Below, piece by piece: positions 1-64,000 of a stretch of DNA of 64,000 nucleotides. The notes under the pieces were generated by a model that made no database searches, was not told the DNA's origin, and worked only from the letters and a program-made list of their open reading frames with translations. This DNA is from a virus. Both the position numbers and the translations under genes were made by a program. The stretch's first letter is position 1. Each line of letters starts with the position of its first letter. Location of the stretch: IMG/VR virus record IMGVR_UViG_3300048904_000123, positions 1-64,000 of that record, one strand, 5' to 3'.

Positions 1-270
1 CAGCGGCGCGACGAGGTTATTGCCGCCGTGGTCGAGCAGCACGCTGAGCCGAAGCGGCTGGTCAAGGTGACACGCAGCATCACGGTCACCTGTTACATGC
101 CGATCAGCTCGTACATGAGTCACGACGGGCAGATGCCCGACGAGGCTATCGTCGAGTACGAAAAGTCGCTCGACGCTGGCGACGCGGCACAGGCCTGCTA
201 CGAACTGGTGTCAGTTGCCAGCGAGGAGAACATCTCGCAGACGCTGGACATCCAGTTCATCGAAGCCTGA
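1..270 (+). CDS. Hypothetical protein, 5' end cut by window edge
   Basis: The frame is open from the first base of the window and ends with TGA at 268-270. A GTG at 28 could start an 80-residue product, but the reading frame continues upstream without a stop, so the gene probably begins outside the window. The protein is soluble, with a basic start (EPKRLVKVTR) and an acidic C-terminal half. I do not recognise the family. It is followed 9 bases later by a tiny membrane-protein gene on the same strand. Confidence 0.6.
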   Translation, partial: QRRDEVIAAVVEQHAEPKRLVKVTRSITVTCYMPISSYMSHDGQMPDEAIVEYEKSLDAGDAAQACYELVSVASEENISQTLDIQFIEA

Positions 271-279
271 GGTAGACTG

Positions 280-405
280 GTGGATACCTGGTTCATCGTA
301 GGCATGTGCATCCTCGTACCCAGTGCAGTTGTGCTCGGCATTGCAGCATTCGTGCCGACGCGCAACCAGATCAAGAACTGGTTCAACCGGCCGGATAGGT
401 GGTGA
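280..405 (+). CDS. Tiny single-pass membrane protein (41 aa)
   Basis: GTG start at 280, TGA at 403-405. Residues 4-25 form one hydrophobic helix (FIVGMCILVPSAVVLGIAAF), followed by a basic tail with two Trp residues (NQIKNWFNRPDRW), so an N-out, C-in orientation is likely. The intergenic spacing on both sides is under 10 bases, which fits a compact leftmost operon. No family is recognised. Tiny membrane proteins of this sort recur throughout this phage. The ribosome-binding site is weak, so the call rests on hydrophobicity and packing. Confidence 0.5.
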   Translation: MDTWFIVGMCILVPSAVVLGIAAFVPTRNQIKNWFNRPDRW

Positions 406-411
406 CAGGCT

Positions 412-591
412 GTGGCTACACGCAACGACAAGATGGCAGGTTCGTGTGGCCACGTGCCGATCGTGCCTGTCCTGGTACCCGACCCGAGTAGCAAGACCCG
501 TGCTCGTGTAGTCGAAACGTACAGCGTGTGTGATCCCTGTGATCACAGGCTGGACATCGACATCCAGATGTTTCTCTTGGTAAACAGTTAG
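412..591 (+). CDS. Small Cys/His protein, possible zinc binder (59 aa)
   Basis: GTG start at 412, TAG at 589-591. The product carries Cys12-x-His14 near the N-terminus and a Cys40-x2-Cys43-x-His45 cluster, an arrangement compatible with a single zinc site. It follows the preceding membrane protein by 6 bases. Function unknown. The main reason to believe it is the tight packing and the cysteine spacing; no strong ribosome-binding site is visible. Confidence 0.45.
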   Translation: MATRNDKMAGSCGHVPIVPVLVPDPSSKTRARVVETYSVCDPCDHRLDIDIQMFLLVNS

Positions 592-793
592 ACGGGACGC
601 CAGTCAATTGGGTCTCGGGCAGCCCCCGAGTAGTCCCGCCGGACTGATCAGCCGGGAGTCGTGCATGTGGTAGCAATACACCTTAGCGACTACAACCCTG
701 GCGTACCTGAAGATCACCACCAGGCTGATGGTTAATCATACAGTTGACCGACACTTCTGATGACCGACACAAAAGGCATCAGCCTGGTGGCTA
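592..793. promoter_or_regulatory. Non-coding control region with nested repeats upstream of the tRNA
   Basis: No convincing gene lies here. A perfect 14-bp inverted repeat (717-730, CCACCAGGCTGATG, and 777-790) has a 46-base spacer. Inside the spacer a 10-bp direct repeat TGACCGACAC occurs at 745-754 and 761-770, 16 bases apart, which is about one and a half helical turns. The right arm of the inverted repeat ends 3 bases before the tRNA. The arrangement looks like an operator or a transcript-processing structure in front of the tRNA. No clear -35/-10 pair was found. Confidence 0.45.
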
Positions 794-866
794 GGGGAAC
801 TAGCTCAATAGGTAGAGCACCGCCTTTGCAAGGCGGGGGTTAGGGGTTCAAGTCCCCTGTTCTCCA
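794..866 (+). tRNA. tRNA-Ala (anticodon TGC)
   Basis: A complete 73-base cloverleaf can be folded by eye. The acceptor stem is GGGGAAC with GTTCTCC (one G-U pair). The anticodon stem CCGCC/GGCGG at 820-824 and 832-836 closes the loop TTTGCAA with anticodon TGC at 827-829, which reads GCA and related Ala codons. The T arm is AGGGG-TTCAAGT-CCCCT, and the discriminator is A866. The terminal CCA is not encoded, so the host CCA-adding enzyme would be needed. It sits alone, between repeat-rich non-coding stretches. Confidence 0.93.
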
Positions 867-920
867 CGCTGCACTTGCAACACAGCCGTATAGTAGTGCA
901 GTGGTTCTAGCAACTCCTAG

Positions 921-1010
921 TCGGGGGGTGACGGGTCAGTCTAGAGAACTGGCTCGTACATTGGGGTCAACGCGACAGGCTTCCATGCGAGGGAAGGCGT
1001 CACCCCCCGA
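921..1010 (+). ncRNA. Candidate structured RNA, 90 bases, closed by a 13-bp stem
   Basis: TCGGGGGGTGACG (921-933) is the exact reverse complement of 998-1010. The enclosed 64 bases can form at least two smaller hairpins: GTCAGT/ACTGGC (935-940 with 948-953, 7-base loop) and CTTCC/GGAAG (980-984 with 992-996). This gives a multibranched fold similar in size to a tRNA, but it lacks a T arm and a recognisable anticodon stem. It could be a small RNA, a processing element or simply an operator. The strand is assumed from the neighbouring genes. Confidence 0.3.
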
Positions 1011-1189
1011 TAAAAAACGTGGCACAGATGAATGGTTGTATTCACCTGTGTGGTATGATTAGATAACGCAGTCAATGACTGGCATGTGCATTGGCTGCAT
1101 CGAGTACCAAGCTGGACGTGCAGGGCCGCATTAGCCCACCGTCCCAGGGTGTGGCCTGGCTTTCCCAGTAGGCTACTCGGTGCAGTCAA

Positions 1190-1254
1190 TGGACAGTCCA
1201 GCCTGACTGTCCAGCCCGGCATGTACCTGATATGATAGGTGTAGGCCGGGCTGG
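1190..1254 (+). promoter_or_regulatory. Two overlapping, mutually exclusive hairpins upstream of membrane-protein operon
   Basis: Hairpin A pairs TGGACAGTC (1190-1198) with GACTGTCCA (1205-1213) across a 6-base loop. Hairpin B pairs CCAGCCCGGC (1211-1220) with GCCGGGCTGG (1245-1254) across 24 bases. The two share bases 1211-1213, so both cannot form fully at once. The element ends 24 bases before the ATG at 1279. An attenuator-like switch or a pair of operators would fit; there is no T run, so an ordinary intrinsic terminator is less likely. Confidence 0.35.
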
Positions 1255-1278
1255 TCTCTTCGTAGGGACGGTTCAAAG

Positions 1279-1395
1279 ATGGGCAACAACTGGGACGACG
1301 GCGAGAAGCCGACGCCACCCTGGGTTGTCTTGGTTGTGGCACTCGTCATCGTGGCGGCACTGTTCGTCACGTGGTGGATGGGCGGCCATGGCTGA
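1279..1395 (+). CDS. Tiny single-pass membrane protein (38 aa)
   Basis: ATG at 1279, TGA at 1393-1395. A hydrophilic acidic head (residues 1-14, containing WDDGEKP) is followed by one hydrophobic helix at residues 15-33 and a short Gly-rich tail. It is the first gene after the structured non-coding tract. It overlaps the next gene by 8 bases (ATG of the next at 1388), which argues for translational coupling. No family recognised; probably acts at the host membrane. Confidence 0.6.
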   Translation: MGNNWDDGEKPTPPWVVLVVALVIVAALFVTWWMGGHG

Positions 1396-1543
1396 GCAGC
1401 ACGGGAAGGGCGGCACCAACCTGATCTGGTGGGGAGTGATCCTACTTCTCATCGTGTTCTGGGGCGGCGTCTGCCTGGGTCCACCATTCATGCGGCACGC
1501 AGTGTTCGCAATCGGTGAGTACCTGCTCAGTCTCGTTAAATAG
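1388..1543 (+). CDS. Small two-helix membrane protein (51 aa)
   Basis: ATG at 1388 inside the end of the preceding gene, TAG at 1541-1543. The N-terminus MAEQHGKGG is hydrophilic; residues 12-31 are strongly hydrophobic with several Trp, and residues 36-50 may form a second helix. The same MAEQ start recurs in the gene at 2799, although the rest is unrelated. Function unknown. The overlapping start and the run of similar genes support it being real. Confidence 0.6.
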   Translation: MAEQHGKGGTNLIWWGVILLLIVFWGGVCLGPPFMRHAVFAIGEYLLSLVK

Positions 1544-1580
1544 CGGGACAGTACTGGCGGGTACATGAGTAGGAAGGTAG

Positions 1581-1682
1581 ATGGTGGGCAGACACAACCA
1601 GAGCAACGGCAGCGGTAAGATGCTGTTGCTCGCAGCAGTCATCGTCGTTGTCGCGATCATCGTGATCACGGCAGTCTTCTGA
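1581..1682 (+). CDS. Tiny single-pass membrane protein (33 aa)
   Basis: ATG at 1581 preceded by AGGAAGG at 1571-1577, a good ribosome-binding site. After the polar head (MVGRHNQSNGSGK) comes an almost uninterrupted aliphatic helix, residues 14-33, running to the last residue. Its TGA shares an A with the ATG of the next gene (ATG at 1682), indicating coupled translation. Too short for family assignment. Confidence 0.6.
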   Translation: MVGRHNQSNGSGKMLLLAAVIVVVAIIVITAVF

Positions 1683-1795
1683 TGGCTAGCAAGTACGGTG
1701 GCGACCCGGACAAAGAACTGCTGGGCGGCTGCCTCATGACAGTGTGTGCGTTGCTGATCTTCGCGATCATCCTGATCAGCTACGTACTTCATTAG
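1682..1795 (+). CDS. Tiny single-pass membrane protein (37 aa)
   Basis: ATG at 1682 overlaps the previous stop; TAG at 1793-1795. A polar, mixed-charge head of about 13 residues is followed by one hydrophobic helix (residues 14-36) with two cysteines, C17 and C22. The reading frame is coupled to the preceding gene. No family recognised. Confidence 0.58.
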   Translation: MASKYGGDPDKELLGGCLMTVCALLIFAIILISYVLH

Positions 1796-1813
1796 GGATC
1801 AGAAGGGAGTTAA

Positions 1814-2080
1814 GTGCTGAACTATCTCGCAACCCTGCACTACCGTGCGGGGTTGCCCGAGATCCCCAAGCCCACCCCGCCCGACTCGAAGACCATCGTC
1901 CACAAGGGCAACGACCTGGGTGACTGGATCGCCCATCGGAGCAACTCCTTCTGGACGATCGTGGTCATCATCGTGGCTGCGCTGGTCGTCACGGCCGCAC
2001 TCAAGAGGCCGTTCGTCAAGGGCATCGCGATCGGGGCAATCATCCTGGCCATCATGCTGGCCGTGGTGATGAACAAGTAA
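1814..2080 (+). CDS. Small membrane protein with two C-terminal helices (88 aa)
   Basis: GTG start at 1814 preceded by GAAGGGAG. The N-terminal 44 residues are soluble and Pro-rich (PEIPKPTPPD). Hydrophobic segments at residues 45-63 and 68-86 form a helical hairpin with a basic turn (LKRPFVKG). It is the largest product of the miniature membrane-protein run at 1279-2703. A superinfection-exclusion or holin-like role can be imagined, but nothing in the sequence proves either. Confidence 0.65.
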   Translation: MLNYLATLHYRAGLPEIPKPTPPDSKTIVHKGNDLGDWIAHRSNSFWTIVVIIVAALVVTAALKRPFVKGIAIGAIILAIMLAVVMNK

Positions 2081-2132
2081 GGCACGTTCCATGTAACACC
2101 TCGGATCCAAGGATGGACGGAGAGGAGGTAAC

Positions 2133-2219
2133 ATGAAGAACGCAAGCGCCGCCGTGATCGGCATCGTGATCGCTCTGGTCTTGGTGCTCGGCATCAAGTA
2201 CGGATTCAACCTGAGCTAG
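2133..2219 (+). CDS. Micro membrane protein (28 aa)
   Basis: ATG at 2133 preceded by an excellent ribosome-binding site GAGGAGGT (2123-2130). It is essentially one transmembrane helix (residues 5-24) with a short polar C-terminus. The strong Shine-Dalgarno sequence is the best evidence that this very short frame is translated. The stop TAG is at 2217-2219, 12 bases before the next start. Confidence 0.58.
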   Translation: MKNASAAVIGIVIALVLVLGIKYGFNLS

Positions 2220-2231
2220 GAGATCTGCCGC

Positions 2232-2357
2232 ATGGGCGTGCACAATCGACGCAAGACCGGACGAGGTATGTGGTCCGGCGGGGGCTTCTGGTTCCTGCTG
2301 ATCGCGTTCATCGTGTTCGGGTACATCGCACTTCGCATCGTGCTGGCGATGCACTGA
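2232..2357 (+). CDS. Tiny single-pass membrane protein (41 aa)
   Basis: ATG at 2232 after AGGAG (2219-2223). The basic head (HNRRKTGRG) is followed by a glycine patch and an aromatic-rich helix, residues 17-39. The positive-inside rule suggests the head is cytoplasmic. The terminal TGA overlaps the ATG of the next gene at 2357. Confidence 0.6.
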   Translation: MGVHNRRKTGRGMWSGGGFWFLLIAFIVFGYIALRIVLAMH

Positions 2358-2521
2358 TGACGTTCTCGGTATACACCGCAGGACTCGTCATGCTCGTGGT
2401 CGGCGTGTTCGGAGCTTGGTACAACAAGGTGAAGAACAGGCCGGGCAACACTGCAGTATTCGTGGTGATGATTCTCCTCGGCATCATCATGCTCACGCTC
2501 AGTTCACTGGCGCTGATGTGA
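2357..2521 (+). CDS. Small two-helix membrane protein (54 aa)
   Basis: ATG at 2357 overlaps the previous TGA. Helix one is residues 4-21, a basic loop (KVKNRPGN) follows, then helix two at residues 32-53. The stop at 2519-2521 overlaps the next GTG start at 2518. Hairpin topology with both ends outside is likely. Function unknown; part of the coupled membrane-protein run. Confidence 0.62.
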   Translation: MTFSVYTAGLVMLVVGVFGAWYNKVKNRPGNTAVFVVMILLGIIMLTLSSLALM

Positions 2522-2703
2522 GGCACAACTACAACCTCGCCCTAGTGGCGGGCATCCTGTGTGCGCTGTTCGGCGTACGCATCATCTGGTCGCAGGTCAA
2601 GGCGGCAAATCGTGGTCAGTATCTAGGTCTGCCTATTCTTCTGATGGGCTGGATGCTGATCACGATCGGCGCAGTAACTGCAATCTGGGCTGTCTATCCC
2701 TAA
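2518..2703 (+). CDS. Small two-helix membrane protein (61 aa)
   Basis: GTG at 2518 overlaps the preceding stop by 4 bases. Hydrophobic segments are at residues 6-24 and 36-58, separated by a basic loop (QVKAANRGQ). The topology matches the preceding protein, so the two could pair, but their sequences are not obviously related. It is the last member of the 1279-2703 run; 95 bases without a convincing gene follow. Confidence 0.62.
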   Translation: MRHNYNLALVAGILCALFGVRIIWSQVKAANRGQYLGLPILLMGWMLITIGAVTAIWAVYP

Positions 2704-2798
2704 CTAGACTGGTCCGGCGATGCGCTCACAGATCGGTCGCCGGATACGCAACACTGTTGTTGTGGTTATCCCAGCTCATGGAGGATATGGGGTAGGGC

Positions 2799-3110
2799 AT
2801 GGCAGAGCAGAAGATGCTGAAGCCCGCTGTCACGGTGACGGCAGGCGACAAGGTGATCGGCATGGCTGTCAAGATGGAGGCCAAGCCGGGCACGAAGACT
2901 CCCAACGCAGGTGGTTGGAATCCAACGATCATGCTGTGTGGTGATGCGCCGAACGACACGCTCACCCTCGACCTGACACTACAGGCGACAGCACTGGCGG
3001 TCCAGGCGGGATGGGTGCTCGGCACCTACCTCGGCCGAGAGAACATGGCGGGCCGACCCGGCCTGACGTGCACCTACTACCACGTGTGGATGGCAGTCAT
3101 CTCCCTGTAA
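2799..3110 (+). CDS. Hypothetical soluble protein (103 aa)
   Basis: ATG at 2799 after GGAGGATATGGGG. The protein is mixed alpha/beta with a central Gly/Pro loop and no transmembrane segment. A C-terminal aromatic stretch (CTYYHVWM) stands out. I recognise no family. An 8-bp inverted repeat, CCCACCAG at 3119-3126 with 3145-3152, follows the stop and may end the transcript or be an operator. Confidence 0.65.
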   Translation: MAEQKMLKPAVTVTAGDKVIGMAVKMEAKPGTKTPNAGGWNPTIMLCGDAPNDTLTLDLTLQATALAVQAGWVLGTYLGRENMAGRPGLTCTYYHVWMAVISL

Positions 3111-3118
3111 CGGGAGGG

Positions 3119-3166
3119 CCCACCAGGTCTAGCTCGGTGTAGCGCTGGTGGGTACGCAAGTAATAC
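3119..3166 (+). promoter_or_regulatory. Inverted repeat plus possible -10 box before 3188
   Basis: CCCACCAG (3119-3126) and CTGGTGGG (3145-3152) can form an 8-bp hairpin with an 18-base loop. TAATAC at 3161-3166 looks like a -10 hexamer for the downstream gene, although no good -35 is in register. It could act as a terminator followed by a promoter, or as an operator. There is no T run. Confidence 0.25.
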
Positions 3167-3187
3167 TGGGACATGCAAGGGGAACAC

Positions 3188-3574
3188 ATGAAGACATGGA
3201 AGGCGGCCACGCTGATAGCCGGTATGGTTAGCGCAGCTGGGCTCGGCATCATTGCCGTCGGCCAGCTCACCAAGTACGACGGCTATCAGAGCGCCATCGA
3301 TACCTGCAAGGTTGGGTCGGGAGCGGAAGTCGGAGACGACGGGCAGACGCTGACCCTCAACAAGATCAGTCTGTCCGGGCCGGGCTCGATGTCAGCTTCC
3401 GACGCGGCCTGCGTCCTCAAGGAGTTGCACATCTCCAGTGCGGCACTGAATCGCATGGGACAGACGAACGCGCTGGCCGGTGTACAGTCGGCCGACTGGG
3501 ACGGCAACCATGCGACTTGGACGTACAGTCCCGACGACGGACTCAACCTGGTTATATCGAGGACGCACGGATGA
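3188..3574 (+). CDS. Exported or membrane-anchored hypothetical protein (128 aa)
   Basis: I choose ATG 3188 because AAGGGGAA lies 4 bases upstream; an earlier in-frame ATG at 3173 lacks such a site. Residues 1-26 (MKTWKAATLI onward) have the charged start and hydrophobic core of a signal peptide or N-terminal anchor. The rest is soluble, with two Cys that could form a disulfide (DTCKVG and AACVLK). An extracytoplasmic role is likely. The stop overlaps the next start (ATGA at 3571). Confidence 0.65.
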   Translation: MKTWKAATLIAGMVSAAGLGIIAVGQLTKYDGYQSAIDTCKVGSGAEVGDDGQTLTLNKISLSGPGSMSASDAACVLKELHISSAALNRMGQTNALAGVQSADWDGNHATWTYSPDDGLNLVISRTHG

Positions 3575-4110
3575 CGCCCGTCCGGAAGTACCTGTCCCGC
3601 GTGGATGAGGCCGGACGGCTGGTGATCTTCAGGTCCGATGGCCAGCCCATCACCATGCACGAAAGGGAATGGTTCGCTGATCTCGTGACGCGTCAGTTGC
3701 GCACGGATGCGATGATGACTCGCAAGGGTTACCTTCCCCTCGGCGATGTGATGGAGGAGAACGGGATCACCGCCGTCAAACACAGGCGGTCGGGTGAGCG
3801 CGTTCCTGTCCATCCCCTCATCCACGAGTTGAAGCGTATGCTCGGCGTGCGCAAGTGGAACCTTGCCACCACGAGCGAGGCGATCGGCCTGCGCAAAACG
3901 GCGTTGTCCGAGTGGATGCGAGGCATGATGGACCCGACCATGCGCAACGTAGCCGGGGCCTTCGGTGCGATGGGTTACAGGTTGGTGCCGGTGCCCATCA
4001 CCGACGAGCACGAGATCCGACAGGTGATCGACGCCGCCTCAGCCAAGATGCTGCAAGAGATCCACGGCATCGGCATGGAGGACTACACCCTGACGGGCGA
4101 CGATCACTGA
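3571..4110 (+). CDS. Helix-turn-helix DNA-binding protein (179 aa)
   Basis: ATG 3571 overlaps the previous stop. Residues about 85-145 look like an XRE/Cro-type helix-turn-helix: a helix (LIHELKRMLGV), then TTSEAIGLRKTALSEWMRG with the recognition-helix pattern, then a helical cap. The N-terminal part is mostly polar and could bind a partner. This is the first clear DNA-binding regulator of the left arm and a candidate repressor or early regulator. A strong hairpin follows the stop, so it ends its operon. Confidence 0.7.
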   Translation: MTPVRKYLSRVDEAGRLVIFRSDGQPITMHEREWFADLVTRQLRTDAMMTRKGYLPLGDVMEENGITAVKHRRSGERVPVHPLIHELKRMLGVRKWNLATTSEAIGLRKTALSEWMRGMMDPTMRNVAGAFGAMGYRLVPVPITDEHEIRQVIDAASAKMLQEIHGIGMEDYTLTGDDH

Positions 4111-4125
4111 TCGGCCAAGAGAACA

Positions 4126-4166
4126 AGGGCCGAACATCCTCCTCCCCGGAGAAGATGTTCGGCCCT
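4126..4166 (+). terminator. Strong hairpin, probable terminator
   Basis: AGGGCCGAACATC (4126-4138) pairs perfectly with 4154-4166 across a 15-base loop, 16 bases after the stop of the helix-turn-helix gene. The following bases (CGGTCTTGCC) hold only a weak T stretch, so termination may be incomplete. Confidence 0.65.
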
Positions 4167-4272
4167 CGGTCTTGCCGACGTGCGCAGGAGTTACGGGGTG
4201 CTGAATCCCGTACGCCCATGGTAACGGGTGAACCGGCCAGGCGCAAATTACATCTGCTATCGGAGGGACGAG

Positions 4273-4944
4273 GTGGACAGACGTTACACGGACGCCGATG
4301 TGCGCGGCGATGACAGGCTGAGACCGATGGCGGAGGAGTATCTCAACTACTACGTTGGGGACTTTCCGTATCTAGTCTCGGCGCGTAACGCCATGGCCGA
4401 GGGATTGGAGATTCCGGTACAGGTCGTGCGTGGCGTTCTCAACTGCATGTTGGGTGACATGCACTGGTCGGCCAGACTGCCGACGCCCAAGCCGATGATG
4501 CCGCCGGACTTCAGTAAGCCGTTCGATCCTCCCTGGCCAGGACCAACCAGACCAACCATCGGACGGATTCCACTGAAGGTTAAGTGGCGCCTGCCGTACG
4601 GTGTGGTCAACGCAAAGGCCGCCAAGGCGGTGCATCTGCTGGATCAGAACAGAAGCCAGCTCACCTACAAGACGACCGTCCACATGGACGAGACCGAGTC
4701 GAGTGAGTACGAATGGCAGATCTATTGGGTCTGTCGATCTCGATCGGTCAACCTGTTCGAGTCGCCCGCCGGTAAGCTGGTTCTGCTAAGCGTCGGGCAG
4801 GCAGCATCTACCGTACATCAAGGCGTGCTGGCTATGGGGAGATCTGCTCGACGGGCTGCCCCGTTCAATGGCACGCTCTTTCGGGACTGGCGATACTGCA
4901 GGCAGTGCCAGCTTCACAACCGCAACGGCACGGCAGGCGGATAG
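4273..4944 (+). CDS. Hypothetical protein with C-terminal CxxC (223 aa)
   Basis: GTG 4273 is chosen because GGAGGGACGAG sits just upstream; an in-frame GTG at 4228 has no comparable site. The first 50 residues are acidic and helical; a Pro-rich centre (PTPKPMMPPD onward) is followed by a beta-rich segment and a C-terminal motif YCRQCQLH. Family not recognised. About 100 bases separate it from the preceding terminator, so it probably has its own promoter, but I could not identify a convincing one. Confidence 0.65.
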   Translation: MDRRYTDADVRGDDRLRPMAEEYLNYYVGDFPYLVSARNAMAEGLEIPVQVVRGVLNCMLGDMHWSARLPTPKPMMPPDFSKPFDPPWPGPTRPTIGRIPLKVKWRLPYGVVNAKAAKAVHLLDQNRSQLTYKTTVHMDETESSEYEWQIYWVCRSRSVNLFESPAGKLVLLSVGQAASTVHQGVLAMGRSARRAAPFNGTLFRDWRYCRQCQLHNRNGTAGG

Positions 4945-4965
4945 CAAGGAAAGGACGAACGCTCT

Positions 4966-5457
4966 ATGACTACCCCTAGTCCGGACACGGACACGCAACA
5001 GAAACAGGGGCTTGCGCACGGGCCGGGTGGCGTGGTAATATTGCTATGCGCCGCCGCCCTAGTGGTTATCGGGTGGGCGACCGCAGCAGTTCAGTACTCA
5101 CTATCCGATCCGTCGCACGACAAGGGACTAAGTACGTCCGCCCCGGCGACGCCCAAACCAGCAGTGACCGTGACCAAGACGGTACCCACGCTCCCCGCCT
5201 CATGCAAGCAGGCCCTGCATGACTTCAGTCTGTACCTCGATTCGGCGTACACAATCAGCGGTGCCAACAACCGCCAGCTGGATCTGATGGACGAAGCCAA
5301 TCAGGCTATGCTTCTTCGGGACTGGAAAGCGTTGCAGAAGGTAGTCATCAAGCAACGTGCCCTCGCCAAAGAACTTGGACCGGCAGATGCTACCGTGCTG
5401 CCGTCCTTGATCGAGGTCCAGGAGGGTATGAAACAGTGCCTATCGGACGTAAACTAG
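4966..5457 (+). CDS. Membrane-anchored extracytoplasmic protein (163 aa)
   Basis: ATG 4966 preceded by AAGGAAAGGA. Residues 1-22 are polar and cytoplasmic, residues 23-45 a transmembrane helix, and residues 50-75 a Thr/Pro-rich linker. The remainder is a helical domain with two Cys near its ends (PASCKQ and MKQCLS) that could be disulfide-linked outside the cell. It resembles small actinobacterial membrane-anchored helical proteins in layout only; the function is unknown. The next gene starts inside its end. Confidence 0.68.
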   Translation: MTTPSPDTDTQQKQGLAHGPGGVVILLCAAALVVIGWATAAVQYSLSDPSHDKGLSTSAPATPKPAVTVTKTVPTLPASCKQALHDFSLYLDSAYTISGANNRQLDLMDEANQAMLLRDWKALQKVVIKQRALAKELGPADATVLPSLIEVQEGMKQCLSDVN

Positions 5458-6035
5458 ATATCCAGTATCCCGTTGAGCTGGATCTAGAACAAATGCAGCG
5501 GTGGTTCCGCGAGAACGATAGCCGCTGTGAATGGCCAGCCTGCAAGGACGATCCCCAGCCGGCTGAATACTGGTACCAAACGATGTGGTCTTTCGTGTGG
5601 CTGTGCGGCGAACACTTCGAGTTTACCGAGACGCTGCACGACGGGCCGCCCAACGTCAAGCTCATGTGGGACAAGAAGCTTGCCGAGTTCATGTACAGTA
5701 AGTTGTTGGTGTTCTCATACGTACACACCAACGCGCAGTCGGGCGGCGCACTTGAAGCCGCCATCGATGCACGCAATGAGGCAGCCATCAAGCTAGGCAA
5801 AGCTGAGCAGCGCGCACCGGCACAGGCCCGACGTGAGACACGGGCCGCCATCAAGGCATCGGACATCAAGATCGGTTCACCCGACGATGATCTGGTAACC
5901 TCGAGGGGCAGGCAGATACAGCGCAAGCGATCGGGCGCTAAGCAACTGGGACCTAGCTCGAGCGCAGGACTAACTGTACTGCGTGCCAAACTGACTGTGC
6001 CGACGGCACATATCATTCCCGAGGAGAACGAATGA
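5436..6035 (+). CDS. Hypothetical protein with Cys/His cluster (199 aa)
   Basis: GTG 5436 with GGAGGG at 5421-5426; it overlaps the preceding gene by 22 bases. The first 75 residues hold CEWPAC and CGEH motifs, a plausible zinc site of the C-x4-C...C-x2-H type. The middle is helical (residues about 100-140, rich in Ala, Glu and Arg) and the tail is basic. It may be a nucleic-acid-binding accessory protein. The stop overlaps the next start (ATGA). Confidence 0.65.
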   Translation: MPIGRKLDIQYPVELDLEQMQRWFRENDSRCEWPACKDDPQPAEYWYQTMWSFVWLCGEHFEFTETLHDGPPNVKLMWDKKLAEFMYSKLLVFSYVHTNAQSGGALEAAIDARNEAAIKLGKAEQRAPAQARRETRAAIKASDIKIGSPDDDLVTSRGRQIQRKRSGAKQLGPSSSAGLTVLRAKLTVPTAHIIPEENE

Positions 6036-6265
6036 CCACCGACCAGCAGGTGGTTACCCCCGCCGCACCGTCGCAGTTTGGCGAGTGCCTCTTGGTAATC
6101 GACGAGAAGAAAGAAATCGTTTGCGGCCTCCCGGCCGTAGGCGAGAAGCTCGTAAAGAACGACTTCGGTCTGTTCAGCATCGGCCTGTGCGCCGGACACA
6201 CACGAGAGCACCGCGAGTTCTACGAGCGGTTGCGCAGAAGCAGCAACCGCCCCCGCCGCCGCTAA
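6032..6265 (+). CDS. Small hypothetical protein with Cys/His pattern (77 aa)
   Basis: ATG 6032 overlaps the preceding stop. Two cysteines (GECLLV, IVCGLP) and a CAGHTREH motif suggest a zinc site similar to that of the preceding gene product, with which it may form a pair. The C-terminus is very basic (RRSSNRPRRR). It lies directly upstream of the AAA+ ATPase gene. Confidence 0.6.
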   Translation: MTTDQQVVTPAAPSQFGECLLVIDEKKEIVCGLPAVGEKLVKNDFGLFSIGLCAGHTREHREFYERLRRSSNRPRRR

Positions 6266-6282
6266 GATTCAGGAGACCCCCA

Positions 6283-7893
6283 GTGGCAAGCCGACTCCCC
6301 GTCTTCAACAACAGCACCAACACCAAGAGCTGCGCGAGCTGCCCGAGCATGATGAGCAACGGCAAGCAGGCGAACACGATCGGTCGATCCATCGGCGGTC
6401 CCGTGTGTGGCCTGAAGCTGATCCCGTTGTCTCGGCCGGGCGGCCCCGAGGAGAAGACGCTCCAGCACTTCGCTTCCAAGTGCGACTCGTTCGGCAAGGA
6501 GGTGACGTTCAACGAAGAGGCGAAGACTGCAAAGATCGCTTACGACGTTGCGTTGCCTGACCCGGCAGCAGAGAAGCCTGAGGACTGGCGGGCCGAGGCG
6601 GCGACGAGCTGCGCCAGCTGCGCCAACTACGTACCGCCCATGGCCACGCGCAAGCTGACCGGGTGGTCGGGTGGATACTGCCGGGCTAAGGGGCAGATCC
6701 TTCTGGACGACCGACTGCACTTGTACGCCCAGTCGTGCGAGGATCGGAAGTTCCAGCCGCGCACCAAGCGGGTGTCAGACACTGACCCGCGCACCTCACA
6801 GGGCATCACCATCCTGATGTTCCCGGAGTACGATCCGAACTTCGGTAAGCCGAAGCCGGTGGACATCAACGAGATCCACCGCAACAACATCGCCACCGCT
6901 CCGAACATGTACCCGACCGACGCAGCCATCAACGAGAAGCACGTCAAGATGGGCATCCGTGCGTTCCGTCGGGTACGCGATCCCAAGGGGTACGGCCCCT
7001 CGATCATGATCCCCATCATGGATGAGTCGTACTTCTCGAAGGAGGATGCGGAGCGCATCCCGCACTCGGGCGACCCCGAGAAGCCGGAGAAGTACTTCGA
7101 CCACAACGGCGCGGTCTACAAGGTTGCAGTCATGTGGACCAAGCTCAACCAGACGCCTGCACTGTGGGGCGAGCCGGGCGTCGGCAAGACGGAGCTGTTC
7201 CGTCACATCGCCTGGATGATGGGGATGCCGTTCCAGCGCATCTCGATCACCGAGTCGAGTGAAGTCGATGACATGATTGGCAAGATGATGTTCACCCCCG
7301 ACAAGGGTACGTTCTTCCAGTACGGACGTATCCCGCGAGGCTGGACTCGTCCGAACATCCTGTGCCTCGACGAGCCGAACACGGGGCAGCCTGCGTTGTG
7401 GCAGCAGATCCGTCCGTTGACCGACGACAGCAAGCAGATGGTCATCGACCAGAACAACTCGGAGGCCCTGCTCAAGCACCGGCTGTGCTATCTGGGCATG
7501 GCAATGAACCCTGCCTGGGACCCACGCAACACAGGTGTCGCACCGCTGGCCGACGCAGACGGTTCACGTCTGATGCACATCAACATGACGCTGCCTCCCG
7601 AGCACATCGAGAAGCAGATCCTCGTCGAGGTTCTCGAGGAGGATCGCTGGGCCACCGCGGAGGCTGTGCCGCTGGTGGACACGATCATGCGAATCGCCAA
7701 GGAGATTCGCATGATCGGCAAGGAAGGCGGACACCTCCCGTCGTGGGGTATCCGCAACCAGAAGAAGGTTGTCCGTCTCAAGCGGTACATGAGCTGGCCG
7801 GACGCATTCCGCATGGGCGTGACTGATTCCCTCGAGCCCGAGGTTGCCGACGCCATCTTGGCTGTCGTCAATAGTCACGCTGGCGACGAGTAG
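6283..7893 (+). CDS. CobS/MoxR-like AAA+ ATPase with N-terminal cysteine clusters (536 aa)
   Basis: GTG 6283 is chosen for the CAGGAG site just upstream; the frame is open further upstream but there it overlaps the preceding gene. The AAA+ core begins near residue 290: Walker A GEPGVGKT at 296-303 and Walker B LDEP with D363/E364. The N-terminal 160 residues hold two similar cysteine clusters, C17-x2-C20 with C43 and C67, and C110-x2-C113 with Cys near 132 and 152, likely two zinc or Fe-S sites. AAA+ proteins of the MoxR/CobS type act with VWA partners as chaperones or chelatase motors. A CobT-like VWA protein follows three genes later, so the two probably form one machine. Its substrate is unknown. 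Confidence 0.85.
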   Translation: MASRLPVFNNSTNTKSCASCPSMMSNGKQANTIGRSIGGPVCGLKLIPLSRPGGPEEKTLQHFASKCDSFGKEVTFNEEAKTAKIAYDVALPDPAAEKPEDWRAEAATSCASCANYVPPMATRKLTGWSGGYCRAKGQILLDDRLHLYAQSCEDRKFQPRTKRVSDTDPRTSQGITILMFPEYDPNFGKPKPVDINEIHRNNIATAPNMYPTDAAINEKHVKMGIRAFRRVRDPKGYGPSIMIPIMDESYFSKEDAERIPHSGDPEKPEKYFDHNGAVYKVAVMWTKLNQTPALWGEPGVGKTELFRHIAWMMGMPFQRISITESSEVDDMIGKMMFTPDKGTFFQYGRIPRGWTRPNILCLDEPNTGQPALWQQIRPLTDDSKQMVIDQNNSEALLKHRLCYLGMAMNPAWDPRNTGVAPLADADGSRLMHINMTLPPEHIEKQILVEVLEEDRWATAEAVPLVDTIMRIAKEIRMIGKEGGHLPSWGIRNQKKVVRLKRYMSWPDAFRMGVTDSLEPEVADAILAVVNSHAGDE

Positions 7894-7927
7894 TTCTAGT
7901 AGTTACCGACAAGCAGTAGGAGAGAAC

Positions 7928-8146
7928 ATGATCGACCAGGTTGAACTGATCGCCGACGAGACCACCGTTGACTCGGACACCGAGGCACTCTTCGGCGACC
8001 TCGAGAAGCTGGGTGACGCCGTCCTGATCATCGGGCAGCTCGACCCGACCGAGGTGGACGGGAAGATGCTGCCTCGCTGGTCCCCGGCCCAGCGCGAGCT
8101 GATCATCGCCGCCGCCGAGCTGGTCGGCAACTGGACACGCGAGTAG
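7928..8146 (+). CDS. Small acidic hypothetical protein (72 aa)
   Basis: ATG 7928 after AGTAGGAGAG. The product is acidic and helical with no Cys and no membrane segment. It lies between the AAA+ ATPase and its VWA partner, so it may be a small adaptor of that system, but this is inference from position only. Confidence 0.62.
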   Translation: MIDQVELIADETTVDSDTEALFGDLEKLGDAVLIIGQLDPTEVDGKMLPRWSPAQRELIIAAAELVGNWTRE

Positions 8147-8147
8147 T

Positions 8148-8306
8148 ATGAACGCGGACCTCGTATATGGTACGATCGTGTACCTGTTGCTGGCTATCCT
8201 GATCGCCAACGTCTGCAAGATGATGGGCGTCAAGGGTTACCTGCTCGTCGGCGTGGTCGCGGCGCTGGTTCCAGCAATGATCTGCTACACACTGATCGCC
8301 CACTAA
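8148..8306 (+). CDS. Small two-helix membrane protein (52 aa)
   Basis: ATG 8148, one base after the previous stop, TAA at 8304-8306. Hydrophobic segments at residues 5-23 and 31-50 flank a basic turn (CKMMGVKG). It lies between the AAA+ and VWA genes and could tether that system to the membrane. No family recognised. Confidence 0.58.
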   Translation: MNADLVYGTIVYLLLAILIANVCKMMGVKGYLLVGVVAALVPAMICYTLIAH

Positions 8307-8310
8307 CCCT

Positions 8311-8367
8311 GGCTCACGATGAGCCTGAGGCGCCGCATCGGTAAGTCGACTGCTCACCGGTGCGGCG
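8311..8367 (+). promoter_or_regulatory. Two tandem hairpins before the VWA gene
   Basis: GGCTCA-cga-TGAGCC (8311-8325) is followed by a 12-bp stem, CGCCGCATCGGT (8331-8342) with 8356-8367, containing one G-U pair and a 13-base loop. They fill the 91-base gap before the ATG at 8398. No T run follows, so partial termination, mRNA stabilisation or translational control of the large VWA gene are all possible. Confidence 0.45.
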
Positions 8368-8397
8368 ACCAGACTTATTGAGATGAAAGGAAGCGAC

Positions 8398-11109
8398 ATG
8401 GGACGTGTCGTTCGCAAGCCCCGTCAGCCTCAGTCCGAGGGCCCCCAACGTGAGATCGCCTGGAAGGCGGTGCGTGAGTTTCACAAGATGCTCCCGACCC
8501 TCACGGGATTCGCCCGGTCTCTGACCGGCAACAACAAGGTTTCGGTTCGGTCTGGCCAGACCACACAGACTGACGGCCAGGTCATCACGATCCGTCCGCC
8601 GCTGGCGCTCGGCCAGAACCTCAGCCACGAGCGCAGCATGTGTGACGAGCGTGACGAGATGACGCTCAAGCAGTTGTGCCCGGCGTGCGCTCGCAACGAA
8701 GAGGTGTGGGTCGGACTCTACCACGAGATGTCCCACATCATGCTCGGCAGCTTCGAGAAGCCGAACGAGGAGTCGCGGCAGGCGATGCACGAGTTGATCG
8801 CCGAGTGGCATCCGAAGGATGCGTGCGATCACGCGGACAGTCTGATCCGTGCATCCGACGGCGAGACCGGTTACCTGTCGATGTTCAACCGGTTCAGTAA
8901 TTACACCTGGATTCTTCACCAGGCGCTGGACGACGCGCGCATCGACGGCAGCATGTTGCTTGCCAAGCCTGGCCTACGTGAGGCGTTCAGCGCTTCGTCG
9001 TACCAGACGTTTGCCAACGGACTCGAGAACGCCGACGGCACGCGTCAGTACTGGAGCGACGCGCCGGTCAACACGCAGGTGTCCATCGGCATCCTGTTGA
9101 TGGCGTCCGGATATAGCATCGAGGACGGGTGGTTGCGTCCGGAGGTCATCGAGGTCCTCAATGACGATGACCTGTACGAGATCATCAACAACGCGGCATC
9201 GTGGGACAGCGTTCACGAGACGGCCGATCGAGTCATCAAAGCATTCCGTCGCCTTAACGAGATGGGCGTGTGTGTTGTTGACAAGTGCGTCCCGCCGGAG
9301 CCGACGCCGCCCAGCCTGAACAACGAACACGACGAGGAGAAGTCGGATGATGCGGAACCTGACAGCGGAGACGGAGAGCCTGATGAAGACTCCGGTGACG
9401 GATCTCCCGGATCTTCTGGAGGGGATGGATCTGGCGACGATCCTGGCGAAGATGCACAGGACGAGTCGGAGTCCGGAGACGCCGGTGAAGCGGGTGGCTC
9501 TGCCGGTGGCGACGGGCAGGATTCAGAAGGTGGGTCTGCCGACGATCAGCCCGACGAAGAGTCAGTACCTGATGACGGCGGAGACGACGGTCAGGATCTT
9601 GAGTCAGGACATGGGTCGGACGAGGCGGGTGACGACCAGGACGACACTGACGGCGACGGAGGTTCGGATAAAGCTGGTATCGTCGGTCCCGCTGGGACTG
9701 AAGGTGCGGAGCAAGCTGGCGATGATGAGACTGAAGAGGGTGTACCGGGTGATGATGGGTCATCCTCTTCGGACAAGTCTGCCGGTTCACATGGCGACGA
9801 TGCTACACAGGTCGGCACTGGGGACATTGCGGGAGAACCTGTTGACCAGGATGAAGACGCATCACGTGACGACCCAGGTGCTGGAAGTGAACACCCTGTC
9901 GAGGTGGGCACCGAAAGCGGCAGCGGTGACGATGACGAGGAACCCGCTGCTACCGGCGTCGAAGAGGCTTCTCCTCTAGGCGAGGAAGTCTGGGACGAGC
10001 AGTACGACGACGACGGCAACCAGCCTGTTCGATCCATCCCCGCCGAGGAGATGGGCGACGCCGAGACTACGTTGTCCGCGTTCGAGAAGTTCAGCGGCCA
10101 CGAGGAACCCCACACCGAGGGTGATATCCTGTACGGCGAGGACCCCGATGAGGTGTTCGTCGAGGACGAAGAGCTGATGGTCACGCGTGGCAAGCTTCTC
10201 AATGACGCCATCGTACAGTCGGGTTACTTCGATCGCGCATCGACGGGTGTCGGTAGCGTGGTGGAGTACGAGTTCCCGACTCGACTGTTCGGCTGGATTG
10301 ATCGTAGCTGGCAGACTCGTCCGGGCGCGTTCATGCCTAGCGAGCAGATCATCGGCAAGGCCCTGATGCAGGCACGCATCGTGTTCGCCGCCAACAAGCG
10401 TTCACGCAACATCGGCGGCCTCACGTCGGGCAAGGTTAACAGTCGAGTCTTGGGGCGTCGTGCGGCGCTGGGAGATGACCGACTGTTCAAGCGCCGTGAG
10501 GTCCCGGGCAAGCGAGACTATGTCGTGGGCATCACGGTTGACGTGTCCGGTTCCATGCAATCAGGTACCCGCATGGAGCGAGTCAAGCGTGCCGTGTTCG
10601 CCAAGGCCGAGTTGCTCAATCGACTCGGCGTCAAGTTCTACATAACCGCTCACACGGGCGGCATGGAAGGATGGTGGCGCGACGACGAAGGCTACCTCGG
10701 CTACGTGCCCGAGGATGGCGAGATGGAAAACCTCATGATCCTGTGGGTCAAGAAGGTTGACGAGCCTTGGAACACGGAGACGCGCAAGCGGTTGGCTGCA
10801 TTGCAGCCGCTGGCGAACAACTTCGACGGGCACACCCTCGAGTTCCACAGGAAGATCTTGGAGCGTCGCCCCGAGACTGACAAGATCCTCATCTACTACA
10901 CGGACGGCGCAATGCCTGCCGCGAACCATGATGAGGAACTGGTCATCCTCACGGACGAGCTGGCCAAGTTCAAGAAGCTAGGCATTACCCCGCTGGCGGT
11001 CGGGATCAACACAAACAGTCCAGCGAGGTACGGTTTCCATACCGTGCGCGTCGACTCGGACGATGACCTGATGAAGGTAGTGGAGCAGTTGAAGCACTAC
11101 CTTCTCTAG
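8398..11109 (+). CDS. CobT-like metallopeptidase/VWA-domain protein with long acidic linker (903 aa)
   Basis: ATG 8398 after AAAGGAAG; an earlier in-frame ATG at 8383 lacks a site. The N-terminal domain contains HEMSH at residues 109-113, a zinc-metallopeptidase HExxH signature, within a helical region. Residues about 308-595 are an extremely acidic, low-complexity Asp/Glu/Gly/Ser tract. The C-terminal VWA domain has the MIDAS motif D715-V-S717-G-S719 and a TDG at 835-837. An acidic linker followed by VWA is the architecture of CobT-type partners of CobS-like AAA+ proteins, and the N-terminal HExxH recalls metallopeptidase-VWA families. It probably works with the AAA+ ATPase at 6283; cobalt chelation is not implied. 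Confidence 0.82.
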   Translation: MGRVVRKPRQPQSEGPQREIAWKAVREFHKMLPTLTGFARSLTGNNKVSVRSGQTTQTDGQVITIRPPLALGQNLSHERSMCDERDEMTLKQLCPACARNEEVWVGLYHEMSHIMLGSFEKPNEESRQAMHELIAEWHPKDACDHADSLIRASDGETGYLSMFNRFSNYTWILHQALDDARIDGSMLLAKPGLREAFSASSYQTFANGLENADGTRQYWSDAPVNTQVSIGILLMASGYSIEDGWLRPEVIEVLNDDDLYEIINNAASWDSVHETADRVIKAFRRLNEMGVCVVDKCVPPEPTPPSLNNEHDEEKSDDAEPDSGDGEPDEDSGDGSPGSSGGDGSGDDPGEDAQDESESGDAGEAGGSAGGDGQDSEGGSADDQPDEESVPDDGGDDGQDLESGHGSDEAGDDQDDTDGDGGSDKAGIVGPAGTEGAEQAGDDETEEGVPGDDGSSSSDKSAGSHGDDATQVGTGDIAGEPVDQDEDASRDDPGAGSEHPVEVGTESGSGDDDEEPAATGVEEASPLGEEVWDEQYDDDGNQPVRSIPAEEMGDAETTLSAFEKFSGHEEPHTEGDILYGEDPDEVFVEDEELMVTRGKLLNDAIVQSGYFDRASTGVGSVVEYEFPTRLFGWIDRSWQTRPGAFMPSEQIIGKALMQARIVFAANKRSRNIGGLTSGKVNSRVLGRRAALGDDRLFKRREVPGKRDYVVGITVDVSGSMQSGTRMERVKRAVFAKAELLNRLGVKFYITAHTGGMEGWWRDDEGYLGYVPEDGEMENLMILWVKKVDEPWNTETRKRLAALQPLANNFDGHTLEFHRKILERRPETDKILIYYTDGAMPAANHDEELVILTDELAKFKKLGITPLAVGINTNSPARYGFHTVRVDSDDDLMKVVEQLKHYLL

Positions 11110-11121
11110 CATAGGAGTCAC

Positions 11122-11508
11122 GTGGATATCAAGATGAGTGACCTGCCCAAACTGGTAGGTACACGGGTCGTGGTGGAGGTCAGTGCTGGCGGTGATAGCT
11201 GGACTCACGAAGGTGAGGTTATCGCCGCCAAGGCTACGGACCTGGCAATCAAGACCAAGACCGACACGGTGATCATCGACATGAACTTTGTCGATGACAT
11301 CAGGCCGGCTGATCCCATCGTGAAAGTAGTTCGTCGCAAGGTTCGGCCCGTCGTGCTGGCCCAGGTTAAGCAGCATCTCCTGGACCGGCACGGCTACCCG
11401 TGGGATCTAGTTCGAGCGGCAACGCCGAGCCTAGCCATGCAGATGCATGACAACATCAACCATGACCAGCTCGGTCACCGTCATCGCGAGGACGCGAAGG
11501 AGGACTGA
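11122..11508 (+). CDS. Hypothetical protein (128 aa)
   Basis: GTG 11122 preceded by AGGAG. The N-terminal 70 residues look like a small beta-barrel (VVVEVSAGGD, EVIAAKATD, TVIIDMNFVDDI), reminiscent of Sm- or KOW-like folds but not assignable. The C-terminus is helical and His-rich. It follows the VWA gene by 12 bases and probably shares its transcript. The stop overlaps the next start. Confidence 0.65.
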   Translation: MDIKMSDLPKLVGTRVVVEVSAGGDSWTHEGEVIAAKATDLAIKTKTDTVIIDMNFVDDIRPADPIVKVVRRKVRPVVLAQVKQHLLDRHGYPWDLVRAATPSLAMQMHDNINHDQLGHRHREDAKED

Positions 11509-11606
11509 TGAGTACTCACCCCTTCCTGTGGGCGGCCGGTGTACTGTTCGGCATGTTGCTGGGCCGGGCGATTCACTGGTGGTTCGACAGGAGAGAAAAA
11601 AAGTAA
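11508..11606 (+). CDS. Micro membrane protein (32 aa)
   Basis: ATG 11508 overlaps the previous TGA, and its TAA overlaps the next ATG (TAATG at 11604-11608). The sequence is one helix (residues 4-24) with a Gly-rich face and a strongly basic tail ending in REKKK, so the C-terminus is probably cytoplasmic. Coupling at both ends is the main evidence. Confidence 0.55.
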   Translation: MSTHPFLWAAGVLFGMLLGRAIHWWFDRREKK

Positions 11607-12316
11607 TGGACACACCGGCGCGCAAATCAGATCCGCCCAACTACTACAAGATGCCGCCGGTCGGTCTTACCGAGACGCGGGCACGGATTGGACTTCGTGT
11701 GATGAGTCAGTACACCGTCCGGTGTGGCAGCATTAACTGCTGGTTCGTCGGCCATGGGGGCAACCGCGAGGATGCTTTGTTGCTGCTCGATCAGCACGCC
11801 TGCCCCACGCCGCCTGCCCGCAACGAGCTGCCAACGGGTCGGTCAACGCTCGAGAAGATGTGGGACGAACTCGATGATGTCACAAAGATGATCATCGAGA
11901 AGGGAGACTACAACGGGATGCAGGGTGAATCCCTGAAGGGCTACGCGCTGGGCTGCGCGTTCGCCTTGTCAATGATGACGCATCCCTACTTCAAGACGAT
12001 CAAAGACATCAGCAAGGAGCTGGGCGCCCGATACAAGATGGGCAAGGGACTTATGGAATGGCGACCTACCCCCAGCTACAACTACAACCCGATGCCTGAA
12101 CCGTTTACCGCCAACATTGTGAGCACAACGCCTGCCGAGAAGCGGGCACCCACGAAGAAGGCGACGGCACCCAGGAAGGCACCCGCTAAGGTGGATCTCG
12201 CACCCGAGATCGTTACCGCAATCAAGGCAGCAGGCGCGATGGGCATGTTCTCGCCGGCTGAACTTGCCAAGATGTACAATGCAACCGAAGCTCAGGTTAA
12301 AGAGATCATGGGTTGA
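11606..12316 (+). CDS. Hypothetical protein with C-terminal helix-turn-helix-like domain (236 aa)
   Basis: ATG 11606 overlaps the previous stop. Residues about 35-70 contain VRCGSINCWF and a histidine and could bind zinc. Residues 80-150 are helical. A Lys/Pro/Ala-rich linker (residues about 175-195) leads to a compact C-terminal domain (LAPEIVTAIKAAGAMG, FSPAELAKMYNATEAQVKEIM) with the pattern of a small helix-turn-helix. A DNA-binding role is plausible. The -35 element of the downstream promoter overlaps its stop codon. Confidence 0.65.
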   Translation: MDTPARKSDPPNYYKMPPVGLTETRARIGLRVMSQYTVRCGSINCWFVGHGGNREDALLLLDQHACPTPPARNELPTGRSTLEKMWDELDDVTKMIIEKGDYNGMQGESLKGYALGCAFALSMMTHPYFKTIKDISKELGARYKMGKGLMEWRPTPSYNYNPMPEPFTANIVSTTPAEKRAPTKKATAPRKAPAKVDLAPEIVTAIKAAGAMGMFSPAELAKMYNATEAQVKEIMG

Positions 12317-12348
12317 CATAGGTTGTATAGATGTGATACTATAGGTTG
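12313..12348 (+). promoter_or_regulatory. Sigma70-like promoter for the 12367 operon
   Basis: A perfect -35 TTGACA (12313-12318) overlaps the preceding stop codon. Two overlapping -10 candidates are in register: GATACT (12335-12340, 16-base spacer) and TACTAT (12337-12342, 18-base spacer). The octamer ATAGGTTG occurs at 12318-12325 and 12341-12348, flanking the -10, and may be an operator. The start codon at 12367 is 25 bases downstream. Confidence 0.65.
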
Positions 12349-12366
12349 AGCCTGGGAGGTAGGGGA

Positions 12367-12792
12367 ATGGCGCGCAACACTGCCGACGATTGTATGTTCT
12401 GTGGTCTCAACCACGCGGGCAACTGTGGAGGCAAGAAGCCGAAACCTACCGCCCAGGCTCGACCTAAGCTATCACCTCAGACCAAACCCCCGGTAGCGCC
12501 AGCCCCCCAGGTTACGGGCGCTACCCCAGCTAGCAAGGTTGGGCCAAGCGTTGAGCAAACTCGCGTGCCCGCTCCGCCGCCTGCTGCAACAGGCAGGCCC
12601 AACCTTGCTAGTGTGGCACGGGTAAAGGACGCCGACGAAGAGGCGCTTGCATATGCAGTCACGTGCTTCGCCGAGCAAGACATGCTACATCGGGACACGC
12701 TAGAAGAACTGCGACACCTCGTCCGGCTTCCGGACTGGAAGATTAGAGCAATGATCTGGAGGCAGGACAATGCAGCAGTACAACTGGAATGA
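12367..12792 (+). CDS. Zinc-ribbon-like hypothetical protein (141 aa)
   Basis: ATG 12367 after GGGAGGTAGGGG; first gene behind the promoter at 12313. The N-terminus carries CMFCGLNHAGNC, a compact Cys/His zinc site. A Pro/Ala-rich disordered centre (residues 25-85) leads to a helical C-terminal domain (EEALAYAVTCFAEQDM onward). The next gene starts 23 bases before its end. Confidence 0.65.
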   Translation: MARNTADDCMFCGLNHAGNCGGKKPKPTAQARPKLSPQTKPPVAPAPQVTGATPASKVGPSVEQTRVPAPPPAATGRPNLASVARVKDADEEALAYAVTCFAEQDMLHRDTLEELRHLVRLPDWKIRAMIWRQDNAAVQLE

Positions 12793-13522
12793 CAGCTCCA
12801 TGGATGCACAAGAGACTACCGTGTTCGGATCCAACCAGTACACGCGGACGCAGAACGGGCAGATCCTCATCAACAAGCACATGTCATCTGTTAAAGAGAT
12901 GATTGACGTAGTCAACTCGCATACGGTGCGGTTCGATCCGACTACTCACTCATTTAAATGTACCTGCCTTGCCAAGGACTGGTGCATTCACCGGGAGAGT
13001 TACTTCAGGGCGGGCCACGATCGAGACTACCTGATGTCGGTAGCCTCGGTTAAGCGAGTCTCGATAATCCCCGTGAAGTACACCATCATGCATGGCTACG
13101 TTACGGTGCCGATCGAGGTCGAGGTCTTCAGCGAGAAGGAGATTCTCGACAACGGCAACGGTGACAGTAAGATGCACAGGCTGTCTTTTCAGGATCATTA
13201 CCTCTGGATGGATGAACTGACATCCGGGTGGGACCTGATCAAGATGGTGCTTGCCGAGGTTCGGTTGACATCCACGTTCAAGAAGTGGACCAGCTGGGGA
13301 TTGATGGGCATGATCCCCAAGGGACAGAAGTGCAAGAACAGGCATCACGATAACGGTGATAACCAAGTCTTCAATTCGATGTGTAAAGACTTGGCGCAAG
13401 AGCCTCTCGTTTTCACCGACTACATCTTGGCTAACGCCTTCTACGACGAGTACTATGGCAGATGCCTGTCATGCTTCGAGGTGCTAAACAAGTTGAACGA
13501 CGACATCCCGAGTATGCCCTGA
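12770..13522 (+). CDS. SWIM-type zinc-finger protein (250 aa)
   Basis: ATG 12770 follows GGAGGCAGGA and overlaps the previous gene. Residues about 55-80 contain FKCTCLAKDWCIHRE, matching the SWIM zinc-finger pattern C-x-C-x(n)-C-x-H, a module that binds DNA or proteins. The central part is beta-rich; near the C-terminus are more Cys/His residues (KCKNRHH and RCLSCF). It is probably a nucleic-acid-associated regulator. The stop overlaps the next ATG. Confidence 0.72.
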   Translation: MQQYNWNDSSMDAQETTVFGSNQYTRTQNGQILINKHMSSVKEMIDVVNSHTVRFDPTTHSFKCTCLAKDWCIHRESYFRAGHDRDYLMSVASVKRVSIIPVKYTIMHGYVTVPIEVEVFSEKEILDNGNGDSKMHRLSFQDHYLWMDELTSGWDLIKMVLAEVRLTSTFKKWTSWGLMGMIPKGQKCKNRHHDNGDNQVFNSMCKDLAQEPLVFTDYILANAFYDEYYGRCLSCFEVLNKLNDDIPSMP

Positions 13523-13767
13523 TGCCACACTACTCATCAGACAGGTGTAGCGGGTGCGGCAACATCACCAGCCCCGAGCTACTCACCATCAAGCGTGCAA
13601 CGTTCTCCCCACGGTTGAAGTCAACTAAGACTGTGCGGTCCCGCGTGGTTGCGTGGCTGTGCGAAGGCTGCCTCGACAAGGACGAGGACTACAACCGGGA
13701 AGCGTACAGCAGCACCGGCATGAAGAGTGAACCACTGGAACGTGCAAGGAAAGGCGAGGTAACCTAA
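13522..13767 (+). CDS. Small zinc-binding protein (81 aa)
   Basis: ATG 13522 overlaps the previous stop (TGATG). Two CxxC motifs, CSGC near residue 9 and CEGC near residue 47, give a four-cysteine zinc site. The C-terminus is charged. The stop overlaps the next start (TAATG). A single-stranded nucleic acid or protein-binding role is typical for such small zinc ribbons, but no family is assigned. Confidence 0.65.
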   Translation: MPHYSSDRCSGCGNITSPELLTIKRATFSPRLKSTKTVRSRVVAWLCEGCLDKDEDYNREAYSSTGMKSEPLERARKGEVT

Positions 13768-14387
13768 TGCCAAGGTCTGCTGCATGGTCGCCGGGATTCA
13801 GGCGTCAACCGCCCGGCGTCAAGAAGATCGGTAGCCACATGGTTGCCCTGCTGGACGCCAACCGAGCGACGGTGCGAATCGTCAGTAATCCGTCGGGCGA
13901 AGTACAGAAGGACATCGAGGATGATACACCGCCCGAGCCGGGCGACGAGGTCGTGCTGTCCTTCGAGAACCGATACAAGAAGTACGGCATCAACCTGAGC
14001 GCATACACTGAAGAGGAGTTGGATCTCCTCGAGCAGATCATCAAGGAAGCGTTCGACCACGCAAGGCCCATCGTCCAAGCGAGAGACCGAGTAGCTGAGG
14101 AGGCTGCAAACCATGGGCTCGATATCTTTTACCGACGCCACCGAGGTGCTCCGAAGCTTTCTATTTTCAAAAGGGCGAGCGGATCACACGGTCAAGGCGT
14201 ACCTGACGGATCTGAAAATGTTCTGGCAGGAGATGGATCTGGAGACCATCGACCTGCCGGAGCTGGAGATCCTGGGGGCGACGTGGCTGAACACGCGGCG
14301 CAGGGTGATGTCCCCCAAGACAACGGGGCGACGGCTCACCACCATCAAGAACCTCGGGCTCGCATACAAGGTCGCGATCCTCACTGA
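13767..14387 (+). CDS. Hypothetical protein overlapping the integrase by 275 bases (206 aa)
   Basis: ATG 13767 overlaps the previous TAA. The first 115 residues look like a normal protein: a basic start, a beta-rich part and an acidic helix (TEEELDLLEQIIKEAF). Beyond residue 116 the frame runs over the integrase gene in another frame and becomes Gly/Asp/His-rich, typical of out-of-frame sequence. The 275-base overlap is exceptional for this genome, where overlaps are normally 1-30 bases. It could be a regulator of integrase translation. Confidence 0.55.
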   Translation: MPRSAAWSPGFRRQPPGVKKIGSHMVALLDANRATVRIVSNPSGEVQKDIEDDTPPEPGDEVVLSFENRYKKYGINLSAYTEEELDLLEQIIKEAFDHARPIVQARDRVAEEAANHGLDIFYRRHRGAPKLSIFKRASGSHGQGVPDGSENVLAGDGSGDHRPAGAGDPGGDVAEHAAQGDVPQDNGATAHHHQEPRARIQGRDPH

Positions 14388-14943
14388 GTATACGCCGCCG
14401 ACACCAGCTACCCCCAAGCCGCACCCCCTCCCCGGTGGTACGGCTGACCTGAAGTCGTTGATCGATGGGTGCTATCTCGACGAGCACAAGGCGCTGGTCA
14501 CATTGACCGGGCTGTGCGGCGCTCGTGTGTCGGAGGCTCGCGACGTGACGCCGGACGACTTCAACCTCGAGAAGCGAACCGTCGAGATCTGGGGCAAGGG
14601 CGACAAGGTCCGCATCATCCCACTCAGTGACATGGCCTGGGAAATTCTTCTTCCGATCATCGTCGATCGTATGACGACTGATCGCTGTACGCAGCCGCTC
14701 ATCAGCATGGGCGATCGCACCGCTCGCGAACTCATCACGACACTGGGACGTCGTGCTGGAATCTCGCGCCCCATCAGCTCGCACGACCTGCGAGCTACCT
14801 TTGCTACGGCGGCGTACAACGTAAGTAAAGACATCCGTGCCGTGCAACTCCTGCTCGGCCACGCAAGCAGCAAGCAGACCGAACTGTACATCGGTGTCGC
14901 CGACGACCAGATGCGCACGGCTGCTAACTTCATGGGAGTTTAA
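14113..14943 (+). CDS. int: Tyrosine integrase (276 aa)
   Basis: ATG 14113 with GAGGAGG about 9 bases upstream. An N-terminal SAM-like core-binding domain (residues 5-95) is followed by the catalytic domain with the expected residues: R138 (CGARVS), K165 (GKGDK), H224-D-L-R227, H250 (LLGH) and Tyr259 (ELYIG). It catalyses site-specific integration and excision of the phage genome. At 276 residues it is on the short side and lacks an obvious arm-binding domain. No attP was recognised nearby. Excisionase-like small helix-turn-helix genes occur at 16512, 19049 and 21211. Confidence 0.92.
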   Translation: MGSISFTDATEVLRSFLFSKGRADHTVKAYLTDLKMFWQEMDLETIDLPELEILGATWLNTRRRVMSPKTTGRRLTTIKNLGLAYKVAILTEYTPPTPATPKPHPLPGGTADLKSLIDGCYLDEHKALVTLTGLCGARVSEARDVTPDDFNLEKRTVEIWGKGDKVRIIPLSDMAWEILLPIIVDRMTTDRCTQPLISMGDRTARELITTLGRRAGISRPISSHDLRATFATAAYNVSKDIRAVQLLLGHASSKQTELYIGVADDQMRTAANFMGV

Positions 14944-14945
14944 AA

Positions 14946-15125
14946 ATGGCAGGCATTCGCTGGCGGCTTCTGGCCAACGTCTTGTTGTTCATCGGGGTGC
15001 TGATGATCTTCATCATCGCGGAGACTGGCGTCACCAAGACGGCGCTTGTTATCTGCGCCGGGTCCTGGGCCGTCGGCCTGCTCATGCATCTGATTGGGCC
15101 GGGCAAGGAGGACAAGGGGCGATGA
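14946..15125 (+). CDS. Small two-helix membrane protein (59 aa)
   Basis: ATG 14946 starts 2 bases after the integrase stop. Helices at residues 7-25 and 31-51 are joined by a short polar turn; the C-terminus is charged (GPGKEDKGR). First of four tandem miniature membrane proteins linked by ATGA overlaps. Confidence 0.6.
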   Translation: MAGIRWRLLANVLLFIGVLMIFIIAETGVTKTALVICAGSWAVGLLMHLIGPGKEDKGR

Positions 15126-15208
15126 GGAACGGCTACACTTTCGCATGGTCCCTGTTCGGGGTGTTCGTTCTGCTGAACATCATCATCATCGCTTTGGCGG
15201 TGCGATGA
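15122..15208 (+). CDS. Micro membrane protein (28 aa)
   Basis: ATG 15122 overlaps the previous stop. A single helix (residues 6-26) is rich in Ile and Phe and has an N-terminal MRNG. Its TGA overlaps the next gene. Coupled translation and the hydrophobic pattern support it; function unknown. Confidence 0.52.
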   Translation: MRNGYTFAWSLFGVFVLLNIIIIALAVR

Positions 15209-15288
15209 GACTCCGACACGTTCTACTTCTGCTGTTCGGCGTGCTGTGTATCATCGACGGCCTGCTGTGCATCTACTGGTACGGGTGA
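15205..15288 (+). CDS. Micro membrane protein (27 aa)
   Basis: ATG 15205 overlaps the previous TGA. Basic start MRLRH, then a Leu-rich helix with two Cys (residues 6-24) and an aromatic end (YWYG). Probably a membrane peptide; no family. Confidence 0.5.
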   Translation: MRLRHVLLLLFGVLCIIDGLLCIYWYG

Positions 15289-15294
15289 GGTGAG

Positions 15295-15387
15295 ATGAAG
15301 AATCAGACAGTCTGGATCGGTCTTGCCGTGATACTCGCAGTGCAGATTCTTGCTGACACCATCGTGATCTGGCTGGGCTGGCGATGA
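15295..15387 (+). CDS. Micro membrane protein (30 aa)
   Basis: ATG 15295 after GGTGAG. One hydrophobic helix (residues 6-28) carries a single Asp in the middle, and the protein ends in LGWR. The TGA overlaps the next ATG at 15384. Last of the four tandem membrane peptides. Confidence 0.52.
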   Translation: MKNQTVWIGLAVILAVQILADTIVIWLGWR

Positions 15388-15620
15388 TCCACGACGACAC
15401 TTGTCCGCGTCCATTCAAGAAAGACTGCCTACAGTTCAGTACTGACGGAACACGCATGGGTGCAGAGATAGCGCACACCATGGGCACGACGGACGAGGAG
15501 AAGATCAAGAGAAATTCGACTGACAGCCTCGTATCTTTCGAGGATGCCAAGGATCTTATGACCGGCATGGATGCCGAACAGGCTGAATGGGATTCGGAGG
15601 ACGCGTCAGCATGGCAGTAA
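15384..15620 (+). CDS. Small acidic hypothetical protein (78 aa)
   Basis: ATG 15384 overlaps the previous stop. The protein is soluble, with two Cys early (DTCPRPFKKDCL) and an acidic helical C-terminal half. No family recognised. The next gene begins 10 bases before its end. Confidence 0.58.
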   Translation: MIHDDTCPRPFKKDCLQFSTDGTRMGAEIAHTMGTTDEEKIKRNSTDSLVSFEDAKDLMTGMDAEQAEWDSEDASAWQ

Positions 15621-16270
15621 CTGCTCCTGTTAACAACATATACGTAACTGGCTTCTGCGGGATCGGCAGCCACGAGGGGCTGAAGATCAAGTCGCCCTCC
15701 GGTGCGCTGCTCAAGACGTGCCCGGTCGGTGGCCGCGTCGAGATGTACGGATACAACGACAGGCACATCGGCACGGCGGAATGCACGTGCGAGTGCCACG
15801 ACATGAGCCGCCAGATGGAGGACATGTCTGGCATCAAGTTCCCGTCGCGCGATTCGGTGAAGGAATCTTCTCCGTTGTCCGGGCTGGGTTACCTTCGAGC
15901 CGCGGGCGACGGGACCAACCCGGACGGTTCGGGCCGGAGCGTCGATCCTGATGCCCCTAGCGTGGTCGTTGCGTCGGGTGCCCGGTTCGCCGTCACACCG
16001 ACAGGCCGGTCGGCGCGGGGCCAACTGGAGGAGCAGGTTCGGCACGTTGTATCCGTGCAGGTCAAGGCGGCCGGCGAGGAGATGATCGCCATGCTGGGGC
16101 TGACGCCGACGATGATCGGCCTGGCCATCGACAAGGAGAACCCCCCAAGCTCGGGCGCAATCTACGCCGTCCTGAAGCGCTGGGAAGGGTCGGCAATGGT
16201 GGACCTCGGCGAGAAGCCTTTCCGATTCCTGCGGTTCACGGATCGCGGCAAGCGGGATCTGCTCAAGTGA
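15611..16270 (+). CDS. Hypothetical protein, Cys-rich N-terminus and winged-helix-like C-terminus (219 aa)
   Basis: ATG 15611 after GGAGG at about 15597. The N-terminal 75 residues contain CPVG and CTCECH, likely a zinc site. After a Gly/Ser/Pro linker (residues about 85-130) the C-terminal domain shows helix-helix-strand patterns (AGEEMIAMLGLTPTMIGLAI, then AIYAVLKRWE and FRFLRFTDRGKRDLL) typical of a winged helix. A DNA-binding role is likely. Confidence 0.62.
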   Translation: MAVTAPVNNIYVTGFCGIGSHEGLKIKSPSGALLKTCPVGGRVEMYGYNDRHIGTAECTCECHDMSRQMEDMSGIKFPSRDSVKESSPLSGLGYLRAAGDGTNPDGSGRSVDPDAPSVVVASGARFAVTPTGRSARGQLEEQVRHVVSVQVKAAGEEMIAMLGLTPTMIGLAIDKENPPSSGAIYAVLKRWEGSAMVDLGEKPFRFLRFTDRGKRDLLK

Positions 16271-16515
16271 AGACAATCATTTGCCAGATCAGCGGCTCGC
16301 TACCGATGCAGTCATGTGGCAAACGTGCGGACCAGATCTACAAGTGCGAAGAGATTGGTCCGCACGAAAACCACAAGGTCGGGGATCACACGATCGTGCA
16401 CGAGAGGTATGGCAACGGATACTCTTGCGCACGAATCGAAGAGGCAATCCAGAAGCTCGGGCGCGGAGAAGCACTTGTGTCTGCGCCAATCAAGTACACG
16501 GTCATTGGGCGATGA
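16267..16515 (+). CDS. Small Cys/His hypothetical protein (82 aa)
   Basis: GTG 16267 overlaps the previous TGA (GTGA). Cysteines at ICQIS, SCGKR and YKCEE with several His (GPHENHKVGDH) suggest zinc binding. No family assigned; coupled to both neighbours. Confidence 0.58.
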   Translation: MKTIICQISGSLPMQSCGKRADQIYKCEEIGPHENHKVGDHTIVHERYGNGYSCARIEEAIQKLGRGEALVSAPIKYTVIGR

Positions 16516-16817
16516 CCGCAGCGGGCAAGGACGAGCCGGTGCCCGATCCCGAGAAGGTTGGGCTACCTGCAACACCATTCTTCTATATGCTGGATCAGGT
16601 AGCTACAATGCTGGGCCAGACCGTAGAAGACATGATGCACACCCGCCTGTTCTACGCAGGCCGGTCACGGGGTAGGCAATTCCCTAGGCAGCTACGCGCT
16701 GTCAACATCGCACCCAACGATGACGATAAGCCGGACTGGAGGATCAGCGAGGGCGAACTCATTCGCTGGTGCAAGGCGTGCGGCTTCCGAGTGTATTCCC
16801 GTGGCCGAGTGGTGTAA
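16512..16817 (+). CDS. Small excisionase-like DNA-binding protein (101 aa)
   Basis: ATG 16512 overlaps the previous stop. A helix (FFYMLDQVATMLGQTVEDMM), then a basic turn and a beta-hairpin (RQLRAVNIAP, DWRISEGELIRWC) follow the pattern of small winged helix-turn-helix excisionase or helix-turn-helix_17 proteins. It might control integration direction or transcription. A gap of 79 bases to the next gene carries a possible promoter. Confidence 0.55.
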   Translation: MTAAGKDEPVPDPEKVGLPATPFFYMLDQVATMLGQTVEDMMHTRLFYAGRSRGRQFPRQLRAVNIAPNDDDKPDWRISEGELIRWCKACGFRVYSRGRVV

Positions 16818-16844
16818 GTAATACCTCCGATAGAAACTTCCCCC

Positions 16845-16874
16845 TAGACAAATCGGTCATAGGCGGGGTAGGGT
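16845..16874 (+). promoter_or_regulatory. Possible promoter for the 16897 gene
   Basis: TAGACA (16845-16850) and TAGGGT (16869-16874) are separated by 18 bases and lie 22 bases before the ATG at 16897. Both boxes match the consensus only in part, so confidence is low; the gap and the new class of gene downstream support it. Confidence 0.3.
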
Positions 16875-16896
16875 TACAGGACGAAAGGGACGCAAC

Positions 16897-17367
16897 ATGA
16901 ACATGAAGTCAACGGCAGCAACTCGGGTCGTCACCGAGGACTTCGAGGTTCCGGCACTGATCGATCACATCGACGCGGCGCAGGAAGTCTTCGAGGCGGC
17001 GGCAACGGCGAAGCTGCTCTGCCAGAGCGAGTACGACGACGCCAAGCGGCTGCTCGAGCAGCGCACCGCGGAGATCACCGCTACCGTCATCGAGGCCGAA
17101 TACAGCAACAACTCGAAGGTCACGCAGGCCGCCGTCGATCGAGCCGTCAAGCTGTCAATCGCGGCCGACAAGCGTTGGATCGAGATCGAGAACAACCTCT
17201 CCGACGCCAAGGCGGAGCTGGACAACGCCAACACCAACTACGAGGTCGCGCGCCTCGACCACCGAACGTCGGTCGCCAAGGCCAACCTGGCGGCGGCGAG
17301 CCTGACGTTCATGGGCCAGAGCAAGGCAGCACGGTCGGCGGCGCTGGGCATCCTCGGCGAGCTGTAG
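16897..17367 (+). CDS. Coiled-coil hypothetical protein (156 aa)
   Basis: ATG 16897 after GAAAGGGA. Nearly the whole protein is predicted helical with heptad-like spacing and many Ala, Glu, Asn and Lys residues (residues 25-140), suggesting an elongated coiled coil. It directly precedes the SSB-like gene, so a role in recombination or as an ssDNA-annealing partner is possible but unproven. Confidence 0.62.
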   Translation: MNMKSTAATRVVTEDFEVPALIDHIDAAQEVFEAAATAKLLCQSEYDDAKRLLEQRTAEITATVIEAEYSNNSKVTQAAVDRAVKLSIAADKRWIEIENNLSDAKAELDNANTNYEVARLDHRTSVAKANLAAASLTFMGQSKAARSAALGILGEL

Positions 17368-17376
17368 CAACAAGGA

Positions 17377-17412
17377 GTCTGGCGGGTCAGCATCAAAGCA
17401 GCGCCGCCAGAC
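17377..17412 (+). promoter_or_regulatory. Hairpin between coiled-coil and SSB-like genes
   Basis: GTCTGGCGG (17377-17385) pairs perfectly with 17404-17412 across 18 bases, 9 bases after the upstream stop. The remaining sequence up to 17524 holds no gene I can support. No T run follows; it may be a processing or attenuation signal. Confidence 0.4.
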
Positions 17413-17524
17413 ACGCATCCCCAAGGGGCTCTGCTCATACAGGCCACGGGCCAAAATTATGGCAGTACTGAAACACAGCACCAAGGCGTCCATGAGAGTC
17501 CAAGCGAAGCGAAAAGAGTAGGGC

Positions 17525-18505
17525 ATGACATCACCGAACCTCCCGGCGAATGTCGTCGACGAGTACGGTAGTGGTCTCGAGGACATCGAGAACGAGGTCG
17601 GCGCGGTCCCTCGCATCGGCATCAACCACAGCGGGGGCACCTTCAAGGACAGCCTGTCCGGCGAGGAGTTCCCCGAGATCTGGGGCGTCGCCCTGGGAAT
17701 GGTCAAGCAGCGCGTCTTCTGGCCCGCCGTGGTCGAGGACGGGGCGAAGCCCATGTGCAAGTCCCAGGACGCAACGACCGGCTATCCGAACCCCGCACCC
17801 GAGAAGGACGGCGGGTTCCCGTGGTCAGACGCGGCGGGTCTCGACCCGAATACCGCGCCGCTCGACGAGCACGGACGGAAGCTGATCCAGTGCGAGACGT
17901 GCCCGTTTGCCCAGTGGGGCAAGGACACGAAGACCGGGAAGAACACGCCGCCCCTGTGCAAGGAGCGGCACACCTACCCGATCATCTTCAACCGCGAGGG
18001 CATGGCGGGGATGTACAACCCGCCGTACATGGAGTCGGGCATCGTCTCGTTCCAGGGCTCCGGCATCTCGCCCTCGAAGAAGTACCTCGCCGCGTTCGTG
18101 CGCAACAAGCGCCCGCTGTACTCGGCTGTCGTGCGCATCAAGCTGAACACGGCGAAGCGTGGCAACGTCATCTACTCGGTCCCCGAGTTTGCCAAGGTGG
18201 CAGATGTTCCTCAGGACGACTGGGAGCTGTACGGTCGGGAGCTTCAGCCGCTGCGTGACTACCTGCGCGCAGCGCCTCGGGCGAACGACGACGGGTCCGA
18301 CCCGGTCAAGGCCGGACAGGGCCACAGTGCAGCACAGGCCGCGGCCAACGTCGGGGTCTCGAACGTGTCCACCGAGGAGTCGCCGGTGACGGAGGCTGTT
18401 CGACCGACGACGGCACCTGCCGCATCGGGTCCGATGACGCAGCCGGTCCAGGCTTACGAGCCTCCGGCCGCGCCCGCCGAGGACGACGACGACCTGCCGT
18501 TCTGA
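17525..18505 (+). CDS. Single-stranded DNA-binding-like protein (326 aa)
   Basis: ATG 17525. The C-terminus ends in EDDDDLPF, the acidic tip through which SSB proteins recruit replication partners, preceded by a Pro/Ala/Gln-rich disordered linker (residues about 240-318). The N-terminal domain (about 230 residues) is larger than an OB fold of bacterial SSB and has Cys residues (QCETCPFAQW, LCKERH) that may bind zinc, as in gp32-type phage proteins. It stands at the head of the replication block. A phage-type SSB is the best interpretation. Confidence 0.75.
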   Translation: MTSPNLPANVVDEYGSGLEDIENEVGAVPRIGINHSGGTFKDSLSGEEFPEIWGVALGMVKQRVFWPAVVEDGAKPMCKSQDATTGYPNPAPEKDGGFPWSDAAGLDPNTAPLDEHGRKLIQCETCPFAQWGKDTKTGKNTPPLCKERHTYPIIFNREGMAGMYNPPYMESGIVSFQGSGISPSKKYLAAFVRNKRPLYSAVVRIKLNTAKRGNVIYSVPEFAKVADVPQDDWELYGRELQPLRDYLRAAPRANDDGSDPVKAGQGHSAAQAAANVGVSNVSTEESPVTEAVRPTTAPAASGPMTQPVQAYEPPAAPAEDDDDLPF

Positions 18506-18510
18506 TTTAC

Positions 18511-18540
18511 GGTGCGCCCCTGGGTAACTGGGGGCGCACC
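18511..18540 (+). terminator. Hairpin terminator after the SSB-like gene
   Basis: GGTGCGCCCC (18511-18520) pairs perfectly with 18531-18540 over a 10-base loop, 6 bases after the stop. The bases after it (ACTCTTCG) are only mildly T-rich. It may reduce read-through so that the SSB-like protein is made in excess over the genes that follow. Confidence 0.65.
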
Positions 18541-18557
18541 ACTCTTCGAGGAGTGAG

Positions 18558-19052
18558 ATGGAAATCTTTGGCTTTGATCCTGCCCAGATGCAGCACCAGC
18601 AGGATCTTCATCACATGAACATGGAGTCGAACCGACACGAGGTTCTCAGCTTCATCGAGAACCTGACCAAGGAGCAGCTCGACACCCTCGGCATGTTGCT
18701 TGTCAGCATTGCTGGCGACGAGGGTCAACTGATCGCGGCCCACTACCACGGCATCCTGAAGCAGGTACTGCACTTCAAGCACGGTCGCTGCATGTGCGGC
18801 CTCGACCACGGCGAGCCGGAGGGCGTGACGCTGGGCGAAACGGTCGAGCCCGAAGAGCCTGTGTTCGACGCGGCCGCAAAAGTCAAGGCCGACATCGACG
18901 CGTTCGAGTTGTACCGCGTTCGTGGCGTGTTCGACAACTTCCCGCAGGTCGTGTGCGTAGACTGCGGTACGACCTACATCAACCTGCGCGACCGGATGCT
19001 CCGCGAGCCGGACGACTGCTACGGCTGCAACCTCAAAGCAAAGAACGGATGA
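18558..19052 (+). CDS. Zinc-binding hypothetical protein (164 aa)
   Basis: ATG 18558 after GAGGAGTGAG. An N-terminal helical domain (residues 10-75) is followed by CMCGLDH and then VCVDCG and CYGC, giving two CxxC-type pairs compatible with a zinc ribbon. It is coupled to the BldC-like gene by an ATGA overlap. No family name is assigned. Confidence 0.65.
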   Translation: MEIFGFDPAQMQHQQDLHHMNMESNRHEVLSFIENLTKEQLDTLGMLLVSIAGDEGQLIAAHYHGILKQVLHFKHGRCMCGLDHGEPEGVTLGETVEPEEPVFDAAAKVKADIDAFELYRVRGVFDNFPQVVCVDCGTTYINLRDRMLREPDDCYGCNLKAKNG

Positions 19053-19279
19053 CCATGCCGAACAAAGTGAACTTCGTCAACCTGGGCGAGACGCCGTACG
19101 AGGACTGGCCGAACCTGCTGACACCCGGCGAGGTGGCCGCCCTGTTCCGGGTCGATCCCAAGACCGTGACGCGCTGGGCGGCGGCCGGCAAGATCAGCAG
19201 CATCCGCACGCTGGGTGAGCACCGTCGGTTCAGCAAGGAGTCCGTCCGCGAAGCTTGGCTCGGGGACACGAACCAGTGA
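19049..19279 (+). CDS. BldC-like MerR-type helix-turn-helix protein (76 aa)
   Basis: ATG 19049 overlaps the preceding stop. From residue 22 the sequence LLTPGEVAALFRVDPKTVTR and onward (a WAAAGK helix, SIRTLGEHRRF wing) is nearly the same as the actinobacterial developmental regulator BldC, as I remember that family. BldC-type proteins are small MerR-like winged helices that bind DNA cooperatively on direct repeats. In a phage it could be an excisionase or a transcription factor acting on host developmental genes. It strongly points to an actinobacterial host. Confidence 0.85.
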   Translation: MTMPNKVNFVNLGETPYEDWPNLLTPGEVAALFRVDPKTVTRWAAAGKISSIRTLGEHRRFSKESVREAWLGDTNQ

Positions 19280-19587
19280 GCGCGGACGAGGACGAGATCT
19301 TCTATGGCGGCGGGACGGCCGCACCAATCATCGGCCAGGATGGCGTGTCTAAGCAGTACGTAGCTAAGAACATCATCCTCTCCGACGAGTTCGAGTTGGC
19401 CGTTGCCAAGCCGGGCGAGCTGGACGAGAACCAGGATCGACCTGCGTTTATCCTGACAGTCAAGGGCGTGGACAACACTACCCGTGCGATGGCTGCGGTC
19501 ACGCTGGTCTTCGATCCCCGCATGGCCGAGGCGATCATCAAGCTGACCCGACAGAAGTACACTGAGATCCCCATCGAACACCGATAG
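19276..19587 (+). CDS. Hypothetical protein (103 aa)
   Basis: GTG 19276 overlaps the BldC-like stop (GTGA). The protein is acidic and soluble, with beta-strand patterns (QYVAKNIILSDEF, PAFILTVKGV) and a helical end. It precedes the SNF2 helicase by 12 bases. Function unknown. Confidence 0.62.
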   Translation: MSADEDEIFYGGGTAAPIIGQDGVSKQYVAKNIILSDEFELAVAKPGELDENQDRPAFILTVKGVDNTTRAMAAVTLVFDPRMAEAIIKLTRQKYTEIPIEHR

Positions 19588-19599
19588 AAGGAGGCAGGC

Positions 19600-21084
19600 G
19601 TGACGGCGACAACCGAGCGCAAGTCGCTCGAACCCTTCCTCAAGGATGACGTACAGTACTACCCGCACCAGGTGCCTGCGATCCGAGACATGGCCCGCAT
19701 GAACTCGTTCTTGCTGGCGGACGACATGGGTCTCGGCAAGTCACTGCAAGCTCTGACGGTGTTCTGTATCGACGTGAAGCGCGGGATCGCCGAGACGATG
19801 CTGGTGGTTTGCCCAGTAACGCTGCGCGAGAACTGGGTCGATGAGATCGAAAAGTTCACTCGCATTCCCTACACGCTTCTTGGCGAGGTCGCCAACCCGA
19901 ACAAGCGTGGCGAGATGAAGAAGTTGACACCCGCTAAGCGCCAGGCTCAGCTGGTAGAGTTTACCCAGCAAACTGGACCCCGCATTCTGATCTGCAACTA
20001 CGAGCAGCTGGTCAACCCTGTCCACTCGGCCACGCTACGGAAGTTCCAGTTCAGCGCCGCGCTGTACGACGAGGCCCACTACATCAAGAACCACAAGGCC
20101 AAGCGTACCGATGCGGCGCTGGCGATTCGGTCGAAGCGCAGCTTCATGCTGACGGGTACGCCAATGCTCAACCAGGTCAATGAGTTGTGGACACTACTGC
20201 ATCGCATTGACCCGCGCGCGTTCCCTAAGTACTGGACGTTCGTCAACCGGTACTGTGTGTTCGGTGGATTCGAGAATCGTCAAATCATCGGCGTCAAGAA
20301 CGAGGCCGAACTGAAAAAGATCCTCGGCAAGATCATGATCCGCCGAATGAAGAACGATGTGCTGGCTCGGGACAAGCCTACGTACATCCAGCACAAGGTC
20401 GGCCTGTCCGATACGCAGCGCAAGCTGTATGACCAAATCGAGAACGAACTCTACTTGACAGACGGCAACGGAGTAGAGTACGATGTCGAGAATGACCTGA
20501 CCAAGTTCCTCAGGTTGAAGCAGGTGTGCAACACGCCGTACTCGATCGACCCGTCCCTGCCGGACGACAGTCTGAAGTTGGACCGGGTCATCGAGGTGTG
20601 CGAGGAGATCGCGTCAGCTAACGACAAGTTCGTTTTGTTTACTCAGTTCCGCGGCACCATGGCTGCGACGGCTAACCGAATCTATAAGGCCAAGCTCGGA
20701 CCGCTGCATTTGCTGAATGGTGACGTGCCTACGGGTGAACGTGTCCCAATCGTAAAGCAGTGGGGCAGCGAACGCGGTGCGTCGATCCTGCTATGCATGA
20801 CGCAGGTTGCCGGGGTCGGGCTCAACATGGTGAAGGCCAACCAGGGTGGCTTCATCGATAAGCTGTTTGTGCCCGGCCTAAACAAGCAGGCAGTGGACCG
20901 GATGGATCGCATCGGCCAGGACAAGCCCGTGCTCATCCACGAGTTCATCACCAAGGGTACGGTCGAGTCCCGCATCGAGGCGATCCTCAGAAGCAAGGAA
21001 ATGCTCAACGCAGATATCGTCGAGGGCAGCGTCGGTATGCGCAAGCTTATCGAACTCCTCAAACAGAACATGCAGGAGGACTGA
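19600..21084 (+). CDS. SNF2-family DNA helicase/translocase (494 aa)
   Basis: GTG 19600 after GAAGGAGG. Helicase motifs are all visible: motif I DMGLGKS at 42-48, motif II DEAH at 157-160, motif III LTGTP, and in the second lobe AGVGLNM and QAVDRMDRIGQ, the SNF2 motif VI signature. It is a minimal single-subunit SNF2 without accessory domains, common in phage replication blocks, where it probably remodels DNA-protein complexes or supports recombination. It overlaps the next gene by its stop (TGATG). Confidence 0.9.
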   Translation: MTATTERKSLEPFLKDDVQYYPHQVPAIRDMARMNSFLLADDMGLGKSLQALTVFCIDVKRGIAETMLVVCPVTLRENWVDEIEKFTRIPYTLLGEVANPNKRGEMKKLTPAKRQAQLVEFTQQTGPRILICNYEQLVNPVHSATLRKFQFSAALYDEAHYIKNHKAKRTDAALAIRSKRSFMLTGTPMLNQVNELWTLLHRIDPRAFPKYWTFVNRYCVFGGFENRQIIGVKNEAELKKILGKIMIRRMKNDVLARDKPTYIQHKVGLSDTQRKLYDQIENELYLTDGNGVEYDVENDLTKFLRLKQVCNTPYSIDPSLPDDSLKLDRVIEVCEEIASANDKFVLFTQFRGTMAATANRIYKAKLGPLHLLNGDVPTGERVPIVKQWGSERGASILLCMTQVAGVGLNMVKANQGGFIDKLFVPGLNKQAVDRMDRIGQDKPVLIHEFITKGTVESRIEAILRSKEMLNADIVEGSVGMRKLIELLKQNMQED

Positions 21085-21221
21085 TGATCTGCAAGAAGTG
21101 TGGCGAGGGAAAGCACGGGCCGTGCAAGAAGCGGAACGCCAACAAGCAGGGAGCCGACTGTGATTGCCAGCATCGGGTCCGCAAGATTGTCAGGAAGGAG
21201 AAGGTGGGTTATGCTGAATGA
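21084..21221 (+). CDS. Small zinc-ribbon protein (45 aa)
   Basis: ATG 21084 overlaps the helicase stop. MICKKCGEGKHGPCKKR supplies C3, C6, H11 and C14, and DCDCQH a second pair. The protein is very basic, so a nucleic-acid-binding zinc micro-protein is likely. Confidence 0.55.
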   Translation: MICKKCGEGKHGPCKKRNANKQGADCDCQHRVRKIVRKEKVGYAE

Positions 21222-21471
21222 GGCGGGAGTCGCGGCCATACCGGTCGTGACTTCCGGTACGCCACCTCCACCGCCCAGCCCTACCAGTGAGCTTACGGTA
21301 GAGCAACAGTACCGACCCGTCGAGGTTGCGTCCCTGATGAAGCGCGACGTCAAGACCATTCGCATGTGGCTGAGAGATCCGAAGCACCCACTGACTGGCA
21401 CGCAAGTCGGGGGCCAGTGGTACATCTCGAAGTCGCATCTCGCTAAGTTTCTGAACGGAGAGTTTGGATGA
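21211..21471 (+). CDS. Excisionase-like helix-turn-helix protein (86 aa)
   Basis: ATG 21211 after AAGGAGAAGG, 11 bases inside the end of the preceding gene. A disordered Pro-rich start (PPPPPSP) leads to a helix-turn-helix_17 type domain: RPVEVASLMKRDVKTIRMWL, then GGQWYISKSHLAKFL. These domains occur in excisionases and small regulators, so it is a candidate recombination directionality factor for the integrase at 14113, though the two are 6 kb apart. Confidence 0.72.
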   Translation: MLNEAGVAAIPVVTSGTPPPPPSPTSELTVEQQYRPVEVASLMKRDVKTIRMWLRDPKHPLTGTQVGGQWYISKSHLAKFLNGEFG

Positions 21472-22115
21472 GCAGGATCGACAAGTACACGAGCGTGACC
21501 ATGCACGACAAGGAGCCTTACCTCAGCATTCGATCCGAGATGGCCTGGATCGACATGGAGACCACGGGCCTGCTCGACAAGGGCGAGGATCAGGTTCCGC
21601 TCGAGATCGGCGCGGTCATCACCGACAAGGACGGCTATAAGGTAGCTTCATTCGTTTCGCTGATCCTGCCATCCAACTGGACCTACTTCATGCAGAAGGC
21701 TGACCGTTACGTGCAGAACATGCATGCCAAGAACGGTCTGGCCAGCGACCTGGTTGAGGCCGATCAGGAAGACTACGATGTTCGAGGCGAGTTGTCATTC
21801 AACTCGGTGGACAACAGGCTGCGGGCATTCCTCGAAACGTATGGCGGTGATCCCAAGCAGTTCCCTATGGCGGGATCGACGATCAACTTCGATCGCGAGT
21901 TCATGCGGTTCCTGCCACGCAGTCTCGACTGGTTCCACTACCGTAACCAGGATGTTACGAGCCTGCGCAACTTCTGCAAGCCGCTGAACCCGGCCGTCTA
22001 CTCGCGCATTCCGGAGATTCCCGAGGACCGCAAGCAGCACCGACCGCTGGCGGACATCGACGACAGCATCGGCCTCTACCAGTTCTTCAAGGACAACTTC
22101 CTGTTCACGGCATGA
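21468..22115 (+). CDS. DEDDh 3'-5' exonuclease, oligoribonuclease-like (215 aa)
   Basis: ATG 21468 overlaps the previous stop. DEDDh residues are visible: WIDMETTGL with D29 and E31, NFDREF with D142, and HRPLADIDDS with H191 and D196. The arrangement and the WIDMETTGL context match oligoribonuclease, which degrades nano-RNA to mononucleotides, but it may instead act as a general 3'-5' exonuclease in phage replication. About 35 residues longer than typical Orn at the N-terminal side. Confidence 0.85.
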   Translation: MSRIDKYTSVTMHDKEPYLSIRSEMAWIDMETTGLLDKGEDQVPLEIGAVITDKDGYKVASFVSLILPSNWTYFMQKADRYVQNMHAKNGLASDLVEADQEDYDVRGELSFNSVDNRLRAFLETYGGDPKQFPMAGSTINFDREFMRFLPRSLDWFHYRNQDVTSLRNFCKPLNPAVYSRIPEIPEDRKQHRPLADIDDSIGLYQFFKDNFLFTA

Positions 22116-22258
22116 GCCGCGCCTGTCCTGTCGCTGTCCGAATCGTGCGCCGCTCTAACAAGTACTACGTCATCGGGCGGCGCACACAGGTTATCTGCGA
22201 TTCATTCGAAGAAGCCTGGAAAGAATCCATCCCGTACTTCGCTGGGAGAAAGTGGTAG
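22112..22258 (+). CDS. Small basic hypothetical protein (48 aa)
   Basis: ATG 22112 overlaps the exonuclease stop. The protein is strongly basic (RIVRRSNKYYVIGRR), with a short beta-like start and a helical C-terminus. It immediately precedes the sliding clamp and may be a small DNA-binding or clamp-binding protein. No family recognised. Confidence 0.5.
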   Translation: MSRACPVAVRIVRRSNKYYVIGRRTQVICDSFEEAWKESIPYFAGRKW

Positions 22259-23379
22259 CAGTGACAACGGTAACCTTCGAGACGGCGACGATCGCTGACG
22301 CGGTGCGCAGAGCTGTTCGCATCGCACCCGGCAAGGCCGGGCACGCCTTCGACAAGGCTGCCGGCCTGATCTTCGAGATCAACCCGGGCGGCCAGGCTGT
22401 TTGCATTATCCGTGCAACTAACCTCGACGCATTCCACACCGAGATCATTGCAACTGTGGATGCAGACGGCGACGCCCAAACCTGGCGTCTACCCAGTGCA
22501 CTGTTGGGCAACGTGGTCGGGACGCTGCCTGCCAAGTCCGGGACGCATGTGAAGTTCACGCAAGAGGGCAGGAAGATCACGATCCAGCAGGGACGAATGA
22601 AGTCGTCGATGCAGCTCATCGACAGCGACGACTACCCGAACTGGGACATGTTCGACGGATCTGTTCTGACAATGGTGCAGGGCCTGGGACAGCGGGTCGC
22701 CATGGTCGAGTGGGCGGCTGGTAACGGCGAGCCTCCGCTGGCTGGCGTTCATCTCGATGGCGAGTACGCCTACGCTACGGATCGGTACAGGCTGGCGCGC
22801 ATTCCCTGCAAGCTGGGCATCGCCCGGCCGATCACGATTCCAGCGGGCATCCTCGGTCAGTGCCTGAAGACTATGGGCGACACCGGGGTCGGCGTAACTG
22901 GAACCCAGCTTCTCCTTGCGCCGGACGACTACACCCAGCTGGCCACAGTGATCTATGCTGTGGACTACCCGCCGATCGACAAGCTGTTCGATACTAAGTA
23001 CGAGACGTTCGTCGAGATCAACAAGGCGGACATGCTCGAGAAGCTCAACCGGGCTGGATCGTACGCAGGTGCTGAGCGTGATCCGCTGATCCGTACCATC
23101 TGGGGCAAGGGCGAGCTTGCCGTGATGATGGAGAATCCGGAGATCGGCCTGTTCGGCGACGTGGTCGAGTGTCCGGGCCAGCTCGACCACAAGCGCATCA
23201 CCCTGAACTTCACCCCGAAGAACCTGATCGACGCGCTCAACAACGCACCTGAGACTCGCACGAAGATCTACTATGACTTCACGGAGACTGATCCGAAGAT
23301 CTCGCGCACGGTCAAGGTAGTCAGCGGCCAGTACGAGTGCATTGTCATGAAGCGTCAGGAAACAAAGCCTTCCGTTTAA
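22252..23379 (+). CDS. dnaN: DNA polymerase III beta-like sliding clamp (375 aa)
   Basis: GTG 22252 overlaps the previous gene; a second GTG at 22261 is equally possible given a GGGAG at 22244-22248. The length and three-domain layout match bacterial beta clamps. Typical landmarks are SSMQLIDSDDYPN at the first domain end, YATDRYRLARIP in domain two, and the YPPIDKLF and KNLIDALN patterns of domain three. A clamp encircles DNA and holds the polymerase and other enzymes. A phage-encoded clamp is uncommon and suggests a self-sufficient replisome, although no polymerase lies in this window. Confidence 0.85.
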   Translation: MVAVTTVTFETATIADAVRRAVRIAPGKAGHAFDKAAGLIFEINPGGQAVCIIRATNLDAFHTEIIATVDADGDAQTWRLPSALLGNVVGTLPAKSGTHVKFTQEGRKITIQQGRMKSSMQLIDSDDYPNWDMFDGSVLTMVQGLGQRVAMVEWAAGNGEPPLAGVHLDGEYAYATDRYRLARIPCKLGIARPITIPAGILGQCLKTMGDTGVGVTGTQLLLAPDDYTQLATVIYAVDYPPIDKLFDTKYETFVEINKADMLEKLNRAGSYAGAERDPLIRTIWGKGELAVMMENPEIGLFGDVVECPGQLDHKRITLNFTPKNLIDALNNAPETRTKIYYDFTETDPKISRTVKVVSGQYECIVMKRQETKPSV

Positions 23380-23387
23380 GGAGAACC

Positions 23388-23753
23388 ATGCGGATCTATC
23401 TCGCTGGTCCGATGACCGGCTACGAAGAGTATAACTACCCGCTGTTCAAGAAGGCAACGGCGCAGCTTCGGGCGGTTGGCATGAACGTTGCTGACCCGAC
23501 CGAGATCGACTACGGTGAGACCGAAGAGACTCGAGGCGGGAAGCCGTATGCCACCTACATGCGAGCCGGGCTGAAGCTTCTCCTCGAGTGCGACGCGATA
23601 GCAATGCTGCCGGGCTGGGAGTTGAGTAAGGGTTGCCGTCACGAGTTCTACGTGGCGACTGCGCTGGATCACATGATCTTCTTCTACGACCCGAGCACGC
23701 AGACCCTGACAACATCCAGCATCCCCCAGGAGTACACAGATGCAGTCGGCTAA
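23388..23753 (+). CDS. Nucleoside 2-deoxyribosyltransferase-like (DUF4406) protein (121 aa)
   Basis: ATG 23388 after AAGGAGAACC. The start MRIYLAGPMTGYEEYNYP is the hallmark of DUF4406 / nucleoside deoxyribosyltransferase-like proteins, with the sheet-helix pattern and the CDAIAMLPGWELSKGC motif continuing it. These small Rossmann-like enzymes cleave or transfer N-glycosidic bonds of nucleosides; a role in nucleotide metabolism fits the replication block. It overlaps the RusA-like gene by 14 bases. Confidence 0.8.
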   Translation: MRIYLAGPMTGYEEYNYPLFKKATAQLRAVGMNVADPTEIDYGETEETRGGKPYATYMRAGLKLLLECDAIAMLPGWELSKGCRHEFYVATALDHMIFFYDPSTQTLTTSSIPQEYTDAVG

Positions 23754-24288
23754 GTTCTTCGTCGTCGGCCTGAACCCCGAGCCATGGGCGGTCGGCCCGC
23801 TCGGCGTCGGCCGCAAGGGCAAGATCTCGTACCCGTACATCGGGCCCAACCAGAAGCTTCAAGCCTACCAGGAGGCACTGCGCGAGCAGCTGGAAGGCTC
23901 GGACCTCCTCGAGGGCGAGGTCGAAATCACGCTGTACATCTGGCGCAAGATCGAGACCATGAAGGTGTACGGCGGACGAGACCGTAAGGCCAAGACCTCC
24001 GACGCAACCAACATCCAGAAGGCAACCGAGGACGCCATCCAGGGCGTGCTCATCGAGAACGACCGTAACGTCCGGCGCATCACAACCGAGATCGTACAGC
24101 AGGACGAGAACGCTGAACCCTGCATCGTGATCTCGGTCGCCCCGTACCAGGGCAGCAACCCCGGATTCCCCGACGAGGTCTGGCACCAGGTGGATGTGGC
24201 TACCAAGCGTGTCGCACCGGCTCCGCTGTTCGTCCTGGAGCCCGACGACTACAAGCAGTATCTGCCCAAAGAGGAAGACATCTTCTAA
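23740..24288 (+). CDS. RusA-like Holliday junction resolvase (182 aa)
   Basis: ATG 23740 after AGGAG. The conserved region DATNIQKATEDAIQGVL then ENDRNVRRIT corresponds to the Asp-rich signature of RusA-type resolvases (D-x-N-x-x-K, DA-x-x-GV, D-x-x-V). It would resolve branched replication intermediates before packaging. The C-terminal third is a longer extension without recognisable motifs. Its TAA overlaps the methyltransferase start. Confidence 0.8.
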   Translation: MQSAKFFVVGLNPEPWAVGPLGVGRKGKISYPYIGPNQKLQAYQEALREQLEGSDLLEGEVEITLYIWRKIETMKVYGGRDRKAKTSDATNIQKATEDAIQGVLIENDRNVRRITTEIVQQDENAEPCIVISVAPYQGSNPGFPDEVWHQVDVATKRVAPAPLFVLEPDDYKQYLPKEEDIF

Positions 24289-24995
24289 TGGTTATCAAGC
24301 AGGACATCTGGCACGGCGACAGTCGTGAGCTGTGCCAGAAGCTCAAGCCGAACAGCGTGGCTTGCGTGATCACCGACCCGCCGTTCGGCGTGAACAACCA
24401 GTCCAACTCTTCTGTTACCGCCGAGGGTAAACTCAACGCTCGCAAGATCGCGAACGACGAGACTCCCGATCAGGCCATCGGCGTGTTCAACGAGGTGATG
24501 GATGTCCTGCTTCCTAAGACAAAAGAGCAAGCGGACCTGTACATCTTCACCGCGCACCAGGTACTCAAGGAGTGGCTGAGCGTCGCCGATAGTTTGACTA
24601 GACACGGCTACGTCCGATCGGGTATCCTCATCTGGGAGAAGGACGGCCCTGGCATGGGGAACCTGGACGCATGGGGAATGTCGCACGAGTTCTGCATCTT
24701 CCTCAAGAAGGGCGGACGCAAGCGGACCGACGGTCGCCGATCCGGCGTGATCCACGTTCCGCAAGTGCGACCGGATAAGCTCATCCACCCGCACGAGAAG
24801 CCACTCGCTCTGATCGAGATGCTGCTCAAGCACAGTACCAACAAGGGTGACCTCGCGGTTGACCCGTTCGGCGGCAGTGGGACGCTGGCCCGAGCGTGCA
24901 AGAACCTAGATAGGTCAGGCCTGTCCATCGAGTACGACGAGCTGAACTACAAGCGCGCGTACGAAGCGTTGCACAGCAGTGCATCGCTTTTCTGA
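24288..24995 (+). CDS. DNA methyltransferase, N4-cytosine/N6-adenine type (235 aa)
   Basis: ATG 24288 overlaps the previous TAA. Catalytic motif DPPF (residues 30-33) precedes the S-adenosylmethionine-binding motif DPFGGSG (192-198), the beta-class order. HPHEKPLALIEMLL upstream of the latter is typical. No restriction enzyme lies alongside, so it is an orphan enzyme that may protect phage DNA from host restriction. The target sequence cannot be read from the sequence. Confidence 0.9.
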   Translation: MVIKQDIWHGDSRELCQKLKPNSVACVITDPPFGVNNQSNSSVTAEGKLNARKIANDETPDQAIGVFNEVMDVLLPKTKEQADLYIFTAHQVLKEWLSVADSLTRHGYVRSGILIWEKDGPGMGNLDAWGMSHEFCIFLKKGGRKRTDGRRSGVIHVPQVRPDKLIHPHEKPLALIEMLLKHSTNKGDLAVDPFGGSGTLARACKNLDRSGLSIEYDELNYKRAYEALHSSASLF

Positions 24996-25013
24996 ATCAC
25001 GTTAGGACAAGCC

Positions 25014-25346
25014 ATGCGAATCATGAAGCCGGTCATCTGGCTCCCGCGTGTTGCGGGAAACAACTCCGACGAGGGAGTGCGGGACTTTCGTCCGGCCAAT
25101 AACCTCGACGAGGCGACCATCGTTCCTGCTCCGGTGGAGCCGGTGGTCCTGTCGCAGGATGCGGTGGTGGAGGAGGGGGACCCAAAAGCCTCATCTGCTC
25201 CGGAATCTGTCGTCAACTCGCAGCCCGTAGTGGTGACGCCGACTTCCCCGTCGGTCGTCCCGGAGGTGCCTGCAACTGTGGCGAAGGTCAAACTGACCCA
25301 TCCTTCTACGAACCCTGGGAGCGAGACGCTGCCTGTAGTGGAGTAG
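25014..25346 (+). CDS. Pro/Val-rich hypothetical protein overlapping the WhiB-like frame (110 aa)
   Basis: ATG 25014 after AGGACAAG. The first 40 residues may form a small domain (MRIMKPVIWLPR); the rest is a Pro/Val/Ser/Glu-rich disordered stretch without Cys. The zero frame stops at 25344-25346, inside the WhiB-like coding region. At codons 56-58 lies C-CCA-AAA, a slippery heptamer of the X-XXY-YYZ type. Its -1 frame is open from 25103 to 25525 and encodes the WhiB domain, so this gene may be the 5' half of a frameshift fusion. Confidence 0.6.
   Translation: MRIMKPVIWLPRVAGNNSDEGVRDFRPANNLDEATIVPAPVEPVVLSQDAVVEEGDPKASSAPESVVNSQPVVVTPTSPSVVPEVPATVAKVKLTHPSTNPGSETLPVVE
25181..25187 (+). other. 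Candidate -1 frameshift slippery heptamer CCCAAAA
   Basis: Read in the frame of the gene at 25014 the bases are C CCA AAA, matching the X XXY YYZ rule. Slipping by -1 gives CCC AAA, enters the frame that contains the WhiB-like domain and would make a fusion of about 170 residues ending at 25522. No clear downstream pseudoknot was identified by eye; a GC-rich stretch follows. Confidence 0.4.
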
Positions 25347-25525
25347 CCCTCATCCAGACGCGCGGCGGCAAGAACGATATGTTCTTTCCGCCGCCCGGAA
25401 AAGAGGATGAGGCTATCGCAAATTACTGCTTCAACTGCACCGTGCGTGCGCAGTGCAAAGATAAAGCTGATCGCCTCGGTATCGACATCGGTGTGTGGGG
25501 CGGCGAGAGGAGGAAGCCAGACTAA
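25187..25525 (+). CDS. WhiB-like Fe-S transcription factor domain without own start codon
   Basis: In the frame ending with TAA at 25523-25525 a WhiB domain is clear. A first Cys (TGT at 25334) follows WERDAA; then CFNCTVRAQC (25427-25456), the C-x2-C-x5-C Fe-S cluster motif; then GVWGG (25490-25504), the family turn motif, and a basic end (ERRKPD). Four Cys bind a 4Fe-4S cluster. From the upstream stop at 25100 to the first ATG at 25379 there is no ATG, GTG or TTG, and that ATG would lose the first Cys. I therefore infer -1 frameshifting from the gene at 25014, with coordinates given from the slip point. The TAA overlaps the next ATG (TAATG). Confidence 0.75.
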   Translation, partial: SLICSGICRQLAARSGDADFPVGRPGGACNCGEGQTDPSFYEPWERDAACSGVALIQTRGGKNDMFFPPPGKEDEAIANYCFNCTVRAQCKDKADRLGIDIGVWGGERRKPD

Positions 25526-26682
25526 TGGACCCATACTCATTCAGCGCTACGTCGCTGCAGGTTCACGAGAAGTGTCCGGCCCGATACAAGGCTGAGTACA
25601 TCGATCGGGGCGCAAACTTCCAGGGCACTGCGGCGAACGTCGGCATCGTGTGTCACGGAACTCTCGAGGACTTCCTGCGTGCGGTGTTCATCCGCAAGGA
25701 TAAGCCATGGGACGAGACGGTCTTCTGGGAATACTTTCACCAGCACTCGGACGCTGTGCTGGGGCCGGACCGGACGACCGAGCTGTACAAGGACGCACGC
25801 GACCTGTGCTTCAAGTGGTACCACACCAAGGGCCGCTACGAAGACCTGTCGAAGGTGAAGATCCTGTCCCTCGAATCCAAGAGCAAGTTCGAGATCAAGA
25901 CGAGCCTGGGCATCAAGCCTGTCAACTACATCATGGACAGGCTGGATCAGATCGGCCCGGAAGAGTACCGCATCGTGGACTACAAGTCCAACCGGGTCGC
26001 GCTCAACGAGCGACAGCTTCGCAAGAAGCTTCAGGCCAGACTGTACTCGCTTATGGTGCAGATCAAGTACCCGAAGGCCGAGCGCATCTGGGTGCAGTTC
26101 GAGTTCCTCCGCCACGGGCAGGTCGAGGTGCTGTTCACGCGACAGGACAACATCGACACCTATCGCGAGTTGCAGCGGCGAACCGAGGAGATCATCAACA
26201 CCCCAGACAACCGGGTGCCCGAGGTGCTGAACGACGAGTGCGGATACTGTGTCCGCAAGGCTAGCTGCAAGAAGCTGCAGTCCAACATCGCGGTCGGCGG
26301 CGTATTCAGCAAGACGCCGGAGGAACTGGCGAAACTGCACTACACCCTGACGAGCCAGAGGAAGGCGCAGGAGATTGCGCTCAACGAGATCGAGGACCAG
26401 CTTCTTCAGTACGCACTCAAGGAGGAGCTGACCGAGTTCGACCTCGGCGAGACGCACGTAGACATCAAGCTGCCCGTGCGTCGCAGAGTCGATACCGACA
26501 TGGCCGCGATCATTCTCGAGAACAACGGACTCATCAGCGAGTTCCGTCGGTTCTCGGTGACTGATCTGGATCGGATCATCAAGCAGAAACTGATGCCGGA
26601 AGATCAGATCACGCTGCTCAAGCTGTGCCTCATCAAGGAGCACGGCGACCCGACAGTGAAGGTGGATCACAGTGGAAAGTGA
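25525..26682 (+). CDS. Cas4/RecB-like PD-(D/E)XK nuclease with predicted Fe-S cluster (385 aa)
   Basis: ATG 25525 overlaps the WhiB stop. Nuclease motifs are visible: GxxxH with H44, D138, D152-x-K154 (VDYKS) and Q170-x3-Y174. Cys17 near the N-terminus and C239, C242 and C248 near the end of the nuclease domain are the four-cysteine pattern of Cas4/AddB-type Fe-S nucleases. A C-terminal extension of about 130 residues is helical. It probably processes DNA ends in recombination together with the RusA-like enzyme and SSB. No CRISPR array or other cas genes are nearby. Confidence 0.87.
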   Translation: MDPYSFSATSLQVHEKCPARYKAEYIDRGANFQGTAANVGIVCHGTLEDFLRAVFIRKDKPWDETVFWEYFHQHSDAVLGPDRTTELYKDARDLCFKWYHTKGRYEDLSKVKILSLESKSKFEIKTSLGIKPVNYIMDRLDQIGPEEYRIVDYKSNRVALNERQLRKKLQARLYSLMVQIKYPKAERIWVQFEFLRHGQVEVLFTRQDNIDTYRELQRRTEEIINTPDNRVPEVLNDECGYCVRKASCKKLQSNIAVGGVFSKTPEELAKLHYTLTSQRKAQEIALNEIEDQLLQYALKEELTEFDLGETHVDIKLPVRRRVDTDMAAIILENNGLISEFRRFSVTDLDRIIKQKLMPEDQITLLKLCLIKEHGDPTVKVDHSGK

Positions 26683-26848
26683 AAACGCTCCGACGCCGGA
26701 ACCCGCGGCGGATGACGACACCCAACGCCTACAGCAGCCTGTCAACGATCACGGTAGGCCGGTAGACGACGGCCCCGCACGGACGACGTACAACGCGGAC
26801 CCCTCGACCACCGCGGTGGGACGAGCCAAGGTAACACACAGTTTCTAG
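26672..26848 (+). CDS. Small disordered hypothetical protein (58 aa)
   Basis: GTG 26672 overlaps the nuclease end by 11 bases; AAGGTGG lies upstream. The composition is acidic and polar (Asp, Pro, Thr, Gln), with no hydrophobic core, so the protein is probably disordered. It is the last gene of the rightward arm, 8 bases before a bidirectional terminator. Existence is supported by the overlap and the Shine-Dalgarno sequence only. Confidence 0.5.
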   Translation: MESENAPTPEPAADDDTQRLQQPVNDHGRPVDDGPARTTYNADPSTTAVGRAKVTHSF

Positions 26849-26856
26849 AAAGAGTT

Positions 26857-26889
26857 CGGCCCCGGCTCCTGAACCAGGAACCGGGGCCG
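26857..26889. terminator. Bidirectional intrinsic terminator between convergent arms
   Basis: CGGCCCCGG (26857-26865) pairs with 26881-26889, with a further TCCTG/CAGGA stem (26867-26871 with 26875-26879) around a 3-base loop. The right side continues with TTCTCTCTTT, and the left side reads as AACTCTTTCT on the minus strand, so T-rich tails exist in both directions. It separates the rightward replication arm from the leftward lysis and virion arm. Confidence 0.88.
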
Positions 26890-26897
26890 TTCTCTCT

Positions 26898-27251
26898 TTA
26901 CCCCTGCACGTCTACCTTGTCGCCAGCCTTCAGCATCTTGCGGCGCAAGAGCTGGACACGAATCAGGATGAGGACCCGCCACGTAAGGACGATAGCGAGC
27001 AAGGGAAAGCCTATACCTCGAACCCATTCTCGCCCGGGGTACTGACCGAAGATCAGGGTAGCCGACCCGTGGTCGAGCAGCAACGCCACCACGACCATGA
27101 ACGAGAAGATGTGCCAACCTGCTTCGGAGCGGTAGAACGGTGCGAGCAAGGGGTACAGCACGATGAAGACTGTGGCTACAATGGCAGCGATGAAGAAGCT
27201 AGCCGAACCTATAGCGCCCAGAACTCCCGTGCCAAAAACACTCGCACCCAT
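26898..27251 (-). CDS. Membrane protein of the lysis module (117 aa)
   Basis: ATG at 27251 overlaps the previous stop (TAATG). Three hydrophobic segments are visible (residues about 12-36, 48-60 and 76-98) with a basic C-terminus (RRKMLKAGDK). It lies last in the lysis cluster. It could be a second holin, an antiholin or a spanin-like helper; the sequence does not decide. Confidence 0.62.
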   Translation of the reverse strand: MGASVFGTGVLGAIGSASFFIAAIVATVFIVLYPLLAPFYRSEAGWHIFSFMVVVALLLDHGSATLIFGQYPGREWVRGIGFPLLAIVLTWRVLILIRVQLLRRKMLKAGDKVDVQG

Positions 27252-27478
27252 TACCCACCTTCCATTCCATCGTTCCAGATCTCCTGGAAGTGGTTCTCTT
27301 GTCGGATCTGCTTCAGCGTGTTAGCTATCAGAGATCCATGCTGCTTCTGCACTCGTACGTGGCCTAGTGCATTCTTAGCTTCAGCCAGTGCTTCGGCAGC
27401 CTCGTCTATTTTCTGTGACTCTACTATCGGGTCAGACGAGGTTGCTGTCGAATCGCGCCTTAAGAAAAAGCGCATCAT
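27251..27478 (-). CDS. Small helical protein of the lysis module (75 aa)
   Basis: The start at 27478 has two Met codons in a row and overlaps the upstream stop. A basic start (MMRFFLRRD) leads to an amphipathic, Ala/Glu-rich helix (residues 20-60). No transmembrane segment. Similar short coiled-coil proteins often stand between holin and other lysis genes in actinophages; the function is unknown. Confidence 0.6.
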   Translation of the reverse strand: MMRFFLRRDSTATSSDPIVESQKIDEAAEALAEAKNALGHVRVQKQHGSLIANTLKQIRQENHFQEIWNDGMEGG

Positions 27479-27798
27479 GAACCACCTCGCCGCGATTGCC
27501 CCCGCGGAACAGAGGAGAGCAGCTTGATTAGGGTTCTACCCTGTTCCAACTGCTCCTCCCGATTCTCTACCGCTTCTTGTGCCGTGAGCTGCCATGTCTG
27601 CGAAGCCGTCTGCCAAGTGTCGGCACGTTTCTCCGCTTTGTCAATCTGATCCGTGAGGATCTTTATCTCGCGCTCATGACTCTTCCTCGGCACCAATCTG
27701 CCAGACACGAGCGCGAGATAAACAATCGCTACCACGAGGATGAGCAGGCCCCACGGTCCAAGGTCGGTCAAATCCTTTGGAGATAGACCGTCGAGCAC
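27475..27798 (-). CDS. Single-pass membrane protein with coiled coil, holin-like (107 aa)
   Basis: GTG start at 27798 preceded by AGGGGGAG. One N-terminal transmembrane helix (residues 14-35, GPWGLLILVVAIVYLAL) is followed by a basic stretch and a long charged coiled coil (residues 40-95). This layout is common for one class of actinophage holins or lysis-associated membrane proteins next to the endolysin. Confidence 0.68.
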   Translation of the reverse strand: MLDGLSPKDLTDLGPWGLLILVVAIVYLALVSGRLVPRKSHEREIKILTDQIDKAEKRADTWQTASQTWQLTAQEAVENREEQLEQGRTLIKLLSSVPRGQSRRGGS

Positions 27799-27821
27799 TG
27801 CTCCCCCTGGTTGTCGAACAG

Positions 27822-28934
27822 CTATGCGGTCGGCGCAGCCGGAGTCTGCGTGCGATCGAGGCGACCCCCGAGGGCGTCAACAACACCCTCGGCCAGGTCG
27901 GCCGGGATGGCGCTGGCGATTGCCGCCGGAGTCAGTCCCGCCGCGACGATTGCCTGCCCGAGAACGTCCGTGGTGAGGCCGGCGAGAATCCCGTCGACGA
28001 TCTCCTTCGGGTCCACGTCGCCCTTGCTGGCGAGGGCCGCGATGGTCTTGCTCTGGGCCGCGACCGCCGACTGAAGTGCTGTCAGCGAGTTGTTCATGTT
28101 CTTGATGAACGTCTTCGGCGCGAGGTAGGCGTTCGGAGAACCGTCCGCGTTCTTGGAGCCGGCCGGGGCCTCGATAATGCCGTCGGTGTTCCAGTTCGCC
28201 TTGGCGATGTCTCGCAGGTTTGCGGCTGTCAGATCCATATCTTCCTCCGTGTCGGGTGCAGCGGAGCTGCTCCACCCAGGCGCAACGAGCGCCGTCAGCT
28301 GCGCGAGCGTACCCTTGAAGGCGTTCGCGTCGCTGGTCGTCTGACCAGCGATCTTGGATGAACTGGTGAACTGCAGGATGGCGGGCGTCTGTCCGCTGTA
28401 TGCGTCCCACTTGGACGACGAGTCGCCCGGGTACAGCTTAGATGCTGCGCCATCGCCGGACACGTACGCGCTCGCCCACAGCGGGTATCCCAGACCAGAC
28501 AGGCTGTTCTGGTAAACCCAGCGGGGCGCGTACACGATCGGCCGAAGTTTGGGTGCACGCTTGCGAAGCTGATCGCAGAAGGCTTTGATGTCAGCCTTGC
28601 CGGGTACCGTGGCCGAGTTGTTGTTCCACTTTTCGCAGTCGACCTGCAGGATGAACGGCGTGTCGCCCCACCCCTTGCAGATGGCGTCGAGCCGATCACA
28701 GAACGCGTTGGCTCGAGCGACCGGGTTGCCCGGGTACAGGACCCAGTATGCGCCCAGCAGGAGCTTGTCGCGGTGGCCCTTGAACTCGTTCCACCACGCG
28801 TCGAGTTCTGCGTCGTTGCCGTCGCCGCCCGCCTTGTGCGTCACGAAGGAAAAGCCCTCCGCGATCACCTTCTCGGCGGTGTCCGACTTGACATCGTCGT
28901 AGTGAGACATGTCCCAGCCGTAGATGGTGGTCAC
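27822..28934 (-). CDS. Endolysin, GH25 lysozyme family (370 aa)
   Basis: GTG at 28934 overlaps the holin stop. Residues 1-205 form a GH25 domain: IYGWDMSHYD with D8, and LQVDCEKW with D99 and E101 as the acidic active-site residues. It cleaves the beta-1,4 bond between N-acetylmuramic acid and N-acetylglucosamine. The remaining 165 residues (from about 215) are a linker and helical C-terminal region, perhaps for wall binding or oligomerisation. There is no signal peptide, so it depends on the holin for release. Confidence 0.92.
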   Translation of the reverse strand: MTTIYGWDMSHYDDVKSDTAEKVIAEGFSFVTHKAGGDGNDAELDAWWNEFKGHRDKLLLGAYWVLYPGNPVARANAFCDRLDAICKGWGDTPFILQVDCEKWNNNSATVPGKADIKAFCDQLRKRAPKLRPIVYAPRWVYQNSLSGLGYPLWASAYVSGDGAASKLYPGDSSSKWDAYSGQTPAILQFTSSSKIAGQTTSDANAFKGTLAQLTALVAPGWSSSAAPDTEEDMDLTAANLRDIAKANWNTDGIIEAPAGSKNADGSPNAYLAPKTFIKNMNNSLTALQSAVAAQSKTIAALASKGDVDPKEIVDGILAGLTTDVLGQAIVAAGLTPAAIASAIPADLAEGVVDALGGRLDRTQTPAAPTA

Positions 28935-29266
28935 GCCGGGCCACCCTTGGCTGCGTCTTCGATGGTGGCAGCAGGAGTCGAATCGAGGACGACGGCGTCG
29001 CCGGACTTGACAGTGCCGGGGTCGTTGATCGGGTCGGGAACGACAACCGCGACCTTGGCGTTGGCCGTGACGCTACCGCGAGTCCAGAGGGCCTGGATGA
29101 CGGGGAGGATCACGACGAGTACTGCGATGATGCTGTCGGGGATGTTCGGTGCAATCTTGATTCCGATCGCTGCAAGCAGAGTCACCACTGCAAGCAGGAT
29201 GCCCCGCAACGTTGCGGGCTCAAGGTTCACCAACTTCCACCAGACGTTGTCCCTCGGATCTTTCAT
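28931..29266 (-). CDS. Holin (111 aa)
   Basis: I choose the ATG at 29266 because AAGGGAG lies 9 bases upstream; an ATG at 29275 directly abuts that site. Two transmembrane helices (about residues 18-36 and 44-62) are separated by a short polar turn, with a hydrophilic C-terminus, as in two-helix phage holins. It forms the membrane hole that releases the endolysin encoded by the overlapping downstream gene. First gene behind the lysis promoter. Confidence 0.75.
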   Translation of the reverse strand: MKDPRDNVWWKLVNLEPATLRGILLAVVTLLAAIGIKIAPNIPDSIIAVLVVILPVIQALWTRGSVTANAKVAVVVPDPINDPGTVKSGDAVVLDSTPAATIEDAAKGGPA

Positions 29267-29305
29267 GGGTTTCATCTCCCTTGTTGGAGGTTGCCCTACT
29301 TCGAC

Positions 29306-29334
29306 ACAATAGCGCATAGCTATCGGATCGTCAA
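29306..29334 (-). promoter_or_regulatory. Promoter of the lysis operon
   Basis: Read on the minus strand: -35 TTGACG (29334-29329), 17-base spacer, -10 TATTGT (29311-29306). It lies about 40 bases before the holin start and just downstream of the last tail gene, allowing independent expression of the lysis genes. Confidence 0.65.
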
Positions 29335-29358
29335 ACCAACACTGCTTGCGAAACGCGA

Positions 29359-31329
29359 CTACGTGATCAAGGGCCACTGGTATGCGTACTTGGAAGACGG
29401 TCCGACCTCAGTGATCGTCATGGTCGTTGCATCGTTTCCTGTACCAGCGTACCTATTCCAGGTGGTAGTGTTTGCGCCAGTAGCAAGACCGCAGAGGACG
29501 GAAGTCGTCACAATGTCAGCAGTCGTATCATTAACGATGTAGGTATAGAAGTTAAGCAAGTTTACTGACGCTCCTCCAATGATTGGAGTACGCTGCGCCG
29601 TGAAAATAAGCGCACCAGCAGCCGTTGTTCCCTTTCTAAGACGCCACAGTACGGCCTGTGTAGTTGAGCTTGAGATCCCCCCCTTGATCTCAAACCTGTA
29701 AGCCGTCTTTTTCTTAAAGCGGAACGAGTCGAAATACATTGTTTCCGTCTCGTCACCACCGACAAGACCGTTATGCGGAGAAGTATAAGCTACTGCAGTG
29801 TATGTCGTCTTGTCATCCAGCCAGCGGGCAGCCTCAGGGCTGCAGATAAAGATGTCCGACCGCTCACCCTGTGCCGTGAAAGTCCTGGCAGCAATCGGCA
29901 CTGCCCACTCGGGCAGACCAAAGGCGTGCGTCGATGCCGGATATGTCTTGCTGTCCACGATAAAGAACTGGGTGTTGGCGCTCATCCACGTGGTTGCGCC
30001 GCCCGTCCCGATGCCAGGCACGAGTCCGTAGTACAACGTCTCGCCCGGCTTGAGCGGAATGCCTCCACTCGTGCCGCGAATCTGCGTCGAGAAGTCTGCA
30101 GTGTTTGCCGGGAAGACAGCAACGTTGCTCGGCATAGGCACGTTCAGCGTACCTGCAGGCAAAGCGTTGTAGTGCGCGCCAATGCCAGTAAAGACTAGGT
30201 TGCCTTCCCAGCTAAAGTTGGTTCCATCCCAGGCAAGCTGACCACTCGTTCGCCATGTCCACGAGATGTCGTTTGCCGCTCGCAGTGGGCTACTCCGCCA
30301 CGAGCCCGACGACCATTCACCGTTCTGGTAGTACGTTCCCCAAGGGAATGCTGAGTACTCGTCTCGCTCCGTCCAGCCGAGTCCAGCGTTGTTGAACCCC
30401 ACCCAACCTTGCATGGGCTCGATGGTATCCTGCTTGATAGCGACCATGCGACCAGTCGACGGGTCACCGACGTTGAAGGCAGAGCCGTACGTCGTGACCG
30501 ACATCAGGTACGTTGTGCTAGCTGCCGTCGACTGAATGGGTACGATGCGGAACCAGAACTCGATTGGCGCACGGATGCCAGTCTTGACCAGTGCCACATC
30601 GATAGCCAGCTCGGCGTCCGGGTTACGGGACAGATTCGTCTGCGGAAGCAACCGCATCCAGAATGCCTTGTTCCCCTCGTCGCCCTCGAGGTCAACAACC
30701 ATGGCGTCCGAGATACTGAAACTGTACTTGCGACAGTTCTTGTTCCACGTCACCACGAGGTCGATGATGCCGTCGATCTGCGAACCGCCGCTTGCTCCTG
30801 CCCACGGACCAACCAGCATACCGGAGCCGACGGGCAAGCTGGGTGCCGCAAGCTTGACGTTGATGCGTCGCTCGTAGATGTCACTGACGGGCGGACCAGT
30901 CTGCGGACCCTCGGCTGTGGCATTGAACGCCAGGTTACTCAGACCAGCGACCTGCTGGTTGAGCGTGTACTCGCCACCGCTCAGGATGCGAGTGATGTAC
31001 GGCTGGCCGCGGAAGTTCTCCACGTATACGAGACCACCAGGTCCAATAGTGCTGGTCTCGACCAGCGTAACTGTGCGATAGTCGCCCAAGTCCTTCGGGA
31101 TCGAGCCAGGAAAGATGCCCACCTCGATCGGACCGTCATCGCCGGTGAACCATACGCTCGCACGAAGGCGAGCGATGTCCACGTTCATGACTCGTCCGAC
31201 GTTAGGGTTCGTGCCCTTCGCGTCTACTGTGTTGGATGCGACCTGTCGGAACACATCCCTCACACGCATGGCAACACGGGGGTCTGCGAAGTCCAGACCC
31301 GCCGTGCTGCTGCTGTCAACATCTGCCAT
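29359..31329 (-). CDS. Minor tail protein, probable tail-tip/receptor-binding component (656 aa)
   Basis: ATG at 31329 overlaps the previous TAA. An N-terminal helical segment (residues 15-50) is followed by a beta-rich body with many Thr, Ser, Gly and aromatic residues, typical of tail fibre or tip proteins. The last 200 residues may be a carbohydrate-binding beta sandwich. It is the final structural gene before lysis, the usual place for receptor-binding proteins. No enzymatic motif is visible. Confidence 0.75.
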   Translation of the reverse strand: MADVDSSSTAGLDFADPRVAMRVRDVFRQVASNTVDAKGTNPNVGRVMNVDIARLRASVWFTGDDGPIEVGIFPGSIPKDLGDYRTVTLVETSTIGPGGLVYVENFRGQPYITRILSGGEYTLNQQVAGLSNLAFNATAEGPQTGPPVSDIYERRINVKLAAPSLPVGSGMLVGPWAGASGGSQIDGIIDLVVTWNKNCRKYSFSISDAMVVDLEGDEGNKAFWMRLLPQTNLSRNPDAELAIDVALVKTGIRAPIEFWFRIVPIQSTAASTTYLMSVTTYGSAFNVGDPSTGRMVAIKQDTIEPMQGWVGFNNAGLGWTERDEYSAFPWGTYYQNGEWSSGSWRSSPLRAANDISWTWRTSGQLAWDGTNFSWEGNLVFTGIGAHYNALPAGTLNVPMPSNVAVFPANTADFSTQIRGTSGGIPLKPGETLYYGLVPGIGTGGATTWMSANTQFFIVDSKTYPASTHAFGLPEWAVPIAARTFTAQGERSDIFICSPEAARWLDDKTTYTAVAYTSPHNGLVGGDETETMYFDSFRFKKKTAYRFEIKGGISSSTTQAVLWRLRKGTTAAGALIFTAQRTPIIGGASVNLLNFYTYIVNDTTADIVTTSVLCGLATGANTTTWNRYAGTGNDATTMTITEVGPSSKYAYQWPLIT

Positions 31330-34300
31330 TACGAGAACTCCGTTGCACTCTTTGTGCCCACCACTGTGACGCGGCGAGCTGTCCCAGACATTGGCCCAAG
31401 GTCCATCGGGATCGTGAAGCTACTGAGCAGGAACCGGTTCGGTGTATACAGGTCGTCGGTCGGCTGCCTGATCTCCACGATCTGACTTGCATCCAGGAAG
31501 GGTAGAACCAGCGATTCGAAGTTAACCGAATACTCTTCGAGTGAACTGATACGTAGCTGCGTGTCCGCGTAGTCCTGCGCCTGATCTACGGTGGTAAACA
31601 GGTCAGACTCGTACGTCTGGACGCGGTCACCCATTCGACTGATCCGCGTGGGCGAGCCTTCCAGGGTGTTCAACGCTTCGGCGAATACAATCTGACTTAC
31701 CGAGTTGCCAGTCACGGCACCACCCAGTTCGTCAGGTTCTCCACCAATCGTTGAACCAGTTACAATGATGTGGTTGAAGATAAGCGAGTCATTGCTCGAC
31801 TTGCTGTAGCTAACCAGCGAGCCGCCGCCATCCGTGCTGAACGACCACGCGAGCGGATCGGTAGAAGGGTCAGGGTAGGGCTGCATTGTGAGGCGTCCGT
31901 CTCCCCGGAAGAACACTTCGTATCCGATCGAGTCAGCGATCTGCTGCATCACTTCCCATCGCTCGGTACCACGGGTGAAGACCAGATCCTTTGTGTACGC
32001 TTGTCCCGTTGCTGGCATAGCGAACTTGGTCACACCTGCGTTAGCCGCCAGTGCGATAATGATGTCTTCAACCTTGGTGCCGATCGGGAAGCTCAGCGTG
32101 TTCGACAGTTTTGAGACGATGCACTTCTTTGCATAGTCTCGACCGGTAACCTTGACCTCGTTCGGGAAGCGATCCGAGTCGATGCGGTCGATCATGAACT
32201 CGCCGAGCTGAGTCTCCCAGCGCTTCCACATGCCTGCCGTCTCGTCATAGTACCTGATACCCCACATGCACTTCAGTATCTTGTCGAACCAGAAGCCATC
32301 GTTAGGCTCATCGTTCAGGCGTCGGTCCGTGTTGTCGAGCGTGAACTCGCAGATCCGCTTCTCGTCACGCTCTCGGTCGACAGTCACCGAGCCGGTGATC
32401 AGTCTGGCGTCCCAGTTGGGAATGTCAAACTTTGTCAAGCCGTCCGCTTCGTAGATCTCCACTCGCCGGTAGATACGAACCAGACCGCCTGTCAATTCCT
32501 TTACGACGCGGTCGATCGGATAGCCGAGCGATGGGAGCACGGGCTCGAGCTGGTCAACCCTTGGCGGTATATTGAACGCGGCGATGGCTAGGCTGTCGGC
32601 TGGCGCCTCCGAGCTAAGCACTGCCCACTGGAAGGTGGATGTCTTTGTCGTAGTAGAGAACGACTGCCAGCGAATGTCTGATGTAACCTGGACCTGGCCA
32701 GTCACAGACCAGCGTAGATCCGAGTTGATCGAGACACTACTGTTCACACCCCAGCGGAGATCAGAGTTCACGGACACGGAGCCCGCACTCGTCCACCGCA
32801 GATCACTGTTAACCGTCACCTGGTTGTAGCTCAACCAGCGCAGATCAGAGTTAACGGTTACAGTAGATTGCACTGCCCAGCGTAGATCGCTGTTCTTTGA
32901 AACTGCACTTGCTACCGTCCAGCGAAGATCACTGTTGACGGATACCGATCCAGCGCTCGTCCACCGAAGATCGCTGTTGACAGCAACCTGCGAGTAACTT
33001 ATCCATCGAAGATCGCTGTTGACAGCAACCTGCTGCGACACCGACCAGCGTAGATCTGAACTCTTCGAGACCGCGTTGTATGACAACCAACGTAGATCAG
33101 AGTTAACAGATATCGTGCTGGCTACAGTCCACCTGAGATCCGAGCTGACCGACACCGAACCTGCACTGCTCCACCGCAGGTCAGAGTTAACTGATACCTG
33201 CTGCGATACAGACCAGCGTAGATCGCACGACTTAGATACGGAACTGTACACCGCCCAGCGAAGATCGCTGTTCGCGCTAACCTGCTGCGACACCGACCAG
33301 CGCAGGTCGCTGCTAACAGGAACCTGCTGCAACACAGCCCAGCGAAGATCACTGCTAGTGGAGACTGTACTGTTGACACCCCACCGCAGGTCACTGCTCT
33401 TTGCGACAGTAGTTACCGCAGTGTTGTAGTTGTCAACAGCCGAGATGTTGTTCGTACCAGCGTCGCGGTGCGTCTCAAAGTTCGTGACGATGTTCGGGCT
33501 GGAGTTCAGCCACGTGGGTTTCGCCAGCGTACGCTGAGTCGTCCAGGTCGCACCGTCCGGGCTGCTCTGAAACAGAACGTTGGTTCCACTGATAATAATC
33601 TGGAACCATGCGTGCGTTACAGAGTTATACGTGATCGACGTGGCCGATGCGTCGAAGTACGCAGTCTGGTTTGAACAGTAAAACACACCGTTCAAGATAT
33701 CGATATAGATTCCGAGCTGCGTACCAGCCGGCTTCGACTGGTCGTACACCATCATTTGCAGGTAGCACTCGGTGCTGGCTCCGTTAGATGCGCCCGGGAT
33801 CAGGCGAGCGTACACGCTGTCGAACTTCGTGTACGTCTTGCTTGTCAGGCCGGTGTACGTGGTGCTGGTGGTGAACTGCATCTGCTGCGAAGCCTCAGAC
33901 GCAAGACCATAGCTTGACCACTTGGTCGTGTCGAGACTGTTGTCATTGAAGTCATCCGACACGGAGCTGGACAGCTTGGTTGCAACTTCGCGCAGCACGG
34001 TGGCGGACATGACGCCAGAGCTGCTACCGGTACAGGTGAAACCAACTGTTAGTGCGTTGGTAGTAGCACCAGCACTTACGACAGCACCAAAGGTGTACGT
34101 CGTCGTCTGGTTGCCCGAGCTGTTACCGAGGCGGCTCCATGCAGTGACCGTGCCGAACGTCTCACTCGTGGCCGAGAGAGTCGGCGAAGTAATCGCCGTA
34201 GTGAAGTCTGTGTTCAGTGCAATGCCGACGTGCATCATGTCGCCGACAGCAAGTGCCTGCGTCCAGGTACCAGTCACGGCAGTGTAGTTCGTGCCGTTTG

Positions 34301-34694
34301 TGGTATCTGAAGCACTAGCGCTGAACGGAAGAGCCCAGCTGCCCACGGTGCCAGAGAACACGTCCATGACGCCGCTCAGTGCAGCGCCGGTGCCACCGGT
34401 ACTTGTGATGGTTACTGAACCGGTCTCGGTCCCATCGAGGATTCGATAGAACTTGGCAACTGCAGTTGGTCCAGTATCCGCTGCATTCGTTCCGGTACCA
34501 CCGTTTGCTGCTGAACCAGATACGGCCGCCCACCCAGCAGGTGCAGTGAATGTGGCAGTACTTGGCTTAGCGCTTACTGTGATGATAGCGAGACGACCAG
34601 CTACGACGCCCACGTAAGGGACGTTGTAGCTGGTCGTACCACCTGCCACAGTCGCAGTCGTGACACCGGTCGATGCGGCAAGTGTAATAGTCAC
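31329..34694 (-). CDS. Large minor tail protein with 18 DLRW repeats (1121 aa)
   Basis: GTG at 34694. The N-terminal 410 residues hold two beta-sandwich-like domains rich in Thr, Gly and Ala. Residues about 425-690 are a 14-residue repeat with the core NSDLRW: 18 clear copies plus one degenerate. The C-terminal 390 residues (YRRVEIYEADGL onward, with RLNDEPNDGFWFDK and GRDYAKKC) resemble a tail hub/baseplate protein. The repeats probably form an elongated beta structure between a tip domain and the hub. It is adjacent to the other tail genes. Confidence 0.82.
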   Translation of the reverse strand: MTITLAASTGVTTATVAGGTTSYNVPYVGVVAGRLAIITVSAKPSTATFTAPAGWAAVSGSAANGGTGTNAADTGPTAVAKFYRILDGTETGSVTITSTGGTGAALSGVMDVFSGTVGSWALPFSASASDTTNGTNYTAVTGTWTQALAVGDMMHVGIALNTDFTTAITSPTLSATSETFGTVTAWSRLGNSSGNQTTTYTFGAVVSAGATTNALTVGFTCTGSSSGVMSATVLREVATKLSSSVSDDFNDNSLDTTKWSSYGLASEASQQMQFTTSTTYTGLTSKTYTKFDSVYARLIPGASNGASTECYLQMMVYDQSKPAGTQLGIYIDILNGVFYCSNQTAYFDASATSITYNSVTHAWFQIIISGTNVLFQSSPDGATWTTQRTLAKPTWLNSSPNIVTNFETHRDAGTNNISAVDNYNTAVTTVAKSSDLRWGVNSTVSTSSDLRWAVLQQVPVSSDLRWSVSQQVSANSDLRWAVYSSVSKSCDLRWSVSQQVSVNSDLRWSSAGSVSVSSDLRWTVASTISVNSDLRWLSYNAVSKSSDLRWSVSQQVAVNSDLRWISYSQVAVNSDLRWTSAGSVSVNSDLRWTVASAVSKNSDLRWAVQSTVTVNSDLRWLSYNQVTVNSDLRWTSAGSVSVNSDLRWGVNSSVSINSDLRWSVTGQVQVTSDIRWQSFSTTTKTSTFQWAVLSSEAPADSLAIAAFNIPPRVDQLEPVLPSLGYPIDRVVKELTGGLVRIYRRVEIYEADGLTKFDIPNWDARLITGSVTVDRERDEKRICEFTLDNTDRRLNDEPNDGFWFDKILKCMWGIRYYDETAGMWKRWETQLGEFMIDRIDSDRFPNEVKVTGRDYAKKCIVSKLSNTLSFPIGTKVEDIIIALAANAGVTKFAMPATGQAYTKDLVFTRGTERWEVMQQIADSIGYEVFFRGDGRLTMQPYPDPSTDPLAWSFSTDGGGSLVSYSKSSNDSLIFNHIIVTGSTIGGEPDELGGAVTGNSVSQIVFAEALNTLEGSPTRISRMGDRVQTYESDLFTTVDQAQDYADTQLRISSLEEYSVNFESLVLPFLDASQIVEIRQPTDDLYTPNRFLLSSFTIPMDLGPMSGTARRVTVVGTKSATEFS
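32620..33420 (-). repeat. Tandem 42-bp repeats encoding the 14-residue DLRW units
   Basis: Nineteen consecutive units of 42 bp lie within the tail gene; 18 encode S-D-(L/I)-R-W. The units differ at many positions and keep the reading frame, and some copies form higher-order pairs (for example the SAG and YNQ types alternate), which suggests duplication of multi-unit blocks. Confidence 0.85.
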
Positions 34695-34717
34695 GCCGAC
34701 CGCCTATCTGGTAATGA

Positions 34718-35248
34718 CTACGGGAGGGTGTCGCCGGTGTAGGTGAGAACCACGCCGTCCGGGTTGAGTGCGGTTGCGCCTGCGGTCACGACTCGCTTGA
34801 GCCAGATCGCCTGCACCGTACCAGGTGCCATATTACCGATCGTCAGAGGACCGTTGCCGAAGGTGCCGACACCAGTCGGTGCCGTGGTCTCCGAGGCGAT
34901 GGTCGCCGACTGTGCGGATGCACTCGCCAGCGCCGTGACACCAAGGTTGTCCAGTGCGATGGTGATCGTGCCGCCACCTGCGGTCTGGCTTGCAATGGTG
35001 ACCTGCACGTTCGACCAGGTCAACGAGGCGTGGTTGTTGTGGACAAAGTAGCAGCGGTAGTCGGTCATGCCCGCCGCTGCTTCGGAACCACTCACCGGGT
35101 CGAACAGGTTGCTGAGCGTGGCGTCAGTGACCGCCGTGGTGGAGACGTACTTGCCGAGGCTCGTCGCCGGGGTGCCCGCGGTGCTGTTACCCGCCGAGCC
35201 GGACGGCGTGCTGAGCTTCAGCAGGATGTCAGATGCTGCGATTGCCAT
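34718..35248 (-). CDS. Virion structural protein, probably tail-associated (176 aa)
   Basis: ATG at 35248 after AGGGAGTC. The protein is beta-rich, Ala/Thr/Gly/Ser-rich, with only one Cys and no membrane segment, as in Ig-like virion proteins. It lies between two large minor tail proteins and could be a tail-tip adapter. The family is not recognised. Confidence 0.65.
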   Translation of the reverse strand: MAIAASDILLKLSTPSGSAGNSTAGTPATSLGKYVSTTAVTDATLSNLFDPVSGSEAAAGMTDYRCYFVHNNHASLTWSNVQVTIASQTAGGGTITIALDNLGVTALASASAQSATIASETTAPTGVGTFGNGPLTIGNMAPGTVQAIWLKRVVTAGATALNPDGVVLTYTGDTLP

Positions 35249-35256
35249 GGGACTCC

Positions 35257-38200
35257 CTACGTCGTTGCGACTCGAGCGGTCAGCTCTTCGTCGATGATCT
35301 GAATGTACGGGATGGAAAGATCGGCAAAGTCTGTAGGACCACCGTACCCAGCCACCCGCGTCGAGTCGATATTTCCAAGTGATACCAGCACTACGTCACC
35401 GAATGGAGACTTGATGTAGATGCTGTTGTACTGCGACGAGACAAGTTCAAAGAACTCCCGGTCACGTCGCGCCGTCGCTGGGTTGCGCAGATGAATCGCC
35501 AGCGTACCCGAGTAGCCCAGGTCGTCACCGATCTGAACCTGCCGTCCGCGACCGACGACGTGGATCGTCTCTTGCTCAACCTCTCGCGAGAAGTTATCTC
35601 CCGTGACGTTGGATGCTTCAAAGCTTGCGATGCCACCCAGGAGAACCTGGGGGACAAAGTAATAACGCTGCGACGTTAGTGTCACCGTCTGGAAGCTAGC
35701 GACATCCGACTCGATGAGTGATCCGAATCGGTCAGCCACCTGCACAACGACGTAGTCTGCAGCGATGTTCACTGGTGCGAGGTAGTCGTCGTACGAGTAG
35801 CTCGTCGCGTCATCCGAGGTCTCGAACAGCAGGTACCAGGTGTGCGCACTGTCGTAGATATCCAGGGCCGAGATTGAAGTCTTCATATACCGCCGGTATA
35901 CCCGGTACGCAACGAAGTCTGAATCCTGACCCGTGCTCGTCCACGACACGTTCACCTTGAAGTCACTAGGTACTGTGACACTCAAGCCAGACGCAGGTGC
36001 GGGCGGCGTCCAGGTTGTCGAGAAGTACTGCGTCGCCTCATCGATCAGGCCCGCCGTATCCTGTACCTGGACTGTCACGCCGTACTGGTGACCATTGACA
36101 AGAACCTGCGTCGTCGGCGTGTAGGCGATACTATCACCCGCAAGCCAATAGCTGTCAAGCAACATGTTGGATGCTGCTGCCGACGGAAGGTGCAGTGACA
36201 ACTGATCGATGTAGGCAGTATCGCCGACGCCAGGTGTCGAGACAACTCCCGCGAAGATCGAGGCGAACGCAGCGCCAACCGGTGCCGTGAACGTGCCCGA
36301 CAGGTACTGCCAGGTGTTCGCCAACGGTGTAGCCGTGGTCGAGCTACTGGAGATGAACGTCATGCTCGAGTCGTACCAGCCGACGCCGAGGATGATAGGC
36401 TTGTTGACTGTCGTTGGGTTAATCCACCCCTCAACAGCGTACGCCTGGCCTGGCGTAGTCGCTGGTCGCTGAGCCGAGGACAGCTCAACCTGCGATGCAG
36501 CCGAGGTTCCATCGGGAGTCACCACACACGAGAACGATCCGCTCTTCGCCTTGACGCTCGACTGTGCAATCGTTCCACCTGCGCTGACGTTCCACCCTGT
36601 CGTGCCGGTCTCGAACGAGTAGTTGGTCAGCAGGTTGGGCGTCGTGTTGTCGAAGACAGTTACACGATACGCCTTCTGTGCGCGACCACCGTTGCCCGAG
36701 AACGTCCAGGTAAAAGTCGGCAGCGCCGAGTTGACCGGGGTGATCCCGTCAGGGTAAACGATCTGCACGTCAGGGATCTGACCGATAGCAAACTCGATCG
36801 CAGTGCTCGCCGGACCCGTGACAGCGTCGGCATCCTTCAACTGTACCGACCAGTCGAGCGGAGCATCCATCAAACCCAGCGACACCGGGTCGATCGAGAC
36901 TGTCACCGAAGTTGCACTCGATGCCACGAAGCCAGTGTCAACGATGCTGGCAAACGTATCACGGCGACGCACGATCAGGCGATACGCTGTCTGCGTATCT
37001 GTCGGCTCAGTGTCGCTCCGTGTCCACGAGAACGAGTAGTTGTTACTCGAGGAGTATGGAACGATGCTGGATGCCGTCGGAAAGATCGGTGTCGCAGATG
37101 GTGGGTGGCTGACGGAGAACACCGTTGTGCTCGACCACGCACCCGGGGTGTCCTTGTCCGACACCACTCGGGCTCGCCAGTACCACGCACCCTGCGTCAG
37201 TGCAGCCGCCGCGTTCGGGGTCGCAACTGACACCTGCTTGCCCCCACCGGACAGACCGTCGGTGCTGCCGAAGTACTGCAGCGCACTGTCAGGCTGAATG
37301 ATGTCCTTCAGCGAGGCGGTGAACGTGCTGTTCGTAGCGACGTTGATCTCAATCTTGCCGTACAGGTTCGGCTGCAGGTTGGCGTTGTCAACTCGCACAC
37401 GGTACGTCGGACGGCTCGTCGGCTCGACAGCGTACGGTGACAGGGGCACCGGTGCGTCGAACGTATCCTCCGAGACGAACCGAAGAACACGCGGCACTGA
37501 TGTCGAGACCGTGTTGCCTGCCGGTCCATAGATGGCCAACCAGTCGTAGTATTTCAGGCCCGCACCGACGCGCCTGTTGTCCCCACCGTAGATTGCTATC
37601 GGACCACCGTTGCCGTAAAAGGCGCTGTCGGATGGCCGGGGAACGGCGTCAACGACCGCCGTCGCATACGACGATGACGGGGAGGGGAACGTCATGGAGA
37701 CTTCCCGAACGATCCTTGGCGACGACCCGGTACCGATACCTGCGAACCCAAAGAGCAGCCGGTTGTCCTTGTACGTCGCGGACCAGTAGGTGCGTCCGTT
37801 GTACGACGGATCAATCTTGAAGTAGTTGGACAGTGAGATGGTACTCACGTATCCAGCCTTCGTAATGATGCTCGGTGTTGACTGGTTGCCGGACGTGAGC
37901 TTGATCGCGAAAAAGTTGGGGATGCCTGCGCCGACGACTCCAGCAATCAGGTACCGCGTCGCATCGATGGTGAACAGCATAGCTCGGCGTGTGCCAGCCG
38001 CTTGGTTCTTGTTGAGCGACGTGTACCAACTGCCCAGCAGCGTAGCCGAGTTGAGCGTACCCGTCGAGACGTTATAACTGTACTCTTCGAGTTGATCGCC
38101 CGAGTCCGTGGTGTTCAAGGTCTTGGTTCCGTAGATCAAGAACTTGATTACGTTCGAGACGACACCGCCGCCCTGGATGGCGACACTTACATCCTCGCTA

Positions 38201-38793
38201 CCGGCACGCACGAACAGTCCAGAGCCCACGAGGTTGCGGGTCATCGACCTCACCCACGTGCCCGAGTTGTTACGCACGTAGACCTTGAGGTCTGCGCCAG
38301 CTCCGGTGGATGCCTGCATGTCGTAGACTGCAACAGCCGCCGTAGCGGTTCCGGTCAGATCAATATCGATCGACCGGAACCGCTGGCTGATGGACCCCGA
38401 CGCCTGCACTACCTCGTTCGCGACGAACGTCAAGGCGCCGGCCGAGTAAGACCAGCGGGTGACGTTGAGGCTCCAGTCCACACCCTGCCATGCGACCCAG
38501 ACGGAGTTGTCCGAGGCGACCGACATGCTGGCGATCGCGTTGACCGTGGCCGAGGCCGGCGCAACAGTCGGCGCGTACGAGGCCGCCAGCGTGAAGGTCG
38601 TTCTGCTTGCGTCGTTGGAAACGTACAGGTGAATCTTTGCGACGCCAGTGACGTCCGTGCCGCTGGACGCAGCCAGGTTGGTGTCGATGACCATCGAGAC
38701 AGTCCGACCGTCTGACAGCGTTGCAATGGCACGCTTGATGACGGGCGCGAACTGCGCCGTCGTCCCCACCTGCCTTAGCTGCGTACCCGCCAT
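35257..38793 (-). CDS. Large minor tail protein with fibronectin-like and carbohydrate-binding domains (1178 aa)
   Basis: ATG at 38793. The first 400 residues look like a beta-propeller-type region (repeating Trp/Asp/Ser strands). Around residues 440-700 there are several fibronectin-III-like beta domains. Near residue 720 NLLTNYSFETGTTGWNVSAG is the typical start of a CBM4/9-like carbohydrate-binding module. The last 150 residues resemble a tail attachment domain. It probably contacts the host wall polysaccharide during adsorption. Confidence 0.78.
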   Translation of the reverse strand: MAGTQLRQVGTTAQFAPVIKRAIATLSDGRTVSMVIDTNLAASSGTDVTGVAKIHLYVSNDASRTTFTLAASYAPTVAPASATVNAIASMSVASDNSVWVAWQGVDWSLNVTRWSYSAGALTFVANEVVQASGSISQRFRSIDIDLTGTATAAVAVYDMQASTGAGADLKVYVRNNSGTWVRSMTRNLVGSGLFVRAGSEDVSVAIQGGGVVSNVIKFLIYGTKTLNTTDSGDQLEEYSYNVSTGTLNSATLLGSWYTSLNKNQAAGTRRAMLFTIDATRYLIAGVVGAGIPNFFAIKLTSGNQSTPSIITKAGYVSTISLSNYFKIDPSYNGRTYWSATYKDNRLLFGFAGIGTGSSPRIVREVSMTFPSPSSSYATAVVDAVPRPSDSAFYGNGGPIAIYGGDNRRVGAGLKYYDWLAIYGPAGNTVSTSVPRVLRFVSEDTFDAPVPLSPYAVEPTSRPTYRVRVDNANLQPNLYGKIEINVATNSTFTASLKDIIQPDSALQYFGSTDGLSGGGKQVSVATPNAAAALTQGAWYWRARVVSDKDTPGAWSSTTVFSVSHPPSATPIFPTASSIVPYSSSNNYSFSWTRSDTEPTDTQTAYRLIVRRRDTFASIVDTGFVASSATSVTVSIDPVSLGLMDAPLDWSVQLKDADAVTGPASTAIEFAIGQIPDVQIVYPDGITPVNSALPTFTWTFSGNGGRAQKAYRVTVFDNTTPNLLTNYSFETGTTGWNVSAGGTIAQSSVKAKSGSFSCVVTPDGTSAASQVELSSAQRPATTPGQAYAVEGWINPTTVNKPIILGVGWYDSSMTFISSSSTTATPLANTWQYLSGTFTAPVGAAFASIFAGVVSTPGVGDTAYIDQLSLHLPSAAASNMLLDSYWLAGDSIAYTPTTQVLVNGHQYGVTVQVQDTAGLIDEATQYFSTTWTPPAPASGLSVTVPSDFKVNVSWTSTGQDSDFVAYRVYRRYMKTSISALDIYDSAHTWYLLFETSDDATSYSYDDYLAPVNIAADYVVVQVADRFGSLIESDVASFQTVTLTSQRYYFVPQVLLGGIASFEASNVTGDNFSREVEQETIHVVGRGRQVQIGDDLGYSGTLAIHLRNPATARRDREFFELVSSQYNSIYIKSPFGDVVLVSLGNIDSTRVAGYGGPTDFADLSIPYIQIIDEELTARVATT

Positions 38794-38796
38794 TGT

Positions 38797-41700
38797 TTAT
38801 CCCTTGACTAGTGCTTCGAGGTTGAGCAGGAACTCTTCTGCATCCGTGCCGTTCTGGATGTTCGGGAACGACAAGTCGCCGGTGAACGTGTAGCTGTTTC
38901 CTCCACCAGCCTGGCCGTTGTTGTTGTAGGCAGTCTGGCGGTTCTGTCCGGCGATCGTTGCCTGGGTAGTGTATTGCTTGTTCAGTGCATTGTCAAGCTG
39001 GTTGCTGGCAGCCAATGTGTTAGCGATCTGTGTAGCGACGCCGGACAGCCAACCCTCAACTCCACCCCAGTTCTTCTGCAACCCAGTACCGAGGCCGTCC
39101 ATGATGGCTCCGCCTTCAGGAACCAGGAGCACCCGGTCCTTTTCGATCGGGCCCTTCAGGTCTTTGATCTTCTGGCCTACACCACCGAGCCAGCTGGCCA
39201 CGTCGTTCCAGGCATCCTTCAAGCCGTTCAACAGGGACGACATGATCGACCGGCCGATGTTCGTCAAGAGGTTGGTCAGGCTCCCGACCTTGCCCTTGAT
39301 GCGATCACCCATACCGGCCAGCCAGTCGCCCACGCTGTTCCAGCCATTGACGAAGCTGTTCTTGAATCCCGACATAGCTTCCGATGCGCGCGATCCAAGC
39401 TTGCCCGCCATGCCGGACACCTTGTTGTATGCAGACTGGGCAAGGCCACCGAGCCAGTCTCCGATGATTCCCCATCCAGCCTTGGAGTTGGAAAGGAAGT
39501 TCGTGAATGCTTCGGTTGCTCGGCTAGCCGTCTTAGTTACGAACGACGACAGCTTGTTCCACATATCCTGAGCCAGTGTGCTGACCCAAGACACGAACGT
39601 CGCCCAGCCTTTCTTGCCTGCATCCAAGGCGCCGGTGAATGCCGTGACGATTCGGTCGATGATCTTCGCGCCAAGACTTACCAGAGCATCCCAAGCCTTC
39701 TGGGGTAGCGTGGCAATCCACACGATGATCTCAGTCACCATGTCCGGCACGATGCTGTGCCCAACCAACTCGTCATACAGCTGCGTGAAGAATCCGATGA
39801 ACCCGGAGATGAATCCTCCGATGATTCCGAGAACCGCCTTCACGGCGTTGCTCAGGATTCCCGAGATAGCTGTCCAGATTCCACCGAAGATATCAACGAT
39901 ACCCTGCCACGCCAGCTTCCAGTTACCTGTGAAGATGCCCGTGATGAACTCGATGATGCCTCGGATAACCTTGATGATGCCTTCGATCAGGGACGTGATG
40001 ATCCCAATGATCGGACCGATGCCGTTAGCGATGGCTCGGATCAGACCCTTCAAGACTGCAAGGATCAGGGCTAGCACAACGGTAAGGATCGGCTTCAAGA
40101 AGTCGAACAGGTTCTTCAGCATCTGACCAACGGGTCCGACCAAATCCCTGAACTTTGCAAGCTCGGGCTGGATCTGCTGGAACCCCTTGACGAACGCATC
40201 CCTGATGGACTTGATGAGGCTCATCACCTCGGGACCGAGGTACTTCCAAATCATCTTGCCAGTGCTCTCGATCCATCCGCCGATATCCTTCAGCGTAGAG
40301 ATCCAGGTCCCGGCACCCTTGAACAGGTCAAGTGTGCCGAACGCTCCACTGACAGACGATCCGAATGCACTGAATGCAGGACCGATGTTCGACTTCACCC
40401 AGCCCCAGGCGGTGTTCCAACCCTTCTTGATCGGGTCGAGGAAGTTGAAGATGCCGAACATCTTCGCTGTCTTCGCCGCCATCTCCTTGGTGAAGTCATC
40501 GATCATCTTCGACTGATCTTCAAGTCCTCCTTCCCGACCAATCTGTGCGAACCCGCCTGGGTCAGGGAAGTTGCCACCAGCCGCAGCCTTGAAGTTCTCT
40601 GCACCTGGCGTTAGCGATCCACCCGCCCCGCCGTTCTTTGCTTTGTTGATTGTATCTGCCGCCGACCCCATGTCCTTCAGGGCCTGCTCAATGTCACTGA
40701 TCTGTTGCGAGTATGCATCGTACTGCTTCTGAAGCTTGTCGAGGCCCTTCGACTGCACGTCGTACAGCGATTGTACCGCATCACGCTGCGCAGTGTACTG
40801 ATCGACTACCTTCTGCTGCTTGTCGACTGCTGCCTGCGCATCGTTGTACGACTTAGTAAGGTCGTCAACCTTCGCCTTATTCTCGGTGATACCCTTCATG
40901 ATTTCGTCGAAGGGCAACTCCTGCATTGCCTGTGTTGCGTCCTGGATCTGCTTGGTCAACGGATCAAACGCGAGCGACTGCTCCAGATCAAGCTCATCGG
41001 CCTGGTGGCCGAGGTCGGCGATCTGATCACTGAGATCCTGGATCGGAGCGATCTGTGCGTTGATCGCATCCTGCTGATCCTCGAGTGCCTTGATCTGATC
41101 GTCATACTGCCCGAGGATTTCGCTGCCTGCACCTGCGTTACGCAGGTCAGTCTGCGTTCCCTTAAGCAGTTCGATCTGACCGTTGATCGCTTCGATGCGC
41201 GACTGGAGTTTATCCAGCGGACCGACTGCATCTTCCATCTTCATCATCTGCAGCTGCAATGCTTTCTGCTGCATCTGGTTGTCGAAGATGGCGTCGGACA
41301 TCGCCTTCATTCCCTTGATGGGAGCGTTGGTGAATCCGTCGAGTGCAGTCTGCGCTGCCTCCATCTGATCCTTGTATCCGTCGGCAACCTTGCTCAGGCT
41401 GTCCAGGATCTTCTGCTGCGCATCCAGTGCATCATTGGCCGCGTCGAGCTTGTCCTTCAATGCTGCAACCGCTGCCGCCTGCGCATCGAGCGCAGGCTTG
41501 ATGCTTGCAAGATCAGCCTTCAGCGTAGGCAGGATCTTGATGAGCCTGTCGTAGCTAGCCAGTGCGCCCGGGTCTACAGCCTTGATGTTCTTGCGCATGT
41601 CAGCGTAATCGGACATGTCGGCCTGCTGCTGCAAGAGCGCAAGTGCCTTACCGAAACGCTGCATGTCATTGTATGCAGACTTGAACACCGCACCGAACCC

Positions 41701-43863
41701 GGCAGCGCGCTTGAACTGACGCTCCACCTCATCCATGCCGGTGGTCACATTTTCCACCAGCGAAGGCGAGTGGTGCGCCCACGGGTTCAGGTAGCTGAAC
41801 AGCTTATAAACAGCCATCACCGCAGACTTCACGATGTTGACAACTGCCATCATCGCACCCTGGATACCCTGAGGAAGAGCGTTGAAGGCGTTGATCGTAC
41901 CGCGAACTACGGCGGACCAGATCTTCTTCAGGTCACCCCAGAACGCTACCACGAGGACAATGACTGCCGTGATAGCAATACCCCACGGACCAGTCAGTGC
42001 ATCCAGTGTAGCCAGGCTCGCAGCCCGCATCACTGGAATGAACCTCATAAACAGCGCACCGATGCCGGACAGTCCAACCGTGACGATCTTGCCAATGCTG
42101 GAGAAAGCACCCGACCACGAGATCGACATGAGTGCAGACCATGCGCCCTGCAGTGCGGCAATGGCCGCGAGTCCTGCACGCCACGCGATGCCAATGCCTC
42201 GCACCCCGATCAGTACAGCAGCCTGGATTCCCTTGAGTCCACTCGTGAAGATGAACTCAAGTCCGTACCAGATGCCGACGGCAACACTCTGCAGCATACC
42301 AAGGCCACTGTAGAATGCAAGGCCGGCGTACTTGGCGCCTACCAGCATTACAGTCTGAAGTCCGGACATGGCAGCCTTAGCTCCCGTGACGAGCCATCCC
42401 AGAGACAGGATTACTCCACGGACCATGTTGCCAATGCTCGTCAGCAGCCACGTGACCGGCGTCTTGAGTAGGAAGCTCAGCGCGGTTCCGGCAAGCTTGA
42501 TGGGCGCGGCGAGCAGCATGAACAGCTTCCCGAGTTGGGAAACCATAACAATGCTTGCACCAAAGATCCGAACAATCGGACCGATGACTGCCAGGAAGGT
42601 CAGCAGACCAAGCGTTGCGACCTGGACCGGCTGCGGCAAGCCAGTGAACGCGGTCACCATCTTCTGAATACCCTGAGCCAACCAAAGCACCAGGGGAATC
42701 ATAGGAGTGATTACGTCGGCAGCAGCGTTCTGCAGCATCGTCCAAATGATCTGAAGTCGTCGCGGGTTCGACTGAAGAACCGCGGTCAACTCCTTGTTCA
42801 TCTGGTTGAATACGTCAGTGTCGTGCGCCGTGGCCTGCAGTGACTTCTGGTAATACCCGTTCGTGTTGATCAGGTCCCGCATTAGGACTTCGAACTTGTT
42901 GACCTGCCACCGGCTAGCAGCGACAGAGCTGACGACACCCTTCTGGGAATCGGACAGGCCCTGGAACTTCTTTGCCATAACGATCAGGCGGTCGGTCATC
43001 GTCGCGGACTTCCACGACGTATCCGAAATCTTGATGCCCATCAGGCCGAGGACCTGAGTAGTTTCCTTGGTGGGCGAGATCAATCGCGAGAAGATAGTCT
43101 TCAGTGCATTACCGGCTGCGGCTGCAGATCCCGTGGCGGGCGTCAACGCCGCCAGCATTGCTGCTAGGTGGCGGACATCCACGCCGGTAGATCGAGCGAC
43201 ACCAGCTGACTTCTCGAAACCTTGGACCAAGCCCTCGAGGGAGATGCCGGTCTGGTTCTCCACCATGTTGAGGACGGCGATGGTCTTGGTAAGATCAGCG
43301 ACACCGAAGCCGTACTGAGCCTGGATCGAGATGAGCGCCTTGGTGGCGTCACTCGCACTCATCTCGCCAAGGATCATGGTCTGCATGGTGAGGTCAACCG
43401 ACTTGGCAAGTGCGATACCGGATGCACCTGCCGCCGCCCAGTCGGCTGCTACGTTGAGTGTCTCAGCCTGGTTGACGCCGTAGGTGTTCGACAGCTGCTC
43501 GAAGGTACCCTGAAGGGCACTAATCTCCTTCGAGTAGAACTGCGCGCCGTGGGTCGCGTCACCGTACACCTTGGTGATGCGGGTGAAGGCTGCCTCGTTA
43601 TCGAGAGCCATCTTCCCTGCCGCTGTCCCCGCGGCTACCAAGGGTAGTGTGAAGTTATACTCTAGTTGTCGGCCAGCCCACTGCACCTTGCTGCCGAAGG
43701 CGTCGAGTCCCATGCCGCCCATGATCTTACTGAACGACGAACCCGAGGAGCCAGCCTTGCCGAACGATCCAGACAGAGCGTTCAACTTAGCCTGCATGGC
43801 TTGCAGTTGAGCTTGCGCCTGCGCAGCCATGATCTTGACTTGGATGTTGACAAAACTGTTCAC
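38797..43863 (-). CDS. Tape measure protein (1688 aa)
   Basis: GTG at 43863. It has the largest coding length in the module and lies directly after the G/GT chaperones. Order: an N-terminal helical region (about 60 residues), a TP901-type core (residues about 90-330), hydrophobic segments in the middle (about 390-620), then long coiled coils (760-1110) and an amphipathic C-terminal half with repeated Ala/Trp/Ser patterns. Using the usual 0.15 nm per residue, the tail would be near 250 nm. It sets tail length and may help DNA entry. Confidence 0.93.
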   Translation of the reverse strand: MNSFVNIQVKIMAAQAQAQLQAMQAKLNALSGSFGKAGSSGSSFSKIMGGMGLDAFGSKVQWAGRQLEYNFTLPLVAAGTAAGKMALDNEAAFTRITKVYGDATHGAQFYSKEISALQGTFEQLSNTYGVNQAETLNVAADWAAAGASGIALAKSVDLTMQTMILGEMSASDATKALISIQAQYGFGVADLTKTIAVLNMVENQTGISLEGLVQGFEKSAGVARSTGVDVRHLAAMLAALTPATGSAAAAGNALKTIFSRLISPTKETTQVLGLMGIKISDTSWKSATMTDRLIVMAKKFQGLSDSQKGVVSSVAASRWQVNKFEVLMRDLINTNGYYQKSLQATAHDTDVFNQMNKELTAVLQSNPRRLQIIWTMLQNAAADVITPMIPLVLWLAQGIQKMVTAFTGLPQPVQVATLGLLTFLAVIGPIVRIFGASIVMVSQLGKLFMLLAAPIKLAGTALSFLLKTPVTWLLTSIGNMVRGVILSLGWLVTGAKAAMSGLQTVMLVGAKYAGLAFYSGLGMLQSVAVGIWYGLEFIFTSGLKGIQAAVLIGVRGIGIAWRAGLAAIAALQGAWSALMSISWSGAFSSIGKIVTVGLSGIGALFMRFIPVMRAASLATLDALTGPWGIAITAVIVLVVAFWGDLKKIWSAVVRGTINAFNALPQGIQGAMMAVVNIVKSAVMAVYKLFSYLNPWAHHSPSLVENVTTGMDEVERQFKRAAGFGAVFKSAYNDMQRFGKALALLQQQADMSDYADMRKNIKAVDPGALASYDRLIKILPTLKADLASIKPALDAQAAAVAALKDKLDAANDALDAQQKILDSLSKVADGYKDQMEAAQTALDGFTNAPIKGMKAMSDAIFDNQMQQKALQLQMMKMEDAVGPLDKLQSRIEAINGQIELLKGTQTDLRNAGAGSEILGQYDDQIKALEDQQDAINAQIAPIQDLSDQIADLGHQADELDLEQSLAFDPLTKQIQDATQAMQELPFDEIMKGITENKAKVDDLTKSYNDAQAAVDKQQKVVDQYTAQRDAVQSLYDVQSKGLDKLQKQYDAYSQQISDIEQALKDMGSAADTINKAKNGGAGGSLTPGAENFKAAAGGNFPDPGGFAQIGREGGLEDQSKMIDDFTKEMAAKTAKMFGIFNFLDPIKKGWNTAWGWVKSNIGPAFSAFGSSVSGAFGTLDLFKGAGTWISTLKDIGGWIESTGKMIWKYLGPEVMSLIKSIRDAFVKGFQQIQPELAKFRDLVGPVGQMLKNLFDFLKPILTVVLALILAVLKGLIRAIANGIGPIIGIITSLIEGIIKVIRGIIEFITGIFTGNWKLAWQGIVDIFGGIWTAISGILSNAVKAVLGIIGGFISGFIGFFTQLYDELVGHSIVPDMVTEIIVWIATLPQKAWDALVSLGAKIIDRIVTAFTGALDAGKKGWATFVSWVSTLAQDMWNKLSSFVTKTASRATEAFTNFLSNSKAGWGIIGDWLGGLAQSAYNKVSGMAGKLGSRASEAMSGFKNSFVNGWNSVGDWLAGMGDRIKGKVGSLTNLLTNIGRSIMSSLLNGLKDAWNDVASWLGGVGQKIKDLKGPIEKDRVLLVPEGGAIMDGLGTGLQKNWGGVEGWLSGVATQIANTLAASNQLDNALNKQYTTQATIAGQNRQTAYNNNGQAGGGNSYTFTGDLSFPNIQNGTDAEEFLLNLEALVKG

Positions 43864-43935
43864 GAGTCGGGGGCTTCCTGTGAGTCCCAGTATTACCTAA
43901 TGGGCCTCAAGTGCCCGACACATACACCATACAGC

Positions 43936-43967
43936 GATGGCCCCGGAGCGTCAACTCCAGGGCCATC
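43936..43967 (-). terminator. Hairpin between GT chaperone and tape measure genes
   Basis: GATGGCCC (43936-43943) pairs with GGGCCATC (43960-43967), with an inner GGAG/CTCC stem (43945-43948 with 43955-43958). It lies just 3 bases after the stop of the GT frame on the minus strand. No T run follows, so it may be an attenuator or an mRNA boundary, perhaps keeping tape measure expression low. Confidence 0.5.
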
Positions 43968-43970
43968 CCA

Positions 43971-44806
43971 CTAATGCCGTCGTCCTCGCCGAGAACCTTC
44001 GCGCTTGCGTTTAGCTTCTTCTTGCCTACGCTTCGATTCTTCGGCTTCCTGTTTCCGAGCTTCTTCTTCGTCCATCTTCCTGAAGATGAACTCGAACTTG
44101 TCCAGTAGATCGGGGTCTTGGTCGTACAGGCCCCCGGCCACGGGGAGGTGATTCCACTTCATATTGCGACAGAGTGAAAACAATCTGATCGCATTATGCG
44201 GGCCGGTGACTGCTTCTCCCTTGACCCATGCTTCTACTTGGAGCTGAAATTTGCCTCTTCCGCCTCGCGCTTCTCGGCGGCGACGCGCAGCTCCTGAAGG
44301 TCCGCGATCTCCTTGTCGATCTGCTCGACCGTCATCTCGTTGAGCAGCCAGGGGTTGTACTTGCGGATCGCCTTCTCGAGCGAACCCAGAAGCTCCGGGT
44401 TGGCCTTGTTGATCCACTGCCCGACCACACCGCCCTTGCCGCTGTTCGGGTTGAACGGAACGAACTGGGGAGTGCCGGTCACGAAGCTCACGATCAGCCA
44501 GTCGGTGATCGACGCGAGCAGAAGCTCCATGCGGTCGCCACCCTGGTCGAACGGGATGCGCGCCTCGCCGGACTTCTGGTTGAGGTGCACGTCGGAACGC
44601 GTGGCCTTCAGGTACTTGGCCCGGTCGCCCTCGGTGAGCTTCTTGAACTCGATCCACTGCTTGCCGTCCGGGAAGTACCACTTCTCCTTCTCGTCGAAGG
44701 CGAAGTAGTTCTCGAACCCGTTGAACGGGTCGGCCGACTGGGCACCGGTGTTGATCTGGTCGGGTGCGACGTAGGAGTCGCCGCCGCCTGCGGAGATGGG
44801 CTGCAT
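43971..44806 (-). CDS. Tail assembly chaperone GT, -1 frameshift product (278 aa)
   Basis: Join: the G frame from 44806 to 44246, then -1 frame from 44246 to 43974 (stop 43971-43973). Ribosomes slip at A-AAT-TTC (plus-strand GAAATTT, 44246-44252), giving 187 shared residues plus 91 new ones. The T segment is charged and helical and ends in a very basic tail (SRRGRRH). G/GT-type chaperones keep the tape measure soluble and recruit the major tail protein, as in lambda. The location directly before the tape measure gene is diagnostic. Confidence 0.9.
44234..44806 (-). CDS. Tail assembly chaperone G (190 aa)
   Basis: ATG at 44806, normal termination at 44234. It is mainly helical and acidic, with a central KAIRKYNPWLLNEM segment. 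It is made in excess over GT. The first 187 residues are shared with the frameshift product; the last three are SSK. Confidence 0.88.
   Translation of the reverse strand: MQPISAGGGDSYVAPDQINTGAQSADPFNGFENYFAFDEKEKWYFPDGKQWIEFKKLTEGDRAKYLKATRSDVHLNQKSGEARIPFDQGGDRMELLLASITDWLIVSFVTGTPQFVPFNPNSGKGGVVGQWINKANPELLGSLEKAIRKYNPWLLNEMTVEQIDKEIADLQELRVAAEKREAEEANFSSK
44246..44252 (-). other. Programmed -1 frameshift heptamer AAATTTC
   Basis: On the minus strand the zero frame reads GCA-AAT-TTC; the heptamer A-AAT-TTC is a canonical X-XXY-YYZ slippery site. The -1 frame then runs on for 91 codons, whereas the zero frame stops three codons later. Position and phase match G/GT frameshifts of long-tailed phages. 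Confidence 0.9.
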
Positions 44807-44851
44807 GTCAGTAGGGCCTCTCGTGTCCTATGCGACTTTAACTTACAGGGT

Positions 44852-44888
44852 GCGGGGCCTGGCTCCGGACGCTAGAGCCAGGCCCCGC
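44852..44888 (-). terminator. Strong terminator after the major tail protein gene
   Basis: GCGGGGCCTGGCTC (44852-44865) pairs perfectly with 44875-44888 across a 9-base loop, 17 bases past the stop of the major tail protein gene on the minus strand. The following minus-strand sequence (ACCCTGTAAGTTAAAG) is moderately T-rich. It would favour high major tail protein output relative to chaperones. Confidence 0.75.
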
Positions 44889-44904
44889 CGTACTGTGGAA
44901 AGAA

Positions 44905-46245
44905 CTACGCGACGGTCGCGGCGTCCGTTGCGACCTCGACGTACATGATCTTCCGCGCGGCGTTCGGCCGGAGTGCCTGGAACTCCAGGTCCGACTCGAT
45001 GATGTCGTCGCCCGACGCCTCGAGGGTGTAGGGCTTCAGTGCCACCTGCGGGAAGGTCAGCTCCATGGTGTACTTCAGGGTGCCGCCCGCGCCCGGGATG
45101 GGCTCGTAGGTAGACATCGTGATCACCAGGGGCTGCTTGGCGGACAGGCCGCCCGGCGTGACTGCGGCCGAGCTGCCGTACGCCGCCTGCCGCCACATGC
45201 TGCTGTCCTGCTCCCGGATCGTCGCACCGATCGTGATCTCGCGACGCTTCGGGGTCAGGTCTCCGATGAAGAAGCTTCCGAGCCGGAAGTCGTCGTCCTC
45301 GAAGTTGTTGTTGATGTCCACGCTGAACGACTTCGCCGGGAGGCTCACGCCGTTGTAGGTCAGGAAGATGTTCGTCCCGACCACCATGGGCAGGTTGTCG
45401 AAGGCCGAGGCGATGCCCGGCATCCCCGTGATTCCCGCCTGCTGCTGGCGTGCGATGACACCGGCCGTACCCATCAGGTACCCGTCGGCATCCGCCTCGA
45501 GGTGGAAGGTGTTGATGACCGCGTCGGTGTAGTTGAACGTCTCGAGCGACGCACCGATGCGCTCCTGGATCGCGAGGAACGGAAGCTGCGCCGCGTCACT
45601 CGGGATAAAGGTGTGCGTGTTCGCGCCGGTGTAGACGGTGCCCGTGGTGCTGATCGTCGGCGTCAGGGTCGGCGAGGTGCCACCCGTGAACGACGGAGTA
45701 ACGGTGAACAGCGTGGTAGTGCCGACGAGCTTGCCGAAGAACTGGACCAGAATCGGAGCCGAGTTCAGCGGGCCGCCAGTGACATCCACCTCACCCTCGT
45801 CGATGTTCGACAGGGCCTCGAGGGCCGCTTCGACCTGGGCGGCCGTGGCGTTGTAGGGCAGCGCCGCGGTTGTCTGTGCCGCGTAGGTGATGGTGAACGT
45901 GCCACCCGTCGGCGCGCCGGTCAGCGTCAGCGTCTGAACGGAGTTCGTACCACCGGGAGTCTTGATGTACTTGATACCCAGCGCACCGTACAGGAGCGTG
46001 AGCATCGCGTTGAACCGACCGTAGAACTCCAGGTCGCCCGACCACGAGACCGCGCCGAGGTACGCGTCGTTGACGTCTCGACCGCCGCCGATCTCCGGGT
46101 CCGGGATCATCAGGTCACGGTTCGTGCCGATGCCGCCGGTCCGCAGCTTCATGCCGATGGCCGAGTTGTTGAAGCCTGCAGGGAAGGTTCCCGGCGTGGC
46201 CTGGGTCATGAATGCGACATAACCCGCTTGGGAACTCTGACCCAT
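44905..46245 (-). CDS. Major tail protein with inserted Ig-like domain (446 aa)
   Basis: ATG at 46245. Located between the tail terminator genes and the G/GT chaperones, the usual position. The core is beta-rich with a GGGRDVNDAY start region. Residues about 104-195 form an inserted Ig-like domain with TLTGAPTGGTFTITY, YNATAAQVEAALEAL and VDVTGGP; a clearly related domain sits in the decoration protein at 50188. It polymerises into the tail tube. A strong terminator follows. Confidence 0.88.
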   Translation of the reverse strand: MGQSSQAGYVAFMTQATPGTFPAGFNNSAIGMKLRTGGIGTNRDLMIPDPEIGGGRDVNDAYLGAVSWSGDLEFYGRFNAMLTLLYGALGIKYIKTPGGTNSVQTLTLTGAPTGGTFTITYAAQTTAALPYNATAAQVEAALEALSNIDEGEVDVTGGPLNSAPILVQFFGKLVGTTTLFTVTPSFTGGTSPTLTPTISTTGTVYTGANTHTFIPSDAAQLPFLAIQERIGASLETFNYTDAVINTFHLEADADGYLMGTAGVIARQQQAGITGMPGIASAFDNLPMVVGTNIFLTYNGVSLPAKSFSVDINNNFEDDDFRLGSFFIGDLTPKRREITIGATIREQDSSMWRQAAYGSSAAVTPGGLSAKQPLVITMSTYEPIPGAGGTLKYTMELTFPQVALKPYTLEASGDDIIESDLEFQALRPNAARKIMYVEVATDAATVA

Positions 46246-46628
46246 TACAGGTTACCCCCGTTCTTGCTCTTGTCGGCCGTCTCGACGGGCGCGACCTCGG
46301 TGGATGCGGGCTCCACGTCGGCGGCCGTCTCGATCGGAAGGTCGGGCGCTGCGACCGGAACCTCCGGAAGCGGGGCCTGCGCTTCGACCGCAGCCATCAT
46401 GATGGCCAGTGCATCGTCAGTGCTGTTGACGGCTTGGTCACGCTGCGCCTGCGCCGACGCACGCTCGCTCTGAAGTCGAGCAACCTCAGCAAGAAGCTTC
46501 GAGTCCTCGACGGTCTGCGACTGGTCGTTGTACGCCTGATCGCGTTCGGCAGTGAGAGACGACACCTCGGCGCGCAACTCAACTGCATGTGCGAGCAGCT
46601 GATTCCGCTGCTCTTGACTCAATGTCAT
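46245..46628 (-). CDS. Coiled-coil hypothetical protein in the tail module (127 aa)
   Basis: The ATG at 46628 has GGAG 5 bases upstream, and its ATGA overlaps the stop of the previous gene. Residues 5-60 form a coiled coil (EQRNQLLAHAVELRAEVSSL); residues 75-127 are Pro/Ala/Val/Glu-rich and probably disordered. A small tail-associated or scaffolding role is possible. Confidence 0.65.
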   Translation of the reverse strand: MTLSQEQRNQLLAHAVELRAEVSSLTAERDQAYNDQSQTVEDSKLLAEVARLQSERASAQAQRDQAVNSTDDALAIMMAAVEAQAPLPEVPVAAPDLPIETAADVEPASTEVAPVETADKSKNGGNL

Positions 46629-47137
46629 GGTGTCTCCACTGTCTCCGTCTCGAACCAGCATTCGATCCAGGATGTCTGAACGTATGATCCCTGGATTTCA
46701 TTACTTAGGTACCGCTGAAGTTCGATCCCACGCCTTTGCAGACGCTCGCGACTATTATTCGCGTCCACGGCTAGCGCTGTCAACCCTATGTTCAGTGGCG
46801 AATCGCGGTAGAACATCCGCCACAGTCTGTTGCTAAGGATTGAGTGAACCGAGATACATGCAGACTCGTCGGTGTCCTGGACGACGGTCTGCAGGATCAC
46901 GCTGTACGTCTTTACTGTCGGCTCCGGCGTGCGTCCGATCTCAAACGAATCAGTGTTCGGACGCTTCATTGCCGGGAAAACTCCGACCGACTGTGTTGGG
47001 TCGGACGTACGAAGCGGACGACTGAAAACCTTCAAGGCGTTGTCGCCTGAACCTGTCGGGTCACAGAATGTCGGGATGCGCGCAACCAGAAGCGCGATGA
47101 TGTTGTTCGGGAACTCTGTATCTGCGGCGGTGATCAC
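46625..47137 (-). CDS. Tail terminator / tail completion protein (170 aa)
   Basis: Start at 47137 overlaps the upstream stop. The protein is mixed alpha/beta; the length, and the location between the head-tail connector genes and the major tail protein, are typical for a tail terminator (gpU/gp17-like), which caps the tail tube. No specific signature is visible, so the call rests on order and size. Confidence 0.62.
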   Translation of the reverse strand: MITAADTEFPNNIIALLVARIPTFCDPTGSGDNALKVFSRPLRTSDPTQSVGVFPAMKRPNTDSFEIGRTPEPTVKTYSVILQTVVQDTDESACISVHSILSNRLWRMFYRDSPLNIGLTALAVDANNSRERLQRRGIELQRYLSNEIQGSYVQTSWIECWFETETVETP

Positions 47138-47643
47138 TAGATCATTCCTTCCATGAGGTATGCAACCAACTCGGAAGTCACGAACAGTAGATCGTTCTGG
47201 TTGACGCCGATGACAGGTCGTGCTGGCGTTGATGGGTAGCTAGATCCCGACTGGGCTGTCGCAATCTTCTTGTTCATTGCAGCGTCGCCCGTGACAGGAG
47301 GATGTTGCAGTGTCGCTCCAGTAGCGTCCGTCTTAATATCCGAATGCGAGTTCACAAGAAAAGCTTTAAGCTGACCTGTACGAACGTTGATCGGATGATC
47401 TGCCGGATAGCCGTACGATGCACGGATCTGCTGGGTTGCCTGCTCTAGTGGATGCCAGGCTCCCGAGACATCGTCACCTTCTTTAGTGAACCTGTCCGAG
47501 ATCCTGTTGCGGATGAAGTCATCGACCTTGTCGTCGAGGAAGTCCTGGAGTCCTTGCGGACTCGTTCGATCCTCAAGTTGCTTCAGTACTTTATCGACGG
47601 TCGAATGATCCGCAGTTACCTGTACGTAGAAGCCCTGCGTCAT
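47137..47643 (-). CDS. Tail completion/neck protein, HK97 gp10-like (168 aa)
   Basis: ATG at 47643. An N-terminal helical domain (STVDKVLKQLEDRTSPQGLQ) and a basic DNA-proximal region with RTGQLKAFL recall the phage virion morphogenesis / HK97 gp10 family. The stop overlaps the tail terminator start. Function inferred from family resemblance and order. Confidence 0.65.
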   Translation of the reverse strand: MTQGFYVQVTADHSTVDKVLKQLEDRTSPQGLQDFLDDKVDDFIRNRISDRFTKEGDDVSGAWHPLEQATQQIRASYGYPADHPINVRTGQLKAFLVNSHSDIKTDATGATLQHPPVTGDAAMNKKIATAQSGSSYPSTPARPVIGVNQNDLLFVTSELVAYLMEGMI

Positions 47644-47651
47644 GACGGCTC

Positions 47652-48161
47652 CTAGTAAGTGTAAGGGCTGCGACCGCCGTAGTAGATGGGCGCTCGCGGT
47701 GCCAGCAACGACGTTTGCGCCGGGTTGCCGAACACGTCACCGAATGCCTCTACCACGGACGCATCATCCTGGAAGCTAGCTACAGGTCCGGTGTAACGCT
47801 GACCTTCGCCAGGGTTAACGGGATCTCCACCAGGCAGAATGATCGTTCCATCCTGTATCTGAGTGAGAGCCATCATTGCCTGTGCTATCAGGTACTCAGC
47901 GTACTGATGAACCTGGTCGTCCTCGCCGGCCGCGTCGAGAGCCATGAGCAGCCGACCACTTGCGAGGAAAGCATTGATCCGCTTCAACAGCAGGAACCCT
48001 GCACGCTGTGACTGAATGTTTTGGTCGAGGACAACGGGGGTGACGTACTGCAAGCCAATGATCGAATCCATCTCGTCGGCCGCAGAGTTCACGTACGTGG
48101 TCGCCGAGGCTGGCGTTGGAACGTTGCCCAGCAGTAGATCACCAACACTGCAGTACGCCAT
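47652..48161 (-). CDS. Head-tail connector/adaptor protein (169 aa)
   Basis: ATG at 48161. Start MAYCSVGDLLLGNV and the helical body with an AAEYL-like pattern resemble gp6/gp15-type adaptors that bind below the portal. The C-terminal 50 residues are Gly/Pro/Tyr-rich. It lies right after the capsid genes. Confidence 0.65.
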   Translation of the reverse strand: MAYCSVGDLLLGNVPTPASATTYVNSAADEMDSIIGLQYVTPVVLDQNIQSQRAGFLLLKRINAFLASGRLLMALDAAGEDDQVHQYAEYLIAQAMMALTQIQDGTIILPGGDPVNPGEGQRYTGPVASFQDDASVVEAFGDVFGNPAQTSLLAPRAPIYYGGRSPYTY

Positions 48162-48167
48162 CTCCGA

Positions 48168-48614
48168 TTACTCCTTGTCGGACTTCTTGTCGGCGTCGTC
48201 CGACTCGTCCTCGTCGTCCTTGATCGGCTGGCCCTGCGCGTTGGCCAGCGTCATCGCCTCGACGTCGGTCGGCAGGCCGGAGCGTACGAGCAGGTCCACG
48301 TCCCCCTGCGTCAGGTACGGCTTGTCGGTCGGGTTGGCGTAGGTGCGGTACTCCGGCGAGACGCCGATGTAACCGTCTACGTCGTTGCCCTCGACGCGGA
48401 AGTCCCGGCCGACGGTGCGGACCACGGTCAGGCCGTTCGGGGTCTCCCGCGCCTGGCCGTCACCCTTGTCCTCGGTGACCTGCGGGTCGGTGTCGCCCGG
48501 GGAGACCGTGTTGTCCTGCTTGATGCTCGGCGTCTTGACCGCGAGGCCCGACGGCGAGGTGTCCGCGCTCGTGCCCTTGACGGCCGAGTCCTTGTCCGCT
48601 GCGTTCTCCGCCAC
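48168..48614 (-). CDS. Hypothetical acidic structural-module protein (148 aa)
   Basis: I choose the GTG at 48614 (AGAAGGGA upstream); a longer frame starts at 48656 but runs through a terminator stem. The N-terminal 60 residues are disordered; the middle is beta-rich (VVRTVGRDFRVEGNDVDGY) and the C-terminus strongly acidic (DDEDESDDADKKSDKE). It could be a head-tail or small head protein. Confidence 0.62.
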   Translation of the reverse strand: MAENAADKDSAVKGTSADTSPSGLAVKTPSIKQDNTVSPGDTDPQVTEDKGDGQARETPNGLTVVRTVGRDFRVEGNDVDGYIGVSPEYRTYANPTDKPYLTQGDVDLLVRSGLPTDVEAMTLANAQGQPIKDDEDESDDADKKSDKE

Positions 48615-48638
48615 GGTGAATCCCTTCTGATGCGAAAA

Positions 48639-48673
48639 GGGGAGGTCGGGAGTCAATGTCTCCCGACCTCCCC
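48639..48673 (-). terminator. Rho-independent terminator downstream of capsid genes
   Basis: GGGGAGGTCGGGAG (48639-48652) pairs perfectly with 48660-48673 around a 7-base loop. On the minus strand TTTT follows the stem, giving the classical terminator architecture. It ends the high-level capsid transcript. Confidence 0.88.
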
Positions 48674-48692
48674 CTGTCTGGCCGTTGGTCGA

Positions 48693-48890
48693 TCAGCGCT
48701 CGGTGACGGACACGATCCGCCAGTTGGTTCCCTTGCGCCCGGTGCCGGTGAACACGAGTCCACCGCCGCCGCCGTTGTCGCCGTGGTACGCAGTCGTCAT
48801 GAACTTGCCCGTGCCGGTACCGCGAGGAATCTGCGCGATCTGGCCCGGGGTCTTCAGGGTGACCGTACCGTCTGCGTTCTTCTGTGCCAT
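48693..48890 (-). CDS. Small hypothetical head protein (65 aa)
   Basis: ATG at 48890. Gly-rich beta pattern (HGDNGGGGGLVFTGTGRKG). It follows the major capsid gene by 12 bases and is ended by the strong terminator at 48639, so it is co-expressed at high level with capsid. A small decoration or capsid-associated role is possible. Confidence 0.65.
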   Translation of the reverse strand: MAQKNADGTVTLKTPGQIAQIPRGTGTGKFMTTAYHGDNGGGGGLVFTGTGRKGTNWRIVSVTER

Positions 48891-48902
48891 GTTGCGTACC
48901 TC

Positions 48903-50144
48903 CTAGTACACGTCGTACGTGAAGGTGTACTCCATGTGGGGGAAGATCGGGAAGGTCTTGATCCCGGTGCCCGCGTCGAGACCCCAGGGGTCCACGCCGA
49001 AGTCCTTCTCCCACTCGTAGAAGCCGGGCGTCCAGTTGCCCGCCGGGTGCGGCGAGGTCAGGAATCGGCCGAGACCGAGGCCCGTCTCGTCGAACTCGTT
49101 GATGTCCGACTCGTCCGGCAGGAACAGGACCCGGTTCTCCGGCATGTACCGATTCAGGGTGAAGCTCGTGCTGCCGACCGCGCGGGTGCGGTAGACGCTG
49201 TCGTACTCCATGAACGTCAGGCCGGTCTGCTGCTCGACGATCGCCTGAGCCGCGTTCGGGCCCCAGCCGTCGATCAGGTACCGCGGGTCACCCATGGTCG
49301 GGGTGGCGCCGGGGTTCAGGACCAGGCCGGTCCGCTGCGCGAAGAACGCGCTGTTCAGGATGTTGTTCAGCGCCTGCCGCGAGATGAGCGCCCGGGTGAT
49401 CCGGATGCCGTAGTTGTTCCAGGCGTAGTTCTGGATCTTGGTGATGTCGCCGATCGGGTCCGAGGTGTTGTTCGGCGTACTGTTCCAGGCCGAACCGAAG
49501 GTCCCCGTACCGAGCGCGTTGGTGCCGGGCGCGATGGCCTGCTGGTTGGCGGGCCGACCCCAGTCCACGCTGAACTTGATCTTGCCGTCGTTGTAGGCCA
49601 GGATGCCCGTGGACATCGAGGTCATGCCGAGCTGCTCGATCCGGTTGTCCAGCTTGCGCCGACGCCGCAGCGTGTCCCGCGCCATCTTGGCGTTGAACTC
49701 GCTCACCATGGAGCCGACAGTCAGAGCCAGCTCGTTGGTGTCCCGCATGGTCTCCTGGATCGACAGCCAGTCGCGGTAGCGGCTGACGTCGGAGGCGACG
49801 TAGTGGTCCTTTACGGCCCAGTCGATGACCGACGCCCGCGCCTCGCCACCGAAGATGTCGTCCTTCTGGGCCAGCTCCGACTCCGCGTCCTCGGCCCGTG
49901 CCGGGGCCAGGCCGTCGGTGATCCCCCGTGCGTACTGGAAGATCACGTCGTCGGTCGGGACCTCCATGAAGGGGAACAGCTGGAGGGCGATGTGGTTGTC
50001 CGGGGGAACGATCTCCCGCACGACACCGAGCGCCGTCTCCTGCCGCACCAGGCGGTCGCGCCCGATCGGGGATGCGAACTGCGAGCCGGAAGGCCCACCC
50101 GCGAGCCCGGCCGCAGCCGAACCAGCCAGTCCGTTGATGTTCAT
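48903..50144 (-). CDS. Major capsid protein, lambda gpE-like (413 aa)
   Basis: The ATG at 50144 has AGGAAGG upstream. The body contains FMEVPTDDVIFQYARG, RRKLDNRIEQLG and a C-terminal beta region with the signature EWEKDFGVDPWGLDAGTGIK typical of gpE-type capsid proteins. It assembles the icosahedral shell. Flanked by decoration protein and connector genes. Confidence 0.88.
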   Translation of the reverse strand: MNINGLAGSAAAGLAGGPSGSQFASPIGRDRLVRQETALGVVREIVPPDNHIALQLFPFMEVPTDDVIFQYARGITDGLAPARAEDAESELAQKDDIFGGEARASVIDWAVKDHYVASDVSRYRDWLSIQETMRDTNELALTVGSMVSEFNAKMARDTLRRRRKLDNRIEQLGMTSMSTGILAYNDGKIKFSVDWGRPANQQAIAPGTNALGTGTFGSAWNSTPNNTSDPIGDITKIQNYAWNNYGIRITRALISRQALNNILNSAFFAQRTGLVLNPGATPTMGDPRYLIDGWGPNAAQAIVEQQTGLTFMEYDSVYRTRAVGSTSFTLNRYMPENRVLFLPDESDINEFDETGLGLGRFLTSPHPAGNWTPGFYEWEKDFGVDPWGLDAGTGIKTFPIFPHMEYTFTYDVY

Positions 50145-50187
50145 GCTTGCCTTCCTGCCTGCTTGAAGAAGTAACCCGGACGCACGA

Positions 50188-50979
50188 TCAGGCCCAGCCG
50201 ATCCCGAGCTTGCTCGGGTTGGACGCGTCTGCACCCGGCCGCATGGCCAGTGCCGTGGTGTTGGTGACCGCGATGAACACGCCTGCAGCGGTCATCTCGA
50301 AGCACCAGCCCTGCACTGCGGTGGCGTGGTAGCAGACGGCGACCTCGCGGTCGGACTCCATCAGCTGCCACGGGAGGAACGTGTCGTTCAGGCCGACGAT
50401 GTTCGTCAGGGTCTGACGACCGTCCGCCGCACCCGCGACACCGGCGGTCGAGGTTGCGAAGGCCGCGCCCGGCGTGCTGCCGGTCAGGCCCGTGGTGGTG
50501 ATGGTCAGGGTCGGGGCGTCGCCGCTGTAGTTGCCGTAGAAGGTGAACGTCAGCGGGGTGGCCGGGAAAGGGCCACCGCCGACGAGAACGTCACCGGGAA
50601 CGACGGCCGCGAGAGCCTCGAGCGCTGCCTGCACCGTTGCCGCCGAGGCGTTGTACGCGATCGGCGAGGTGGTCTGGCCCGCGAAGGTCAGCGTGTAGGT
50701 ACCGCCGGAGACCGTGCCGGACGCGGTCAGCGTCTGGACCTCGGCCGTGCCGGAACCCTGGAACGGACCAATCTTGCCGGCGTCCGGACCCGAGGTGATC
50801 TTCGCCATGACGACACCGCGCTGCAGGCTCTTCTGCCCGCCGACTCCGTCGATGACGGTTGCCGGGACAGTGGCTGCCGCCACCGTGTAGGACTCGAACT
50901 TGCAGCCGACGGTGGAACGCAGGTACTCGTTCCGGCCGAACGGCGTGTTGATGTTGTTGTTCTTGGTGAACGATGCCAT
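50188..50979 (-). CDS. Head decoration protein with Ig-like insertion (263 aa)
   Basis: ATG at 50979. The N-terminal 70 residues and C-terminal 80 residues make a decoration-like fold (for example FESYTVAAATVPATVIDG). Between them, residues about 81-170, sits an Ig-like domain (TYTLTFAGQTTSPIAYNASA) closely related to that of the major tail protein. The decoration protein probably coats the capsid lattice. Position between protease/scaffold and capsid genes agrees. Confidence 0.75.
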   Translation of the reverse strand: MASFTKNNNINTPFGRNEYLRSTVGCKFESYTVAAATVPATVIDGVGGQKSLQRGVVMAKITSGPDAGKIGPFQGSGTAEVQTLTASGTVSGGTYTLTFAGQTTSPIAYNASAATVQAALEALAAVVPGDVLVGGGPFPATPLTFTFYGNYSGDAPTLTITTTGLTGSTPGAAFATSTAGVAGAADGRQTLTNIVGLNDTFLPWQLMESDREVAVCYHATAVQGWCFEMTAAGVFIAVTNTTALAMRPGADASNPSKLGIGWA

Positions 50980-51017
50980 TACTTTGTCCTTTCCCTGGCT
51001 CTACTTGTCGAGCCTGG

Positions 51018-52223
51018 TCAGAGCCGGAAGGACGGGTCGAGTGCGACCAGGCGCGTGTAGGAGTCCATCTGCTCGATGGTCTTCTTGGGCGTGCCCGCCG
51101 CCTTGTGCATCCCGACCTGCTCGCGCAGCTGCGCGATCTCCTGGGCGGAACCGTTGGCCGCGTGCTGGGCCGCCGGTGCCACGCCGCCGTTGGCGACACC
51201 GCCACCGTGCTGGCCGAGGAGGGCCGGAACCTCCATGTCGTCGAAGGTCTCGGTCCAAGCCGTGTACTGATCCGGGGACAGGCCGAGCGCGAACTTCTCG
51301 TAGGACTCCTGCTTGGGCGCGGGCAGCTTGTTGCTGGCCACGAGCGCCTTGACGAAGTTCTTGCGGTTCGACTCCTGCGTGTCCGAGCGGAACGCTTCCA
51401 GCTGGGTGATGTGCGCCTGCACCGCGGCGAAGTCCGAGGTGTTCGCGCCGTTCACCGAGAACACGAAGGGCTGCGCGGGAGCCGCCGGAGCCCCGTGCTG
51501 GGTGCTTGCCGCCGGTGCGGTTGCTGCGGGCTGCGTGCCCTGCTCCGGAGCGGCCGGGGAGTTGTCTCCCACGTTCTTCTCCTTGCTGTCGAACATGACG
51601 TAGACCCTGGGGGCCGCGCCCCCTGCCTTTGATGCGCTGAAGTTTAGACCCTCCACTGCCGGGATGTCAACATAGGCAACACCCATGTAAACCGGCCAAT
51701 GTTCGGCTTCAGCATTCGTGGTGTACCCGCCGATCTCCGAGGACCGGTTCAGCCACAAGCCCGAGTCGATATCGCGCTGCGCATCCGGGTCGAGAATCTC
51801 GTAGTCGGCCATGAGGTAATCATACGTCTGGCCGTCGTGAGGCGCGACCAGCGACTCCACTCGAAGATCAGTGTGCCACCCGACGACCTTGCCGGTACCG
51901 GGAGTTCCGTTGACCAGCCAGCCGGGGTGGCCGTCGCGAACCGGAACGTTGGCGAACGTTCCGTTGTTGCGAAGGTATTCCCAGTTGGTGACCATCTGGT
52001 TCAGGTGCAACTGCTCCCAGGTGTTCTGGTAGCCCATGCTGTCACGGAAGGTACCCGAGCGAAATACTGCGACCCCCTCCATGCGCAGTACCGTGCCCTT
52101 GTCCGTCTGCTTCTTGTACTGCTTCGGCTTGATACCGAAGCCGTTGTTCACAGAGAACGTGCTCCGCTGATGCAGGCTAACCAGTGCCTCTTCGCCTAGA
52201 TCAGCCAGCGTTGGCGCTGTCAT
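51018..52223 (-). CDS. Capsid maturation protease/scaffold (401 aa)
   Basis: The start at 52223 overlaps the next gene upstream. Residues 1-215 form a mixed alpha/beta domain with DGHPGW, a NRSSEIGGY motif and a conserved YVDIPAVEGLNFSAS end, resembling Mu-type prohead proteases. Residues 225-265 are Pro/Ala/Gln-rich. The C-terminal 140 residues are helical and resemble scaffold (EAFRSDTQESNRKNF). A protease fused to scaffold is common; the active-site residues are uncertain. Confidence 0.7.
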   Translation of the reverse strand: MTAPTLADLGEEALVSLHQRSTFSVNNGFGIKPKQYKKQTDKGTVLRMEGVAVFRSGTFRDSMGYQNTWEQLHLNQMVTNWEYLRNNGTFANVPVRDGHPGWLVNGTPGTGKVVGWHTDLRVESLVAPHDGQTYDYLMADYEILDPDAQRDIDSGLWLNRSSEIGGYTTNAEAEHWPVYMGVAYVDIPAVEGLNFSASKAGGAAPRVYVMFDSKEKNVGDNSPAAPEQGTQPAATAPAASTQHGAPAAPAQPFVFSVNGANTSDFAAVQAHITQLEAFRSDTQESNRKNFVKALVASNKLPAPKQESYEKFALGLSPDQYTAWTETFDDMEVPALLGQHGGGVANGGVAPAAQHAANGSAQEIAQLREQVGMHKAAGTPKKTIEQMDSYTRLVALDPSFRL

Positions 52224-52401
52224 CGACTACCTCCTCGACATCGTCGTCCGGGTCGTACTGCTTGTTAGTGCGCACGTTCTCATCGTCATAGTAGTAAGCC
52301 ATGACTCGAGCCGGTCGCGCACTCTCGAACACGTTCACGATCTCACGAGGCTTATCGTCGATGAGGATCTTCATTCCACGCTCAATCTCAGACGCCTTCA
52401 T
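52201..52401 (-). CDS. Small acidic hypothetical protein (66 aa)
   Basis: ATG at 52401 overlaps the stop of the preceding gene. N-terminal basic-beta start (MKASEIERGMKILI) and a strongly acidic C-terminus (DPDDDVEEVVDD). It overlaps the protease gene by 23 bases. Function unknown; resembles small KOW/SH3-like inserts only in length. Confidence 0.58.
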   Translation of the reverse strand: MKASEIERGMKILIDDKPREIVNVFESARPARVMAYYYDDENVRTNKQYDPDDDVEEVVDDSANAG

Positions 52402-52670
52402 GCGTTCACCTCCTGCACTTCTTTTGGTTCGGTTGTCTCTTGCAACTCAGCTTCCGCAGATCCCTTTCGGAATACTACGGTGTGCCAACGAAAGCATTCT
52501 CTGCAGCAGATAGTGACTTCGCCCCCGAAGGCAATGAACTCTGCAAAGACCCTTCGTTGCTTAAAGACCTTGACGTGGATGTACACGCGCCCCCGCGAGT
52601 CCAGTCCATAGATCGCCAGTAACGGTCTGCGTAGACAGAAACAATTCAGTCTGTGTTTCGTTCCCTCCAC
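52398..52670 (-). CDS. Com-like zinc-ribbon protein (90 aa)
   Basis: I place the start at GTG 52670, immediately after the portal stop; a longer frame with an ATG at 52703 would overlap the portal. NCFCLRRPLLAIYGLDSRG and VTICCRECFRWHTV supply two Cys pairs of a zinc ribbon, as in Com-like proteins found next to portal genes of actinophages. In Mu, Com is a translational activator; here the role is unknown. Confidence 0.7.
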   Translation of the reverse strand: MEGTKHRLNCFCLRRPLLAIYGLDSRGRVYIHVKVFKQRRVFAEFIAFGGEVTICCRECFRWHTVVFRKGSAEAELQETTEPKEVQEVNA

Positions 52671-52671
52671 A

Positions 52672-54384
52672 TCACACCCGCTCGATTGCAAGTTCAAGGC
52701 CACGCTTCACGACGTGGGCCATGGCCGCGACCGAACCAAAGGCGCTGGCACCCGCCCCGATAACGTCCCCTACGTACCCGGCCGCACGATCGTACGCGGC
52801 TTCGGCTCGGACGCGACCGGCACCCTCATCCACGAGGGCGGACACGAACTGCTTCCGGTACCCCAGATCAGGCGCAAAGCCTGAACCAAGAGTTCCGTCC
52901 CGCTCTGCTCGGGTAATCTGAGCGACGAGACGTTCGTGCATCGCCTCAGCGATTCGCCGAGAACTCTGGCTCGCGCTGCCCGATCCGCCTTCGGAAGAAG
53001 GATCTCCGCTCGACGGATCCTCTGTGCTGGGGTCAGTTGCTGGTGGGGCATCAGGCGCTGTCACCTCCTGGACCTCTTCGAAGGTCATGCCAGCGATGTC
53101 GCCCAGTTCCGTCAGATCAGGCTTGACAGTGTTGTTCGACAGCATCTGCTGAAGCATGACCTTAACGAGGTCCATCTTGTCGTCGCCGAGTTTGCGGAAC
53201 TTGATCTTTGCGCGCGGGCTGGTCGGGCTAAAGTTCACATCGACCATGCGCGACAGGATGTACTCGTTGATGTAATGCGCCCAGTCACCTGCGATTGCAT
53301 TGAGCATCTGCAGGTAAACCTGTGCGTGCGTCGTGCCGAGGTTGTAGCTGCCGACATCCGCAGTACGCAGCATGAGCAGTGGAGTGAACAGCGACAGACT
53401 GATCTCTTCGTCCAGCCGCATCAGGTACCGCTCGAAGTCGGCACCTCGCATCTGCGACTCGAGGTACTCAATGTCGTAGTCGTATGCCGTCTCGGTCCCC
53501 TGTGTGCTACGCTCGTTCGGAAGAACGACAGCGCCACGGTTGCGAAGCTGCTGGAGGATTCCCAGCATCACTGACGTGCCGGACTTCTGTTCTCCATTGA
53601 CGCCGATCGTATCGTCGTACGGGGCACGTGCAACAGGAAGAGGCTCCCCGAACCGCTCGAAGTACCTGTTGCTGAACAGGTGCATGATGATGCTGAAGAA
53701 CCAACTCGTGAACGCGGGACGAAGAAGCTTCTTCCCGTACCAGTCGCCGTTCTCCATCAGTAGCGGATACCACAACGAGTTCTCGCTCGGCACCGGCCAG
53801 CCAGCACCGTAGATCTTGATGCCGTCGTACACCTTGATCTTGGGAGGAATGCGACCAGGCGGAGCCCAGCCTTCCACGTCCTTCCAGTTGACCTCACAGT
53901 CTTCCGGAGGGAGGTCCTTGATCTTAGTTAGCTGAACGGTCTTCCCAGCGAGATCGTTTTCCCACTGAAGAATAGAAGGCGAGAACCCCGCCCAGAACGC
54001 CTGACTGAGAGAACGAACAAGTTGTGTCCACATGGTCTCCAGGTTGGCCTGGCAGTGGTCACGAATCTTGGCGTTGTCACACTCGATCCTCCAGTCGAGC
54101 TGGTGCATCATGAAGCTGAGGACCGACAGGCTTGCGTTGATCTGGTAGTGATCCCGCATCATCCGGAAGTCGGAGAGTGTCAAACGGCTCAGATCGAACT
54201 GAATAATCCCGCCACCCGGCAAGGAGTAATAGCTCCGATCGACCCCCTGCCACGATGGCCCGAATGCTTCACCCAGCTTGGGCGGATCGGCCTTCTTGTG
54301 ATTGGATGTCTTCGGAGCCTCACTCGCCGGTGGCAAGATCTTTGCGCGCAGCTTAGCGCCGCCGCTGGACGTCGAGTCCGTCAT
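52672..54384 (-). CDS. Portal protein, DUF935/Mu gp29-like (570 aa)
   Basis: ATG at 54384 with GGTGGGGG upstream; a longer frame extends into the terminase gene. The middle has the portal pattern (LSVLSFMMHQLDWRIECDN, SPSILQWENDLAGKTVQL, FGEPLPVARAPYDD), and the C-terminal 130 residues are a disordered linker and helical end. The portal forms the dodecameric DNA channel and is adjacent to the terminase. It overlaps the terminase end by 32 bases. Confidence 0.85.
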   Translation of the reverse strand: MTDSTSSGGAKLRAKILPPASEAPKTSNHKKADPPKLGEAFGPSWQGVDRSYYSLPGGGIIQFDLSRLTLSDFRMMRDHYQINASLSVLSFMMHQLDWRIECDNAKIRDHCQANLETMWTQLVRSLSQAFWAGFSPSILQWENDLAGKTVQLTKIKDLPPEDCEVNWKDVEGWAPPGRIPPKIKVYDGIKIYGAGWPVPSENSLWYPLLMENGDWYGKKLLRPAFTSWFFSIIMHLFSNRYFERFGEPLPVARAPYDDTIGVNGEQKSGTSVMLGILQQLRNRGAVVLPNERSTQGTETAYDYDIEYLESQMRGADFERYLMRLDEEISLSLFTPLLMLRTADVGSYNLGTTHAQVYLQMLNAIAGDWAHYINEYILSRMVDVNFSPTSPRAKIKFRKLGDDKMDLVKVMLQQMLSNNTVKPDLTELGDIAGMTFEEVQEVTAPDAPPATDPSTEDPSSGDPSSEGGSGSASQSSRRIAEAMHERLVAQITRAERDGTLGSGFAPDLGYRKQFVSALVDEGAGRVRAEAAYDRAAGYVGDVIGAGASAFGSVAAMAHVVKRGLELAIERV

Positions 54385-56245
54385 AAATTCCCCCACCTGG
54401 TTGCAGACCAGATTGGCCCGACAGTGACACAGGCGCAAGGGAAGGGATCTGCGGAGAAGTCGGAGAACCGTTCCGTTGTTTCTGCTGTACCGTAGGATCG
54501 TACTCGTCTGTCCGGTTAGTCAAATCGCCTCTCGGCGTAGGAGCTGAGTTTCGCACACCCCGGCGGTATTGTCTATCCCCGGCCAGCAACGAACATACGC
54601 CAGCCATGGCATCGGCCACGTCCTTACTACCACCTACCGGGTGATCGATCTTCTTTCCGGTGTCTACGAGTTGCGTCAGTTCTTGGTACGCGATCTCTAC
54701 CTGCTTAGAATCGCCATGCTTCAGGAGTGTCATGTACTTGGGAAACTCGATCCGCTCTTCGTAGATCGCATCCCGCAAGTCCTGATAAGGTAGCATGGAA
54801 CGGTCAACAGATAGATAGTCTGCGTCCAGCCTGCGCTTGTTGAGTTGCTGGATCGTGTCTGTACTCTGGAATCCGTCCAGCGTTACCTTGCGAATATTGA
54901 ATCCCAGTTCATCTCTGAGTTGATAAACCGTCTGCCGCACGTCGCCAAGGATGATCTCCCGTCCAGGCAACGGCTTAATACGCGCGATGAAATCGAAGAC
55001 GATGACCGGACGTTCCTCTTCATCGACCTCCTTTAGTTCGCGAACGTGCCCCATCGCCATACCTAGAGCGTCACCCTCTGCACTGTATGCAATGTCGATG
55101 TGCATGACCCGACGCAGTCTGTCGTTAGCCCTGAACCATGGGGCAAACTCCACTCGCTCCAGGATCGGCATGACTGGCGATGCTTCGATACCAAACCTCG
55201 AGTGCCAGCGCTCCGTGGCCGAGTCCACCTTGAATGTCATCCCGATGAAAGGGTTGCCGACTAGCGGCGGAATCCCTGCCAAGTCCTTCAGCGCCTTGTC
55301 GGGATCGTTCATGAACTGCTTCTTGTAGAGGTTGGGAATCTCCATAAAGTCAGAGTTCACGACCACAGAAGCTATGAGGCTAGAGACTTCCATCTTGCGA
55401 CGAACATCGAACCAGAAGCTGTCGCGAGTTCCATCAGGCTTAAGGTACTTGTCCCAACCAAAGGATTCCCAGATCGTCATGCGACTGGTGTATGCATCCT
55501 CGTCCTGCTGAAAGTCTGCATACTTCTGCGACGCGAACCCGGTAGACTTCTTCATCTGTCCAATCAAGATAAGCAGACCACGATCTCCGAAACGCGACGT
55601 GATGCGGTTCGAGATCGTGTTATAGCCGTTAAGAGCATAGTCCGCTTTGGGGGTAACGCGATGCGAGTCCATCTCATCGAGAACGCCGCCGAGGATGTTG
55701 TATCCTTCGAAGGTTGTCTCCGAAGAGTCGCCAGGTACAATCCAGATATCCTTCGCGGGCCAACGCATCTGATTCTTAAAGGACGGATCTTGCGGCCACT
55801 TCTTGAACCAAGGAGAGTGCTTGATTCGAGCCACAACATCGGCGAAGATGACTTCACGAGCTTGATCCTCTGAGGTAGACATCATCATGAAGGCGATGCG
55901 AGAACCCGGCATCAGGTTAAAAAACTTCTGCGGGTCCTTCAAGCACAGCACCCAATGAACCATGTACGGAAGAACGATGCTTGCAAACGTCGTCTTACCG
56001 ATACCGATCGCGCCAGTCATCATGGCCTCTTTGAACTTGGCCAGGCTGTACGGCTGAGACTCCTCGCCGAAGATATCAACCAGAACTGTACGCAGGCCGG
56101 GCCGGACATTAGCCTCGATGTTAAGGTAGCTATCACTCAAGAACTCGACAATGCTGGCCGGCCGCTCTTCGAAATCAGGGTTGTTCTTAAGCCAATCCAG
56201 TTCTCGTAGACTAGCTTTGAATTGCTCGTCGGTCAGGTTGCTCAT
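54353..56245 (-). CDS. Terminase large subunit (630 aa)
   Basis: ATG at 56245 overlaps the preceding stop. ATPase motifs: Walker A TGAIGIGKTT (77-86) with K84, Walker B VLDEMD with D190/E191. The C-terminal nuclease domain includes MHIDIAYSAEGDALGMAMGH and IAYQELTQLVD. It packages DNA into the prohead. The final 80 residues are a disordered extension. It belongs to the Terminase_6/large-terminase superfamily. Confidence 0.9.
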   Translation of the reverse strand: MSNLTDEQFKASLRELDWLKNNPDFEERPASIVEFLSDSYLNIEANVRPGLRTVLVDIFGEESQPYSLAKFKEAMMTGAIGIGKTTFASIVLPYMVHWVLCLKDPQKFFNLMPGSRIAFMMMSTSEDQAREVIFADVVARIKHSPWFKKWPQDPSFKNQMRWPAKDIWIVPGDSSETTFEGYNILGGVLDEMDSHRVTPKADYALNGYNTISNRITSRFGDRGLLILIGQMKKSTGFASQKYADFQQDEDAYTSRMTIWESFGWDKYLKPDGTRDSFWFDVRRKMEVSSLIASVVVNSDFMEIPNLYKKQFMNDPDKALKDLAGIPPLVGNPFIGMTFKVDSATERWHSRFGIEASPVMPILERVEFAPWFRANDRLRRVMHIDIAYSAEGDALGMAMGHVRELKEVDEEERPVIVFDFIARIKPLPGREIILGDVRQTVYQLRDELGFNIRKVTLDGFQSTDTIQQLNKRRLDADYLSVDRSMLPYQDLRDAIYEERIEFPKYMTLLKHGDSKQVEIAYQELTQLVDTGKKIDHPVGGSKDVADAMAGVCSLLAGDRQYRRGVRNSAPTPRGDLTNRTDEYDPTVQQKQRNGSPTSPQIPSLAPVSLSGQSGLQPGGGIYDGLDVQRRR

Positions 56246-57702
56246 GAAGCAGATCCCTCGATCGTCTTCGCAGAGCTGATCTCGTGGTTTACCTTTGCGG
56301 TGCTGATTGCCTGAGCCATAGGCACGTTGGCCATGTTCCGAAGAACACCCTTGACCATGGAGCTATCAATGTCCTCACGCTTCACGCCTGCGGCTTCCAG
56401 CTCAGCCACGACCGTAGCCATTAGCTGCTTCGGGTCAGACCCAGAGATGCCTACGTTCGCAGATCCGCCAGCTCCGACGCCGACATTCACCTGCACCTTT
56501 GGGCCACCAGCCTTGCTCGGATCGATCAGCTTGACCAGCTTGGTCCCCTGGTCGAACACGACCTTACTGAGCTTGGTAACCTCAGGGTCCAGCTCGCCGG
56601 ATGCATCCTCGGCCGCGATGGCGTCCTCGAGTCGCTCGGCGTTCCGCTGAAGTAGTTTACTCAGCCCACCCATGATCACGTCGGCGTTACGAGAGCCGAA
56701 CGCATCCGCTAGTGCCACGGCGTCAGATCCCTTCACTGTGCAAACGCTACCCTCTCGGTAGAGTGTGCAGGCGTTTTGAAGAATGCAAGTGTCGCAGGTG
56801 AATCGATCGTACTCATCTGCTTTCATTCCGATGTTGCGCATTACTCTGCGACGTGCGGCCGGAAGAACAAAATCCCTGTCGCTAACTTCCGTGAACACGT
56901 CCGGCATAAAGACTGTATTGGGTCCGCCACGTCCCGACGGACTTCTTGTTATGAACGGTGTTACAGACTGAAAGTTCTTTCGAGCCCAGTCAGCGGAGCG
57001 AAGACACATCCTGATCCTGTCTTCGAAGTCCTGGATCTCCCACTGGGCCATACCCACCAGCTCGAACCAGTCCTCATAACGCGGATCGTGGATGTACTCG
57101 GCGCGCAATTGCTTTCCGGAAGGAAGTGCAACTCTATTTGCTGAAGCTCCAGTGCCGGTTAGTTCATGCGGGCGGTAGTCCACTCCCCAGAATCCAAAGC
57201 CAAAGATATCACTGAAGCTATCGCCGCCGGAGACAAACAGCTGAACTTCAGGATACTTAAGCTGTACCTCACGCAACTGGAGATAAAACTCTTTGCGCTC
57301 CCATCCACCGGGAGGAAGTCTGTGAATCACCACTCGGTGCGCTTGTCCATACACAGGACGCATCTGCACGTTTACGGACTGATCGGTGCAAATCATGAGA
57401 TCGGAGCCGACGCAGTTCTGCATCAACCACTCGAGCGAGTCCCATCCCTCGTCGGGCGCCCAGGTGGGATAAACCGCTTCCGGCTTCTCGTATCCCTTGA
57501 ATGTGTTGTACTCCGCCGCCCCAGCGTGATCGATCATCATTACCCTGACGGGCCCGTATCCAGCAGTATGCGTACGCACCCAGCTGAACATCTCCCTTGC
57601 CGTTGACAGTAGATCTGCCACACTCCAGGTGAATTTCCTGAAGCCTTCGTCAAGCGCGACATCGATGTATTTCTGAGACTGCATAAGCCATAGGTCAACC
57701 AT
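56242..57702 (-). CDS. Putative terminase small subunit or DNA-packaging accessory protein (486 aa)
   Basis: I choose the ATG at 57702 (AAGGGT upstream) rather than a TTG at 57732. Residues 1-250 are a mixed alpha/beta domain with many aromatic residues; residues about 315-335 contain CDTCILQNACTLYREGSVC, four Cys that could bind Fe-S or zinc. The C-terminal 150 residues are helical with a Gly/Asn spacer. It stands directly before the large terminase, the place of small terminases, but at 486 residues it is far larger than usual. Function is inferred from position. Confidence 0.5.
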   Translation of the reverse strand: MVDLWLMQSQKYIDVALDEGFRKFTWSVADLLSTAREMFSWVRTHTAGYGPVRVMMIDHAGAAEYNTFKGYEKPEAVYPTWAPDEGWDSLEWLMQNCVGSDLMICTDQSVNVQMRPVYGQAHRVVIHRLPPGGWERKEFYLQLREVQLKYPEVQLFVSGGDSFSDIFGFGFWGVDYRPHELTGTGASANRVALPSGKQLRAEYIHDPRYEDWFELVGMAQWEIQDFEDRIRMCLRSADWARKNFQSVTPFITRSPSGRGGPNTVFMPDVFTEVSDRDFVLPAARRRVMRNIGMKADEYDRFTCDTCILQNACTLYREGSVCTVKGSDAVALADAFGSRNADVIMGGLSKLLQRNAERLEDAIAAEDASGELDPEVTKLSKVVFDQGTKLVKLIDPSKAGGPKVQVNVGVGAGGSANVGISGSDPKQLMATVVAELEAAGVKREDIDSSMVKGVLRNMANVPMAQAISTAKVNHEISSAKTIEGSAS

Positions 57703-57741
57703 AGCAACGACCCTTATCTGGTTATGTGTCAATGGGTACTG

Positions 57742-57770
57742 AGTTAATCACGTAAACGCGCCATAGTCAA
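57742..57770 (-). promoter_or_regulatory. Probable promoter of the virion operon
   Basis: On the minus strand: -35 TTGACT (57770-57765), 17-base spacer, -10 TTAACT (57747-57742), placed about 40 bases before the ATG at 57702. The -35 is nearly perfect, the -10 weak, so a phage-encoded activator may be needed. Another TTGACA at 57732-57727 lacks a matching -10. Confidence 0.45.
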
Positions 57771-57790
57771 CCGGCAGCCCTGAAACTAAA

Positions 57791-57839
57791 CAGGGCCAGT
57801 GCTAAGCGTCATCTTGCGAGGATGACAGCACTGGCCCTG
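57791..57839. other. Long two-part hairpin in the divergent intergenic region
   Basis: CAGGGCCAGTGCT (57791-57803) pairs perfectly with 57827-57839. An inner GTCATC/GATGAC stem (57808-57813 with 57821-57826) closes a 7-base loop; a 4-base bulge separates the two parts. It lies between the divergent virion and primase operons. On the minus strand TTTAGTTTC follows, so it could end leftward transcripts coming from the right, or be an operator or a structured leader. Confidence 0.6.
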
Positions 57840-57923
57840 CCGGAAGGGTGAGACATGATCACGGGGGAGGATCGAGTCCCGCGCTCATACTACACGATCA
57901 TTCGCACATTCGCAACCAGGTCG

Positions 57924-57952
57924 GGGTTGCAATCCATATCATTTTCCGTTAG
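57924..57952 (+). promoter_or_regulatory. Probable promoter of the primase-helicase operon
   Basis: TTGCAA, 17-base spacer, TAGGAT fits a -35/-10 pair; the -10 ends about 61 bases before the chosen GTG start at 58014. The divergent arrangement and the absence of an upstream gene support a promoter here. Confidence 0.5.
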
Positions 57953-58013
57953 GATCATGGGGCGACCGGCGCTCCGGAGATATCGGAGATGCCTTGTAAT
58001 GGAAGGGTGTAGC

Positions 58014-58838
58014 GTGGCTGTGGAAAACGAGGTTCAGATCGCAAAGCTTTTCGCAAAGCTGATGATCGCTCGACCTGATGTTCGTGCGATCCAGAAGAGC
58101 GATGGCGAGTACCGCCCGCAGTACAACGAGAAATTTGCCATGCCTGACCTGCTCGACCACATCAACGGGCGCAAGACGTACGGGCACTATCTGGTAAGCC
58201 CGGACGACAAGGTCAAGCTGTTCTGCTTCGACATCGACCTCAAGAAGATTGGCAAGCTTCCGATCACCAAGAACGGCATTGGCATGTTCCTGGGATTCCA
58301 GGACGCCAACCCTCGCGAGGTGTGGGGATCGCGCAGGCCTGGGGCGGCCCGTGATTTCATGAAGCTCAAGATGAAGATCATGGCTAATCAGCTCATGAGT
58401 AAGATCTCCAAGGAACTCGAGATCCCCACGGCTGCCGCATACTCGGGCAGCAAGGGCGTTCACGTCTACGGCTTCACTGGGAAGACGACGGCGACGCTGG
58501 CTCGACAGGCTGCAAGCATTGTGCTTGACGCCTGCCGTGAAGACAACATGGGATACTGGGACTTGATCCGCGGCAACAACTTCTACGGGTACAAGACAGA
58601 TCACATGGACGACCCGACCGACAACAACAGTCAGTTTGAATTGGAGGTGTATCCAAAACAAGAGACTGTCGAAGGGCGCGAAAAGGGTTTGGGCAATCTG
58701 CTCCGACTTCCGTTGGGAGTTAACCTGCACTCCCCCCGACGCGATAAGGGGTTCTTCATTGACATGCGTACTGCGCTCACTGATTTCGTTCCGCGCGATC
58801 CAGTTGAGGCGCTGACTATTTCAAACCCGTGGCAGTAA
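58014..58838 (+). CDS. Archaeo-eukaryotic-type primase (AEP) (274 aa)
   Basis: I choose GTG 58014 because GGAAGGG lies about 7 bases upstream; the frame is open to 57855 without a comparable site. Signature residues: FDIDLK with D73 and D75 (catalytic acids), SGSKGVH 144-150 (the SxKGxH motif), and FELEVYPKQ then GNLLRLPLG, patterns of TOTE/LigD-type AEP primases. It makes primers for DNA synthesis. The next gene, a zinc-finger helicase, completes a split primase-helicase. Confidence 0.87.
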   Translation: MAVENEVQIAKLFAKLMIARPDVRAIQKSDGEYRPQYNEKFAMPDLLDHINGRKTYGHYLVSPDDKVKLFCFDIDLKKIGKLPITKNGIGMFLGFQDANPREVWGSRRPGAARDFMKLKMKIMANQLMSKISKELEIPTAAAYSGSKGVHVYGFTGKTTATLARQAASIVLDACREDNMGYWDLIRGNNFYGYKTDHMDDPTDNNSQFELEVYPKQETVEGREKGLGNLLRLPLGVNLHSPRRDKGFFIDMRTALTDFVPRDPVEALTISNPWQ

Positions 58839-58848
58839 GGCGGACTAG

Positions 58849-60738
58849 GTGACTACGGAAGAATCTCCGTTTGAGCGGAAGATGCGACTCAAGCTCGCAG
58901 CTGCCGCCCAGACATCACCGCAGCCAGTGGCTGCATCAAGCACAGCAACGCCTGCCGCGTACGAGGCCGATGCTCCTACGGCCGACGAGGTTGGACTTGG
59001 CCAGCTGAGTCCAGAGCAAGAAGCACTTGACAAGGCTATCGAAGATCTGTCGATCGTCGATGCCTACAACAAGTGGTGCAAGAAGATGGTACCGAAGGTG
59101 TTCAAGGGTCAGCGCGAGAGCATCAAATGCTCTTGTCCCAACCCGCAGCACCCGGACAAGAATCCATCTGCGTGGATGAACATCGACAAAAATACCTACT
59201 TCTGTAGTGGGTGTTCGCAGGGTGGCGATCAGTGGGACATCGCTGCGTACCACTTTGGGTTTCCTGTCCCCGGCTACAAACAGGATAAGGAAGCGTTCCG
59301 CCAGCTTCGCGAGAAGATGGCTGTCGATCTGGGTTTCGCCACAACGGTAAACGCCTTCGGCAAGACGGTAACCGTTCCCCCTCCCACCAAAGAAGAGGAG
59401 GAGGAGGCGGCCAAGCCTGTAGCAATCTTGCCGGCCGCTGCTGCCGAAGAATCCCAGAAGGAAGAGGAAGAGGAAGAACTCGCGAACATCGCCACGATTG
59501 ACTGGCGTTCGATCGTGAAGCCTGAAACATTCCTCAACGAGTATATGAGCATCACGACTCAGGACACCTGCCCGGAAGAGTATCACTTCTGGAATGGACT
59601 GATAGCACTCGGTGTAGCAGCCGGACGCGACGTGATGCTGGACGATCACGAGCCTGTTGCTCCTAACTTGTTCGTGTGCCTCACAGGTCCTTCCGGTGCT
59701 GGCAAGTCTCGCGCGACCAAGCACCTGGAGCGTATTATTCGTCAGGCAATTCCGTACAATGCCGCTCCATCGCGCGGCGTACGGCATATCAAGTCTCCAG
59801 GTTCAGCGGAATATCTTGTTGCCCAACTTCAGGGTATGCACGACAATCCGATGAATCCCAAAGTGCAACTCGGCTCGCCGGTTCGTGCAGTCGTAGAGTT
59901 CGGTGAACTCGCCGGCCTCATGAATACAGCCAATCGAACTGGCAACAACATGAAGCCGCAGCTCATGGAGATCTACGACGCCAATGAAGTGATCGAGTCT
60001 GGTTCACTCGGCGGCGGTCTTCGTCGAGCAGAGAACGCATTCGGTTCTGTAATCTCGACCACGCAGAACCGATCCCTGCGCAAGCTACTGGACTCGGGCG
60101 ACGATGGCTCAGGCTTCATCAACCGCTGGATCTTTGCAACCGGCCAGACCAAACCGCAGTTGTCCTTCGGTGGAGCGCACATCGACCTAGGCGGTCCGGG
60201 CGATAAGCTGAAACAGATTCATCAGTGGTGCTTTACGTCCAAGAAGATCGGCCTGTCGGCAGACGCATTCGCCAAGTGGGATGCGTTCTTCCACTCTACG
60301 GTTCATCCTGTGCAGACGCAGGCGAATCGACAGGGCACAGCGGTGCTGGGCCGCATCGATCTTCTCATGAAGAAGCTCATGCTGCTGTTCGCCATCAACC
60401 GCATGGAGTCAGTTGTTAGCGAGCTGTCGGTAGACGAGGCAATCAGTCTGTGGCCGTACATTCTCAAGACGTATGGCCAGGTCGGTAAAGAAATCAAGAA
60501 GACCGACGACACTGATCTTCGTGACGAGATCCTGTCTCAGATCATGCGCATGACAAAGAAGAACGGCAAGCCGCCATCGCAGCGCGAGCTGTTGGACGCG
60601 ACCAAGCGAAAGATCAAGTCCGACAAGCAGATGGCTGACCTCATCAAGGTCATGATCCTGAACGGCTACATCCACGAAGAGAAGTCTCAAGCTGGAACAC
60701 GAGGACGCCCGACGACGAGGTATGCAATCAATGAGTGA
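58849..60738 (+). CDS. Primase-type zinc finger plus P-loop helicase (629 aa)
   Basis: GTG 58849. A disordered start (residues 1-60) precedes a CHC2-like zinc finger: CSC 94-96, H101, C119 and C122. A highly acidic linker (EEEEEAAKP and EEEEEELANI, residues 180-215) leads to a DUF3987-like P-loop ATPase domain with Walker A GPSGAGKS 280-287. The C-terminal 120 residues look like a winged-helix (PSQRELLDATKRKI, then RGRPTTRYAIN). Probably the replicative helicase loading with the preceding primase. Confidence 0.85.
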   Translation: MTTEESPFERKMRLKLAAAAQTSPQPVAASSTATPAAYEADAPTADEVGLGQLSPEQEALDKAIEDLSIVDAYNKWCKKMVPKVFKGQRESIKCSCPNPQHPDKNPSAWMNIDKNTYFCSGCSQGGDQWDIAAYHFGFPVPGYKQDKEAFRQLREKMAVDLGFATTVNAFGKTVTVPPPTKEEEEEAAKPVAILPAAAAEESQKEEEEEELANIATIDWRSIVKPETFLNEYMSITTQDTCPEEYHFWNGLIALGVAAGRDVMLDDHEPVAPNLFVCLTGPSGAGKSRATKHLERIIRQAIPYNAAPSRGVRHIKSPGSAEYLVAQLQGMHDNPMNPKVQLGSPVRAVVEFGELAGLMNTANRTGNNMKPQLMEIYDANEVIESGSLGGGLRRAENAFGSVISTTQNRSLRKLLDSGDDGSGFINRWIFATGQTKPQLSFGGAHIDLGGPGDKLKQIHQWCFTSKKIGLSADAFAKWDAFFHSTVHPVQTQANRQGTAVLGRIDLLMKKLMLLFAINRMESVVSELSVDEAISLWPYILKTYGQVGKEIKKTDDTDLRDEILSQIMRMTKKNGKPPSQRELLDATKRKIKSDKQMADLIKVMILNGYIHEEKSQAGTRGRPTTRYAINE

Positions 60739-61189
60739 TAAGTTGAAGTTTCTTCCGGAAGCTTTCACCTCGACGCCGATCGAGATGCGTGAAGTCGCTA
60801 TCGCTGTCGCCGAGGAAATCGTGGAGCCCGGCTTTGACGGGATGCTCCATGGCCGCAGGAACACCCGCAATCGTGGCTGCAAGGGTCCGCTTTGCCAGAA
60901 GGCCCTACGGGATTGGCAACGCAACCGGACGGTAGAGCGAAACGCCCAAAGGGGAAAAGAGACTCGCACCTATTCGCGGGACTTCCAGTACGTCGCTGTC
61001 GATGAGATCCTTGGCGTGTTCCAGAAATCTTACGAGGTAACTCGTCAATCCTGGATCGGCGACATGGCGATCGAGATCAAGACGCTTCTCGAACTTAACG
61101 ACATCATGAAGTCATGGGGCGACGTAGAGCCATACCGGCACCCGACAGTTCGCGTTGCACGCCTGTACAAAAAGAAGCAGGCTGCATGA
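60731..61189 (+). CDS. Hypothetical protein of the primase operon (152 aa)
   Basis: ATG 60731 overlaps the helicase end (ATG inside the last codons). The N-terminal half has a basic cluster (HGRRNTRNRGCKGPLCQKAL) with two Cys; the C-terminal half is helical and basic. It may be a DNA-binding helper of the primase/helicase. Not recognised. Confidence 0.6.
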   Translation: MSDKLKFLPEAFTSTPIEMREVAIAVAEEIVEPGFDGMLHGRRNTRNRGCKGPLCQKALRDWQRNRTVERNAQRGKETRTYSRDFQYVAVDEILGVFQKSYEVTRQSWIGDMAIEIKTLLELNDIMKSWGDVEPYRHPTVRVARLYKKKQAA

Positions 61190-61413
61190 GTTGGGTCGAT
61201 CCGTTAGATAAGATGCCGGATTCGGTTCGCACCATACTAGATGAGATGTTCATGCGAGGCGAACCGGTAATCGAACGCGGCGGACGAGAGTATCAATTCA
61301 CCTTCGAGTCCGATCTAGACTGGACACAGCGTACTAACAGCTGGGTTACGCTGTGGGCCTGCGAGATAGACGGAGTCGAATATAGATTCTCAGGTCGTGC
61401 CGAGAACCAATAG
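61186..61413 (+). CDS. Small hypothetical protein (75 aa)
   Basis: ATG 61186 overlaps the previous stop. Soluble, mixed sequence with helical start and beta-rich end (REYQFTFESDL, WVTLWACEIDG). Last gene before the second bidirectional terminator. Confidence 0.6.
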   Translation: MSWVDPLDKMPDSVRTILDEMFMRGEPVIERGGREYQFTFESDLDWTQRTNSWVTLWACEIDGVEYRFSGRAENQ

Positions 61414-61417
61414 ACAA

Positions 61418-61463
61418 AGAGAAACGCCCCGCCATCCAGCCAGGATGTGCGGGGCGTTTCTCT
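61418..61463. terminator. Bidirectional intrinsic terminator
   Basis: AGAGAAACGCCCCGC (61418-61432) pairs perfectly with 61449-61463, with an additional CATCC/GGATG stem inside. The right side ends in TTTCTCTATCTACTACTT, and the left side reads TTTCTCTTTGTC on the minus strand, so it terminates both convergent transcripts. Confidence 0.92.
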
Positions 61464-61468
61464 ATCTA

Positions 61469-61861
61469 CTACTTGGGGAGATCGTAGTCCGGACGCTCGT
61501 AGTCGCCGTCCGGGTGCTCCGGCGCGAGGTCCGGCACGTCCAGCAAAACTGGCGATTCCGGCTCCTCGTCGATAGCCTTCTCGACCTCGTGAACGAACTC
61601 GTCCTCGCTGGCGTCTTCGGGCCGACGATTCGGCTCGGGCCCGATGAGCGGAGCCGACTCGGTCACGACCATGCGCTTCGGTGTCGATTGCTCGATCAAC
61701 CGGAGGCTGGTTGCGTGTGCCCGCGCCAGCGACCACCCGACCCACTGGGCCTGATCGGTGCTGGGGCACGTCGCCTGCAGTTCCTTGTTGCCCGCCCAGT
61801 CCTCAGTGAACACGGAGAACTGGTCCACGACGATGACGCTGATCGGTGTTTGCGCTGTCAT
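61469..61861 (-). CDS. Hypothetical acidic protein (130 aa)
   Basis: ATG at 61861 overlaps the previous TAA. Residues 1-60 look folded (SVIVVDQFSVFTEDWAGN); the rest is Pro/Glu/Asp-rich and disordered (DVPDLAPEHPDGDYERPDYD). No family recognised. Confidence 0.6.
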   Translation of the reverse strand: MTAQTPISVIVVDQFSVFTEDWAGNKELQATCPSTDQAQWVGWSLARAHATSLRLIEQSTPKRMVVTESAPLIGPEPNRRPEDASEDEFVHEVEKAIDEEPESPVLLDVPDLAPEHPDGDYERPDYDLPK

Positions 61862-62049
61862 TAGTTGCCCTCCAGCAAGTAAGGAGCACGCCAGTTGGGC
61901 GCGGGGATCGTGGTCGGAGTTGTGATCTGTCCAGACTGGCCAACACTCTGGTGGTTGATCTTGCTGTACGCGTGGTGACCGAGGAGGATCACCAGCGCCA
62001 GAAGAACCATGGCTGCCGCCAGGCCGAACACTCTATCGATTGCTTTCAC
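61861..62049 (-). CDS. Small single-pass membrane protein (62 aa)
   Basis: GTG at 62049, overlapping the upstream gene by 17 bases. One hydrophobic helix (residues 7-26) and a polar Thr/Pro tail that would be outside the cell. Longer frames upstream would run over the preceding gene, so I keep the short start. Function unknown. Confidence 0.52.
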   Translation of the reverse strand: MKAIDRVFGLAAAMVLLALVILLGHHAYSKINHQSVGQSGQITTPTTIPAPNWRAPYLLEGN

Positions 62050-62638
62050 GGTACTGCTCTCTGATCTCAGGGGGATGGCGTTCGATCTTGCACGCCGGAC
62101 AGATAGGGCTGTTCGGCTCTTGTAGCAAAGTGAAGCTCTCGGATCTTCCGCCACAGTACCAGCGAGCCTGCGACTCCAGTAGCTTCCCTTTCTTCCAAAC
62201 AAGCAGGATGCCGCGGACCAGGTGGCTCAGATAGCCCGACCTGTGGGTGCTTCTGCCGTATGGGAGATCTGTCTCGGCCACGCCAACGTAGTAGCCGAAG
62301 CTGTATCCAGGTGCAACCAGGTTACGCGCCGACCGTCCCGTTCGGTGCTGGTTGGGCAGGGAGAATCTGTTTAGCGCCCGTCTCGCTTCGATGTCGCGCA
62401 TCTTCACGTGCCTGCCAGCTATTGCGCGCAGCATATCGACTTGATCTTGCGGCATCGTAAGCGGCCTTCCGGGGTGGGCTAGCCAGGTGTTTTCTGGCTT
62501 GGTGTGAGTGTAGCGCAGGTTCCAGCACGCTTCGCCTTTACCTGCGCTACACTTATGACAGTCGTCATAGGCCGACCAGTCACTCCCCGGCACCCAGTGC
62601 TCGCCGTAATCCGAGGGCATCTGGCCGGATCGACTCAT
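62033..62638 (-). CDS. Zinc-finger-like hypothetical protein (201 aa)
   Basis: ATG at 62638. HKCSAGKGEACWNLRYTHTK near residue 28 has the two-Cys plus His pattern of a zinc motif seen in some actinophage small proteins; a second pair lies at the C-terminus (CPACKIERHPPE). The middle is basic and helical. Nucleic-acid binding is possible; family unnamed. Confidence 0.6.
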   Translation of the reverse strand: MSRSGQMPSDYGEHWVPGSDWSAYDDCHKCSAGKGEACWNLRYTHTKPENTWLAHPGRPLTMPQDQVDMLRAIAGRHVKMRDIEARRALNRFSLPNQHRTGRSARNLVAPGYSFGYYVGVAETDLPYGRSTHRSGYLSHLVRGILLVWKKGKLLESQARWYCGGRSESFTLLQEPNSPICPACKIERHPPEIREQYRESNR

Positions 62639-62639
62639 G

Positions 62640-62924
62640 CTACAGACTGCCCGAGAACAGCTCGGCCGGCCCCTGGTCCTGGGTGATCTCGTAGGTCCAG
62701 TCCTTGGTTCCGTTCGTGTTCCAGGTCGGGTTCTTGGAACGGAACCAGTCCAGGATCAGCTCTGAGAACTCTTTCGGGTTCTGGGCGATAGCGTCCTCGA
62801 ACGAAACGCCCGGCCCTGCACCCTCCCAGCTAGCGTTGCCCTGGACATCGATGTTGCCGAAGATGGCTCCGGCCGGACCGTACGGGTCACCCTCGGATGC
62901 GAAGGTGATGTGGATGCTCGGCAT
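62640..62924 (-). CDS. Hypothetical protein (94 aa)
   Basis: ATG at 62924 overlaps the previous stop (TAATG). Acidic, Gly/Asn-rich beta-like start (MPSIHITFASEGDPYG) and helical centre; no Cys. No family recognised. Confidence 0.6.
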   Translation of the reverse strand: MPSIHITFASEGDPYGPAGAIFGNIDVQGNASWEGAGPGVSFEDAIAQNPKEFSELILDWFRSKNPTWNTNGTKDWTYEITQDQGPAELFSGSL

Positions 62925-63349
62925 TACATAACTCCAATCGCTTCAGCGAACTTCACGTACACAGTGAACATCAGACTCGACAGGATCAGGACTGCGCCGA
63001 TCACCACCACCATCGCCAGCTTGACCTGGGTATCGGTGAAGGTGTGCGTCTTCCCGTAGTAGTTGTGAGCCTTCTTGTACCGCTTCCGCTCGGCCTTGAT
63101 TACCTTCGCAGGCCGAGTGTCTTCCTGCTTGTAGGCGGGAATCACCTGAGTCTCACGTTCACTGGGTTCACCGGAGTACGGAGATGCGAACAGCGGAACC
63201 CCGTTGAGGATCTGAAGGGTGTCTGCGCTGGACGCAAACCACCGCCCCGGTCCACAATCCTGGGTATCCAAGACGTAGGCATCTCGCAGCGAGGGCGAAT
63301 CCCAGGCGTGGACCTGGGTTGGTGCCTCAACTCCGGGCTTGCTTGTCAT
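62924..63349 (-). CDS. C-terminally anchored membrane protein (141 aa)
   Basis: ATG at 63349 with GGAGGTGG upstream. A soluble N-terminal part (residues 1-100, with basic KAERKRYKKAHNYYGK) ends in one transmembrane helix (residues about 110-130), so the N-terminus is likely cytoplasmic. It directly follows the AT-rich tract, which may drive its expression. Confidence 0.62.
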   Translation of the reverse strand: MTSKPGVEAPTQVHAWDSPSLRDAYVLDTQDCGPGRWFASSADTLQILNGVPLFASPYSGEPSERETQVIPAYKQEDTRPAKVIKAERKRYKKAHNYYGKTHTFTDTQVKLAMVVVIGAVLILSSLMFTVYVKFAEAIGVM

Positions 63350-63379
63350 GGCTACTTAGCCACCTCCGTGGTTCTTTGT

Positions 63380-63470
63380 TTGTAATAGATATACTTATTG
63401 TTTTATTATTAAGTTATTATTCTTTTATTATTTAATTGTATTTAGTTATTATTCTTTTATTATCTTCTTC
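63380..63470. promoter_or_regulatory. AT-rich tract with a 20-bp direct repeat
   Basis: In otherwise GC-rich DNA these about 90 bases are almost only A and T. AGTTATTATTCTTTTATTAT occurs at 63412-63431 and again at 63444-63463, identical, 32 bases apart. The tract lies immediately upstream of the membrane-protein gene at 63349, on whose strand it is A-rich. It could be an UP element or promoter, a DNA-unwinding element of an origin, or the target of an AT-binding protein such as Lsr2. Confidence 0.5.
63412..63463. repeat. Identical 20-bp direct repeats (63412-63431, 63444-63463)
   Basis: Two exact copies of a 20-base AT-rich sequence with a 12-base AT-rich spacer. The repeat period of 32 bases is close to three helical turns, so a protein binding both copies would contact the same face of the helix. 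Confidence 0.9.
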
Positions 63471-63549
63471 TAGTCATTCCGATAAGCGCAATTCCTAGGA
63501 CTATCAGTCCTATCGTCACACCCATGGAAGACTCGAGTAATGTTCTCAC
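63460..63549 (-). CDS. Micro membrane protein (29 aa)
   Basis: GTG at 63549 overlaps the stop of the upstream gene (GTGA). One short aliphatic helix (residues 10-25, VTIGLIVLGIALI) and a basic end (TRRR). Its stop lies within the AT-rich tract. Overlap and hydrophobicity are the only evidence. Confidence 0.45.
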   Translation of the reverse strand: MRTLLESSMGVTIGLIVLGIALIGMTRRR

Positions 63550-63698
63550 CAGAAGAACATCACGTAGATCAGCGCCGCGATCGCACCCAGGCCGATGCCG
63601 ATCAGGAAGCCGATCTTCAGATCAGATCCATCCTGCTTGACCACACGGTTCCGGCGTCTCAGCTTCTTGCCGCCCGGTCCGTATACTGCGCCCGGCAT
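63546..63698 (-). CDS. Small single-pass membrane protein (50 aa)
   Basis: ATG at 63698, preceded by GGGGGAG. A basic N-terminus (KKLRRRNRVVK) is followed by one transmembrane helix (residues 29-49) that ends the protein. Positive-inside topology places the N-terminus in the cytoplasm. Confidence 0.6.
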   Translation of the reverse strand: MPGAVYGPGGKKLRRRNRVVKQDGSDLKIGFLIGIGLGAIAALIYVMFFW

Positions 63699-63700
63699 GC

Positions 63701-64000
63701 CTACTCCCCCTTGTCGATGAGCTGACTGATGTCGTTGGGAACGCTCGCCTCCCGGTGGATAACCTCATCCACGAGCACGGGCGTGAGCATGTACAGGTTC
63801 CGCAGAATCCTGTACAGCCCCTGATCGCTCAGCCCAGCAAGGTAGTCCTTCACCACGCCAAGCTGGTCTTCCTCGATGTAGTCCAGCGCCGTCTCGAGCA
63901 GGGTGCTGTCCAGCTCCCCCAGCTGGCCGGCCGCTGCCATCTTCGCCATCATACCCTTAGCTTCCTCGAAGGGCACGCCGCTTACGATCTGCATTGCCAT
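63701..64000 (-). CDS. Hypothetical helical protein, possibly truncated at window edge
   Basis: The frame begins with ATG exactly at the window end (64000), so the true start may lie outside. About 99 residues are visible. The product is helical and acidic, with Leu-rich patterns (MMAKMAAAGQLGELD, LLETALDYIEEDQL). No membrane segment. It ends at 63701, 2 bases before the next start. Confidence 0.62.
   Translation of the reverse strand: MAMQIVSGVPFEEAKGMMAKMAAAGQLGELDSTLLETALDYIEEDQLGVVKDYLAGLSDQGLYRILRNLYMLTPVLVDEVIHREASVPNDISQLIDKGE

Follow-up and report, generated by a model that had tools for sequence, protein, structure and literature searches.

The window, i.e. the whole stretch of 64,000 nucleotides that was analysed, is part of a 73,216-base IMG/VR virus record. 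It contains, at 25103-25525 on the plus strand, an open frame that carries a WhiB domain and in which the first ATG, GTG or TTG occurs only at 25379, 3' of the first cluster Cys (25334-25336). The ORF from 25014 overlaps this frame in the -1 phase and consists of an N-terminal head, which in relatives contains a DFRP motif, followed by a Ser/Pro-rich tail that extends as far as the first chance stop. Direct reading of the window confirmed what an initial annotation had described, namely a WhiB frame with no start before its first Cys and a preceding gene that overlaps it in the phase that a -1 slip needs, with C_CCA_AAA at 25181-25187; the fusion that it had put at about 170 residues was computed at 170 residues. 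The features of the locus are given in Table 1. On the 5' side are a gene that resembles a clamp but has only a weak Pfam match, a DUF4406/deoxyribosyltransferase-like gene, a RusA-like gene and a methylase gene. The Cas4-like exonuclease gene is located 3' of WhiB in relatives too, either adjoining it or past 1-3 small genes.

Table 1. Features of the overlapping frames and of the next gene (window coordinates).
Feature	Position	Strand	Evidence or remark
Frame-0 ORF, 110 aa (unshifted product)	25014..25346	+	head matches phrog_14812 (E=1.1e-5)
Head, 58 residues, common to shifted and unshifted products	25014..25187	+	purifying selection in relatives
Shine-Dalgarno-like GGAGGAGGGG, just 5' of the slip site	25169..25178	+	predicted pairing with 16S 3' end
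Slippery heptamer C_CCA_AAA, read as CCC AAA A after the slip	25181..25187	+	in phase; kept in 25/25 distinct members as CCCAAAA or CCCTTTA
-1 frame coding region, from slip to TAA stop, 114 residues	25181..25525	+	
RNA structure above shuffles (z=-2.9), possible stimulator	25188..25262	+	folding vs shuffles, positional control
Conserved C-x3-C ... C-x-C-G-E-G segment, -1 frame only	25196..25288	+	invariant alignment columns
Cys codons of the C-x3-C ... C-x-C-G-E-G segment	25196, 25208, 25271, 25277	+	
WhiB domain	25316..25507	+	Pfam PF02467; WhiB-family solved structures
WhiB Cys codons; GVWGG	25334, 25427, 25436, 25454; GVWGG from 25490	+	
Frame-0 stop TAG, inside the overlap	25344..25346	+	ends the unshifted product
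Next gene, Cas4/RecB-like PD-(D/E)XK exonuclease	25528..26682	+	Pfam PF12705 E=4e-19

Relatives were searched with tblastn, using the WhiB part alone as query, which retrieved the same neighbourhood in Gordonia phages GTE7, HayZem, Gmala1 and GMA3 and in Rhodococcus phages Mbo2 and Reynauld. The use of the -1 product as query added Jumbo, Camerico, Orchid, TIN2/3/4, Perlina, PokyPuppy, BirksAndSocks, Eggsie, ReqiDocB7 and others, and pattern and protein scans of IMG/VR yielded uncultivated members. Counts refer to a collapsed set of 25 distinct members, cultured and uncultivated. Nearly all of them were found or re-found by protein searches and not by the heptamer pattern, which alone recovered L041 and L044; some of the protein patterns take in residues just past the slip, and the sampling is thus not fully independent of the site. 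Three IMG/VR contigs (L039, L045 and L051) that matched the DNA pattern with no encoded WhiB were considered as the background of this pattern. A near-identity DNA search of phage records gave no match to the window, a single-protein scan of IMG/VR found nothing, and comparison of two family alignments with 84,980 bacterial and archaeal genomes detected no host or prophage copy at that sensitivity. Inspection of the weak matches in Microbacterium phage Corn21 and Arthrobacter phage Mufasa8 did not establish kinship; the WhiBs of Mycobacterium phage Krueger and Rhodococcus phage E3 are ordinary single-frame genes.

In every fetched relative the WhiB frame overlaps the preceding ORF in the -1 phase, and the corresponding position has either C_CCA_AAA or C_CCT_TTA. 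This architecture is kept in all 25 distinct members, which comprise Gordonia, Rhodococcus and Tsukamurella phages as well as uncultivated viruses: heptamer, phase and order are the same in 25/25 (17 with C_CCA_AAA and 8 with C_CCT_TTA, both of which fit X_XXY_YYZ). The heptamer is the sole in-phase one in the overlap of the window and usually in the true overlap of the relatives, Mbo2 and Minos being exceptions with a second one. In-phase heptamers occur by chance about once per 690 codons (24 in 16,549 in the long open frames of the window), so that roughly 0.1 would be expected in the overlap and a lone heptamer is weak evidence; it is raised above chance because the same heptamer is at the same place in all distinct members of the family.

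At the heptamer, protein constraint passes from frame 0 to frame -1. For eight ungapped relatives, the frame-0 dN/dS-type ratio was 0.16-0.31 in sliding windows ending before the heptamer, and climbed to values of 0.6 to above 4 on its 3' side. There, the -1 frame gave 0.00-0.31 in most sliding windows, with exceptions (0.49-1.3) in a linker located about 66-159 bases past the slip, one linker window being without constraint in this frame. Values for other pairs had the same direction, and over the relatives as a whole the head is under strong purifying selection in frame 0 (w about 0.1-0.3). Around the heptamer, in sliding windows that cover -30 to +39, synonymous variation fell from a pS of about 0.5-0.6 to 0.06-0.1. 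The idea that selection keeps the frame-0 tail open was rejected, its length being what chance yields when the -1 frame is synonymously recoded (sum log10 P of -11.05, vs about -10.9 expected by chance alone). As this tail is no longer than chance, the unshifted product consists of a conserved head and an unselected tail.

The point of entry into the -1 frame is delimited by stop codons. In four genomes (Gmala1, Orchid, RobinSparkles and the uncultivated L044) a -1-frame stop is located immediately 5' of the heptamer, so that only a slip at the heptamer can enter the -1 frame there, and in GMA3 and Jumbo just one codon separates the -1 stop from the heptamer. The -1 peptide is conserved straight after the slip, as P-K-[RS]-[LFI]-[IV]-C-[TS]-G-x-C or P-F-R-C-[TN]-G-[IV]-C, followed in most relatives by C-x-C-G-E-G and then by WhiB. 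When 20 sequences were aligned, C6, G8, C10, C31, C33 and G36 of this segment were invariant, and the stretch from the slip to about 25290 was the best conserved part outside WhiB. The residues of this stretch, which had initially been taken for shadow sequence, are therefore not so. A slip point nearer the domain, also envisaged at that stage, finds no support, the -1 frame being conserved from the heptamer on and closed just before it in the four genomes cited above. No Pfam or NCBIfam model matched the C-x3-C/C-x-C segment.

The domain encoded farther 3' matches Pfam PF02467 (Whib) with E=1.3e-10 and 42.1 bits, vs a curated cut-off of 23.6. Residues C52, C83, C86, C92, G104 and W106, which form the C ... 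C-x2-C-x5-C pattern and the G[VI]W turn, are invariant in the 20 sequences, and the WhiB part matches solved structures of WhiB, WhiB1, WhiB3, WhiB4 and WhiB7. The structure model is of low confidence (mean pLDDT 68.5), four-Cys segment included, and its best matches are WhiB/sigma complexes. Judging from sequence and from this low-confidence fold similarity, the fusion may bind a [4Fe-4S] cluster and region 4 of sigma-A. The four-Cys segment may bind a metal, and the protein could act on host or phage promoters through sigma-A, by analogy with characterised WhiB proteins.

Candidate stimulatory signals were searched on both sides of the heptamer. Duplexes between the 18 bases 5' of it and the 16S 3' end had a family mean of -8.3 kcal/mol, vs -3.3 in windows taken elsewhere in these genes (Mann-Whitney p=8e-12, for genomes that are not independent and with scores that are helped by purine-rich codons); the duplex of the window itself reached -11.1 kcal/mol. 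SD-like elements are described as promoting slippage, and of the -1 heptamers measured in E. coli, CCC AAA G ranks with the best (PMC4066793). On the 3' side, folding of the CCCAAAA class compared with shuffles was lowest just after the heptamer (mean z about -1.0, n=17) and z was near 0 at most other positions, which served as positional control. The CCCTTTA class gave little RNA structure signal. Downstream structure is thus weak overall and of a form not common to members, among which no single conserved stem was evident. Both A-site codons are seldom used by this phage: AAA accounts for 84 of 754 Lys codons, and TTA for 10 of about 18,400 codons (0.5 per 1000).

A -1 slip at C_CCA_AAA joining the N-terminal segment to WhiB, as first proposed from the window alone, is strongly supported by the comparative evidence, and the locus is very probably a programmed -1 ribosomal frameshift giving a Cys-motif/WhiB fusion of about 170 residues. 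It would function as one gene in two frames, in which ribosomes initiate at 25014 and most of them, presumably, stop at 25346 to give the 110-residue protein, whose tail past the slip is not conserved. A fraction would be held by the SD-like element, and probably also by the rare A-site AAA and by downstream structure, would slip back one base on the heptamer and would read on to 25525. The predicted shifted product combines the conserved head, the four-Cys C-x3-C/C-x-C-GEG segment and WhiB with its four cluster Cys, and the frequency of the slip would set the dose of the phage WhiB regulator relative to the head-only form. From the sequences compared, this family of Gordonia, Rhodococcus and Tsukamurella viruses appears to make its WhiB only through a -1 slip at a fixed site. 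A more specific version, which we consider rather unlikely, is that the slip is a control device: the rare A-site AAA/UUA would tie WhiB output to the translation state of the host, the four-Cys segment would bind a second metal centre and so make an eight-Cys regulator, and the head-only product would be a partner or antagonist of it.

Translation of WhiB as a separate protein, from an internal or non-canonical start and by translational coupling, would make the overlap incidental. In 11 of the 25 members the -1 frame does offer an ATG, GTG or TTG ahead of the first WhiB Cys, at a distance of a few to about 35 codons in 10 of the 11, and such a codon is the annotated start of WhiB in several database records. 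No start that keeps this Cys is available in the other 14, window included, and this explanation leaves aside the invariant heptamer, the enriched SD-like motif and the conservation of the -1 frame from the heptamer on, with its invariant Cys and GEG; it was judged very improbable. The initial annotation had raised the case of relatives whose WhiB begins at a normal codon: some do have an internal start a short way ahead of the WhiB core, but their upstream -1 segment is conserved too. A short WhiB might also be made in these 11 members.

Less probable still is slippage of the polymerase on CCCAAAA / CCCTTTA, conceivable in principle where a base is repeated, or a slip elsewhere in the overlap. 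Known transcriptional slippage sites are much longer than the 3-4 identical bases available here. Both the phase relation of X_XXY_YYZ and the SD-like motif upstream characterise slippage by ribosomes, and usually no other in-phase heptamer is present in the overlap. Least probable of all is that an error of sequencing or assembly, or pseudogene decay, broke what was formerly one ORF: a single-base error is possible in an IMG/VR record, as had been pointed out at first, but the same disruption with the same heptamer is shared by independent genomes, including cultured phages isolated and sequenced independently by several groups, and the -1 frame is under purifying selection past the heptamer.

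The frameshift reading accounts for the absence or truncation of this WhiB in the annotation of well-studied phages, GTE7 among them. In database annotations, the WhiB of this family is omitted, truncated, or begun 3' of the Cys segment, and this segment is assigned to WhiB in none of the annotations examined. WhiB is unannotated in the public records L002, L003, L013, L014, L015, L016, L018, L020 and L034; in L019, L025 and L033 the annotated ORF begins after the first cluster Cys and is labelled WhiB (L025, L033) or hypothetical (L019). The frame-0 ORFs of L003, L015, L016 and L019 are called 'endonuclease' in RefSeq records, a label also carried by phrog_6890. No Pfam match was obtained for the frame-0 proteins of the GTE7 type and of TIN4, and the label looks unsupported. 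PHROG 14812 and PHROG 6890 (hypothetical / 'endonuclease') correspond to frame-0 ORFs of the same locus in relatives, and cover the unshifted product only. RobinSparkles has a second, ordinarily annotated WhiB gene (gene 55; L024 1-112) a few genes 5' of the frameshifted one.

The conserved frameshifts known from tailed phages mainly affect genes of the tail and the head. The -1 frameshift of tail assembly chaperones (G/GT; Xu, Hendrix and Duda 2004, as cited in PMC4524720) is similar in being a conserved -1 slip at X_XXY_YYZ that gives a C-terminally extended protein. The gene concerned there is a structural one of the tail that precedes the tape measure, whereas the present locus, with RusA-like and methylase genes upstream and the Cas4-like exonuclease downstream, encodes a WhiB regulator in a replication/recombination block and has two types of conserved heptamer along with a strong SD-like motif. 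The SD-stimulated -1 frameshifts of E. coli dnaX and of the IS911 type (PMC4066793) share the upstream SD-like element, the slippery heptamer with its AAA-type A site and possibly a downstream structure, which is weak in the WhiB family; they differ in gene, host group and product. Among Wbl regulators (WhiB1, WhiB3, WhiB7, phage WhiB; PMC8612146), which have the same four-Cys pattern, G[VI]W turn and PF02467 match, the present family differs by the added head and C-x3-C/C-x-C-GEG segment, predicted to be joined by the frameshift. WhiB is the most abundant class of transcription regulators in actinobacteriophages (PMC8612146). No published case of a WhiB with programmed or ribosomal frameshift was found in the open-licence literature, outside which a report may exist. 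Word searches in the actinobacteriophage WhiB survey, Gordonia phage papers, a 2016 frameshifting review and the PRFect paper returned no WhiB frameshift, and in the GTE7-group paper the tail frameshift is the only one mentioned.

By far the best explanation is that an established decoding mechanism is used here for a phage WhiB regulator with an extra conserved Cys segment. Frameshifting would thereby control a transcription regulator across several phage genera, and the locus would provide a compact natural system for frameshifting studies in high-GC Actinobacteria.

Two other regions of the window may be mentioned. An apparent tail assembly chaperone frameshift is located at 44252-44246 (minus strand), where A_AAT_TTC is in phase near the end of an ORF with a plausible -1 extension; this ORF precedes a long tape-measure-like ORF (38797-43863). 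At 26898-27251 (minus strand) and nearby, a frame with hydrophobic stretches is found at the boundary of convergent gene blocks; it adjoins an endolysin-like gene (27822-28934) and possibly belongs to a lysis module.
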